Virus record (IMG/VR): IMGVR_UViG_3300025674_000177
Span: 1-34,302 of that record
Strand: one strand, 5' to 3'
From: a virus
DNA: 34,302 nucleotides
Shown here: positions 1 through 34,302 of the stretch, one piece after another
Position numbering within the stretch: the stretch's first letter is position 1
How the letters are laid out: the number at the start of each line of letters is the position of its first letter
Notes under the pieces: model-generated
Told to the model about the DNA's origin: nothing
What the model saw: the letters and a program-made list of their open reading frames with translations, nothing else
The model's database searches: none
Position numbers and translations under genes: made by a program

Positions 1-2
1 CA

Positions 3-28
3 GGAGGAGGAAAACTAAAACCTCCTCC
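3..28. other. GC-rich hairpin in the junction region
   Basis: GGAGGAGG (3-10) and CCTCCTCC (21-28) form a perfect 8-base stem around an A-rich 10-base loop. It lies upstream of the rightward promoter, so it is not an obvious terminator for either divergent unit. The copy at 34067-34093 has a broken stem. Confidence 0.5.
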
Positions 29-50
29 CTTCAATCATGCAACTTAATTT

Positions 51-95
51 TGAGGGTGCTGTAATTAACTTAAATCAGAGATGAGTACACCCTCA
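51..95. other. Inverted repeat in the junction region
   Basis: TGAGGGTG (51-58) is complementary to CACCCTCA (88-95). The right-end copy keeps both arms although bases between them differ. A competing smaller pairing is ATGAG (81-85) with CTCAT (92-96). Position between the divergent promoters suggests a regulatory or replication site, which is inference. Confidence 0.45.
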
Positions 96-157
96 TAGGG
101 AAATGAAAACCCCCAAAAAATATTTTAATATAATAAAAATTAATTTGCAAATAATAC

Positions 158-185
158 TTGACTTTAACATTTTACATTGTAAACT
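158..185 (+). promoter_or_regulatory. Rightward early promoter
   Basis: TTGACT at 158-163, 16-base spacer, TAAACT at 180-185, giving the recurring cassette TTGACTTTAACATTTTACAT followed by TGTAAACTTA. The same cassette occurs on the opposite strand at the other side of the junction and before several other genes. It would drive the gene at 217 and the rightward unit. Resembles sigma70 spacing; the TAAACT box is a weak -10. Confidence 0.7.
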
Positions 186-216
186 TAGTTAAGTAATCAA
201 CTTAAATATCTTAAAT

Positions 217-378
217 ATGTTAAACAAACTAACAAAAAAAATCTTATTAAAAGAGCATAAATTCGATATGTTCTATATATATAAAACAGATTTTCATAAT
301 GAATTTTATTTAACTAAATTATCTAATCTAAATTTATTAAAATCTTTTTTGGTAAAATTATTAATTAAATTTGTGTAA
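217..378 (+). CDS. Small basic protein of unknown function, first gene of rightward unit
   Basis: A 53-residue ORF beginning MLNKLTKKILLKEHKF, rich in Lys, Leu and Phe. It starts 31 bases after the rightward early promoter and is followed by TAATTATG, so it is closely coupled to the next gene. The start lies inside the terminal repeat and is present again at 34277. No family is recognised. First-expressed small phage proteins often act on host functions, but that is only context. The AT-rich composition makes a chance ORF possible, though the tight spacing argues for a gene. Confidence 0.55.
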   Translation: MLNKLTKKILLKEHKFDMFYIYKTDFHNEFYLTKLSNLNLLKSFLVKLLIKFV

Positions 379-380
379 TT

Positions 381-527
381 ATGATAAATTTAAAAGACAC
401 AGCAATAGCAACTATACTTGTTTTGATCTTTGTTTTCTGTAGTGGATCAGCTTTTTTATATGGGGTAAATCATTGTAAATCTCTTTATAATAACAATGAT
501 GAAATTAGACAATGCTTAAATATTTAA
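381..527 (+). CDS. Small single-pass membrane protein
   Basis: A 48-residue ORF (MINLKDTAIATILVLIFVF...) with one hydrophobic segment at about residues 7-28, followed by a short polar tail with two cysteines. It begins 2 bases after the previous stop and ends 3 bases before the next start, the dense packing typical of this unit. Unknown function; an early membrane protein could affect superinfection or host envelope, but nothing in the sequence says which. Confidence 0.6.
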   Translation: MINLKDTAIATILVLIFVFCSGSAFLYGVNHCKSLYNNNDEIRQCLNI

Positions 528-530
528 ATT

Positions 531-797
531 ATGATTTATACAATAGAAACGAACAAAGGAGGATTTGAAGGCGAATCAATAGAGGAAATTATCGCAGTTA
601 TAGTGTATGATTGCATTTCCAAAGATTGGATACCTGATATTAAAGATATTTTTTGCAATGGCGAAGAAACAGATTATAATATTTCTCAAATTCAAAAACA
701 AATTGATGATGAGATAGATTATACTAATAAATATGAGGGCAGAATTGATCATGAAGGAAAAGATACAAATTATTTTGAAAAAAGACTTGACCTTTAA
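531..797 (+). CDS. Small acidic protein of unknown function
   Basis: 88 residues, acidic, no recognised domain. It starts MIYTIETNKGGFEGESIEEI and has an Ile/Asp-rich middle. The ATG follows the preceding stop by 3 bases. Its last codons overlap the -35 box of the second early-type promoter (787-815), so a downstream unit can be transcribed independently. Confidence 0.7.
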   Translation: MIYTIETNKGGFEGESIEEIIAVIVYDCISKDWIPDIKDIFCNGEETDYNISQIQKQIDDEIDYTNKYEGRIDHEGKDTNYFEKRLDL

Positions 798-815
798 CAT
801 TTTAGGTTGTAAACT
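787..815 (+). promoter_or_regulatory. Second copy of early-type promoter cassette
   Basis: TTGACC (787-792), 17-base spacer beginning TTTAACATTTTA, TAAACT (810-815). Nearly the same sequence as the junction promoter. It is followed by an AACTTAATCAAAAAATC leader directly before the ATG at 846. Confidence 0.65.
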
Positions 816-845
816 TAAATATATAATTAACTTAATCAAAAAATC

Positions 846-1292
846 ATGAAATATAAATTAACAAATAAAAAAATTGTTGGAAATATTGCCTTTTACCAAA
901 TCGAAGCTTTAAAAGACTTCTTAAATGTAAAAAAAGGAGATTCTGGAGGATGGATAGAGAAGGAGAGTAATTTAAGCCATCACGGCAACTGTTGGGTTTC
1001 TGGTGATGCTAGAGTTTCTGGTGATGCTGAGGTTTTTGGTGATGCTAGAGTTTCTGGTAATGCTTGGGTTTCTGGTAATGCTTGGGTTTTTGATGATGCT
1101 AGGGTTACTGGTTATGCTAGGGTTACTGGTGATGCTCAGGTTTTTGGTGATGCTGAGGTTTTTGGTGATGCTAGAGTTTCTGGTTATGCTAGGGTTACTG
1201 GTAATGCTTGGGTTTCTGGTGATGCTAGAGTTTCTGGTAATGCTTGGGTTTTTGGTAATGCTAGAGTTTCTGGTAATGCTATAATTAATTAA
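846..1292 (+). CDS. Hexapeptide-repeat (left-handed beta-helix) protein
   Basis: 148 residues. Residues 1-50 form a non-repeated head containing YQIEALKDF and KKGDSGGWIEKESNLS, seen in many bacterial and phage proteins that continue into V-x-G-[ND]-A-x repeats. Residues 51-146 are 16 uninterrupted six-residue units such as VSGDAR, VFGDAE and VSGNAW. Hexapeptide repeats of this type fold as a left-handed parallel beta-helix, about three units per turn, so five turns here; the resemblance is to the YdcK group rather than to an acyltransferase with visible active-site histidine. Role in the phage is unknown; it could be a scaffold or binding protein. It follows its own early-type promoter. Confidence 0.8.
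   Translation: MKYKLTNKKIVGNIAFYQIEALKDFLNVKKGDSGGWIEKESNLSHHGNCWVSGDARVSGDAEVFGDARVSGNAWVSGNAWVFDDARVTGYARVTGDAQVFGDAEVFGDARVSGYARVTGNAWVSGDARVSGNAWVFGNARVSGNAIIN
996..1283 (+). repeat. Tandem array of sixteen 18-base units within the beta-helix gene
   Basis: Each unit encodes one V-x-G-x-A-x hexapeptide and reads like GTTTCTGGTGATGCTAGA with few changes. Identity is high at DNA level as well as protein level, so copy number can change by slippage or recombination in multiples of 18 bases without breaking the frame. Confidence 0.9.
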
Positions 1293-1313
1293 CTTAAATT
1301 AAAAACAAAAATC

Positions 1314-1502
1314 ATGGCACTTAATACATATACAGAAAATGAAAAAAAGACTATTGATTCTATAAATACACAAATAGATTCAATAAATAATGCTATTGCT
1401 AAAAAAACTATCACTCCTGGCGATGGCGAAGAAATTATTGATAAGCTATATAGCAAAATATCAGTAATTATGGGACAATCAGTTAACAGAACAAATTATT
1501 AA
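1314..1502 (+). CDS. Small helical protein of unknown function
   Basis: 62 residues, mostly polar and predicted helical: MALNTYTENEKKTIDSINTQ and a second Ile/Asn-rich stretch. It is preceded by the AATTAACTTAAATTAAAAAC type of leader and is 3 bases from the next gene, suggesting co-translation with it. No family recognised. Confidence 0.65.
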   Translation: MALNTYTENEKKTIDSINTQIDSINNAIAKKTITPGDGEEIIDKLYSKISVIMGQSVNRTNY

Positions 1503-1505
1503 ATT

Positions 1506-2243
1506 ATGACAGAAGAAAAAAAATATAACTTTGGAGAAAAAACAAAAGAATTTGTTGAGGGGGTTGAATTACCAGTATGGCAAAGCCCTAAATATATCCA
1601 ATCAAAGCGAAAAGCAATAGAACTTATTGAAAAAGGAGATTATGGATTAAGTGAGGGAGATTTTTGGATATTAAAGAATAAAATCAAAAAAACTACAATG
1701 ATGTATAGTGGTTTAATTATAAGCCATAATGGTTGCTTAAAAATAAATGATAAACTTGATGATAAATTAAAATTTAAACCAGACTCAGTCAGTTTTCTTA
1801 AAGATGAAAATCAAGAAAAAGTAATGCAATATATTAGTATAAGTCAAGGCATATATGAGTTTGGAGAGTTATCCTCTTTTAATTGTAAAAATCAATACCC
1901 TTACGCGATGGTATTAAAACGTTTAATGGATAGGGTTATCCTTAAAAATAGCAAAGTTGGATTTTTCGGTATTTATTCGGAAGCTGAGAGTGATGAGTTT
2001 AAGAAAGAACCAGATTTGAAAAAAGACGATATTTTAGAAGAGGAAAGACAATCTTTATATGATGAGTGCAAAGACTTAAGAGATAGTATTATAGGCGAGT
2101 TAGAGATGGCTATTAGTTTAGATAATTTAAGAGCAATTTGGGAAGAGAATGAAAAAGACATAAAAACTTTAAAAAGCAGAATGCCTAAAATGCATGAAAC
2201 TGTGGAAAAAAGGAAAGAAGAATTAAAAACTAAATTACAATAA
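1506..2243 (+). CDS. Candidate single-strand annealing (recombination) protein
   Basis: 245 residues. The central part (about residues 55-160) has MMYSGLIISHNGCLKIND, then QGIYEFGELSSFNCKNQYPY, then AMVLKRLMDRVILKNSKVGF and YSEAESDEF. The order beta-rich strand region, then an Ala/Lys/Arg helix with KRLxDRV, recalls phage proteins found at the position of Erf/Rad52/RecT annealases and I have a memory of similar conserved phage proteins. The C-terminal 70 residues are a highly charged coiled coil. Location in a unit with RusA-like and Ref-like proteins supports recombination. No diagnostic motif proves it; it may be another conserved phage family. Confidence 0.4.
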   Translation: MTEEKKYNFGEKTKEFVEGVELPVWQSPKYIQSKRKAIELIEKGDYGLSEGDFWILKNKIKKTTMMYSGLIISHNGCLKINDKLDDKLKFKPDSVSFLKDENQEKVMQYISISQGIYEFGELSSFNCKNQYPYAMVLKRLMDRVILKNSKVGFFGIYSEAESDEFKKEPDLKKDDILEEERQSLYDECKDLRDSIIGELEMAISLDNLRAIWEENEKDIKTLKSRMPKMHETVEKRKEELKTKLQ

Positions 2244-2245
2244 AA

Positions 2246-2398
2246 ATGACTATAAAAGAATTAGAAAATAAAATAATTTCTATTAGTAATTTGGTGGATA
2301 GGTTTGATGATCTTTTTAAAGATAAACAGACTATCCCTACAAAGCATGCTAAAAGATTTTTAAATAACCTAAAATTACAATTAAATGAAATCAAATAA
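2246..2398 (+). CDS. Small protein of unknown function
   Basis: 50-residue ORF starting MTIKELENKIISISNLVDRF and ending in NLKLQLNEIK, likely a helical pair. It begins 2 bases after the previous stop (TAAAAATG) and its 3' end overlaps the start of the Xre-type regulator gene by 14 bases in another frame. Spacing favours a real gene; no family recognised. Confidence 0.55.
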   Translation: MTIKELENKIISISNLVDRFDDLFKDKQTIPTKHAKRFLNNLKLQLNEIK

Positions 2399-2669
2399 AT
2401 TAACAAATCAAGCAATTAATAATATAATTGGTAGGCATGTGAAGAATGTTAGATTATCACATAAGAAAAGTCGCAATCAAATAGGAAAAGCTATTAATAT
2501 TAATCCTCGAACTTTAGAGGAAAACGAAAAAGGAAAATATAAATTCACTCTTGAGCGATTATTTTTTATAGCAGATAGTCTTGGTATATGTGTTACTGAA
2601 TTAATTCCTGCCAAATTAAAGGGAAGAATTAACAAGAACAATAAGACTAATTCCGATAAGAATATATGA
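2385..2669 (+). CDS. Xre/Cro-type helix-turn-helix regulator
   Basis: 94 residues. Residues about 13-72 match a Cro/C1-type HTH: IIGRHVKNVRLSHKKSRNQI, then GKAININPRTLEENEKGKYK, then LERLFFIADSLGICVTELIP, including the conserved pattern L..iA..lg......l. The rest is a Lys/Asn-rich tail. It probably binds operators in the phage genome to time expression of early or late genes. The target is unknown; the repeated promoter cassettes at the junction are plausible. There is no integrase, so a lysogeny repressor role is not supported. Confidence 0.8.
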   Translation: MKSNKLTNQAINNIIGRHVKNVRLSHKKSRNQIGKAININPRTLEENEKGKYKFTLERLFFIADSLGICVTELIPAKLKGRINKNNKTNSDKNI

Positions 2670-2728
2670 AGCTATCATAATTAATAGTTTAGTTAATATG
2701 GCGGTTATAATAATTAAAATTTTTTAAT
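2670..2728 (+). other. Short non-coding gap before the gene at 2729
   Basis: 59 bases, very AT-rich, between the Xre-type regulator and the next gene. One of the few real gaps in the rightward unit. No clear -35/-10 pair and no stable hairpin are seen. Confidence 0.4.
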
Positions 2729-3262
2729 ATGCAAGAATTAAAACAAATACAGGAAGAAAATAGAAAAGCTGTAATCATGGCTTGTAATCCAGAAGCAAAG
2801 ACTTATGAGGAGGCTTTGGAGATGGAGTTGGGATTTGGTTGCGAGTTGAGTGTTAATGATAATATTTTGTGTTATATCAACGAGGATCCAGTTTATAATG
2901 ATGAGAAACCAATTTTTAATAAATACACTCTCGAAGAAGTAAGAGAAATTTCAACAAATAGGTTTACAAAAATAGATAAATTTAAATTAATTGGCTGTAA
3001 TGATTTAAGGGATTTTAAAGATGTTAAAATTATAGGCAAACCCCTAACCCTAAACAGAGTTTTGGTTGCTTTGTCTGATAAACTATATCAAATGGACATT
3101 TGGCAGGAGGTTTATATTACAAATTTAAAGTTTTTGACAATGTCAGCTTTTGGAGGTGTTAGGCTTGAAGAAACTGTAATATTTGAGTGGAATTTAACAA
3201 AAGAGACTCTTGAAGAACAGAGTGAGGAAACTCAAAGAAAAATAAATAAATTATTAATATGA
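2729..3262 (+). CDS. Conserved phage protein of unknown function
   Basis: 177 residues, mixed alpha/beta. Segments include NRKAVIMACNPEAKTYEEAL, then IIGKPLTLNRVLVAL and a C-terminal IFEWNLTKETLEEQSEETQR. The pattern IGKPLTLNRVL and the W-[ND]-L-x-K-x-LEEQS-x-ET ending recalls hypothetical phage proteins found beside recombination genes; the function is not known to me. The stop overlaps the next start by 4 bases (ATGA). Confidence 0.7.
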   Translation: MQELKQIQEENRKAVIMACNPEAKTYEEALEMELGFGCELSVNDNILCYINEDPVYNDEKPIFNKYTLEEVREISTNRFTKIDKFKLIGCNDLRDFKDVKIIGKPLTLNRVLVALSDKLYQMDIWQEVYITNLKFLTMSAFGGVRLEETVIFEWNLTKETLEEQSEETQRKINKLLI

Positions 3263-3705
3263 AAGAAAAAGATTTAAAAATTCACATAGAAAAGTCTTTT
3301 AGATTTTGTAAGTCAGAAAATGTAGAAAAGGAATTTACCCAGTTAAAAACTTACATTCAGCTTTTAAATAAAAAAAAGGAGGAATTTATATTAAAAGTAA
3401 TTACTGGGAAAAAGACTCATCCACAATTAAAAGCTTTTTATAGTGCTAGAGATCAATTATTACCGCAATATAACAAAAGAGAAGAAGAAAGAGGTGAGGA
3501 AACTTTTTGCAAAGAGCAGTTTAAATATGCTTTGAAAATTGTAGGTAAATGGCATATAGAAAAGAATAATCAATTTATTCCTAAATCTTTTGATGATATA
3601 AGTAAAGATGATATGATGATGGTGTTAGATAATATTAATAAATGGGCGATGATAAGTGGCTTTTCGTTGTGTATTGATAAGCAATTAATGGATTTAATAA
3701 AATAA
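3259..3705 (+). CDS. Unknown protein, possibly NinB-like
   Basis: 148 residues, Lys-rich and helical. The second half has HPQLKAFYSARDQLLPQYNK, then FCKEQFKYALKIVG, a PKSFDDISKDDMMMVLDNIN helix and KWAMISGFSL. The arrangement of a short replicase-like or NinB-like domain (ORF-family recombination mediator) fits both the length and the location beside recombination genes, but no invariant motif is visible and the call is tentative. Starts by ATGA overlap with the preceding gene. Confidence 0.35.
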   Translation: MKEKDLKIHIEKSFRFCKSENVEKEFTQLKTYIQLLNKKKEEFILKVITGKKTHPQLKAFYSARDQLLPQYNKREEERGEETFCKEQFKYALKIVGKWHIEKNNQFIPKSFDDISKDDMMMVLDNINKWAMISGFSLCIDKQLMDLIK

Positions 3706-3707
3706 TT

Positions 3708-3962
3708 ATGAGTAATAAAAATATAATAGAGGGTCTTAAAATATTAAATAGTTATTGTGAGGATGGTTGTGATAGTATATACTTAACTCATGATACTGTG
3801 TGGTTTACGAGTGTTGGAGATATGAAGGATGAAGATATAGAAAAATTAATAGACTTAGAATGGTTTCAAGAGGGTACTATTGACGAATATCAGTTAGACG
3901 GAGGAAGTGATTTTAAATTAAAACATTTTAATCCTGATGAAGATTGGACTTATTATGTATAA
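3708..3962 (+). CDS. Small acidic protein of unknown function
   Basis: 84 residues, strongly acidic (many Asp and Glu), starting MSNKNIIEGLKILNSYCEDG and ending HFNPDEDWTYYV. Starts 2 bases after the previous stop in the TAATTATG arrangement. A net-negative small protein encoded with DNA-modification genes could be a DNA mimic, but this is speculation from charge alone. Confidence 0.65.
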   Translation: MSNKNIIEGLKILNSYCEDGCDSIYLTHDTVWFTSVGDMKDEDIEKLIDLEWFQEGTIDEYQLDGGSDFKLKHFNPDEDWTYYV

Positions 3963-3968
3963 ATAATT

Positions 3969-4268
3969 ATGACAGAATTAACGACTAAACTTCTCAAGGA
4001 AGCCATGGATAGATTATATAAAGAGGTCACCGATCATAATTCGCAAGGAAAAGCTAAATGGAAAAAAACTAAAGAAGGATATAAATATTCTAGGAAGCAC
4101 TTGGTTTTTATTAAAAATGGTAGTACCTTTTCAGAGTTGAAATTTACGATTAAAGTAATGAGTAATTTTTGCGAGATTTTTGGCTTTAAAAACTTTTGGC
4201 AATTAAAACATTATAACCCTAAATTAGCTGTTGCGGCTCTTAAAATTATTGAAGATTATGATAATTGA
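3969..4268 (+). CDS. Small basic protein of unknown function
   Basis: 99 residues, Lys-rich. MTELTTKLLKEAMDRLYKEV is an N-terminal helix; the middle KKTKEGYKYSRKHLVFIKNG looks strand-forming. It overlaps the start of the RusA-like gene by 11 bases. No domain recognised. Confidence 0.65.
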   Translation: MTELTTKLLKEAMDRLYKEVTDHNSQGKAKWKKTKEGYKYSRKHLVFIKNGSTFSELKFTIKVMSNFCEIFGFKNFWQLKHYNPKLAVAALKIIEDYDN

Positions 4269-4596
4269 ATTATTTGATCTTCCAAAAATATCTACAAATA
4301 AGATTTATGCAGGAGTGCATTGGAGACAAAGAAAACAACAGAAAGATCAATTTTTATTATTGACAAATTCGTTTAAAAAATTGGAGAAGGTAGAAAGAAA
4401 AGTTGATTTAGAATTTACTTTCTATTTTAAAAAGAAACCTCTTGACAGTTCTAATTGCTCATATCTTGGAAAATTATTAGAAGATTGTCTTGTTGCTCAT
4501 GGAGTATTGCAAGATGATACGATTAAATTTGTTGATAAGGTTAGTTATCAAAGCTTGAAAGGAGATCAAAATAAAACTATAATTAAAATTAAATAA
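4258..4596 (+). CDS. RusA-like Holliday junction resolvase
   Basis: 112 residues from the internal ATG at 4258, chosen because the longer reading from 4231 only adds LLKLLKI from within the previous gene. Begins MIIELFDLPKISTNKIYAG, like RusA family members (short strand, then N-K-x-Y). The acidic residues sit in KPLDSSNCSYLGKLLEDCLV (D63, E75, D76) and GVLQDDTIKFV (D86, D87); RusA normally has D-x-D-N-x-x-K. The family resolves Holliday junctions and branched DNA before packaging. The LDSSN form is partly degenerate, so activity is not certain. Confidence 0.7.
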   Translation: MIIELFDLPKISTNKIYAGVHWRQRKQQKDQFLLLTNSFKKLEKVERKVDLEFTFYFKKKPLDSSNCSYLGKLLEDCLVAHGVLQDDTIKFVDKVSYQSLKGDQNKTIIKIK

Positions 4597-4600
4597 TAAA

Positions 4601-5206
4601 ATGAAAGTATTAGTAGCTTGTGAAGAATCTCAAAGGGTAACAATAGAATTTAGAAAGTTAGGAATAGAAGCTTATTCTTGTGATGTACTGGATTGTAGCG
4701 GTGGCTATCCCGAGTGGCATATAAAAGGTGACGCTATAAAAGAAGCTTATAGTGGTAAATACGATATGATGATTGCCCACCCTCCTTGTACTTATTTAAG
4801 CAATGCGGGGGCTAGGTTCTTATATCCGAAAGGAATTTTAAACCAAGAAAGATATAAAAAAGGATTGGAAGCAAAAGATTTTTTTATGAAATTATTAAAT
4901 GCTCCTATTGGCAAAATTTGTGTTGAAAATCCTGTTCAGAGTAAAATTTTTAATATTCCGAAATATAGTCAAATAGTTCAGCCTTATTATTTCGGTGATC
5001 CTTTTAAAAAAAAGACATGTTTGTGGTTAAAGAATTTACCTTTATTGAGGCATACACATGTTGTAAACGCTCCTGAAAGTACCAAAATAGCTGGTAATTG
5101 GTTTAATAAGGGTGGTAAAGATAGGCAAAAAAATAGATCAAAAACATTTGAAGGAATAGCAAAAGCAATTGCTAACCAATGGGGAAATGAAAAAATAAAA
5201 CTATAA
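4601..5206 (+). CDS. Cytosine-C5 methyltransferase-like protein (short form)
   Basis: 201 residues. MKVLVACEESQRVTIEFRKL matches the SAM-binding start of the group, DVLDCSGG follows at about 28-35, AHPPCTYLSNAG (59-70) carries the PPC motif with the likely catalytic Cys63, and VENP (108-111) matches the ENP motif. Full C5 methyltransferases are over 300 residues and have a target-recognition domain; this short phage form lacks most of it. It may methylate phage DNA against host restriction, or act in hypermodification. Neighbouring methylase-like and nuclease genes support a DNA-modification module. Confidence 0.75.
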   Translation: MKVLVACEESQRVTIEFRKLGIEAYSCDVLDCSGGYPEWHIKGDAIKEAYSGKYDMMIAHPPCTYLSNAGARFLYPKGILNQERYKKGLEAKDFFMKLLNAPIGKICVENPVQSKIFNIPKYSQIVQPYYFGDPFKKKTCLWLKNLPLLRHTHVVNAPESTKIAGNWFNKGGKDRQKNRSKTFEGIAKAIANQWGNEKIKL

Positions 5207-5216
5207 TTAAAATAAA

Positions 5217-5576
5217 ATGAAAGCAACTAAACAAGAAAGGGCTTATATGGGTCGTGTTGCCGAATTAGGCTGTGTAATCTGTGGAGGAATACCAGAAATA
5301 CATCATAACACGAAAAATAGAGGCTATGGAACTAAGTCAAGCAATTATGATATAATGCCACTATGCCCTCACCACCATCGAGGAGAAGAGGGTATTCATC
5401 ACATAGGGGTAAAAACATGGGAAGATAAATATGGTGATCAAGATGATCTAGTGAAGCAAGTTAAATTAAGAGTATATGCTGATATATTACAAAATGATTA
5501 TCCAGAATATGAAGCGGAAAGAATTGGGAAGAGTGTGAGGGAGTTAGAAAGTTTTATTTTAAATAATGAGATATGA
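5217..5576 (+). CDS. Ref-type HNH nuclease
   Basis: 119 residues. LGCVICGGIPEIHH gives C19-x2-C22 and H29/H30; MPLCPHHHRGEEGIHH gives C50, H52-H54 and H61/H62. This zinc-and-HNH layout followed by WEDKYGDQDDLVKQV matches the phage P1 Ref family, RecA-dependent DNA nucleases, and related short phage HNH proteins. Probable DNA endonuclease in recombination or host DNA degradation. The stop overlaps the next start by 4 bases. Confidence 0.75.
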   Translation: MKATKQERAYMGRVAELGCVICGGIPEIHHNTKNRGYGTKSSNYDIMPLCPHHHRGEEGIHHIGVKTWEDKYGDQDDLVKQVKLRVYADILQNDYPEYEAERIGKSVRELESFILNNEI

Positions 5577-6058
5577 CTAAAGTAAAAGATATAACATTTC
5601 ACTATACTAAAGATGAAATGGTAAAAGAATTAATACCCATAATACCTATGGGTATTGAAGACTCTATATTAGATGCGGGGAGTGGTCTAAATAAAATTTG
5701 GTTTAATAATTTTTATCAGAAAAATAAGTTTGAATGTGAATTAGAAGATGGGTGTGATTTTTTAGTTGATTGGGTACAGAAAGTTGATTGGGTAGTTGGA
5801 AATCCCCCATACCATCTAAGTTGGAAATTTACAGAAAAAGCAACGCAGATAGCTAGTAAAGGTATTGCTTGGTTAATAAATAATCAAGCTTTAAATTCCC
5901 ATTGCACTCCAAAGAGGGTGATGCTTATGAGACTACGAGGTTTTTACCTTAGTAAAATACATGTAGTTTCTGATAAACGCTGGTTCGGTAGATATTATTT
6001 TGTAATATACACTAGGAAACCAAATGATTTTTTAACATCAACAATGAAAAGTTTTTAA
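5573..6058 (+). CDS. DNA N6-adenine methyltransferase-like protein (short)
   Basis: 161 residues. LDAGSG (33-38) fits the SAM-binding loop and VVGNPPYHLSW contains the NPPY catalytic motif (77-80) of amino-methyltransferases. It then has a strand-rich half with RGFYLSKIHVVSDKRWFGRY. No target-recognition domain is visible and it is shorter than most Dam or type I/II methylases. Likely modifies phage DNA, either broadly or with a partner. Last gene of the rightward unit; 29 bases separate it from the converging leftward unit. Confidence 0.75.
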   Translation: MTKVKDITFHYTKDEMVKELIPIIPMGIEDSILDAGSGLNKIWFNNFYQKNKFECELEDGCDFLVDWVQKVDWVVGNPPYHLSWKFTEKATQIASKGIAWLINNQALNSHCTPKRVMLMRLRGFYLSKIHVVSDKRWFGRYYFVIYTRKPNDFLTSTMKSF

Positions 6059-6087
6059 ATGAGATATGATTTATTCTGGAATAATAA

Positions 6088-6504
6088 CTAAAATATAATT
6101 TTGGAATTTTGCTCTTCGATATTTAGAGTAAAATTATTAGGTAATATCTTTTTTAGATATCTTAATGTGTATAAAGAATTTTTTATATATAATGCGTTAT
6201 TATGTTCTGATATAGTATTACCGACTAAAACGCATCCTTCAGTATGACTTATATCATTTCCTTCATGAATTTCAATTAAGCCTCTACCAGGAACATCGTA
6301 AATCCTCCACCATTTAAATCTTCCAGTATTATCATTTTTAACTTTGTATTTTCCTGTTGGGATGCAGGATATTATGCGTTGGTTATCTATCCAGGGATTT
6401 TCTAATGTGTGGGCTATTCTTTTATTTTGATAATACATAACTCCTCGAACTCCATATTTACTTAATAAAGTTCTTTGTAAAGTTACTTCTTTTGATGAAA
6501 ACAT
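6088..6504 (-). CDS. DUF5675-family protein, candidate lysis enzyme
   Basis: 138 residues. Motifs of DUF5675 are clear: TLENPW (33-38), SCIPTGKYKV (46-55), IEIHEGNDISHTEGCVLVG (77-95). His80 and Cys91 stand where an L,D-transpeptidase-like active site would have them. Family members are common in phages and prophages near lysis genes and have been suggested to act on peptidoglycan; the reaction is not established to my knowledge. It is the last gene of the late unit, next to exported proteins and the spanin pair, and there is no classic lysozyme or amidase in this genome. No signal peptide. Confidence 0.8.
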   Translation of the reverse strand: MFSSKEVTLQRTLLSKYGVRGVMYYQNKRIAHTLENPWIDNQRIISCIPTGKYKVKNDNTGRFKWWRIYDVPGRGLIEIHEGNDISHTEGCVLVGNTISEHNNALYIKNSLYTLRYLKKILPNNFTLNIEEQNSKIIF

Positions 6505-6505
6505 A

Positions 6506-6874
6506 TTAATTTAAATTTTTAATTACATCAGATCCGACATAAGGGTTATGATAATCTATTGCTTCTTCTAATTTTTTAACATACTTGAAATCTTTTTCTT
6601 TTTCTAAGATCAGAATGCAAAGTCCGAATTTATCTTTCACAGCAGAGTAAGATAATACTTGACCTAAACATTCAGGCCATTTCCTAGCAAAATCATATTC
6701 AATAACAAAATGCTTAGTCTCGCAATCAATTCTACCTCCTTTAATCGCGACTTCTGTTTTACCACCTCTTGCCTTACAATCAATAGCTTGATATTCCTTT
6801 TCAAACTTCTTATTTTTAGCATAAAGATTGCCAGTAGCTAAAAATAAGATAATAATTATTTTAAATATAGTCAT
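6506..6874 (-). CDS. Exported protein with PD-(D/E)XK-like motif
   Basis: 122 residues. Residues 1-19 are a signal peptide (hydrophobic core IIIILFLATG, likely cut after YA-19). The mature part has GGRIDCETKHFVIEYDFARK followed by WPECLGQVLSYSA. Proteins with R-[IV]-D-C-x6-E-x-D-F-x-x-K-W-x-E-x-[IL]-G-Q are a recurring group in phages and proteobacteria; D50, E59, D61 and K65 recall a PD-(D/E)XK core, though with E-Y-D in place of E-x-K. Nuclease activity is therefore only a suggestion. The export signal is unusual for such a fold. Located in the lysis region. Confidence 0.6.
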   Translation of the reverse strand: MTIFKIIIILFLATGNLYAKNKKFEKEYQAIDCKARGGKTEVAIKGGRIDCETKHFVIEYDFARKWPECLGQVLSYSAVKDKFGLCILILEKEKDFKYVKKLEEAIDYHNPYVGSDVIKNLN

Positions 6875-6908
6875 GTTAAAAAATTAATTCGTCGTCCATT
6901 ATCGTTTA

Positions 6909-7466
6909 TTAAAAATATTTATTATATACAACCCCAAAAGCATTTTTAATGCTTAACTCATTATTACGATCAAACCAATAAAAACCATAATAATCATTAC
7001 CTTTAAATATACCAGCACCTAATCCTCTTAGCAAGCTAGATTTTTTAGTAATTAATCCATTATAATTATCATAAACATTAACATTTGATAAAATTATAGA
7101 AGTAGATGATTTAATATATTTAGTTTTAAATGCTTTTCCTAAGGCACAACTATCGCTTAAAAGTTTTCTTTTAATCTGGCCATTTGAAAATCTAATCTTT
7201 GTGGATTGCTGTAATAAGCGATTTGTTGAGCAGCTTAAAAAACTATCTTTCTTGAATAATGTTAAGCCTACATTAAAAGATTTTAACTGATCTTTTAATC
7301 TTCCTAAATGCTCGTTTTTGTTTATTTGATTATTATCTGTGTTGTGGTATGTTATAGTTTTTCCAATAAATGGCTTATATTCTGCACCATAAACTCTATC
7401 TGCCGCAGCAATAGACATTAAAATTATAACGAATAAAGCTATTGCATATATTATATTAATTTTCAT
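6909..7466 (-). CDS. Exported protein of unknown function
   Basis: 185 residues with an N-terminal signal peptide (hydrophobic about 5-22, likely cut after VYGA-28). The mature part is strand-forming, with SCSTNR and DSCALG cysteines that could pair in the periplasm. The end, RGLGAGIFKGNDYYGFYWFD, looks like a beta-hairpin. It overlaps the o-spanin gene by 11 bases and so belongs to the lysis operon. Function unknown; a periplasmic or envelope-acting protein is inferred. Confidence 0.65.
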   Translation of the reverse strand: MKINIIYAIALFVIILMSIAAADRVYGAEYKPFIGKTITYHNTDNNQINKNEHLGRLKDQLKSFNVGLTLFKKDSFLSCSTNRLLQQSTKIRFSNGQIKRKLLSDSCALGKAFKTKYIKSSTSIILSNVNVYDNYNGLITKKSSLLRGLGAGIFKGNDYYGFYWFDRNNELSIKNAFGVVYNKYF

Positions 7467-7704
7467 TGCACTTTCTATTTAAATATTGCATTTCATTATA
7501 ATTCAAGTTCTTAATATCTTCTAACTCTAAATTTTCTAAAACCTCTATTTTTGACAGAAGAGAATCAGGAATAGGTTTGTAAATTTCGCAAAAGCCATTA
7601 ACATTAATTAATTCAATCTGCTTTTGCTTTACGCAACTGCTTAATAATATCACGAGGAGACTTGTCAATAATGCTGTTTGCAATTTCTCTATCAATCTTA
7701 GCAT
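7456..7704 (-). CDS. Rz1: Rz1-like outer-membrane spanin lipoprotein
   Basis: 82 residues. The N-terminus is a lipoprotein signal peptide, with a hydrophobic core and the lipobox L-S-S-C ending at Cys24. The gene starts inside the Rz-like gene in a different frame and overlaps it by 92 bases, the layout typical of Rz/Rz1 pairs. O-spanins sit in the outer membrane and join the inner spanin to fuse the two membranes at the end of lysis. The mature part lacks the usual proline-rich stretch, but the overlap plus lipobox make the call good. Confidence 0.8.
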   Translation of the reverse strand: MLRLIEKLQTALLTSLLVILLSSCVKQKQIELINVNGFCEIYKPIPDSLLSKIEVLENLELEDIKNLNYNEMQYLNRKCNEN

Positions 7705-7858
7705 TTTCTTTATATTTTTTAATTTGTTCTGACATTACTTGATTATCTTCTTGAGCCTTTTCAAGATCGAAATCTTTTTTAGCAACCGACTTACCTTTAA
7801 AGTAAGCTCCTATTAAAGCAATAATACCACCTATTATTGATCCTACAATAGTTCTCAT
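7613..7858 (-). CDS. Rz: Rz-like inner-membrane spanin
   Basis: 81 residues. One N-terminal membrane segment (about 4-20, VGSIIGGIIALIGAYF), then a periplasmic Lys/Glu-rich coiled-coil region through the C-terminus. Partner of the lipoprotein encoded out of frame within its 3' half. Its start overlaps the stop of the upstream membrane protein by 4 bases. Role: last step of lysis by disrupting the outer membrane of a Gram-negative host. Confidence 0.8.
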   Translation of the reverse strand: MRTIVGSIIGGIIALIGAYFKGKSVAKKDFDLEKAQEDNQVMSEQIKKYKENAKIDREIANSIIDKSPRDIIKQLRKAKAD

Positions 7859-8097
7859 TTCTTGTTAATTACTATTTTTTTATCTTCAAAAACCCCCCAT
7901 CCTAAAAGAGCCGCACCAAAACCAACCAACCATATGACAGGTGATATTAATTCTTCAAAGGGTACTTTTGGGGTTATGAAACAGCATAAAATCACAAGAA
8001 AAACAATTAGAGCAGTTCCAACTTTTAAAGCTAGAGAACCATATTTTCGTTTACTTGAAAAATTACCGTGAAAATCTTGTAAAAAAGAGTAGTTCAT
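7855..8097 (-). CDS. Two-TM membrane protein, candidate holin
   Basis: 80 residues: polar N-terminus with KRKYGS, then membrane segments at about 25-43 (VGTALIVFLVILCCFI) and 51-70 (ISPVIWLVGFGAALLGWGVF), ending in a charged tail EDKKIVINKK. Size, two or so membrane spans, basic tail and position directly before the spanins fit a class II holin. No recognised holin family motif, so the neighbouring membrane protein at 8154 is an equal candidate. Confidence 0.55.
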   Translation of the reverse strand: MNYSFLQDFHGNFSSKRKYGSLALKVGTALIVFLVILCCFITPKVPFEELISPVIWLVGFGAALLGWGVFEDKKIVINKK

Positions 8098-8153
8098 AAT
8101 TAAATTTTAAATAGTGAGGTATTTAATATTGTGTTTGAGGTCCAAACTCAATT

Positions 8154-8369
8154 TTAAAAGCAAACATTTAGAATGTCAAGTAATATGTTACCAGCATATA
8201 ATGCAAAAGCTAAACCAAAAGTAATTCCAAAAGATGCTATTCCAATTTTTATTGCACAGACTATACCACGAAAGAATATTCTTCCTTGTCGTCTATGTTT
8301 TCTAAAATGTTCTAAATACGGATTAACTCCGAGCAGGTCTTTTATCAGCTCCTTATCGTCATTTTTCAT
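8154..8369 (-). CDS. Small membrane protein, holin or antiholin candidate
   Basis: 71 residues from the ATG at 8369, preferred over the one at 8396 because it overlaps the upstream stop by only 11 bases. A charged N-terminus (KNDDKELIKDLLG, then FRKHRRQGR) precedes a long hydrophobic C-terminal region from about residue 33 (FFRGIVCAIKIGIASFGITF) to the end, one or two spans. It sits in the lysis cassette. Function inferred from position and topology only. Confidence 0.5.
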   Translation of the reverse strand: MKNDDKELIKDLLGVNPYLEHFRKHRRQGRIFFRGIVCAIKIGIASFGITFGLAFALYAGNILLDILNVCF

Positions 8370-8724
8370 TGTCTTTATTATTACCCATACGATCAAAGAA
8401 TCTCACTTCTACATCTTTTAAAGAATCTCCGTATTTTTTAAAGTTAGAATTTAATTCTTTTATATATTTTATTGATATTTCAGCGTTTTCATTATTATGT
8501 TTCTTTACTCGTTTTATTTCTTCTTTTAATTCTTTATTTTTTGTTATTTGAACTTGTTTATTATGCTCATCTAATTTTTCTATTTCCTTCTGCAATCGAT
8601 ATATTTCTTTTTTATTTTGTTCTGATTGAGATTTTAAATTATAAACTATGAAAAAAGTTATAGCCATGAAAGGCGTTATCTCGGAATTAACAACTAAAGA
8701 GGCAATTTTTATTATAGTGTCCAC
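8359..8724 (-). CDS. Membrane-anchored coiled-coil protein
   Basis: 121 residues read from a GTG start at 8724 that overlaps the preceding stop. One hydrophobic segment at about 8-28 (ITPFMAITFFIVYNL), followed by a long coiled coil (KEIYRLQKEIEKLDEHNKQV and on). The topology resembles an inner-membrane spanin, but the lipoprotein partner is elsewhere, so an accessory lysis or virion role is equally likely. Overlaps the next gene by 11 bases. Confidence 0.55.
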   Translation of the reverse strand: MDTIIKIASLVVNSEITPFMAITFFIVYNLKSQSEQNKKEIYRLQKEIEKLDEHNKQVQITKNKELKEEIKRVKKHNNENAEISIKYIKELNSNFKKYGDSLKDVEVRFFDRMGNNKDNEK

Positions 8725-9287
8725 AGCATTCTTTTTTTAACTTTACTGCTTAAGCCCTTAAGCAAATTCTTAACCTCATCATTGTTGCATTTTTTTTCTT
8801 TGTTTGTGTTTGTTAATATGTAAACAATTATAACTCCTCGGTGATTTTTTATTACTGTAAAAGCTAAATCATTTATTTTTCTATGAGTAACATTTAATGT
8901 GTCTTGAATTGTTTTACATTTTGGCAATTCGTTTATATTATCAAATAAACTTACTCCTTGATTAGGAATTGAGTTAATAAAAGAATATGTACATTTATCT
9001 ATTTCTTTTTCTTTTTGATATGCAATATTACCTTCCTTAACATCATTAATAAAATTATCATCTATCACTGTATAAAGTTTTGAGTAGGAATAAGTTTTTT
9101 TAAATATTCCCTTAACTGGAATTACAGATAAATAGTAACCTTTACCGCATTGTTTTAGTACTTTTTCTATCTCTTTATGCTCGAAATCATAAAATGCTCT
9201 AATGCTCGATCTGTTATAATCTAAATAAAATAAAAACAGTAAAATACAAATTAATGAAAATGATATACTCGGTAATTTAGTTTTCAT
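8712..9287 (-). CDS. Membrane-anchored protein of unknown function
   Basis: 191 residues with an N-terminal hydrophobic segment (about 8-22, ISFSLICILLFLFYL) that acts as anchor or uncleaved signal. The rest is predicted alpha/beta and ends in SSKVKKRMLWTL. No family recognised. Its ATG lies inside the last codons of the papain-like gene, indicating coupled translation. Confidence 0.6.
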   Translation of the reverse strand: MKTKLPSISFSLICILLFLFYLDYNRSSIRAFYDFEHKEIEKVLKQCGKGYYLSVIPVKGIFKKTYSYSKLYTVIDDNFINDVKEGNIAYQKEKEIDKCTYSFINSIPNQGVSLFDNINELPKCKTIQDTLNVTHRKINDLAFTVIKNHRGVIIVYILTNTNKEKKCNNDEVKNLLKGLSSKVKKRMLWTL

Positions 9288-9840
9288 ATTTAACTATAAA
9301 TTTAGGATTTATATTATCAAAATGTTTAAAACCAACCTCCACAAGTAATTCAAAAAGCTCTTGAGGTGTGTAATATCTAGCTAATAAATTTTCTGGCAAT
9401 AATACAGCTTTCTTTAATGCTCTAAGAACACCTTCACTGCAAAATTGCTCTTTTCTTAAAGATGGTTCTTTTAATGATGAAGGGATAAGGCAATCTAAAT
9501 TAGAATATAAAGCCTTGCTAAAAGGATATTTAGCTCCTTTGGTTAAAATCCAATGGCTAAGCATTGCTTCTAATTGTTTTTTTGTTATCTTTTGTGGTCG
9601 TAATACATCAATAGTTACAAAATCATATTTTGAATTTACCCAATTTTGCAATGGCGTTAATATAGTACCTTTTTTAGCATTAGCTTCGGCAATTTTGCCA
9701 TTGATAAATTGTGCAGCATGCTCATATTGTGAAAGAGTCGTTGCTTGAATTAAAAACCTTGCAGGGAATAATATTGCAGATTTACATGTCAATTTGCTTG
9801 AGCAAAAAATTACATCTCCTTCTTTAACTTTAAAACTCAT
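9277..9840 (-). CDS. YiiX/NlpC-P60-like papain-fold protein
   Basis: 187 residues. N-terminal KEGDVIFCSS begins the first strand; YEHAAQFING carries His41 and the short segment QFCSEGVLRALKKA carries Cys134. The order His before Cys is that of permuted papain-like enzymes of the YiiX/YaeF NlpC/P60 group. These cleave amide bonds, often in peptidoglycan or lipid-linked substrates. Position between tail fibre and lysis genes suggests either a lysis enzyme or a virion-associated hydrolase. The A of its start codon is also the last base of the DUF4376 gene's stop (TAATG). Confidence 0.7.
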   Translation of the reverse strand: MSFKVKEGDVIFCSSKLTCKSAILFPARFLIQATTLSQYEHAAQFINGKIAEANAKKGTILTPLQNWVNSKYDFVTIDVLRPQKITKKQLEAMLSHWILTKGAKYPFSKALYSNLDCLIPSSLKEPSLRKEQFCSEGVLRALKKAVLLPENLLARYYTPQELFELLVEVGFKHFDNINPKFIVKYEN

Positions 9841-10379
9841 TATATATTAAAATTTAATTTATTATTAAGTAAATAGCCTTTAGTAAAGTCGTATGATTCA
9901 ACATCTTTAATGCTTGTTAATGATTCTATTGCTTTTGTATGAGTTCTATATTGCTTAAAATTAGTTCTAGTAATGTTAAAAACTGCATACTTAAATTGCT
10001 TAAGCTGTGATAATTTAAGCGGCAACCATACACCAGTTGCGATTTCCCATTCAAAAGTAATATCATTATGAGATTTTCCTGTTACATCGGACTCATTTTC
10101 TAAATCATTAATAATTTCATTGAACCATTTTCTTGTTGTTTCGTAATTAGTACTTACTTGGAATTTTTCATTAATAGTCAATATTCTTACTTCGTCTGAT
10201 TCGTGGAAAGTTTCAAGTTCTGCAATTTTTTTATTTTTAGCTTCCTGTAATAATTCTGCATTAATTTCTTCTTGACTTGCCTCAATATATTGATCTCTTA
10301 TATTTTTACTTAATTGTAGATAATTATCTACTTCAAAAGTTTTAATCTCCTTTGTTTGTTTATCTTTTAAATATATCAT
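9840..10379 (-). CDS. DUF4376-like tail-fibre-associated protein
   Basis: 179 residues. The N-terminal 50 residues resemble short tail-fibre chaperones; residues about 55-179 match DUF4376: a KKIAELETF helix, a strand pair with VRILTINEKFQVS, then LPLKLSQLKQFKYAVFNITR and ESLTSIKDVESYDFTKGY. DUF4376 proteins lie next to tail fibre genes and are thought to assist their folding or attachment. Here the gene directly follows the fibre gene with a gap of 3 bases. Confidence 0.65.
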   Translation of the reverse strand: MIYLKDKQTKEIKTFEVDNYLQLSKNIRDQYIEASQEEINAELLQEAKNKKIAELETFHESDEVRILTINEKFQVSTNYETTRKWFNEIINDLENESDVTGKSHNDITFEWEIATGVWLPLKLSQLKQFKYAVFNITRTNFKQYRTHTKAIESLTSIKDVESYDFTKGYLLNNKLNFNI

Positions 10380-10382
10380 AAT

Positions 10383-11714
10383 TTAATATTGTTTAATGGA
10401 ATCAAACCAACCTAAAGTCGTTACATTGAAATTATCCAATGTTGCAAAACTGGAAATATAAGAGATTTGACCAGAATCATTGCTCAATATATTTTTTTCT
10501 ATTGCTCCTAAGTAATTAATGTCCGACAATAGATCAGCATTAGCAAATGTTGGAGATAAACTATTGTCATAAGGTGATAATAAATTTACATAAACATCCG
10601 CTGTATTAGCTCTATACATTGAAGCTCTAATTTTCACAACAACATCACGAGGTACGGTTACTGCGAAATTTACTTTAGAAGTAGACGCACTTCCTGCAAT
10701 AGCTAAATCTAATATTTTTGTGGCATATTCAAAATGATATGAGCCATCAGGATTAAAAAGATATTCACCATTCCTTATATTACCTGAGCCATCAGTCCTT
10801 AATGCGGCAATTCTTTTTTTCTTAGTATAACCACTTGGTAAAATAGGTGAGACATGAGAAGTGGAAAATAAAAAATCTGCTGTTGAGGTTGTAGGGTTGT
10901 ATATTGCAAACATAAAATATGTGCTATCCGCCGCAACCGATCCAGTATCAAGACCACCTTGATTAGTTCCTGCCGACCAACTATTATCAATTTGTTTAGT
11001 CAATGCTGTTGCTACCGCTTGACCTGATCCATCATCAAAATTAAAATTACCAGCAGTAAAATCAATATCGTGATCTGTGTCTGTACCATTTGAGATTGTT
11101 ATTGGATTTGGTAAATAACTAACCCCATAATTTGTTGTTGTTGATTTTGTTAAGTTATTAGCATCAAAATAAGGTGCTTGTGGATTGTTTAAAATAAAGT
11201 CAGTACCATCATAAATAACTTTATAATATTGATCTTGCTGTAAATCTCCTGCTTCCAAATCTAACTTAGAACCTGCACCATCATATTTTTTAATGTTTTT
11301 AGCACCTACTGCACTAACATTTAAGGTTGATGCTCCTGTATTATCTGCATTAACTTTTAAATTAAATTCTGATCCTGTTGCATAAGCTGTAATAGCAGGA
11401 GAAGTGCTAGCTGTGTAAGTATCTGCTGAACCTCCGAGAGTTCCTAAAGTTCCATAAGAATTATCCTGCACTTGACCTAGTGCGATTGAATCTGTTCTTG
11501 CTGAACCGTTGGCAAGTCCTGTTATTTTCTTACTATTAAAAGGGATGTTTGCGGTAATGGTTGTTTGACCATCTTTTGTAATACAATTTGAAAGTCCAGT
11601 TGCAAAACCGTTGTCCTCACCGTCCATTCTAGATGGTTCAATATTAATCCCGTTCCCTGCATCGGTTGTCCAGTTATAAATTCTGTTAAATGTTCCTGAT
11701 CCGTTAAAAGCCAT
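10383..11714 (-). CDS. Tail fibre or tail spike protein
   Basis: 443 residues. The start FNGSGTFNRIYNW, then TITANIPFNSKKITGLANGS and ARTDSIALGQVQD, is the common N-terminus of phage fibres that joins the tail. The middle is Ser/Thr/Asn/Gly-rich and strand-forming, the C-terminus (about 330-443) likely the receptor-binding tip. No catalytic depolymerase motif is visible. Preceded by a TTGACT/TAACCT promoter containing the shared AATTTTACATAACCT box, so fibre and lysis genes may have their own transcript. Confidence 0.8.
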   Translation of the reverse strand: MAFNGSGTFNRIYNWTTDAGNGINIEPSRMDGEDNGFATGLSNCITKDGQTTITANIPFNSKKITGLANGSARTDSIALGQVQDNSYGTLGTLGGSADTYTASTSPAITAYATGSEFNLKVNADNTGASTLNVSAVGAKNIKKYDGAGSKLDLEAGDLQQDQYYKVIYDGTDFILNNPQAPYFDANNLTKSTTTNYGVSYLPNPITISNGTDTDHDIDFTAGNFNFDDGSGQAVATALTKQIDNSWSAGTNQGGLDTGSVAADSTYFMFAIYNPTTSTADFLFSTSHVSPILPSGYTKKKRIAALRTDGSGNIRNGEYLFNPDGSYHFEYATKILDLAIAGSASTSKVNFAVTVPRDVVVKIRASMYRANTADVYVNLLSPYDNSLSPTFANADLLSDINYLGAIEKNILSNDSGQISYISSFATLDNFNVTTLGWFDSIKQY

Positions 11715-11734
11715 AATTTTATAATTTATTTTCT

Positions 11735-11763
11735 AGGTTATGTAAAATTAGTTTAAAAGTCAA
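11735..11763 (-). promoter_or_regulatory. Late-type promoter before tail fibre
   Basis: On the - strand TTGACT (11763-11758), 17-base spacer, TAACCT (11740-11735), with the box TAATTTTACATAACCT shared with the portal and scaffold promoters. The -35 box overlaps the end of the preceding gene. Confidence 0.65.
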
Positions 11764-12029
11764 TTACAATCCCATCTCTTTAATGCTAATCCTTTTCTAG
11801 TTAATTTACCATTTTTAGAGGTAGGTCCTTTTACTCCTGACATTCTAGCACAAAAAGATTTTCTTCTTGCCGCTGCTGTTTTACTTTTACTTGCTTGTTT
11901 AGCAGTAACAGGTGCTTTTAAATTGCTTCCAGTTGCTTTATTATATTTAGCTCTACCTTTGGCTGTTAATCCTCCTTTCTTGGATTTTTCACCTCTGCCT
12001 ATTGATAAACTAACTGATTTCTTTTTCAT
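11760..12029 (-). CDS. DUF6321-like small basic protein
   Basis: 89 residues, very basic. The pattern KKGGLTAKGRAKYNKATGSN, then LKAPVT, then ARRKSFCARMSGVKGPTSKN and GLALKRWDCN, is a highly conserved phage protein found among virion genes, recalled as DUF6321. The positive charge suggests DNA contact inside the capsid. Starts within the stop of the preceding tiny gene (ATGA). Confidence 0.8.
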   Translation of the reverse strand: MKKKSVSLSIGRGEKSKKGGLTAKGRAKYNKATGSNLKAPVTAKQASKSKTAAARRKSFCARMSGVKGPTSKNGKLTRKGLALKRWDCN

Positions 12030-12181
12030 TTCTTTTTATATGGTTTAGCTGTTTTTTTAGCTTGTTTAAATGCTTTTGCTGTTGGTGCACCTTTAGAACC
12101 TTTCTTTCTCATAGTTTCACCGCTACCAGCTTTTATTCTTTTTCTTTTTGCGTGTATGTTTGCGTATAATCCTTTTGGCAT
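12026..12181 (-). CDS. Tiny basic phage protein
   Basis: 51 residues, starting MPKGLYANIHAKRKRIKAGS, then GETMRKKGSKGAPT, then a Lys/Ala tail ending KPYKKK. Short proteins of exactly this kind (YANIHAKRKRI..GS) recur in podovirus virion clusters. Overlaps the next gene by 4 bases and starts 18 bases after the preceding stop. Probably a minor virion or DNA-binding protein. Confidence 0.75.
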   Translation of the reverse strand: MPKGLYANIHAKRKRIKAGSGETMRKKGSKGAPTAKAFKQAKKTAKPYKKK

Positions 12182-12198
12182 AATTTTATAATTTATTG

Positions 12199-14019
12199 TT
12201 AATCATTTTGCAAAGCTTGAGAACCTAATAACTCTGGTCTTAAAGACCTTACAAAATCTTTTAATATTCTTTGTTGTGTTTTACTTTGTTCTTTATTTAT
12301 TATATTCTGTAATGCTTCAATTCCTTTTTCTCTATTTACTAATATTTCTGCGACTTGTTTTGCATTTTTTTTATTAAGTCCTGCGGCTCTGTTTTTTAAA
12401 GCATTTACTGTTACCCTTAATAATTCAGTTTTACCTCCTCTTGCAACCTCCGCACCACTTACTATTTTATCTAATACATCATCTTGAGATAGATTAAAAT
12501 CTGATCTACTACCTCCTAATACTTTAAATCTAGTATCAGCCGCCGCTATCTCTTCTTGCATTCTCTTTTTAAAATCTGTAAATTTCTTTCCATCTCCTAA
12601 AGCTGCTTTTATTTTATCTACAATACTTAAATCATTAAATATCTTTTTAGCAGGATCATTACCTATTGAGGTATTTCTAACTATTCTATCTAACCCCTCT
12701 CTAAGACCTATTCTAAAAGCATCTTTTTCTGCAACACTCATTTCTTTTATCATCTTTTTGACTTGTTCGGCGGTTATTCCTTTTTTTACTATTTCTAACC
12801 CTTGCTCTTGTGCATTTTGGATTGAAGCAAAATCACTAAATACTTGTCTAGCTTTTTTATAATCTGGATTGAGTTGGTCAAGTTTGCTTACTAACTCTTT
12901 TTTAATTCCTTGTAATATACTTGCTTCTTGCCTTTCTCCTTGTTTGATTGCTTTTCCTATCTTGTCATCTAAAGACTTTTTGGCGGCATCAAGCATTACT
13001 ATTGAATTATCACTTATGTCACTTGATAATCTAAATTTATTCTTAGCATCAGCAATATCTGGTGCAATTTTATTAAATAGTTCCCTATTTTTATTTATAT
13101 CTAAAGTTGTATTTTGTTTAAAAGCCTTTTCATATAAAGGTGCTGCAATTTCGCTTCTTGCTTTTGCCAAATCGTCTATATTGCCAAAATAAGCACCTAC
13201 TGGGGATATATCTTTTGACAATTGCTCGCTAACCCTTTTTACTGCTCCAAAACTTCTTTGATCTAATGCATCGGTAACTACATCTTTTGCTTGTGGTAAT
13301 TTTGCGATGCTTCTTGTTAATCCTTTTACTTCATCTCCTGCTACATCTGGAATAACTGAAATTTTACCTTCTTGTAATTTATCTAAAATTGGTTGTGCAT
13401 CTTCTGGTCTTATACCTTTTGCAATTATATCTTCTGGCTTGGTTGCTACAAATTGTCTTTTTACTAATCCTGCTGTGCCTTTTATTGTTTTGCCTGCACC
13501 AAGTAAAGCTCCACCAGTTAGACCACCTAACCCTGCACCTAATGCTACTTGCCCCACTCTTTCTTTTGCTGTTCCCTCTTCTGTTGGTTGTATAAGTTCT
13601 GCTGCCGCACCTCCTGCAATACCGCCTTTTATTAATCCCATTCCTGCACCTACTGGCAAAGCTGGAGCAATGCCACCAATAAAGCGACCTACCTTTCTTG
13701 CTGTTGAATCATCTTTTTCTAACTCTTTTTCTTTTGCTATTTGTTGCCCTATCTTTCCTGCAAATTCTTCTTGTCCCAATAGTTCAGCTCCTAATTGAGT
13801 TGCACCTACTGCCGCACGACCTAATCCTTCTGTAAATCCTGCCAAACCCTCTACTGTTGCAGTTCCTATTTTTGAAAGTAAAGACTTGTCTTGTTGAATA
13901 AAATCTTCCTGACCACTTAACAACCCTTTGTTGATTAATTTTTGTGTCAACTGCTCTTTGGTAGTACCTTCTGGCACATTTTTAATTATTCTCCCATCTG
14001 GTAATCTTATATCAGGCAT
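12199..14019 (-). CDS. Ejection-type internal virion protein
   Basis: 606 residues. The N-terminal segment MPDIRLPDGRIIKNVPEGTT, then KEQLTQKLINKG, is a motif seen in many phage internal proteins. Residues about 48-180 are Gly/Ala-rich and mildly hydrophobic (VGRFIGGIAPALPVGAGMGL), as in proteins that enter the host membrane; the remaining 400 residues are helical and charged. Third in the row of three proteins after the gp10-type tail protein, matching gp7/gp20/gp16 of P22 by position. It shares the TAATG overlap with the gene before. Confidence 0.65.
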   Translation of the reverse strand: MPDIRLPDGRIIKNVPEGTTKEQLTQKLINKGLLSGQEDFIQQDKSLLSKIGTATVEGLAGFTEGLGRAAVGATQLGAELLGQEEFAGKIGQQIAKEKELEKDDSTARKVGRFIGGIAPALPVGAGMGLIKGGIAGGAAAELIQPTEEGTAKERVGQVALGAGLGGLTGGALLGAGKTIKGTAGLVKRQFVATKPEDIIAKGIRPEDAQPILDKLQEGKISVIPDVAGDEVKGLTRSIAKLPQAKDVVTDALDQRSFGAVKRVSEQLSKDISPVGAYFGNIDDLAKARSEIAAPLYEKAFKQNTTLDINKNRELFNKIAPDIADAKNKFRLSSDISDNSIVMLDAAKKSLDDKIGKAIKQGERQEASILQGIKKELVSKLDQLNPDYKKARQVFSDFASIQNAQEQGLEIVKKGITAEQVKKMIKEMSVAEKDAFRIGLREGLDRIVRNTSIGNDPAKKIFNDLSIVDKIKAALGDGKKFTDFKKRMQEEIAAADTRFKVLGGSRSDFNLSQDDVLDKIVSGAEVARGGKTELLRVTVNALKNRAAGLNKKNAKQVAEILVNREKGIEALQNIINKEQSKTQQRILKDFVRSLRPELLGSQALQND

Positions 14020-15089
14020 TACAAATCATTAAAATCAATTATATTACTACCTCCTGTTGTTGGTGGTTCGTTACTTTTTAATGTATCACTAACTTTCTTT
14101 TCTTCTTTTATACCGAATTTTTTATTGAAGCTCTGTTCTATATCAGATAAAGTATATTCTTTACCTTTCCAACCTCTTAAAGTTCCTTCTTTTTCAAAGT
14201 ATTTTGCGGCACTTTCTTTTGATTTTGCTGCCTTTTCCATTTGGTCAATTAAAGCGTTTAGTCTTTTAGCATTCTCTGCTTCGCTTAATCTTTCATCATA
14301 AGCTCTAGCTATCAATCTTTCACCCTCTTTTTCTGTGAATTGAGCACCAAGAATTAACCTTAAATTTCTTTGGACAACCTCCTCAACCCTTTGTTTTGTA
14401 GATAATGCTTCTGGGTTTGTAAATGCTATTATTTTATCTGGTACAAAACCGAACCCAGGACCTGATAAATTTTTCTTACTTTCTCCAGATGCAATCTTTA
14501 AGAGTTCGTCTCTTACTCCTTTTAATTGTGATATTTGTTTTTGACTATCTGCATACCCTCCTTTTGCCTTAAATTCTACATATTCTTCTGCAAAAGCTTT
14601 GTCAGTTGCTTTTTGCCCTTCTGATAATTTTAATTCTTCAGTTTTAACCTTCTTTGCCTTACTTCTTAATTGCTCGCCTTGTGTAGTTTTTATTGGTTCT
14701 GCTGTTCCAGTTTGTGGGTCAATCCTTACAAAACCCCCTTCACTTTCTCTTATATCATATTTTGGTGCAGTAGGTGGAGTTAATTCAGATTTAATAATTT
14801 GTTGCACTAAAGCATCTTGACTTGTTGGCGATAATAAATCAGCAAATTCAGATGAAATACCTTTTTGCTCTAATAACAAGCCCATTTTTTGCTTTCTTCT
14901 TTCATTTTCTGCCATTAATTTATCCCTTGCTTTTTTTTCAGCATAAGCACCTATTGCAGCAGTTCCTAATTGTGCAGCTAATACTCCATAACCGCCTCTA
15001 GGGTCAAAACCTTCTCCACTTGCAGCAGCCTGTCTTATTTGTCCTGCTCTTTTTAATTCTCTTTGTAGTAATTCTCTATTTATCGCCAT
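14019..15089 (-). CDS. Internal virion protein, ejection-type
   Basis: 356 residues, mainly helical. Begins with a basic helix (NRELLQRELKRAGQIRQAAA), a small-residue segment about 30-50 (GYGVLAAQLGTAAIGAYAEK), then charged helices. RVEEVVQRNLRLILGAQFTE is followed by KEGERLIARAYDERLSEAEN, which recurs in phage internal proteins. Position and composition suggest an ejected virion protein. Separated by 26 bases from the previous gene. Confidence 0.6.
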   Translation of the reverse strand: MAINRELLQRELKRAGQIRQAAASGEGFDPRGGYGVLAAQLGTAAIGAYAEKKARDKLMAENERRKQKMGLLLEQKGISSEFADLLSPTSQDALVQQIIKSELTPPTAPKYDIRESEGGFVRIDPQTGTAEPIKTTQGEQLRSKAKKVKTEELKLSEGQKATDKAFAEEYVEFKAKGGYADSQKQISQLKGVRDELLKIASGESKKNLSGPGFGFVPDKIIAFTNPEALSTKQRVEEVVQRNLRLILGAQFTEKEGERLIARAYDERLSEAENAKRLNALIDQMEKAAKSKESAAKYFEKEGTLRGWKGKEYTLSDIEQSFNKKFGIKEEKKVSDTLKSNEPPTTGGSNIIDFNDL

Positions 15090-15115
15090 AATTATTTATA
15101 AAGTTCCTATACAAT

Positions 15116-16027
15116 TTAAAACAAACCACTTCCTATTAAAGCACTACCAATCTTTCCTAAACCCCCAATTAAAGCAGCTCTTTGTGTTGCACTTCTGTCT
15201 TTTCTAGCTTGCTCTGCTTGAAAAGCTCTATTTAAGCCAGCTTGTTCTGCACCGAATAAATCTAAACCACTAAATTGAGGTTGGAATTGTCCAAAACCTA
15301 CTCCACCTACTTGAGCTTGACCAAGTAAAGATGCTAATTCATTAAATCTTGCCGATCTTTGGGCTTCTGCTGTTTGCACTGATTCAAAAGATAATTGTTG
15401 TAATTGCCTACCTTGTGATTGTTGCAACCTGTCTAATTCTCTTGCATAAGCCTCACTCCCTGCTGGAATGCCTCGATCTGCTAAAGATTGTTCTAATTGC
15501 TCTCTTTGTTCTGTAAAAGCTGGCTCTAGTAATTGTCTGCCTTGTTCAAATCTTGCTGATGGGTCTGTGCCTGGAAGTTCTATTCCCTGTAATTGAGATG
15601 AAAGACTTTTTGCCAATGCCTCCTGCCTCCCTCTTTGCTCTTGCTGGAAAGGTGATTCCTCGATTCTTACTGTATTGGTTAGGGGGTCATATATTTGCAT
15701 TCCTCCTGGACCAACGATATTAGGATTATTTAATAGTAAGTCTTTTTGTTGTTCTGGTGATAGTTTAGAAAATAAATTTGCTGTTGTTATTTGTTCAGGA
15801 GTTGCTCCTGCCTGTGCCAGCTTTACCCCTACTTTACCAAATCTTCCTGCTGCAGCTCCTAATCCTGCCCCAAGTGCAGTCCCTGCAGCTAAAGATGCTC
15901 CACCAGTTAATGGAGTTAATACCCCACCTATTAAAGCACCTGACATAGTAGGGTTTAAACCTGTTGCTTTTGATACACTCCTAACTCCTTTCCCTACTGC
16001 TTTTTTAAAACTTTTACCAATCCCCAT
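15116..16027 (-). CDS. Internal virion protein with hydrophobic N-terminus
   Basis: 303 residues. Residues about 26-70 (MSGALIGGVLTPLTGGASLA...) are Gly/Ala-rich and could cross a membrane. The rest is Gln/Arg/Leu-rich and helical, with repeated Gln-rich stretches (EQREQLEQSLADRGI). Matches small ejection proteins of P22-like phages by order. The TAATG arrangement couples it to the tail protein upstream. Confidence 0.6.
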   Translation of the reverse strand: MGIGKSFKKAVGKGVRSVSKATGLNPTMSGALIGGVLTPLTGGASLAAGTALGAGLGAAAGRFGKVGVKLAQAGATPEQITTANLFSKLSPEQQKDLLLNNPNIVGPGGMQIYDPLTNTVRIEESPFQQEQRGRQEALAKSLSSQLQGIELPGTDPSARFEQGRQLLEPAFTEQREQLEQSLADRGIPAGSEAYARELDRLQQSQGRQLQQLSFESVQTAEAQRSARFNELASLLGQAQVGGVGFGQFQPQFSGLDLFGAEQAGLNRAFQAEQARKDRSATQRAALIGGLGKIGSALIGSGLF

Positions 16028-17559
16028 TATAAAATATTATTAACTGTTACACTATAGTCGGTTCTGTACCAACTAAGCTGTTGACCATTTAAGGCAACAA
16101 ATATTTTCATTCCTAAAGCTACACCCTCTCCAGAAGTTACAACTAGTTCATTTCTAATTGCACTTACAGGAGACCAAGGCGAACCCCAAGGAGATCCCCA
16201 AGGAGTGCCAGATGAAACACTACTAACATCTTGACTAACTGCCCTAGAGCCATAATCAAAACTAATTATAGTATTTAAAACAACATTACCATCAACATTG
16301 ATTACATTTCTAAACTCATTTACCACTTTTTCTTGTGGAGAGCCTAAATCAGAATAAGCAGCCTGTACTGTGCAAGGGATATTGCTCCCATTGTCATTTA
16401 AGCCATCATCCGCTTTCATTATAGACCCATTTTCCCCAAAATACAAGTTATTATCATATAATCCCCAAGTCCTAGCATTCATATTTGAAAACTCAAATCC
16501 TGCTCCTGTAATTGTATTTAGTCCATATTGGATATAAGTTGTATTAGTTGCTACTGGCACATTAAAAAACAACCAACCACCAATAGAAGCTTTTGGATAT
16601 AAAACAACCTCCCAACCATAATTTGAAGAATAAGCATTGGCAGAGTCTAAGGCGGCACCAGACAATTTAGTTTGAGAAGTTACTGCACCACCATTCTTAA
16701 ATACTTCTGAAAAGAAAACAAAATCAGGTCTTGTCATTATCGCAACATCCCCACCCACTTTTACAACCGATCTTACACTTAATGGCTCACCTATTTTATA
16801 TATACCAATTAAATTCCAATCATTGGCACTTGAAGGATTAGAACCATCATATAATAATGCAGTGCCACTAGACATTATGAAAAGGGCATAATCATCTACT
16901 CCATCACCGCCATCGTGATTCCAAGTCGCCATTGCAATTAAATTACCTCCATAAGGAGCTATGCCAGCAAGATCAAACTTATGAAATGAACCTTGGATGG
17001 CATTTGTAGATCCGTAATAAAAACAAGAGTCATCAGTTGACCAAACATAGAGTCTATTTTTATGTACATTGCAACCATCTAATTCTGACGGTGTTAATCC
17101 TGAACTGTGTATGGTTGAATTGCTTAATGTTGATCCGTCATAAACTTGTGGTGTGTCTGCTCCATTAAATAATAATAGATTACCATTCATATTAACAGTC
17201 TGCCATCTAGCATTTGTAAAACCTGATCCTAAATTAGATATTGAGGCAGGATTTGTAACATCGTTTATCTCATCTGAATTTGCACAAATAAATTTTTTAG
17301 TTGTGCCATCTCTTAATTCTGCTAAAGTCTCGATATTACCATTTAATCCTGTTGCATATACTGAATAACCTTTTCTTGTTACTACTTTGCCTTGAGATGG
17401 AAACCAGTTTTTCATTTCTGGAGCATCAGTTGCTTCCATTTGAGATAATGAGTCACGAGTATTAAGACCGCCAGTTGGAGCAGCGACATTAGTTCTTAAT
17501 GCTTGCCCTACTCTTTCTTGTTGTAGTCCTGGATATTGTCTTAATAACTCTAATACCAT
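16027..17559 (-). CDS. P22 gp10-like tail protein (DNA stabilisation)
   Basis: 510 residues, rich in Asn, Gly, Ser and aromatic residues, strand-forming. The start VAAPTGGLNTRDSLSQMEAT, then DAPEMKNWFPSQGKVVTRKG, is a conserved opening of tail hub or packaged-DNA-stabilisation proteins in podoviruses. Follows the adaptor gene as in P22-type phages (gp4 then gp10). Probably builds the tail knob that closes the portal. Confidence 0.75.
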   Translation of the reverse strand: MVLELLRQYPGLQQERVGQALRTNVAAPTGGLNTRDSLSQMEATDAPEMKNWFPSQGKVVTRKGYSVYATGLNGNIETLAELRDGTTKKFICANSDEINDVTNPASISNLGSGFTNARWQTVNMNGNLLLFNGADTPQVYDGSTLSNSTIHSSGLTPSELDGCNVHKNRLYVWSTDDSCFYYGSTNAIQGSFHKFDLAGIAPYGGNLIAMATWNHDGGDGVDDYALFIMSSGTALLYDGSNPSSANDWNLIGIYKIGEPLSVRSVVKVGGDVAIMTRPDFVFFSEVFKNGGAVTSQTKLSGAALDSANAYSSNYGWEVVLYPKASIGGWLFFNVPVATNTTYIQYGLNTITGAGFEFSNMNARTWGLYDNNLYFGENGSIMKADDGLNDNGSNIPCTVQAAYSDLGSPQEKVVNEFRNVINVDGNVVLNTIISFDYGSRAVSQDVSSVSSGTPWGSPWGSPWSPVSAIRNELVVTSGEGVALGMKIFVALNGQQLSWYRTDYSVTVNNIL

Positions 17560-18260
17560 TATGATTGATTTATAATTTCAGGATAACCAATTTTACCATT
17601 TCTAAGCCTTGTAACTGAATGTCTTATGGTATGCCTACCAGCATTTATTCCCACCCTTTCAGCTAAAGCTAAATTTGCTTGTCTTTGATCTTCTGCATAA
17701 GGTCTACCTTGTACCTTAAGAAGATTCCAGGTTGCATCTAATTTTAATATAAATTCATCTATTACAGGGACATCGGTATCAGCAAGCCAGCCAGTTTGAC
17801 CAGTTCCACCACTGCTTTTAACAATATTTTTGCTTATATACTCAAATACATAACCATCTGTACTGGTTGGGGTAGGAAATATTAATATTTCATCACCTCT
17901 AAACCTGTAATACTCATTGACCGCACCAGAGCCAACAGTACTATTGACAAGCTCCCTCCAATCTTCTGGAGATATAGAACCAATCATTTCTTCTTTGTCG
18001 GTTGTATTCCAGAAAGAATTATTAATTATCCTGTCAAAATCGGTAGGCAATGAATAATTATTCTGAGATGCAACTGCATTAAAACTATATTCTTTTGTTA
18101 GTTCTTGCCAATCGTAAGATCTTGAAAGATTTACGATTGATCTTTTAAGCACCTCCAAAATTTGAATAGCAACAGGTTGATTGTTACCAATAATCGTACT
18201 TGGTATTGTTGCAGATTTTGTTTGTTGCAATATCTCTTGGGCGATGCTTAATAGTGTCAT
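17559..18260 (-). CDS. Tail adaptor / head completion protein (P22 gp4-like)
   Basis: 233 residues, mainly helical with an inserted strand region. Includes the pattern RSIVNLSRSYDWQELTKEYS followed by NNYSLPTDFDRIINNSFWN, and later RFRGDEILIFPTPTSTDGYV; both are typical of the adaptor family that binds under the portal. Links portal and the gp10-type protein. Shares one base (TAATG) with neighbours on each side. Confidence 0.75.
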   Translation of the reverse strand: MTLLSIAQEILQQTKSATIPSTIIGNNQPVAIQILEVLKRSIVNLSRSYDWQELTKEYSFNAVASQNNYSLPTDFDRIINNSFWNTTDKEEMIGSISPEDWRELVNSTVGSGAVNEYYRFRGDEILIFPTPTSTDGYVFEYISKNIVKSSGGTGQTGWLADTDVPVIDEFILKLDATWNLLKVQGRPYAEDQRQANLALAERVGINAGRHTIRHSVTRLRNGKIGYPEIINQS

Positions 18261-18565
18261 TATTTTTTATTTAAAGACTGTTTTAGATTTTTAAAAACTT
18301 CATAAGCATTTGAGAATCTTTCGTTATCATGCATATAAAAACTATCTCCTGTCTTTTTGACGAATTTTTGCTCGCCAGATGGTCTGATTAATTTAGTATA
18401 TTTATCGTTAGACCCGTAAATAGAAATATATTCTTTTACTATTGTGCCATTGTTTTTAGTCTCTATTTCTTTTTCAAAAAACGCTACATTAAAACCATTC
18501 TCTTTGATATGTCTTGCTCTATCTAAAGTTACAATTTCGCCTTTCTTAAAATTTTGTTTAGTCAT
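18260..18565 (-). CDS. Unknown small protein in virion cluster
   Basis: 101 residues, basic, strand-rich N-terminus (FKKGEIVTLDRARHIKENGF) and a helical C-terminus ending LKQSLNKK. Sits between decoration-like and adaptor genes, where head-completion proteins are often found. It follows a strong GC-rich hairpin and so may be expressed less than the genes before it. No family recognised. Confidence 0.6.
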   Translation of the reverse strand: MTKQNFKKGEIVTLDRARHIKENGFNVAFFEKEIETKNNGTIVKEYISIYGSNDKYTKLIRPSGEQKFVKKTGDSFYMHDNERFSNAYEVFKNLKQSLNKK

Positions 18566-18581
18566 ATTATATATAATTGCA

Positions 18582-18602
18582 CTAGGGGGAGTTACCCCCT
18601 AG
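18582..18602. terminator. GC-rich hairpin between decoration-like and following gene
   Basis: CTAGGGGG (18582-18589) and CCCCCTAG (18595-18602) form a perfect 8-base stem with a 5-base loop. No U-run follows on the - strand (TGCAATTATATATAAT), so full termination is doubtful; an attenuator or RNA-stabilising hairpin is likelier. The 13-base sequence TGCTAGGGGGTAA is shared with the hairpin at 28723-28746. Confidence 0.5.
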
Positions 18603-18611
18603 CAGTTAAAA

Positions 18612-19115
18612 TTAGTTATCTTTACCGTCAGCAACTTCAGGTCTAGCAATTTCTAATTCAGCTAAACCAGTTGAAGGGGTATCAATAGCAGATGCACCTT
18701 TACATCTTCTAATATAGTCACCAGCAACATCAGCATCATCAATAGTACCTGCTGTTGATGTTAAGTAACAGTCGGCATTATCAGCAAAAGATGCACCAAC
18801 CTTGCCAACAGCTTTACCGCCGATTTGGTACCAACCATATTCATTAGCAACAGTTGCAGCCATTGCAAAAGCTACTGGGCCAACAGCATTAGGAAGTGCT
18901 AAAGTTGTTGAGAAGTCATCAGCATTATAAATAACAGCCGAACCGACAGCAGTTGAAGCAACGCCTTTTAGATAAATAAACTCACCAACACCATAATCAG
19001 TAGTATCTTTATCTATTGCTTTAATAATAGTACCTAAAGGCACATTTTTAGTTGAAGAATTTTCATCAATCTTTTGATTGTAGATTGTGATTTCTGTACT
19101 TTTAAAATTTGACAT
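18612..19115 (-). CDS. Capsid decoration-like protein
   Basis: 167 residues, Ala/Gly/Val-rich. The stretch YGVGEFIYLKGVASTAVGSA, then VIYNADDFSTTLALPNAVGP, VAFAMAATVANEYGWYQIGG and KAVGKVGASFADNADCYLTS, is a well-conserved phage structural protein that follows the coat gene and is thought to decorate or stabilise the capsid. Flanked by GC-rich hairpins on both sides, suggesting its level is set separately from coat. Confidence 0.7.
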   Translation of the reverse strand: MSNFKSTEITIYNQKIDENSSTKNVPLGTIIKAIDKDTTDYGVGEFIYLKGVASTAVGSAVIYNADDFSTTLALPNAVGPVAFAMAATVANEYGWYQIGGKAVGKVGASFADNADCYLTSTAGTIDDADVAGDYIRRCKGASAIDTPSTGLAELEIARPEVADGKDN

Positions 19116-19131
19116 ATTTATAATAAATTGT

Positions 19132-19149
19132 GGGAGGTTTTACCCTCCC
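19132..19149. terminator. GC-rich hairpin after the coat gene
   Basis: GGGAGG (19132-19137) pairs with CCTCCC (19144-19149) across a 6-base loop. It lies 7 bases downstream of the coat gene stop on the - strand. AT-rich sequence without a T-run follows, so it is more likely a partial attenuator or 3'-end stabiliser of the coat message. Confidence 0.5.
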
Positions 19150-19155
19150 TGTTAA

Positions 19156-20115
19156 TTAGTCGATCATTACACCGTGAACTCTTGCATTATCAATAGTAAG
19201 GTTCATTAAACCTGTAACTGGTAATACATAGACATCCTGGTTTACTGGTCTAGTTACCTCACCTTCTTCTAAGAAGTCGCCTAAATGCTTTAATTTAACA
19301 TGGTTAGTATTTAAGAAATACATATGATTAGCTGGGCATTCTGGATCATAATAAACCTCTGCTCCTTTGTACTTTAATACATCGAAACCTAATTTACCTA
19401 ATCTACTGTCAGAAATTCTTTGGATAGTTTGTAAAGAATCTTCAAAGAAGCCAAAATTCACATCATCAGCAGTAATTAAATCAGGTTGCTCACCAGCTTG
19501 TGCTTGACATCTTCTATATAAAGAGTTCATAGCAGACTGAATAGTTGTAGCTGATTTAGTTACAGACTCAACAGAAAAATCATAAAGTTTGTTTCTAAAG
19601 AAAGCACCATCAGTAGTTGATCTGTCAATTCCACCTACTGTACCAGTTGTTGGATCGTCAGCAACTAATAATTGTAAACCGCCGATTTCTTGACCACCTG
19701 AACCAGTACCATCAGAATAAATTGCAGTACCAATAGTGTTTTTTAATGAACTTTTTAAGTTTTTAATTTGTTCGTCCATTAAATTTACGATTTGCTCTTT
19801 TCCTGCGTTTTGCTTCATTCGTTTACCAGAAATGCTAATTGTACCAGAAATAATTTTTTGCTCAAAATCAGCAGCAGTAATTACATCTTGTGGGGTAGTG
19901 TCAAAAGTGTCATATTCACCTTGGAATTGAACCGTGCCATTAGAAGCATAAGTTAAATTTTCTCTGAAGTTTACACCACCAGACTCACGAACTACATTTC
20001 CTGCATCGTTTAATTTAATTAGTAAAGGGTGAAAGTTTAAGATGTTATCAGTAACATCTTTTTTGTAGTTATTGAGTGTTGTTGTCAATAACTGCGAAAT
20101 ATTAGGATTTGCCAT
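19156..20115 (-). CDS. Major capsid (coat) protein
   Basis: 319 residues. Starts MANPNISQLLTTTLNNYKKD and NILNFHPLLIKLNDAGNVVR, a typical phage coat N-terminal arm, followed by RENLTYASNGTVQFQGEYDT. Later LGFDVLKYKGAEVYYDPECP, then MYFLNTNHVKLKHLGD, fits the HK97-fold P-domain region near the C-terminus. Directly follows the scaffold gene as in P22-like phages. Its leader contains an ATCTATT/AATAGAT inverted repeat but no clear promoter, so it is probably transcribed from the scaffold promoter. Confidence 0.9.
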   Translation of the reverse strand: MANPNISQLLTTTLNNYKKDVTDNILNFHPLLIKLNDAGNVVRESGGVNFRENLTYASNGTVQFQGEYDTFDTTPQDVITAADFEQKIISGTISISGKRMKQNAGKEQIVNLMDEQIKNLKSSLKNTIGTAIYSDGTGSGGQEIGGLQLLVADDPTTGTVGGIDRSTTDGAFFRNKLYDFSVESVTKSATTIQSAMNSLYRRCQAQAGEQPDLITADDVNFGFFEDSLQTIQRISDSRLGKLGFDVLKYKGAEVYYDPECPANHMYFLNTNHVKLKHLGDFLEEGEVTRPVNQDVYVLPVTGLMNLTIDNARVHGVMID

Positions 20116-20158
20116 TGTTTAAATCTATTAAAATTATTATTAAAATAGATGTTTAAAA
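20116..20158. promoter_or_regulatory. Coat gene leader with inverted repeat
   Basis: On the - strand ATCTATT and AATAGAT are arms of a 7-base stem with an AT-rich loop between scaffold stop and coat start. There is no Shine-Dalgarno sequence before this highly expressed gene. The stem could mark an RNA processing site or set translation, which is inference. Confidence 0.4.
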
Positions 20159-21019
20159 CTATTCAAAGAGTTTAGCAATCGCCTCAGCATTTTTTTCTTT
20201 AGCAGATAAATTCCTTTTACTATTGGTTGAATTAGGAGAATATTTTTTATTATTCTTTACCTTAGCAAGAGCCTCTTGTTGTTTAAGCTTCTCCCTTAAA
20301 AGTAATTCTTGTTGTTGCTCTGCTGCCAATTCATCATCAAGTAACACTGCTTTATGATATGCCTTTTCTAAGGTAAGTGTGCCATTTTGATCTGCTTGAA
20401 ACAATAGAGCCATATTCTGTCTAACTCTTTCAAAGTAAGGATATTTTAAAGAGCCATCTTCATTTTCAGATTGTGCAAAAGCTGTTAATTCTTGCTGAAC
20501 AGTCCGAGCCTGATTATTAGCTTCTCTATCTCTTAACTCTTTTAGTTGTTTTTCAACATCTTCAAGTTTTTTCTTTTGCTCAAGCTCTTGCTCTGTAAGA
20601 TATTCATCTTCATTATTTGCAACAGGTTTATTCTGCAAGGAAGTTAATTCTTCCACTTTAGCTCGCATTTCTGCCAACTCTTTCCTAGTATTCCCCAGTT
20701 CAAGACTTCTACGATCAAAATCTACTCTTCTTTTTTTTGTAGCTTCTATTGCTTCTTGTCTTAATTCTGGGTCTTTGATCTTTTTGACAAGTTCTTTTTC
20801 TTCTTTTGTCCAACCGCTAGTCAGCTTAAGAAATTTTAACTCCTCTTCTGGATCGTCATTTAATTCTTCAACTGGTGCATTTTCTGCACCACTTGCTTCC
20901 TCATTTTCATCAATATTATCTTCCTGGACAGGCTCTTGATTCTCAATTTCTTGATTCTCTTCTTGCTCTCCTAGAATTTCAGCTATTGATTGGCTGTTTT
21001 TCTCTATTGTATCTGTCAT
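20159..21019 (-). CDS. Scaffolding protein
   Basis: 286 residues, very acidic N-terminal third (EENQEIENQEPVQEDNIDEN...) followed by long charged helices (RAKVEELTSLQ, EKQLKELRDREANNQARTVQ) and a basic C-terminus (KYSPNSTNSKRNLSAKEKNA). This composition is typical of phage scaffolds, whose basic C-terminus binds coat. Placed between portal and coat. Preceded by a near-perfect TTGACA/TATAAT promoter. Confidence 0.8.
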   Translation of the reverse strand: MTDTIEKNSQSIAEILGEQEENQEIENQEPVQEDNIDENEEASGAENAPVEELNDDPEEELKFLKLTSGWTKEEKELVKKIKDPELRQEAIEATKKRRVDFDRRSLELGNTRKELAEMRAKVEELTSLQNKPVANNEDEYLTEQELEQKKKLEDVEKQLKELRDREANNQARTVQQELTAFAQSENEDGSLKYPYFERVRQNMALLFQADQNGTLTLEKAYHKAVLLDDELAAEQQQELLLREKLKQQEALAKVKNNKKYSPNSTNSKRNLSAKEKNAEAIAKLFE

Positions 21020-21048
21020 AAAAATATATTTAGATAAAATCTTTCTGT

Positions 21049-21092
21049 ATTATAGGTTATGTAAAATTAATTGTCAAGGTTATGTAAAATTA
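21049..21092 (-). promoter_or_regulatory. Consensus promoter with duplicated box before scaffold gene
   Basis: On the - strand TTGACA (21077-21072), 17-base spacer, TATAAT (21054-21049): exact sigma70 boxes. The spacer contains one copy of AATTTTACATAACCT, and a second copy lies immediately upstream (21091-21077), partly overlapping the end of the preceding gene. Two boxes 23 bases apart, about two helical turns, suggest cooperative protein binding. Confidence 0.7.
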
Positions 21093-21329
21093 GTAATCTT
21101 TTATATGGCAGTTGTTAGCTTTTAAATGATCTAAATAACCGCCTTTTGTTGTGTAGACTCTTCCATCAACCTGACTTTCAATTCCTCCATACTTAGAAAT
21201 ATAGCCATCAATGGTCAAATCTTCTCCACAAGCAGGCATTTTTCTTTGTTTTGATGCTCCACTTCTTCCATAACCATCAAAAACCCACTCTTTTTTTCCG
21301 TCTATGATTTTTAAAACCTTTCTAGTCAT
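21090..21329 (-). CDS. Conserved small protein between portal and scaffold
   Basis: 79 residues. The C-terminal GGYLDHLKANNCHIKDY corresponds to the [YH]-R-x-HL-[KR]-x-[HN]-[GN]-C pattern of short proteins found between portal and scaffold genes in podoviruses, and KPACGEDLTIDGYISKYGG-like text (here MPACGEDLTIDGY) precedes it. Function unknown; a head-assembly accessory is inferred. Overlaps the preceding small gene by 8 bases. Confidence 0.7.
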   Translation of the reverse strand: MTRKVLKIIDGKKEWVFDGYGRSGASKQRKMPACGEDLTIDGYISKYGGIESQVDGRVYTTKGGYLDHLKANNCHIKDY

Positions 21330-21489
21330 TTTTTAACAATTTCAACTTTTCTTTTTCACACCTTTTAATCAAGGTATTTAAAATTTCTATCTTATCAATT
21401 TTAGGCAATATATTCATGTTATCCTCTAATGGTGAGTCATAACCCTCAAATAATTCGCCGTCCTCACTTATTCCTAGAATTTTAGTCAT
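21322..21489 (-). CDS. Small protein between portal and scaffold cluster
   Basis: 55 residues starting MTKILGISEDGELFEGYDSP with a Lys/Leu-rich helical C-terminus (KCEKEKLKLLKND-like, here RCEKEKLKLLKND). Its start overlaps the portal gene stop by 8 bases and its end overlaps the next gene by 8 bases, strong evidence of a translated, coupled gene. No family recognised. Confidence 0.65.
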   Translation of the reverse strand: MTKILGISEDGELFEGYDSPLEDNMNILPKIDKIEILNTLIKRCEKEKLKLLKND

Positions 21490-23581
21490 TTCTTATTTGT
21501 TCATTAAGTCGTTGTGTTCTTGATTCGATTATCTCTTCTGGAGATGGTGCTACTTTTTCTAAAACTTTTGCTTGGCGATCTGCCGCCTTGTTTGCATCTT
21601 CAAAATCAATCTTATCTTCAAATTGTCTTTGGTTTTGCAAGACTCTAGCCTTTTCAATATCAATCTTTTGTTGCTCTAGGTTAATTTTAGCTTTCTCACT
21701 CTCTACCTTAAATTGAAATTCTCTTTCTTGTCTTTCATTTTGAGCTTGTGCTAATAATTCCTCTTGTGACGGTTGTTGCTCCTCTTCTTCATCTGGTTTT
21801 GCTAGTAAAAATTCCTCCAAATTCCTACCCACCTTAAAAGGTCTAGATATAAAGCCTAAAAACTCATTGAAAGCTTCTGGCTGTATCATTCCAGCTTGCA
21901 ATAAAGGTGTGAATTGTCCAGCGAAATTAGTTAATGTTGCTATAAATTCTATTCTATCATTTTTATCTTGTTGCTGGTCAACTGATATAGTAGAGTCGGT
22001 CTCAATATCAATAGAGAATGATCTTAGTGCATCATCTTTTAAAACTTTATCAACCTCTTTAACTTGGTCAAGACTCATTGCAAAGCCTTTTAACTCATTT
22101 TGAGCAATATCTATAGTTTTATTAAAGCCGATTTCTGCTTGTTGTTTTAAAGCTTCTATCTGTTGTACTTTTTGCTCGCCTGTTATATTTTGAGGTAAAT
22201 TATTAATAGCCTCTTGTAATAACATATTTTGGTTATCTTGTGCAGTTTGTGCTATTGACTCTAAATCTACTATCTGACAATTACTAATTTTAACTAACTC
22301 TTCTATTGTGTAGTTTTCAACGATTAATTCTGCCATAATCTCAATAGTATCACGAATTGCGATTTCATTTGCTCTTTGCAATGGTTGTATTCTACTAATA
22401 GCAAAATCACCTTTCAACCTTTGAGCTGTCGCTGTTTCTGATGCTATGCTTACACCTCTTACAATATCAGATAAACCTGTGATTTCTCTTATATTGTTAA
22501 TAATTTGAGCTTTTTGATTATTAAGTAATGTAATCGTATTTGCGATAGGTACTATATCTTTTACAAATATTTGATCTTTAATGTTAGAGGTGCTAACTCC
22601 CGATAATGGTGCAAATTCTCCATCTTCTCCATTTAGCAAGTTTTCTATATCTTTTGCCTCGCTAACTGTATTATAAACACCTGTATATTTAATCTGCTCT
22701 GTTAGTGATCTAATCCTATTATCAATAATATTTAATTCCTCCGCTTGTGATTTATACATTCTGTAAAGAGGAATTGGTAATAATGATGATGGGTCGCTAT
22801 CAGTACCAGTAGGACGAGCGATAGGGAAAAAACTAGTTAAGTTATAGGGGTCTTTATCAACTTGAATAACTTTTTCTTGTGAAAACCAAATTACCTGTTT
22901 ATTTACTTTATCCCAAATCTCCCACAACTCTAAGCTTTCTGGGTTATTGCTTAACTCGTCAGAAGAATCCATTTCAATATCTTTAGCCGCATTGCCAAAT
23001 AGATCAAATAACTCATCTTTTGTTTTATAACATCTAAAAGCAACCCATTTAAGATCATCCCAGTTTTTAGCTGTGTGATCTGTTAAGAAGTCTTTATATT
23101 CAATTCTTTTTGGATAAACTTTTTTATTAGTGTTGTCAAGTACCTCTTCGCCTTCTTCTGTTTCTATTATCTCGCCATCTTCCATATAAACACGAACCAA
23201 TCCACGACCATTAATTAAAAAGTCTTTTCTTGCTTTACTAAATGTAGTGTCTGCTTTTGTTATTTCTAAAAAATAAGAGATTGTTCTTTCTAATATTTCT
23301 GATGCAATCTTTGATGCTTCGTCATCATCTTTATATCTTCTAGTAATATTAGGAGATGGTAATTTAGAATAGACCAGTGGTGCCAATGTTTCAGTATTAG
23401 CAAAAAATATATTATATCTATTCAAACCATCTAAATTATGCTGGTCTTTATAAATATCCTCATATTTTCTAGCTTCTGCAAAATATTTTTCATGATATCT
23501 TAAACAAGAATCTAATTCTTTTTTCCATACCTCGTGGAGGTCTGCTTTTTGCTTTGATTTCTTTTGATCTTCGTTAGACAT
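21482..23581 (-). CDS. Portal protein (P22-like)
   Basis: 699 residues, similar in size to P22 portal (725). N-terminal region: LRYHEKYFAEARKYEDIYKD; then RYNIFFANTETLAPLVYSKL and PSPNITRR, characteristic of this portal group. Middle: RGLVRVYMEDGEI, IEYKDFLTDHTAKNWDDLKW, LPIPLYRMYKSQAEELNIID. The C-terminal 200 residues are Gln/Glu-rich helices, as in the long barrel of P22 portal. Forms the dodecameric DNA channel at one vertex and docks terminase and adaptor. Preceded by its own TTGACT/TAACCT promoter. Confidence 0.9.
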   Translation of the reverse strand: MSNEDQKKSKQKADLHEVWKKELDSCLRYHEKYFAEARKYEDIYKDQHNLDGLNRYNIFFANTETLAPLVYSKLPSPNITRRYKDDDEASKIASEILERTISYFLEITKADTTFSKARKDFLINGRGLVRVYMEDGEIIETEEGEEVLDNTNKKVYPKRIEYKDFLTDHTAKNWDDLKWVAFRCYKTKDELFDLFGNAAKDIEMDSSDELSNNPESLELWEIWDKVNKQVIWFSQEKVIQVDKDPYNLTSFFPIARPTGTDSDPSSLLPIPLYRMYKSQAEELNIIDNRIRSLTEQIKYTGVYNTVSEAKDIENLLNGEDGEFAPLSGVSTSNIKDQIFVKDIVPIANTITLLNNQKAQIINNIREITGLSDIVRGVSIASETATAQRLKGDFAISRIQPLQRANEIAIRDTIEIMAELIVENYTIEELVKISNCQIVDLESIAQTAQDNQNMLLQEAINNLPQNITGEQKVQQIEALKQQAEIGFNKTIDIAQNELKGFAMSLDQVKEVDKVLKDDALRSFSIDIETDSTISVDQQQDKNDRIEFIATLTNFAGQFTPLLQAGMIQPEAFNEFLGFISRPFKVGRNLEEFLLAKPDEEEEQQPSQEELLAQAQNERQEREFQFKVESEKAKINLEQQKIDIEKARVLQNQRQFEDKIDFEDANKAADRQAKVLEKVAPSPEEIIESRTQRLNEQIRND

Positions 23582-23607
23582 AACTTTTTATTATATAATA
23601 ATAAACA

Positions 23608-23636
23608 AGGTTATGTAAAATTAGTTTAAAAGTCAA
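23608..23636 (-). promoter_or_regulatory. Late-type promoter before portal gene
   Basis: On the - strand TTGACT (23636-23631), 17-base spacer, TAACCT (23613-23608). The 28-base core is the same as at 11735-11763. The gap between terminase and portal (56 bases) holds only this element and a TATTATTATATAATAA stretch. Confidence 0.65.
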
Positions 23637-23637
23637 G

Positions 23638-25095
23638 TTATTCATAATTAATAACTTTTTTGTTTTTTCTTATCTGATGAGGATTAAAGTTGTCCCAAAA
23701 ATCCTTTCCTGGGTCTGGTACAGCTTCTTTAATATCTATCGTTATTGGTCTTGCCATACAAATATATCTTAAAACATCCAATAAATGATCCTCCAAGCTT
23801 GTGTCTAAATCTTCTGGCTTCGTTTTATCATACTGCATTATCGGTAAAGTTCTAATTAGACTCTTGCAACCCTCTGTTATGTAGATTAGAGGTTTACCAT
23901 CTCTACCTGTCAGCCTGCTTCTTATCTGTTGCCAGCCTGCAACCCTTTTATTATCTGCTCTTTCATAAATACAACCATATTTTGCCAATTCTTCGGCTTG
24001 AGTCATTCCCATGTTCTTTTTACTCTCATCAAATATTGCAGGATCAGCAACTTGTTTATTCATTACTTCGTTATCTTGCATTTGCATCGTGTTTTTTGCT
24101 ATTTCTGGCAATTCCATTTTCAAGCCTTTGTTAGGCTTCCCTGTCCATCCGTAATATTCTCTATAAATTATTAATGAGTCTCTAGGGAAAGATATATGTT
24201 TACCACCTATATTTATAAGACTTCCGTCACTTATAGCACCCCATAACACACCAAAAGGGGCGGAATATCCCCAGTCAAAACCTCTGATTTTATACCAATC
24301 GTGGGGGATTTCAAAATCTTTTACAATATGAATATCTTTATTGAAAGTATCAAAATAAGCTCCCTCAATAGCATCCCAATCCCCATCAAGCATTGCTTTT
24401 GCTAATGCACCACCTAAACCAAGTAATTTATGCTTATAAAGTGGATCATTTTCTGTCATGGTCGGATTATCTTCTAATTTGGCAGGAATAAATTGTCTTG
24501 TCATTCCTCCCTCTTCGTCCGACATTTGATAGATTTCTAAAGGATTTTTGTTGTCTATAAATTCACTTTTAACGAATTCATGCCCTACCCCTCCAGGATT
24601 CGAACCGCAAACTATTCTTGGTAAAGCACCGAACAAACCTTCTGGAATTTGTAAACCACCAATACGAACCCTACCTCTTAGAAATTTATAAATATACTCG
24701 CTAAAATGTGTCAATTCATCTATTAGCAATACATTAATTTCTACACCTTGATATTTGATTACATCTTTTTCATGTTGGCAATGGCATAGATGAATTTTTG
24801 CACCATTCCAAAAAGTTATTTGAGCAGTAGAATAGTTAATTGAAGCTAGGTTCTTGTTTACCATTTCAGATAATATCTGCACAAATCCACTTGATCCGTC
24901 TAAATGGTTCTTTTTCAAATCTTCTGATAATCTTCTAAATAGATAAATTTGTATATTAGGTACTTTTAAAGCATAAGCTAATGCTAAAACTCTCATGCAA
25001 TGAGATTTGCCACCACCAGCAGCACCACCGTATAAGATTTCTGTTGCTGTACTGGTAAAACAGGTTGATTGTCGAGGGTGCAAGTCAAATTTCAT
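23638..25095 (-). CDS. terL: Terminase large subunit
   Basis: 485 residues. Walker A YGGAAGGGKSH (22-32), Walker B NVLLIDELTH (121-130), then RIVCGSNPGGVGHEFV, which contains the coupling motif region. The nuclease half has IRGFDWGYSAPFGVLWGAIS (first catalytic Asp), QVADPAIFDESKK, and near the end SLEDHLLDVLRYICMARP. Packages DNA into the prohead using ATP and cuts the concatemer. Headful versus site-specific cutting cannot be told from sequence alone. Starts by ATGA overlap with the gene before. Confidence 0.93.
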   Translation of the reverse strand: MKFDLHPRQSTCFTSTATEILYGGAAGGGKSHCMRVLALAYALKVPNIQIYLFRRLSEDLKKNHLDGSSGFVQILSEMVNKNLASINYSTAQITFWNGAKIHLCHCQHEKDVIKYQGVEINVLLIDELTHFSEYIYKFLRGRVRIGGLQIPEGLFGALPRIVCGSNPGGVGHEFVKSEFIDNKNPLEIYQMSDEEGGMTRQFIPAKLEDNPTMTENDPLYKHKLLGLGGALAKAMLDGDWDAIEGAYFDTFNKDIHIVKDFEIPHDWYKIRGFDWGYSAPFGVLWGAISDGSLINIGGKHISFPRDSLIIYREYYGWTGKPNKGLKMELPEIAKNTMQMQDNEVMNKQVADPAIFDESKKNMGMTQAEELAKYGCIYERADNKRVAGWQQIRSRLTGRDGKPLIYITEGCKSLIRTLPIMQYDKTKPEDLDTSLEDHLLDVLRYICMARPITIDIKEAVPDPGKDFWDNFNPHQIRKNKKVINYE

Positions 25096-25460
25096 ATTAT
25101 TTTATCTTCTTTTAGTTTTATCCATAGTTTAGCTGCTGCTGTTGATAAATTATTCTCTTGATAATTTGCAAATACCTCTAGCTTTGAATGACTAAAGTAA
25201 TAAATGCTATTTTTAGAAATCATTAAATGATATATATTATTATGAATCTCTACTATTTGTGGTAATTCGCTCAATATTTGCTCTAATGTGTAAGTTGGAG
25301 TTGGATCCCTTTTTTCACTTACCGCAGTAAGTTGCAACCTGTAATAGTATATTGGCTCTCCATCCCAACATAGAATTACAAATTCACTTTCTGAGTCATT
25401 AAAACCTAATTCTTTTAATCTTTTACTTGTTTCTAAATCTGTACAAATCTTTTCTAGCAT
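25092..25460 (-). CDS. Conserved phage protein of unknown function
   Basis: 122 residues. Text such as TDLETSKRLKELGF, then TYTLEQILSELPQ, then STAAAKLWIKLKEDKII belongs to a short phage/prophage protein type that often precedes terminase or lies among late genes. Function is unknown to me. Overlaps terL by 4 bases, hence same transcript. Confidence 0.7.
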   Translation of the reverse strand: MLEKICTDLETSKRLKELGFNDSESEFVILCWDGEPIYYYRLQLTAVSEKRDPTPTYTLEQILSELPQIVEIHNNIYHLMISKNSIYYFSHSKLEVFANYQENNLSTAAAKLWIKLKEDKII

Positions 25461-25463
25461 AGT

Positions 25464-25802
25464 TTATTTAATTAGATTTTTTTTAAATTCTTCTAATTCT
25501 TTAACAATTATGTCTATTTTTCTTTTACAATAATTAATTGCGTCCTCTTCTTTTAGAAAGTAATCTTCGCCTTCAATATTGATAAAGTGCCATTGATTAC
25601 CATCTTCAACTTCAATAGATTGAGAATATATCCCTTTTTCTTTTTCGTAAAAGAAAGATAATTTTTCAATAATTATTTCCTTAGGAGTTAAACAGCAGGC
25701 ATGAGTTTTTTTTATTCTAAAAGGCTCTTTTATGAAATGTTTTTTTAGAATGTATATTTTATCGCCTACTTTAACATTTGATTTAATTTCAGATATTTTC
25801 AT
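25464..25802 (-). CDS. Unknown protein
   Basis: 112 residues, Lys/Glu-rich with strand-rich first half (VGDKIYILKKHFIKEPFRIK) and two cysteines (HACCLTPKEI). C-terminal helix YCKRKIDIIVKELEEFKKNL. Overlaps the small HTH gene by 4 bases and is 3 bases before the next. No family recognised. Confidence 0.65.
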   Translation of the reverse strand: MKISEIKSNVKVGDKIYILKKHFIKEPFRIKKTHACCLTPKEIIIEKLSFFYEKEKGIYSQSIEVEDGNQWHFINIEGEDYFLKEEDAINYCKRKIDIIVKELEEFKKNLIK

Positions 25803-26002
25803 GATTTTTTAATTATATTATATATTGCTTGTCTACTAATTCCGAATTGATTAGCTATTTCTTTTACTGTTTTATATTGAGATAGTTTTATTATTTCTTT
25901 GTGGTCTATTTTACGAGGTCTGCCAGCTTTCTTATCTGATCTGGCTAAACCTTCTTTTATTCTTTGGCTGTGTTCCTTGTGTTGCTCTGGTGTTAGTTTC
26001 AT
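25799..26002 (-). CDS. Small helix-turn-helix protein (resolvase-type HTH)
   Basis: 67 residues. GRPRKI (27-32) is an AT-hook-like lead into a helix-turn-helix at about 36-63: KEIIKLSQYKTVKEIANQFG followed by ISRQAIYNIIKKS, the C-terminal HTH found in Hin/resolvase DNA-binding domains. No recombinase domain is present, so it is a stand-alone DNA binder, possibly a regulator of late genes. Overlaps genes on both sides by 4 bases. Confidence 0.75.
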   Translation of the reverse strand: MKLTPEQHKEHSQRIKEGLARSDKKAGRPRKIDHKEIIKLSQYKTVKEIANQFGISRQAIYNIIKKS

Positions 26003-26313
26003 TTTATGTAAATATTATGATATTCTTCTATTTCGCTTAGCTTTCTATCTTTTATTACTTTTTCCACATAACTATTTAATGTTTTTGGCACTCTTAACGA
26101 TCTGTCTCTATTATGATGTGCTCCGTAAGTTTTTAATTCGTAATGTGAGAAAATAGTTTTATAATCATAAATAGACTCAGATGATCTGTCCCATTTCGTG
26201 ACTTTTGCTATCCATGTATCAGATTCTTCTGGTTTTGTTGCGTGTCTTATTGCTTCGCCCCATGTAAAACCTGCAAATATTCTGCCTGATCCTATCTTAT
26301 TATTTATTGTCAT
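25999..26313 (-). CDS. Unknown protein
   Basis: 104 residues, Trp- and His-containing, with FAGFTWGEAIRHATKPEESD and YGAHHNRDRSLRVPKTLNSY. The last part is a helix (SYVEKVIKDRKLSEIEEYHN). It might be a DNA- or RNA-binding protein from its charge; no family recognised. Overlaps the next gene by 4 bases. Confidence 0.65.
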   Translation of the reverse strand: MTINNKIGSGRIFAGFTWGEAIRHATKPEESDTWIAKVTKWDRSSESIYDYKTIFSHYELKTYGAHHNRDRSLRVPKTLNSYVEKVIKDRKLSEIEEYHNIYIK

Positions 26314-26317
26314 AGTT

Positions 26318-26509
26318 TTAAAATGAAAAGCTTATTCCTTTTCTCTTTAAATTATCCCACGCTCTCATAGTTATTATATCTTTATTTCTTCTAGGAATAT
26401 CAGGGAAAATCTTCTCTACTCCATCCGAAAGAGAGCTTAATCGCTTGTTTTCTGTTATATCTTTTTCTATTAGAAGAGTTGCTTCTGTTATTTTTTTGAA
26501 TATAGTCAT
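26318..26509 (-). CDS. Small basic protein of unknown function
   Basis: 63 residues (MTIFKKITEATLLIEKDITE...), likely helical, basic C-terminus. It follows the recurring leader AACTTAAATAAAAAAACT directly before its ATG, as several other genes do, so translation signals are strong even without a Shine-Dalgarno. No family recognised. Confidence 0.6.
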   Translation of the reverse strand: MTIFKKITEATLLIEKDITENKRLSSLSDGVEKIFPDIPRRNKDIITMRAWDNLKRKGISFSF

Positions 26510-26527
26510 AGTTTTTTTATTTAAGTT

Positions 26528-26959
26528 TTATTTTGATTGTGGTTTTACTTGTTTAAAATCCTCTCTTTTTTTAATAACATCAGTCCATTTGCCTTTGCCA
26601 AAGTAATAAGGATTTAAAAAATAAGCTGACTCTATATCTTTAATAATTACTTTAGCTTTTATTAACTTTGATATATATTGGTTTATAGTGTTTAATTGTT
26701 GCCCTAATCTTTCTGCTATCTTTCTTCTTCTGCCTGCTGTTAATAATATTTCATTATCATAATTAGTATATCTAAATAATTCTTGAATTACTTTATCTAA
26801 TCCATTCGGCAAGCTTGTTATGTCTTGTAGGTCTTTTATATAGATTTTTATATATGAATCCTCTTGAGGTATTTTATAGGTGTGTGTTTTTTCACTTTTT
26901 ATAATTTCTCCTGTTTCTTGGTTTAATGTTTCCATTTGTGATTTATATATGTGTTTCAT
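26528..26959 (-). CDS. RepL-like winged-helix protein
   Basis: 143 residues. The second half, NEILLTAGRRRKIAERLGQQ, then LNTINQYISKLIKAKVIIKD, then AYFLNPYYFGKGKWTDVIKK, is the winged HTH with the N-P-[YE]-x-FGKG-W ending of RepL-type plasmid and phage replication proteins. RepL drives lytic replication in some phages and plasmid replication in others. Here it sits far from the helicase, behind its own near-consensus promoter, so it may be a second initiator, a copy-control factor, or a transcription factor that reuses the fold. Confidence 0.65.
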   Translation of the reverse strand: MKHIYKSQMETLNQETGEIIKSEKTHTYKIPQEDSYIKIYIKDLQDITSLPNGLDKVIQELFRYTNYDNEILLTAGRRRKIAERLGQQLNTINQYISKLIKAKVIIKDIESAYFLNPYYFGKGKWTDVIKKREDFKQVKPQSK

Positions 26960-26994
26960 ATATTATAATAAGTTTATGTTAATAAGTAAACTCT

Positions 26995-27023
26995 ATAATA
27001 TATCTATTATTTTATATTGTCAA
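26995..27023 (-). promoter_or_regulatory. Near-consensus promoter before RepL-like gene
   Basis: On the - strand TTGACA (27023-27018), 17-base spacer, TATTAT (27000-26995). The ATG is 36 bases downstream. No copy of either the early cassette or the late box is present, so this may be a constitutive promoter. Confidence 0.7.
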
Positions 27024-27110
27024 TATAAATATATATTATTGTATATAATTTATTATGTTATTATGTAAAAAGTTAGTGATCTTTAATTAATCCTTATATA
27101 TTAAGCTTGA

Positions 27111-27136
27111 AGGGAGGTTTTTTGTTTTTCCTCCCT
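27111..27136 (-). terminator. Hairpin terminator after the gene at 27150
   Basis: On the - strand AGGGAGG (27136-27130), a loop rich in A, CCTCCCT (27117-27111): a 7-base GC stem 14 bases after the stop of the 87-residue gene and before the RepL-like promoter. No T-run follows on the - strand, but it separates two units and is the best terminator candidate in this region. Confidence 0.55.
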
Positions 27137-27149
27137 CTTATATTATATA

Positions 27150-27413
27150 TTAAAAACAATTATAATAATCTGGTGCAATAGTCCACAAAAATTTATCTGC
27201 TATTGCTCTTTTTTTAAACCACTCTTGGCGCGTTTCTTCGTCTTGTTCTGTTTCATCTAATATAACAATGCAATCGCAATAAAAATTATATAGCTCGTTA
27301 AGCATTAACTCTTTTGTTAATAATAGTCTTGATTCATTATGCTGATTATTATCAGTTAAATCTTTTAATTTTTGTTTTAATTCTTCTTTTTCCCAGTTCG
27401 GTAAAATTCTCAT
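27150..27413 (-). CDS. Small acidic protein of unknown function
   Basis: 87 residues: MRILPNWEKEELKQKLKDLT, then YNFYCDCIVILDETEQDEET, ending in IAPDYYNCF. Probably helical. It has the AACTTAAATAAAAAAACT leader and a TTGACA/TATTAT promoter (27444-27472), so it is transcribed separately, and it is followed by a hairpin. Function unknown. Confidence 0.65.
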   Translation of the reverse strand: MRILPNWEKEELKQKLKDLTDNNQHNESRLLLTKELMLNELYNFYCDCIVILDETEQDEETRQEWFKKRAIADKFLWTIAPDYYNCF

Positions 27414-27443
27414 AGTTTTTTTATTTAAGTTAATTATTCCTTA

Positions 27444-27472
27444 ATAATAACAATGCTATTTTTACTTGTCAA
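27444..27472 (-). promoter_or_regulatory. Promoter before the gene at 27413
   Basis: On the - strand TTGACA (27472-27467), 17-base spacer, TATTAT (27449-27444), followed by AATTAACTTAAATAAA leader and ATG. Same build as the early cassette in its leader, with a more consensus core. Confidence 0.6.
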
Positions 27473-27485
27473 GTAAATATATGAA

Positions 27486-27896
27486 TTATTTACAATTTAA
27501 TTTATACCAATTTGTAAAAGTTAGTACTGGCCTTTGTTGCTCTGTTTCTTCATATTCATAATCATAATAATCAAATACATCTTCAATATTAGCTGTTTTT
27601 AATTCCACCGCTTGCTTTAATATTTCTGGTTTTATAAACCACTCCTCATTGATTACTAAAATGCCTCCAATGTCTCCACCTATCCAATAGCCTGCAATTA
27701 TTTCTCCATCGTCAGAGCCATCTCCTGCTTGAAATTCTGTTCCCTCGTTTGATTCGCAACTTTTAAGCTTTTCGTTTTCATATTTATAAAAGCATACATC
27801 TTGATAACCTGCTCTTTCTAATAATTCAATTAATAGATCATTTATTGCTTTATTATATGCTTTTAATAAGTCTTGTGTCTTGGTGCAAAATTTCAT
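27486..27896 (-). CDS. Unknown acidic protein
   Basis: 136 residues. First third helical (TQDLLKAYNKAINDLLIELL), centre Gly/Asp-rich (EFQAGDGSDDGEIIAGYWIG), C-terminus with DYYDYEYEETEQQ. High Asp/Glu content. No family recognised. It begins after AAATAAAACGTT, a motif repeated 30 bases upstream in the same leader. Confidence 0.65.
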   Translation of the reverse strand: MKFCTKTQDLLKAYNKAINDLLIELLERAGYQDVCFYKYENEKLKSCESNEGTEFQAGDGSDDGEIIAGYWIGGDIGGILVINEEWFIKPEILKQAVELKTANIEDVFDYYDYEYEETEQQRPVLTFTNWYKLNCK

Positions 27897-27919
27897 AACG
27901 TTTTATTTCTTTTAAGTTT

Positions 27920-28099
27920 TTATATTTCATAACGTTTTAAAAAATTATAACAATCATCCCAGTTATTAAATGTCGCAATGTCATCATCTATTGTCGCACC
28001 TGTTAATAATATTCTTCCTTTTAAGTCTGCGGAATAAGATAAATGTAAATTTAAATGTTGAAAATTGTTTTCAAAAAATTGAATTATTTTATTTGTCAT
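27920..28099 (-). CDS. Small protein of unknown function
   Basis: 59 residues starting MTNKIIQFFENNFQHLNLHL with DDDIATFNNWDDCYNFLKRY near the end; looks like a small alpha/beta fold. It follows a TTGACA/TAAACT promoter (28133-28161) and a leader like those of other genes. It lies 23 bases before the next gene of the cluster. Sequence spacing supports a real gene although no family is recognised. Confidence 0.6.
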   Translation of the reverse strand: MTNKIIQFFENNFQHLNLHLSYSADLKGRILLTGATIDDDIATFNNWDDCYNFLKRYEI

Positions 28100-28132
28100 A
28101 ATGTTTTTAGTTTTAAATTAATTACATAGCTA

Positions 28133-28161
28133 AGTTTATACTATGCTTTTTTATATGTCAA
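28133..28161 (-). promoter_or_regulatory. Early-type promoter before the gene at 28099
   Basis: On the - strand TTGACA (28161-28156), 17-base spacer, TAAACT (28138-28133). Shares TAAACT and the AATTAATTTAAAACTAAA type of leader with the early cassette. Confidence 0.65.
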
Positions 28162-28243
28162 GAAAATATATGATTTTTTTACATTTTTTATCCACCGCGT
28201 GAGGAATTGGCATTCAAGCCTTATATTCTGGGGGTTGGAATTT

Positions 28244-28702
28244 TTACTTTTCTTCTGGTGAGAGGTTTATTTGTATATCAACTTTATCAGAACTTGAGTT
28301 TGTGTTGTGTGTTTCTACTTTATCTGCCCATGTACTATCATATCCTTTGGGCTTAAATCTATTCTTCATATTAAAAACAAAAGCTCCATTATTAAAACTG
28401 TCTAATATTCCTATTGTTCCTTTTCTACCCATTTCTTCCCACCATGCTTGGCTTAATGCCCTGCCTTTTTTAATTGAGTCAACAAAGTCTTGCTCTATTT
28501 CTCCTAAACTTTCTCTATCTGCTCTTACTAATTTATAGAAAGTTTCTTTTGTAATATCTAGTGTTACAATAGCCGCAATATCGCTTTGTCCTTCCTTGTA
28601 TGCATCTAATATCTTTTGCTTTATTTCTTCGTTCCAAATTTTAGGTATAAGTCTTGGTCTGCCTGGAAGCTTTTTATCGTTAAGGTTTTTATATTCTGCC
28701 AT
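28244..28702 (-). CDS. terS: Terminase small subunit
   Basis: 152 residues. GRPRLIPKIWNEEIKQKILD starts the N-terminal DNA-binding helix region, with KEGQSDIAAIVTLDITKETF as helix-turn-helix; IKKGRALSQAWWEEMGRKGT and FNMKNRFKPKGYDSTWADKV are typical of phage small terminases that carry this AWWEE...FNMKNR pattern. The C-terminal tail (IQINLSPEEK) is short. It recognises the packaging site and presents DNA to TerL. Unusually, eight small genes lie between it and terL. Confidence 0.8.
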   Translation of the reverse strand: MAEYKNLNDKKLPGRPRLIPKIWNEEIKQKILDAYKEGQSDIAAIVTLDITKETFYKLVRADRESLGEIEQDFVDSIKKGRALSQAWWEEMGRKGTIGILDSFNNGAFVFNMKNRFKPKGYDSTWADKVETHNTNSSSDKVDIQINLSPEEK

Positions 28703-28722
28703 TAGTGAAATACTAAGTTATC

Positions 28723-28746
28723 GCTAGGAAGTATTTACCCCCTAGC
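28723..28746. other. GC-rich hairpin in the small terminase leader
   Basis: GCTAGG (28723-28728) pairs with CCTAGC (28741-28746). On the - strand it lies in the leader between the TTGATT/TATAAT promoter and the terS start, and shares TGCTAGGGGGTAA with the hairpin at 18582-18602. Confidence 0.5.
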
Positions 28747-28765
28747 ATGTATAAATAACTTTCTT

Positions 28766-28793
28766 ATTATATAACCTTATTATTAATAATCAA
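28766..28793 (-). promoter_or_regulatory. Promoter before small terminase gene
   Basis: On the - strand TTGATT (28793-28788), 16-base spacer, TATAAT (28771-28766). It gives a leader of about 60 bases holding a GC hairpin before terS. The -35 box overlaps the end of the preceding gene. Confidence 0.6.
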
Positions 28794-29014
28794 GAAGTGA
28801 TTTTCCTTCCTCCTGCCTTTTTCTCAAATATATCCTCCAAATCTAATCTAAAGCTTTTTATGTTTTTATATAGTGGCATCTTATATCCATCAATTCCGTT
28901 TCTTCTTGCAATAAATTTACTTTTAGCTTTTTCTATTAAGCTTTGTTGCTCTTCATTTACTTTTAAGTTTTTTTTTACTTTGTAAAAGTTTATGTATTGT
29001 GTTATTCTAGTCAT
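28790..29014 (-). CDS. Small basic protein of unknown function
   Basis: 74 residues, Lys/Arg-rich: MTRITQYINFYKVKKNLKVN, then KSKFIARRNGIDGYK, ending EKKAGGRKITS. Charge suggests nucleic-acid binding. Starts 8 bases inside the preceding gene. No family recognised. Confidence 0.6.
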   Translation of the reverse strand: MTRITQYINFYKVKKNLKVNEEQQSLIEKAKSKFIARRNGIDGYKMPLYKNIKSFRLDLEDIFEKKAGGRKITS

Positions 29015-29249
29015 TTCTATATTTTATTACTGCAAATTGCTTGTTAAATCTATCTATAAAAGGCTTCCCACAAACTCCTTTGTTTTTTTTTATAAATTGT
29101 TGTAGTTTTTTTAGTGATTTAAAGCAAAATACTTCTGATTTTATGCCAAATTCTTCATGGTTTTCGGCTTTTGGTTCAAATTCTTTACTATGTGAAAATG
29201 ATTTTCTTCTTTTATTTTCTTTTATTGTTGTAAATCTATATTGCTGCAT
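29007..29249 (-). CDS. Small basic protein of unknown function
   Basis: 80 residues, Lys/Phe-rich, starting MQQYRFTTIKENKRRKSFSH, with a helix CFKSLKKLQQFIKKNKGVCG and an end that looks like a strand (KQFAVIKYRND). Overlaps the next gene by 8 bases and lies 6 bases after the dUTPase gene. No family recognised. Confidence 0.6.
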   Translation of the reverse strand: MQQYRFTTIKENKRRKSFSHSKEFEPKAENHEEFGIKSEVFCFKSLKKLQQFIKKNKGVCGKPFIDRFNKQFAVIKYRND

Positions 29250-29255
29250 AATTAT

Positions 29256-29948
29256 TTATTTACCAGTTGATCCAAAACCACCCCTTCCGCTATCTTCAAT
29301 ATTCTCTACGATCTCCATTTTGCTTGGATATAGTGGTCTTATTAGCATTTGGGCGATTTTATCTCCTTTTTTAATAGTATAAGGTTCGTGTCCTGCATTA
29401 TATAGAATAACCCCTATTTCTTTACGATATGAATTATCTATTGTTCCAGGTGTATTTAATACTGTAATTCCATGCTTCAATGCTAAGCCTGATCTAGGGC
29501 GAATATCTGCCACTGCATAGGCTTCTATATGACTAGAAATTTTATTATTGTATTTCTTTTTATAGCTCCACTCTTCAAGTAAATACAATATTTCATTTCC
29601 ATTAAAGTCTTTTTTAGCTTTTCCGATTCTTTGTCTTTTTGAATATTTAATTGGCAACTCAAGACTAATTCCTGTTTTTACTAAGATTCTGCCTTGAGAG
29701 TATAATTTGCACTCGTTCGGCAATCCGTCTGGCAGATGATTTCGATCAAAACAATCAAGATGATCTTCGAAATTAAGATTCTGTTTATGTGTTATATCAT
29801 AATTATACATCGCCTCCTCTTTGTAATGAATATCTTTTAGTTTTTCACCGCAAAAATCATCGGCATATAAATCCCATAAATCGCCCTCGTTTTCTTGGGT
29901 TGGTGCCTTTGCTGTTTTTGTTAATAGTTTTGTTTTAAATGGTATCAT
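29256..29948 (-). CDS. dut: dUTPase with an inserted segment
   Basis: 230 residues against about 150 for the usual trimeric enzyme. Motif 1 begins at [15 protein letters not shown] (15-29), motif 2 is PRSGLALK (151-158), motif 3 [16 protein letters not shown] (165-180), motif 4 GDKIAQM (195-201), motif 5 GRGGFGSTG (221-229). All five are present, so it should hydrolyse dUTP to dUMP and keep uracil out of phage DNA. Extra residues (about 32-80) stand between motif 1 and the next strand, and a second loop occurs at 102-140. Confidence 0.88.
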
Positions 29949-30105
29949 GATTTTTTTATTAATTAATAGGTTTTTCCTTGATTGTAGGCTTATAAATCAC
30001 TCCCTTACCTGCCAAAGCGAATTTAACTATTTCTAGCATCAAGGACAGTCAAGCACTTCAACCTAAAAAGCACTAGCTACAAAATGGCAGGAGGGTATTT
30101 TTTAG
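29949..30105 (-). other. Intergenic region between SSB-like and dUTPase genes
   Basis: 157 bases. On the - strand there is a TTGACT (30052-30047) without a convincing -10, and a 26-codon ORF (30039-29959) that I do not call a gene. Somewhat richer in G and C than the surroundings, with the run CCCTCCTGCCATTTTG near the start. It may hold a promoter for dUTPase. Confidence 0.4.
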
Positions 30106-30501
30106 TTAAAACGGTACATCATCTAGCAAATTCTCTGGCTGGTATCCGTTAGCCTTTGCCTGGTTATGCTTGTCTACCGCTTCAAATTTAGCTTTGTTAA
30201 TTACTAGTTTTATATAAGTAATTGTCTTTCCTGCTTGATCCTGGAAATTATCCACCATTAATCCAATTTCTGCTTCGAATAATTGACCTCGAGAATCCAA
30301 AATTGCTCTTTCTGTTTCTCTGTCTATTTTAGACTTAAAAGCAATAAATGGCAAGCTTTTTGATATATATTTATCATCTTTTTTAGTGGAAATATTGACT
30401 TTTCCGCTAATAGATTTTTCGCTTTCTCTTATTTCAAAAGTGCCTTTTTCATATTGATTATTTTCTTTGTTATATGTGTTTGTTATTCTTAGTTTTTGCA
30501 T
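30106..30501 (-). CDS. ssb: Single-stranded-DNA-binding-like protein
   Basis: 131 residues, strand-rich first part (FEIRESEKSISGKVNISTKK, SLPFIAFKSKIDRETERAIL, FEAEIGLMVDNFQDQAG) as in an OB-fold, and a tail ending LLDDVPF, the acidic-aromatic C-terminal tip of SSB proteins that recruits replication partners. OB-fold details are inferred. Located beside the helicase and dUTPase in the replication cluster, which supports the call. Confidence 0.7.
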   Translation of the reverse strand: MQKLRITNTYNKENNQYEKGTFEIRESEKSISGKVNISTKKDDKYISKSLPFIAFKSKIDRETERAILDSRGQLFEAEIGLMVDNFQDQAGKTITYIKLVINKAKFEAVDKHNQAKANGYQPENLLDDVPF

Positions 30502-30580
30502 AGTTTTTGTGTTGTTATTTTCATTGTTTTTAATTTTATCTAATTGATTTAAGGTATTGATGAGACGGTATAAACTTGTA

Positions 30581-30793
30581 TTATATAGCTTCTAGTTCAG
30601 CTAAACAATTCTGATAATTAAAATCATTTTTAAGCATTAATACTTTTCTTTTTGATAATGATAATTTTTGCCATCTTTGAAATCCTAAACTATAAATTGT
30701 CTCTTTTTTATCCACATCAAATAAATTAGACAATTTGTTTGCCACATTCTCTGCCACATCTCTTGTAAATATTTGTTTTATTGTGTTAGTCAT
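30581..30793 (-). CDS. Small protein of unknown function
   Basis: 70 residues starting MTNTIKQIFTRDVAENVANK; helical, mildly basic, ends in LAELEAI. It has the complete early promoter cassette (30826-30853) and AACTTAAATTAAAAAAACT leader, so it starts a transcript that continues into the SSB-like gene. No family recognised. Confidence 0.65.
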   Translation of the reverse strand: MTNTIKQIFTRDVAENVANKLSNLFDVDKKETIYSLGFQRWQKLSLSKRKVLMLKNDFNYQNCLAELEAI

Positions 30794-30825
30794 AGTTTTT
30801 TTAATTTAAGTTAATTATATATTTA

Positions 30826-30853
30826 AGTTTATAATGTAGAATGTTAAAGTCAA
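30826..30853 (-). promoter_or_regulatory. Early promoter cassette before the gene at 30793
   Basis: On the - strand TTGACTTTAACATTCTACAT and then TATAAACTTA: TTGACT (30853-30848), 16-base spacer, TAAACT (30831-30826). Almost identical to the junction promoters. Confidence 0.7.
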
Positions 30854-31317
30854 GCATAAATATTAAAATATTTTCTTTTTATTGCGATTTTTTTACCCAC
30901 GAGATAAATCTCATCTTCATATTCAACTGTTGTCTCGTTTATATATCTTCCATGCTTTGGTTGTTCTTTGTGGATAATTTTTAATGATCCAGCTTCGGAA
31001 ATTCTGCAATTTGTGTTAAATTTTTCTCTTAAAGTCTGCATTACTTCATATGCTTTTCTTTTTGTGTAGATTGCAATTCGTGTAATTTTTAATTTCTTTT
31101 CTGCATTTGCTTTTAAAATGCGATCTCTATTTTTTTTATAATATTCTTTTTTCTTTCTTGCTATTTCAGATTTATTTTTTATATAATATTCGCTTTTTTT
31201 TCTTATTACTTTTTCTTTGTTTTCTTCGTAATATTTTTTGCCATATTCTTTTAATCTTGTTTCGTTTTTTTTTCTATATTCTTTGTAGTACTCTTTTTTT
31301 TCTTCTTTTGTTTTCAT
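30850..31317 (-). CDS. Lys/Tyr/Glu-repeat protein, possible nuclease relative
   Basis: 155 residues. Residues 1-75 consist of imperfect repeats of the type EYYKKNKDRI/KKKEYYKKNRDRI, making a charged helix. The second half has strand-forming ITRIAIYTKRKAYEVMQTLR and KKIAIKRKYF. The repeat helix is the same as the N-terminus of many phage HNH or NUMOD-type nucleases and homing-type proteins, but no HNH Cys/His cluster is seen here, so the catalytic part is missing or different. Confidence 0.55.
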   Translation of the reverse strand: MKTKEEKKEYYKEYRKKNETRLKEYGKKYYEENKEKVIRKKSEYYIKNKSEIARKKKEYYKKNRDRILKANAEKKLKITRIAIYTKRKAYEVMQTLREKFNTNCRISEAGSLKIIHKEQPKHGRYINETTVEYEDEIYLVGKKIAIKRKYFNIYA

Positions 31318-31319
31318 AA

Positions 31320-31391
31320 TTATTTTAATTTAATGTTGTTATCTTTTATTTCCTGTAAAATTCTTTCTATTGATTTTGATATATGCTCCAT
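31320..31391 (-). CDS. Possible 23-residue peptide
   Basis: ORF MEHISKSIERILQEIKDNNI plus KLK, helical. It lies between helicase stop and the next gene with the same compact TAA-TT-ATG spacing that marks real genes here. Too short for certainty; it could be a chance ORF in the leader. Confidence 0.35.
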   Translation of the reverse strand: MEHISKSIERILQEIKDNNIKLK

Positions 31392-31397
31392 AATTAT

Positions 31398-32690
31398 TTA
31401 ATTTATTTCTAAAAATCTTCCAAAATTACCTTGAATCATCACATTTGAAACCCCAGTTCGTCCATGCCTATTCTTAGCAATTATTATTTTTCCAGCATCT
31501 GAAAAATATCCGTCCTCCTTATCTTCATTCCTATCTCTATGTAGTATCATGGCAACGTCTGCATCTTCTTCTATACCTCCGCTGCTTTTGAAGTCATTAA
31601 TTGTTGGTTCTTGATTACTTCCTTCAACTGCTTTTCTGTTAATTTGTGCAAGTGCTAAAATTGGAATATCAAATTGTTTTGCTATTGATTTTAAAGCTGT
31701 TGTGTTCTCTTTTATTATTAAAGACTCGTTCTTATTTCTAGTGTCCTCACCTTTCATAATCTGGATATAATCCACAACTACCAAGTCTACTGGTTGTTTG
31801 TCTATCTGATTTTTAATAATTTGTTTTATTTGTGTTATATTTAGTCCAGAAGAGTCATTGACATATATTTTCATATTTCTCAATTCTTCTTTAGCCTCCT
31901 GCAAATCTGCTACTTCGGATTGGTTTAGGCATTTTTTCTGAATCTTCCAATTATCAATAGACTTCATGTTTGACAAGAATTTATACATTACATTTCTTTT
32001 ATCTACTTCTAACGAGATAAAGAGGCATCTTTTACCTGATCGACTTGCATTTAATATAATATTTTGCCCTATTGTCGTTTTGCCGACGGAAGGTCTTGCC
32101 CCTATAATATAAAGCTGTTTTGCATAAAGTCCGCCATTTATAAGATTGTCTAATTTAGAAAATCCTGTTTCGACAAATTTATCACTCAAGCCCTCTGCAT
32201 CTTCTTTGTCAAGATCGTCAAGAATGTCAGAAGTGCATTGCGTTTGTTTTTTAGGTTCTTGAAATTCTAATCCTGCAATTTTATTCTGGAAGTCTGATGA
32301 TAAATAGTTAAAACTTTTTTCTTGTAATTCGTTTTTACAATTTTCTATTAACTCGTAAAACTCTCTTTTTTGCCATAATTCAATTAATGTTTTGGCATAA
32401 CTTCTTAAATCAGCAACTCCATTTGCTAATTGCATTAATATCATTAAGTATTTAGAGCCTCCCAAGTCTTTAAATATCGTATTGTTTTGCATAAAATTTT
32501 TAAGTGTGACAGGATCAGCAGTTCCTCCCTCTCTTCCAATGCGAATAAACTCCTTCCAAATTTCTTGATGTTCGATATAAGAAAAATGCTTTGATTCTAA
32601 AATATCAGCTACATTTAATAACAAGCTGTTATTCATTATTGCAGTTCCTAAAATAATTTGCTCTGCTTCTTGATTTTCGTAAATAGTCAT
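31398..32690 (-). CDS. dnaB: DnaB-type replicative helicase
   Basis: 430 residues. N-terminal helical domain 1-120 with EQIILGTAIMNNSLLLNVAD. RecA-like domain: Walker A GARPSVGKTT (197-206), an LEVD site following strand RCLFISLEV, Walker B VDLVVVDYIQIM (301-312), LALAQINRK (about 345-353) and the arginine-finger region KNRHGRTG near 405-412. Unwinds DNA at the fork and would recruit host polymerase. The preceding gene with a DUF6291-type N-terminus fits a helicase loader or initiator. It is 2 bases from that gene. Confidence 0.93.
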   Translation of the reverse strand: MTIYENQEAEQIILGTAIMNNSLLLNVADILESKHFSYIEHQEIWKEFIRIGREGGTADPVTLKNFMQNNTIFKDLGGSKYLMILMQLANGVADLRSYAKTLIELWQKREFYELIENCKNELQEKSFNYLSSDFQNKIAGLEFQEPKKQTQCTSDILDDLDKEDAEGLSDKFVETGFSKLDNLINGGLYAKQLYIIGARPSVGKTTIGQNIILNASRSGKRCLFISLEVDKRNVMYKFLSNMKSIDNWKIQKKCLNQSEVADLQEAKEELRNMKIYVNDSSGLNITQIKQIIKNQIDKQPVDLVVVDYIQIMKGEDTRNKNESLIIKENTTALKSIAKQFDIPILALAQINRKAVEGSNQEPTINDFKSSGGIEEDADVAMILHRDRNEDKEDGYFSDAGKIIIAKNRHGRTGVSNVMIQGNFGRFLEIN

Positions 32691-32692
32691 AA

Positions 32693-33475
32693 TTAAAAAT
32701 TGTATTCTAACCCATTAACCCCTAATTCTTTTTTTAAAGAATTTAATATCTTTTCTTTAAAATCATTAGAAAATGAATTATATTTATAAAAATTATCTTT
32801 GGTCATAAATAACTTTGCTTTATTTGACCGTGTGACCTCTATTTTATTTATTAATGTGTCATTCATCATTTTATTGATTAAATCGACTGTGTGTTGCTCT
32901 CTGTTTGATTCTGATTGATTATATTCATCTTTCCAGCACTCTTGATTTAACCATGTCGCAGGATATTTCCAGAATTGACTGTCTTTCGATCTATTTTTAA
33001 TATAGCTATCTAATCCTGCCATGATATTCTCAAAGCTGTCTTTCTTTAATGCTGTCTTGAGTTTATTTTTAACATCACTAGGACTTTTCTTTTTTCCGTA
33101 TCTATTATAAAATTCTTCAAATTGTTCATTCAATACATTTTCATTCTTCATTATACATTCTACATTTACATTTTCATTTACATTGCCTTCTGTTTTGCTT
33201 TCATCTTGCTTATTTTTTGCTTCTGGTTTGCTTATTTTTTGCTTCTGTTTTGGTTTTGTTCCGTTTATATATTTCTTATTATTAGCTTCTAATTGAGGCT
33301 TGATTAATGTAAATATTGTTTTAGATAATCCAGATAATTCAACCTCTTTAAAATTAAGAGAATACTCAGCTATTGCATTGTAAATTTCTAATTGATTTTC
33401 GTTTGGAAGTTCTTTTATTGCTTCGTAAAATGATCTGTAAAAGATATAACTATCTCTAGTATTTTGATGTGTCAT
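32693..33475 (-). CDS. DUF6291-type replication protein (initiator or helicase-loader-like)
   Basis: 260 residues. Residues 10-75 (FYRSFYEAIKELPNENQLEI, then YNAIAEYSLNFKEVELSG, then ANNKKYINGTKPK) match the DUF6291 domain of phage replication proteins. A charged linker (75-115) leads to EEFYNRYGKKKSPSDVKNKL and KYPATWLNQECWKDEY, as seen in phage proteins that precede DnaB helicases. Likely binds origin DNA and loads the helicase. Its start codon lies inside a repeat that can pair with its leader, see the leader at 33476. Confidence 0.75.
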   Translation of the reverse strand: MTHQNTRDSYIFYRSFYEAIKELPNENQLEIYNAIAEYSLNFKEVELSGLSKTIFTLIKPQLEANNKKYINGTKPKQKQKISKPEAKNKQDESKTEGNVNENVNVECIMKNENVLNEQFEEFYNRYGKKKSPSDVKNKLKTALKKDSFENIMAGLDSYIKNRSKDSQFWKYPATWLNQECWKDEYNQSESNREQHTVDLINKMMNDTLINKIEVTRSNKAKLFMTKDNFYKYNSFSNDFKEKILNSLKKELGVNGLEYNF

Positions 33476-33649
33476 TGAACCTTGTATAATATGGGCGAGG
33501 GGCGAGGTTCAAAACACCCCTCATAATAATAAACTGTCTTTATATTGAACCTAAGACAAAATCAGGGAGGTTGCTCCCGATATGTCAGTACCAACCTCGC
33601 CCTATAAAATATAGTATTTATTAAATAATTTTAAAAGTCAAGTAATTAT
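33476..33649 (-). promoter_or_regulatory. Structured leader of the replication gene
   Basis: 174 bases without a gene. On the - strand GGGCGAGGTT is missing as a local hairpin arm but AACCTCGCCC (33509-33500) pairs with GGGCGAGGTT (33602-33593) over 10 bases. Inside is a GGGAG/CTCCC hairpin (33578-33574, 33569-33565). TGAACC (33511-33506) can instead pair with GGTTCA at 33551-33546 or at 33481-33476, the last touching the ATG. AGGTTCAAT occurs twice (33552-33544 and 33482-33474). A TTGACT (33641-33636) may be the promoter -35. Candidate cis-regulatory RNA or origin element. Confidence 0.55.
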
Positions 33650-33946
33650 TTATATTACTACATAATTAGTTATTTCTTTTAGATAATTAAAAGCTTCAAG
33701 AAAGTTTCTAAATTCTTTTTTTAATTCGTGTCTATTCCATTTTTTGTTATGGTCGATTGTGTGATCTGTGTTCTTCCAAACTTTAAAATTTTTACCAAAT
33801 CTTGAGAATCCAAATTTTACTGCTTCATTTTCTCGATAAGAGACTAGATAATTTTCGAATTGTGATGTTGAAATATTATGTAATTCTATGCTTAAGTTAT
33901 TACTAAGATTTTGTAATAATTGCAGTTTTCTAAATTCATTTTTCAT
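33650..33946 (-). CDS. First gene of leftward unit, unknown function
   Basis: 98 residues, basic: MKNEFRKLQLLQNLSNNLSI, then FGFSRFGKNFKVWKNTDHTI, ending YLKEITNYVVI. Follows the leftward early promoter and the AACTTAAATAAAAAGCT leader, so it is expressed early. No family recognised; the strand-turn-helix outline is compatible with a small regulatory or host-takeover protein. Confidence 0.65.
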   Translation of the reverse strand: MKNEFRKLQLLQNLSNNLSIELHNISTSQFENYLVSYRENEAVKFGFSRFGKNFKVWKNTDHTIDHNKKWNRHELKKEFRNFLEAFNYLKEITNYVVI

Positions 33947-33976
33947 AGCTTTTTATTTAAGTTAATTATTTAACTA

Positions 33977-34004
33977 ACTTTACAATGTAAAATGTTAAAA
34001 TCAA
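33977..34004 (-). promoter_or_regulatory. Leftward early promoter
   Basis: On the - strand TTGATT (34004-33999), 16-base spacer, TAAAGT (33982-33977) in the same cassette TTTTAACATTTTACATTGTA as the rightward promoter. The two promoters face away from each other across the junction, about 400 bases apart once the overlap is removed. Confidence 0.7.
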
Positions 34005-34019
34005 GAAAGAAGTCCTTTT

Positions 34020-34043
34020 TAAAATTTCCGCCCGAAAATTTTA
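34020..34043. other. AT-stem hairpin with CG-rich loop
   Basis: TAAAATTT at 34020-34027 pairs with AAATTTTA at 34036-34043 around the loop CCGCCCGA. It lies between the leftward early promoter and the terminal repeat. It could be a protein-binding palindrome or part of an origin; no function can be assigned. Confidence 0.45.
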
Positions 34044-34064
34044 AACAAAGATAACTGCAAAGAT

Positions 34065-34302
34065 CAGGAGGAGGAAAACTAAAACCTCCCCCCTTCAATC
34101 ATGCAACTTTTGAGGGTGCTGTAATTAACTTAAATCAAAGATGAGATACACCCTCATGGGGAAATGAAAACCCCCAAAAATATTTTAATATAATAAAAAT
34201 TAATTTGCAAATAATACTTGACTTTAACATTTTACATTGTAAACTTAGTTAAGTAATCAACTTAAATATCTTAAATATGTTAAACAAACTAACAAAAAAA
34301 AT
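34065..34302. repeat. Right copy of terminal direct repeat
   Basis: Second copy of the block at 1-242, 4 bases shorter overall. It includes the TTGACT/TAAACT promoter and the ATG at 34277 of the gene that is complete at 217-378, so the window wraps around. The GGAGGAGG/CCTCCTCC stem of the left copy is interrupted here (CCTCCCCC). Confidence 0.9.

Follow-up and report, generated by a model that had tools for sequence, protein, structure and literature searches.

A candidate cis-acting RNA switch in the replication-operon leader of an uncultured phage family

Results

The window, by which we mean the whole 34,302-nucleotide stretch of DNA that was analysed, is an IMG/VR virus record from an uncultured phage whose host is probably a Bacteroidota bacterium. 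The minus strand carries a rep gene followed by the gene of a DnaB-like replicative helicase, and the leader of this rep-dnaB operon occupies positions 33475–33602 (128 nt), with the rep ATG at 33475–33473. The features are listed below, the genes first and then the leader in the direction of transcription.

32693–33475, minus strand: Rep gene, the gene that would be controlled; DUF6291 N-domain, remainder replication-initiator-like (Pfam PF19808, 5e-19; phrog_270, 2e-16)
31398–32690, minus strand: DnaB-like replicative helicase, second gene of the operon (Pfam DnaB_C, 4e-64)
33613–33641, minus strand: candidate promoter, TTGACT - 17 nt - AATACT, directly 5′ of the leader; a consensus match that is at chance level by itself
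33559–33602, minus strand: insert-specific 5′ element of 44 nt (GGGCGAGGTT...CGGGAGCAACCTCCC...); the leading 10 nt can pair with the H2 loop and 3′ arm
33536–33557, minus strand: hairpin H1, stem GTCTT / AAGAC, 12-nt loop; the stem is present in every leader with 4–5 bp
33545–33552, minus strand: copy 1 of AGGTTCAA, putative start-region decoy in the H1 loop; covaries with the anti-element in types A and B/C, with a G-U in L072
33497–33522, minus strand: hairpin H2, GAGGGGTG / CGCCCCTC, 10-nt loop; 8–9 bp in all leaders, with compensatory changes
33505–33512, minus strand: anti-element TTGAACCT, positions 3–10 of the H2 loop; 8/8 complementary to copy 1 and copy 3
33483–33496, minus strand: linker of 14 nt (putative pseudoknot loop 3); 13–14 nt long in both types
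33475–33482, minus strand: copy 3 of AGGTTCAA; covers a Shine-Dalgarno-like AGG and the A of the rep AUG
33456–33524, minus strand: possible uORF of 22 codons; begins at the base of H2 and overlaps the rep start out of frame

The first-pass annotation of this DNA had described GGTTCA copies, one of them at the ATG, that could pair with the same TGAACC, and all of these are present on the minus strand. The TGAACC can be extended to 8 nt, giving the anti-element TTGAACCT, which is complementary to two copies of AGGTTCAA, one upstream and the other over the rep start. There are three occurrences of AGGTTCAA in the 34 kb, all within the leader region. A direct repeat over the start region, also described earlier, is found as AGGTTCAAT, whose copies end at 33544 and 33474, with the second overlapping the rep ATG, and the inner hairpin of that description is likewise present.

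H1 is weak (-2 to -3 kcal/mol). We considered H1 and its T-run as a transcription terminator and rejected this because the stem is too weak, and a second match in the window (23618–23671) proved to be shared promoter sequence and not a second switch. The 45 nt 5′ of H1 are 93–98% conserved in insert-free relatives despite divergence further upstream, and the conserved GTCT of H1 could in part be a reflection of the promoter.

About 20 IMG/VR contigs, obtained with Rep, DnaB, the upstream 98-aa protein, the promoter pattern and the leader pattern as queries, served as relatives, and their leaders fall into two types. Type A comprises the window, L014, L015, L016 and L062, and type B comprises L005–L008 and L010–L013, with L017 as its variant C. 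The two layouts are given below.

Type A: GTCTT AGGTTCAA TATA AAGAC ... GAGGGGTG TT TTGAACCT CGCCCCTC - 14 nt - AGGTTCAATG
Type B/C: GTCT GGACTGAT AATA AGAC ... GGAAGTGAG AA ATCAGTCC CTCACTTCC - 13 nt - GGACTGATG

The letters of the three elements differ between the types, and within each type the 8-nt complementarity occurs twice. Little is invariant between A and B except the GTCT...AGAC stem, the T-rich linker and the ATGs, but the geometry is common to both: the H1 loop, which holds copy 1, has 12 nt, the H2 loop is 10 nt long, the anti-element is offset by 2 and lies flush with the 3′ arm (gap 0), and the linker is 14 or 13 nt. The distance from the first base of H1 to the ATG is 81 nt in L014, L015, L062, L005, L010 and L017, 82 nt in the core of the window and 83 nt in L016, and thus stays within 81–83 nt over all rep leaders.

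The leader is also exchanged as a module. Between L014 and L017 the flanks (the upstream gene, the promoter and the first 180 nt of rep) are 96–98% identical, whereas the leaders are only 60% alike, against a mean of 47% and a maximum of 57% for shuffled sequences. This slight excess of similarity suggests that types A and B may be remote homologues that diverged under a pairing constraint. Conversely, L014 and L015 have identical leaders and different Rep N-domains, and each leader type occurs with each of the two Rep N-domain types. Leader A also precedes another Rep (L016) and a PDDEXK-like gene (L062).

The type A H1 and H2 also lie ahead of a different small gene (66 aa) in L072, L073 and L074, where the start-site copy is absent; given these loci, H1 and H2 may serve some purpose as a pair, independently of the start-site copy. 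The upstream ATG of the possible uORF is 49 nt from the rep ATG in types A, B and C and 61 nt away, in the same frame, in L072. Codon changes in this uORF between B and C are mostly non-synonymous, and we regard it as no more than a possible trigger; its translation would melt H2.

The same leader was not found 5′ of DUF6291 genes in Bacteroidota genomes and prophages (L018–L020, L068–L070). Searches of INPHARED phages returned chance matches to Vibrio portal genes and not the leader, and searches of PLSDB plasmids for the leader and of GTDB genomes for the type A pattern gave none; in 396 genomes of one bacterial order, type B gave short T-rich chance matches only.

The first-pass annotation had named an absence of covariation in homologues as grounds for abandoning a switch, and covariation is what we observe. 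Between A and B, copy 1, the anti-element and copy 3 all change together at 5 of 8 positions, and 3 of the 8 H2 pairs compared are changed on both sides. Between B and C (L005 versus L017), H2 has one compensatory change from U-A to C-G and one change from G-C to G-U. In the leaders that have the element concerned, a standard pair is present at every position of H1, H2, copy 1:anti-element and copy 3:anti-element. MAFFT failed to align A and B structurally, so these pairs were counted on a hand-made structural alignment, which is biased towards the structure, and with two diverged leader types and seven distinct sequences the sample holds few independent events. Three one-sided changes were seen, one in L017 and two in L072. 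H1 and copy 1 of L072–L074 carry two changes, and in L072 the one in the H1 stem turns an A-U into a G-U. Read on the mRNA strand, every one-sided change gives a G-U pair, which is what a sense RNA would show.

An arrangement of 8-nt copy, anti-element and copy at the ATG arose by chance in 4 of 20,000 shuffles of the type A leader and in 5 of 20,000 of the type B leader. When the window and the loci fetched by then were scanned for such triple repeats at 7 nt, no other start codon had one except in L042, a longer-spaced match, and in L043, where the repeats are coding.

As for stability relative to shuffled sequences, the other check proposed beforehand, the 128-nt leader folds at -42.9 kcal/mol with z = -3.55, and 1 of 200 shuffles was as good; the segment 33460–33615 gives z = -2.89. 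For insert-free leaders alone, z is about -1.0 to -2.7 and mostly unexceptional, and for this reason the case for a switch rests on covariation and geometry and not on stability. In these insert-free leaders the predicted probability of H2 is 0.95–0.99 and that of an open loop is 0.94–0.97. Cognate pairings of the anti-element are computed at -8.9 and -11.0 kcal/mol, in contrast to -0.1 and -1.5 kcal/mol for cross-type pairings. The pseudoknot and decoy states are estimated as equal, at -21.6 kcal/mol each for A and -22.7 kcal/mol each for B, but because the pseudoknot energies include a fixed penalty of 9.6 kcal/mol, which is a rough constant, our claim is limited to "bistable within error."

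The first-pass annotation had placed a 10-base GC-rich stem at the centre of the structure. This stem exists, with GGGCGAGGTT (33593–33602) and AACCTCGCCC (33500–33509) complementary at 10/10 positions on the minus strand, but it does not belong to the conserved core, as most relatives are without the insert. The insert of about 50 nt is found only in the window phage, its near-identical contigs and L062, and the element differs between the window and L062 at 1 position in 44 nt. The GC stem is thus a second, lineage-specific layer added to the conserved core. For the window, the nested fold with the insert (-42.9 kcal/mol) and the estimated pseudoknot state (-44.9 kcal/mol) lie no more than about 2 kcal/mol apart, and in this nested fold the anti-element is predicted to be held by copy 1 with the start open.

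Discussion

We propose, with a probability of roughly 65%, that the leader is a cis-acting RNA switch for the translation of rep and hence of the rep-dnaB operon. In this model, H2 would present the 8-nt anti-start sequence in its loop. Pairing of the anti-element with copy 3 would form a pseudoknot that masks the Shine-Dalgarno-like AGG and the start codon, which would be the OFF state. Judged by known pseudoknot geometry, the layout is that of a classical H-type pseudoknot, with a first stem of 8–9 bp, a 2-nt loop 1, directly abutting stems, a second stem of 8 bp and a loop 3 of 13–14 nt. Copy 1, in the loop of the weak H1, would be a decoy of the start site that is transcribed first, and by holding the H2 loop it would leave the start open, which would be the ON state. 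A full 8-bp loop-loop pairing with both hairpins intact looks sterically awkward in this model because both zero-length junctions lie at one helix end, and about 6 bp would be more realistic. As the two states are about equally stable, the outcome could be set by the order of folding, by ribosomes (including those that would translate the small uORF through H2) or by a trans-acting partner. Where the insert is present, in the window and L062, it would add a further route that pulls the anti-element and the H2 3′ arm off the start.

The elements, their covariation, the geometry shared by the two types and the modular exchange are all observed. We infer from them that the pseudoknot forms in cells, that it represses rep and that copy 1 relieves this repression, and we likewise infer switching itself and a role in timing. 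The earlier proposal of mutually exclusive pairings that gate the start therefore keeps its principle, given the covariation and the same geometry in two types, but the central switch is now placed in the competition between an H2 loop:start pseudoknot and an upstream decoy. The probable Bacteroidota host may depend little on Shine-Dalgarno pairing, which counts against the model.

Control in trans is a possible reading as well, though an unlikely one. Here H2, released or within other transcripts, would act as a specificity module that pairs with H1 and the rep start of same-type mRNAs, limiting replication and giving type-specific immunity or incompatibility like P4 CI or P1/P7 C4 RNA, and this would be compatible with a cis switch. 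Such a module would explain the changed letters between the types, which lack cross-pairing and are swapped as a discrete segment within the 96–98% identical flanks, as if specificity were selected; however, many parts of these genomes undergo mosaic exchange, and a leader swap is therefore no proof of selection for specificity. The layout is P4-like in having an antisense segment between two complementary copies in a replication-operon transcript (PMC4825925), and C4 loops target ribosome-binding sites with loop bases that set specificity (PMC5320573), but the sequence past H2 gives no sign of a processing site, a terminator or a stable small RNA. The search for terminator-like sites, which is blind to Rho-dependent ones, had no match immediately 3′ of H2. 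A phage-plasmid would be consistent with the presence of RepL-like and HTH_3 repressor-like genes and the lack of an integrase among the tested proteins, although a temperate life style of this phage is only a possibility. More doubtful still is the extension in which the leader cassettes would be RNA-only immunity or incompatibility types of a Bacteroidota phage family (possibly of phage-plasmids), such that the H2 loop of one type silences incoming or sister replication genes of the same type, with A and B/C mutually blind through the re-lettering of all three segments.

The remaining readings are considerably weaker than either cis or trans control by the leader itself. The H1 and H2 loops could be the targets of an antisense RNA from the opposite strand, on the model of the I-complex, ColE1 and R1 plasmids; systems of this kind typically have diversified loops, IncK1/IncK2 being an example (PMC10724649). 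Promoter-like matches are present on the plus strand, but promoter matches are at chance number (8 versus 6.6 expected). A pure antisense target does not require H1 and H2 to be complementary to each other or to the start, and the one-sided changes suit the mRNA strand, whereas read on the opposite strand they would give A-C mismatches. We consider this reading improbable. Direct repeats that adjoin a replication gene might instead be double-stranded DNA sites, either origin iterons or operators, for Rep or a repressor; binding sites of an origin were the alternative offered by the first-pass annotation. A Rep-bound iteron would follow Rep, and the leader does not: the repeat sequence does not track Rep specificity, as leader and Rep N-domain types reassort freely and leader A stands before the L016 Rep and the L062 PDDEXK-like gene. 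In addition, there are only three sites in 34 kb, they are always in hairpin loops whose stems are kept by compensatory changes, one copy is inverted and one is fused to the ATG, which makes DNA sites rather less probable again. Finally, a pseudoknot over a start resembles small translational riboswitches, a likeness that supports a ligand-sensing riboswitch or a protein-sensing leader element. The absence of an Rfam match and of conservation in the loops and linkers between types, hence of a conserved pocket, argues against such an element, and we hold it to be the least probable of all.

Self-pairing leader RNAs that control phage replication are known from a few enterobacterial phages and plasmids. 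A search of the whole window against Rfam at the gathering score gave no match, C4 included, and our literature search found nothing on DUF6291 or on this combination of features. The leader of the window shares with P4 immunity (CI RNA, seqA/seqC) an antisense segment between two complementary copies in the leader of a replication operon (PMC4825925). It differs in that CI RNA is processed, stable and trans-acting and causes premature transcription termination, while here one copy covers the rep start codon, and there is no sequence relation. With the C4 RNA of P1 and P7 it has in common an antisense loop from a phage transcript, a ribosome-binding site as target and a specificity set by the loop (PMC5320573). 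C4 is about 77 nt long with three stems and is cut out by RNase P, whereas the conserved core here consists of two small hairpins. We know of no counterpart for the decoy copy in its own hairpin.

In the rep leaders of the I-complex (ColIb-P9, IncB, IncK), a hairpin loop controls rep translation by pairing with a downstream segment near the rep start, and the loop bases vary between compatible groups (PMC10724649; the part played by the pseudoknot comes from literature cited there). The present leader could likewise pair a loop with a segment beside the rep start, and the 8/8 complementarity is kept in A, B and C. In the I-complex the pseudoknot activates rep and an opposite-strand RNAI blocks it, whereas in the present leader it would cover the start, with a competitor encoded in cis. 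Two exclusive folds also decide access to the start in timP and similar type I toxin mRNAs, although the gene is of another kind and the pseudoknot there is the active form (PMC11228461). By analogy, the leader would work like known leader switches and P4-type RNA control, with the decoy hairpin for the start codon as a distinct arrangement.

A switch of this kind would place the same three-segment logic, in a device of 81 nt, in uncultured phages of probable Bacteroidota hosts. The two re-lettered versions amount to a natural compensatory-mutation experiment. The device is small enough for a single reporter, so that RNA-based timing or immunity in these phages could be put to a direct test.

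Other features of the genomes

In L062, a second copy of the rep promoter (4091–4230) precedes about 100 nt that contain no obvious gene, as well as a strong GC hairpin, and this region may encode a small RNA. Upstream of 1311 in L069, a Bacteroidetes MAG, a long GTCGGGCA...TGCCCGAC hairpin and then a T-rich stretch lie 5′ of a DUF6291 gene, resembling an unrelated attenuator.

Within the window, a 52-nt sequence is repeated in both orientations (about 75–92% alike) upstream of genes, at 33954–34005, 34217–34268, 30799–30854 and 763–835. It is probably a repeated early phage promoter, diverging around a terminator-like hairpin pair at 34062–34160. The ends carry an inexact terminal repeat of about 238 nt (1–242 and 34065–34302, about 97% identical), which suggests that the genome is circular or terminally redundant and that a mixed population went into its assembly. 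No integrase was found among the tested proteins of the window, and a gene for a RepL-like plasmid replication protein lies at 26528–26959 (Pfam, 6e-10); from its gene content, the phage is possibly a phage-plasmid. At 846–1292, 18-bp tandem repeats code for a YdcK-type beta-solenoid protein.
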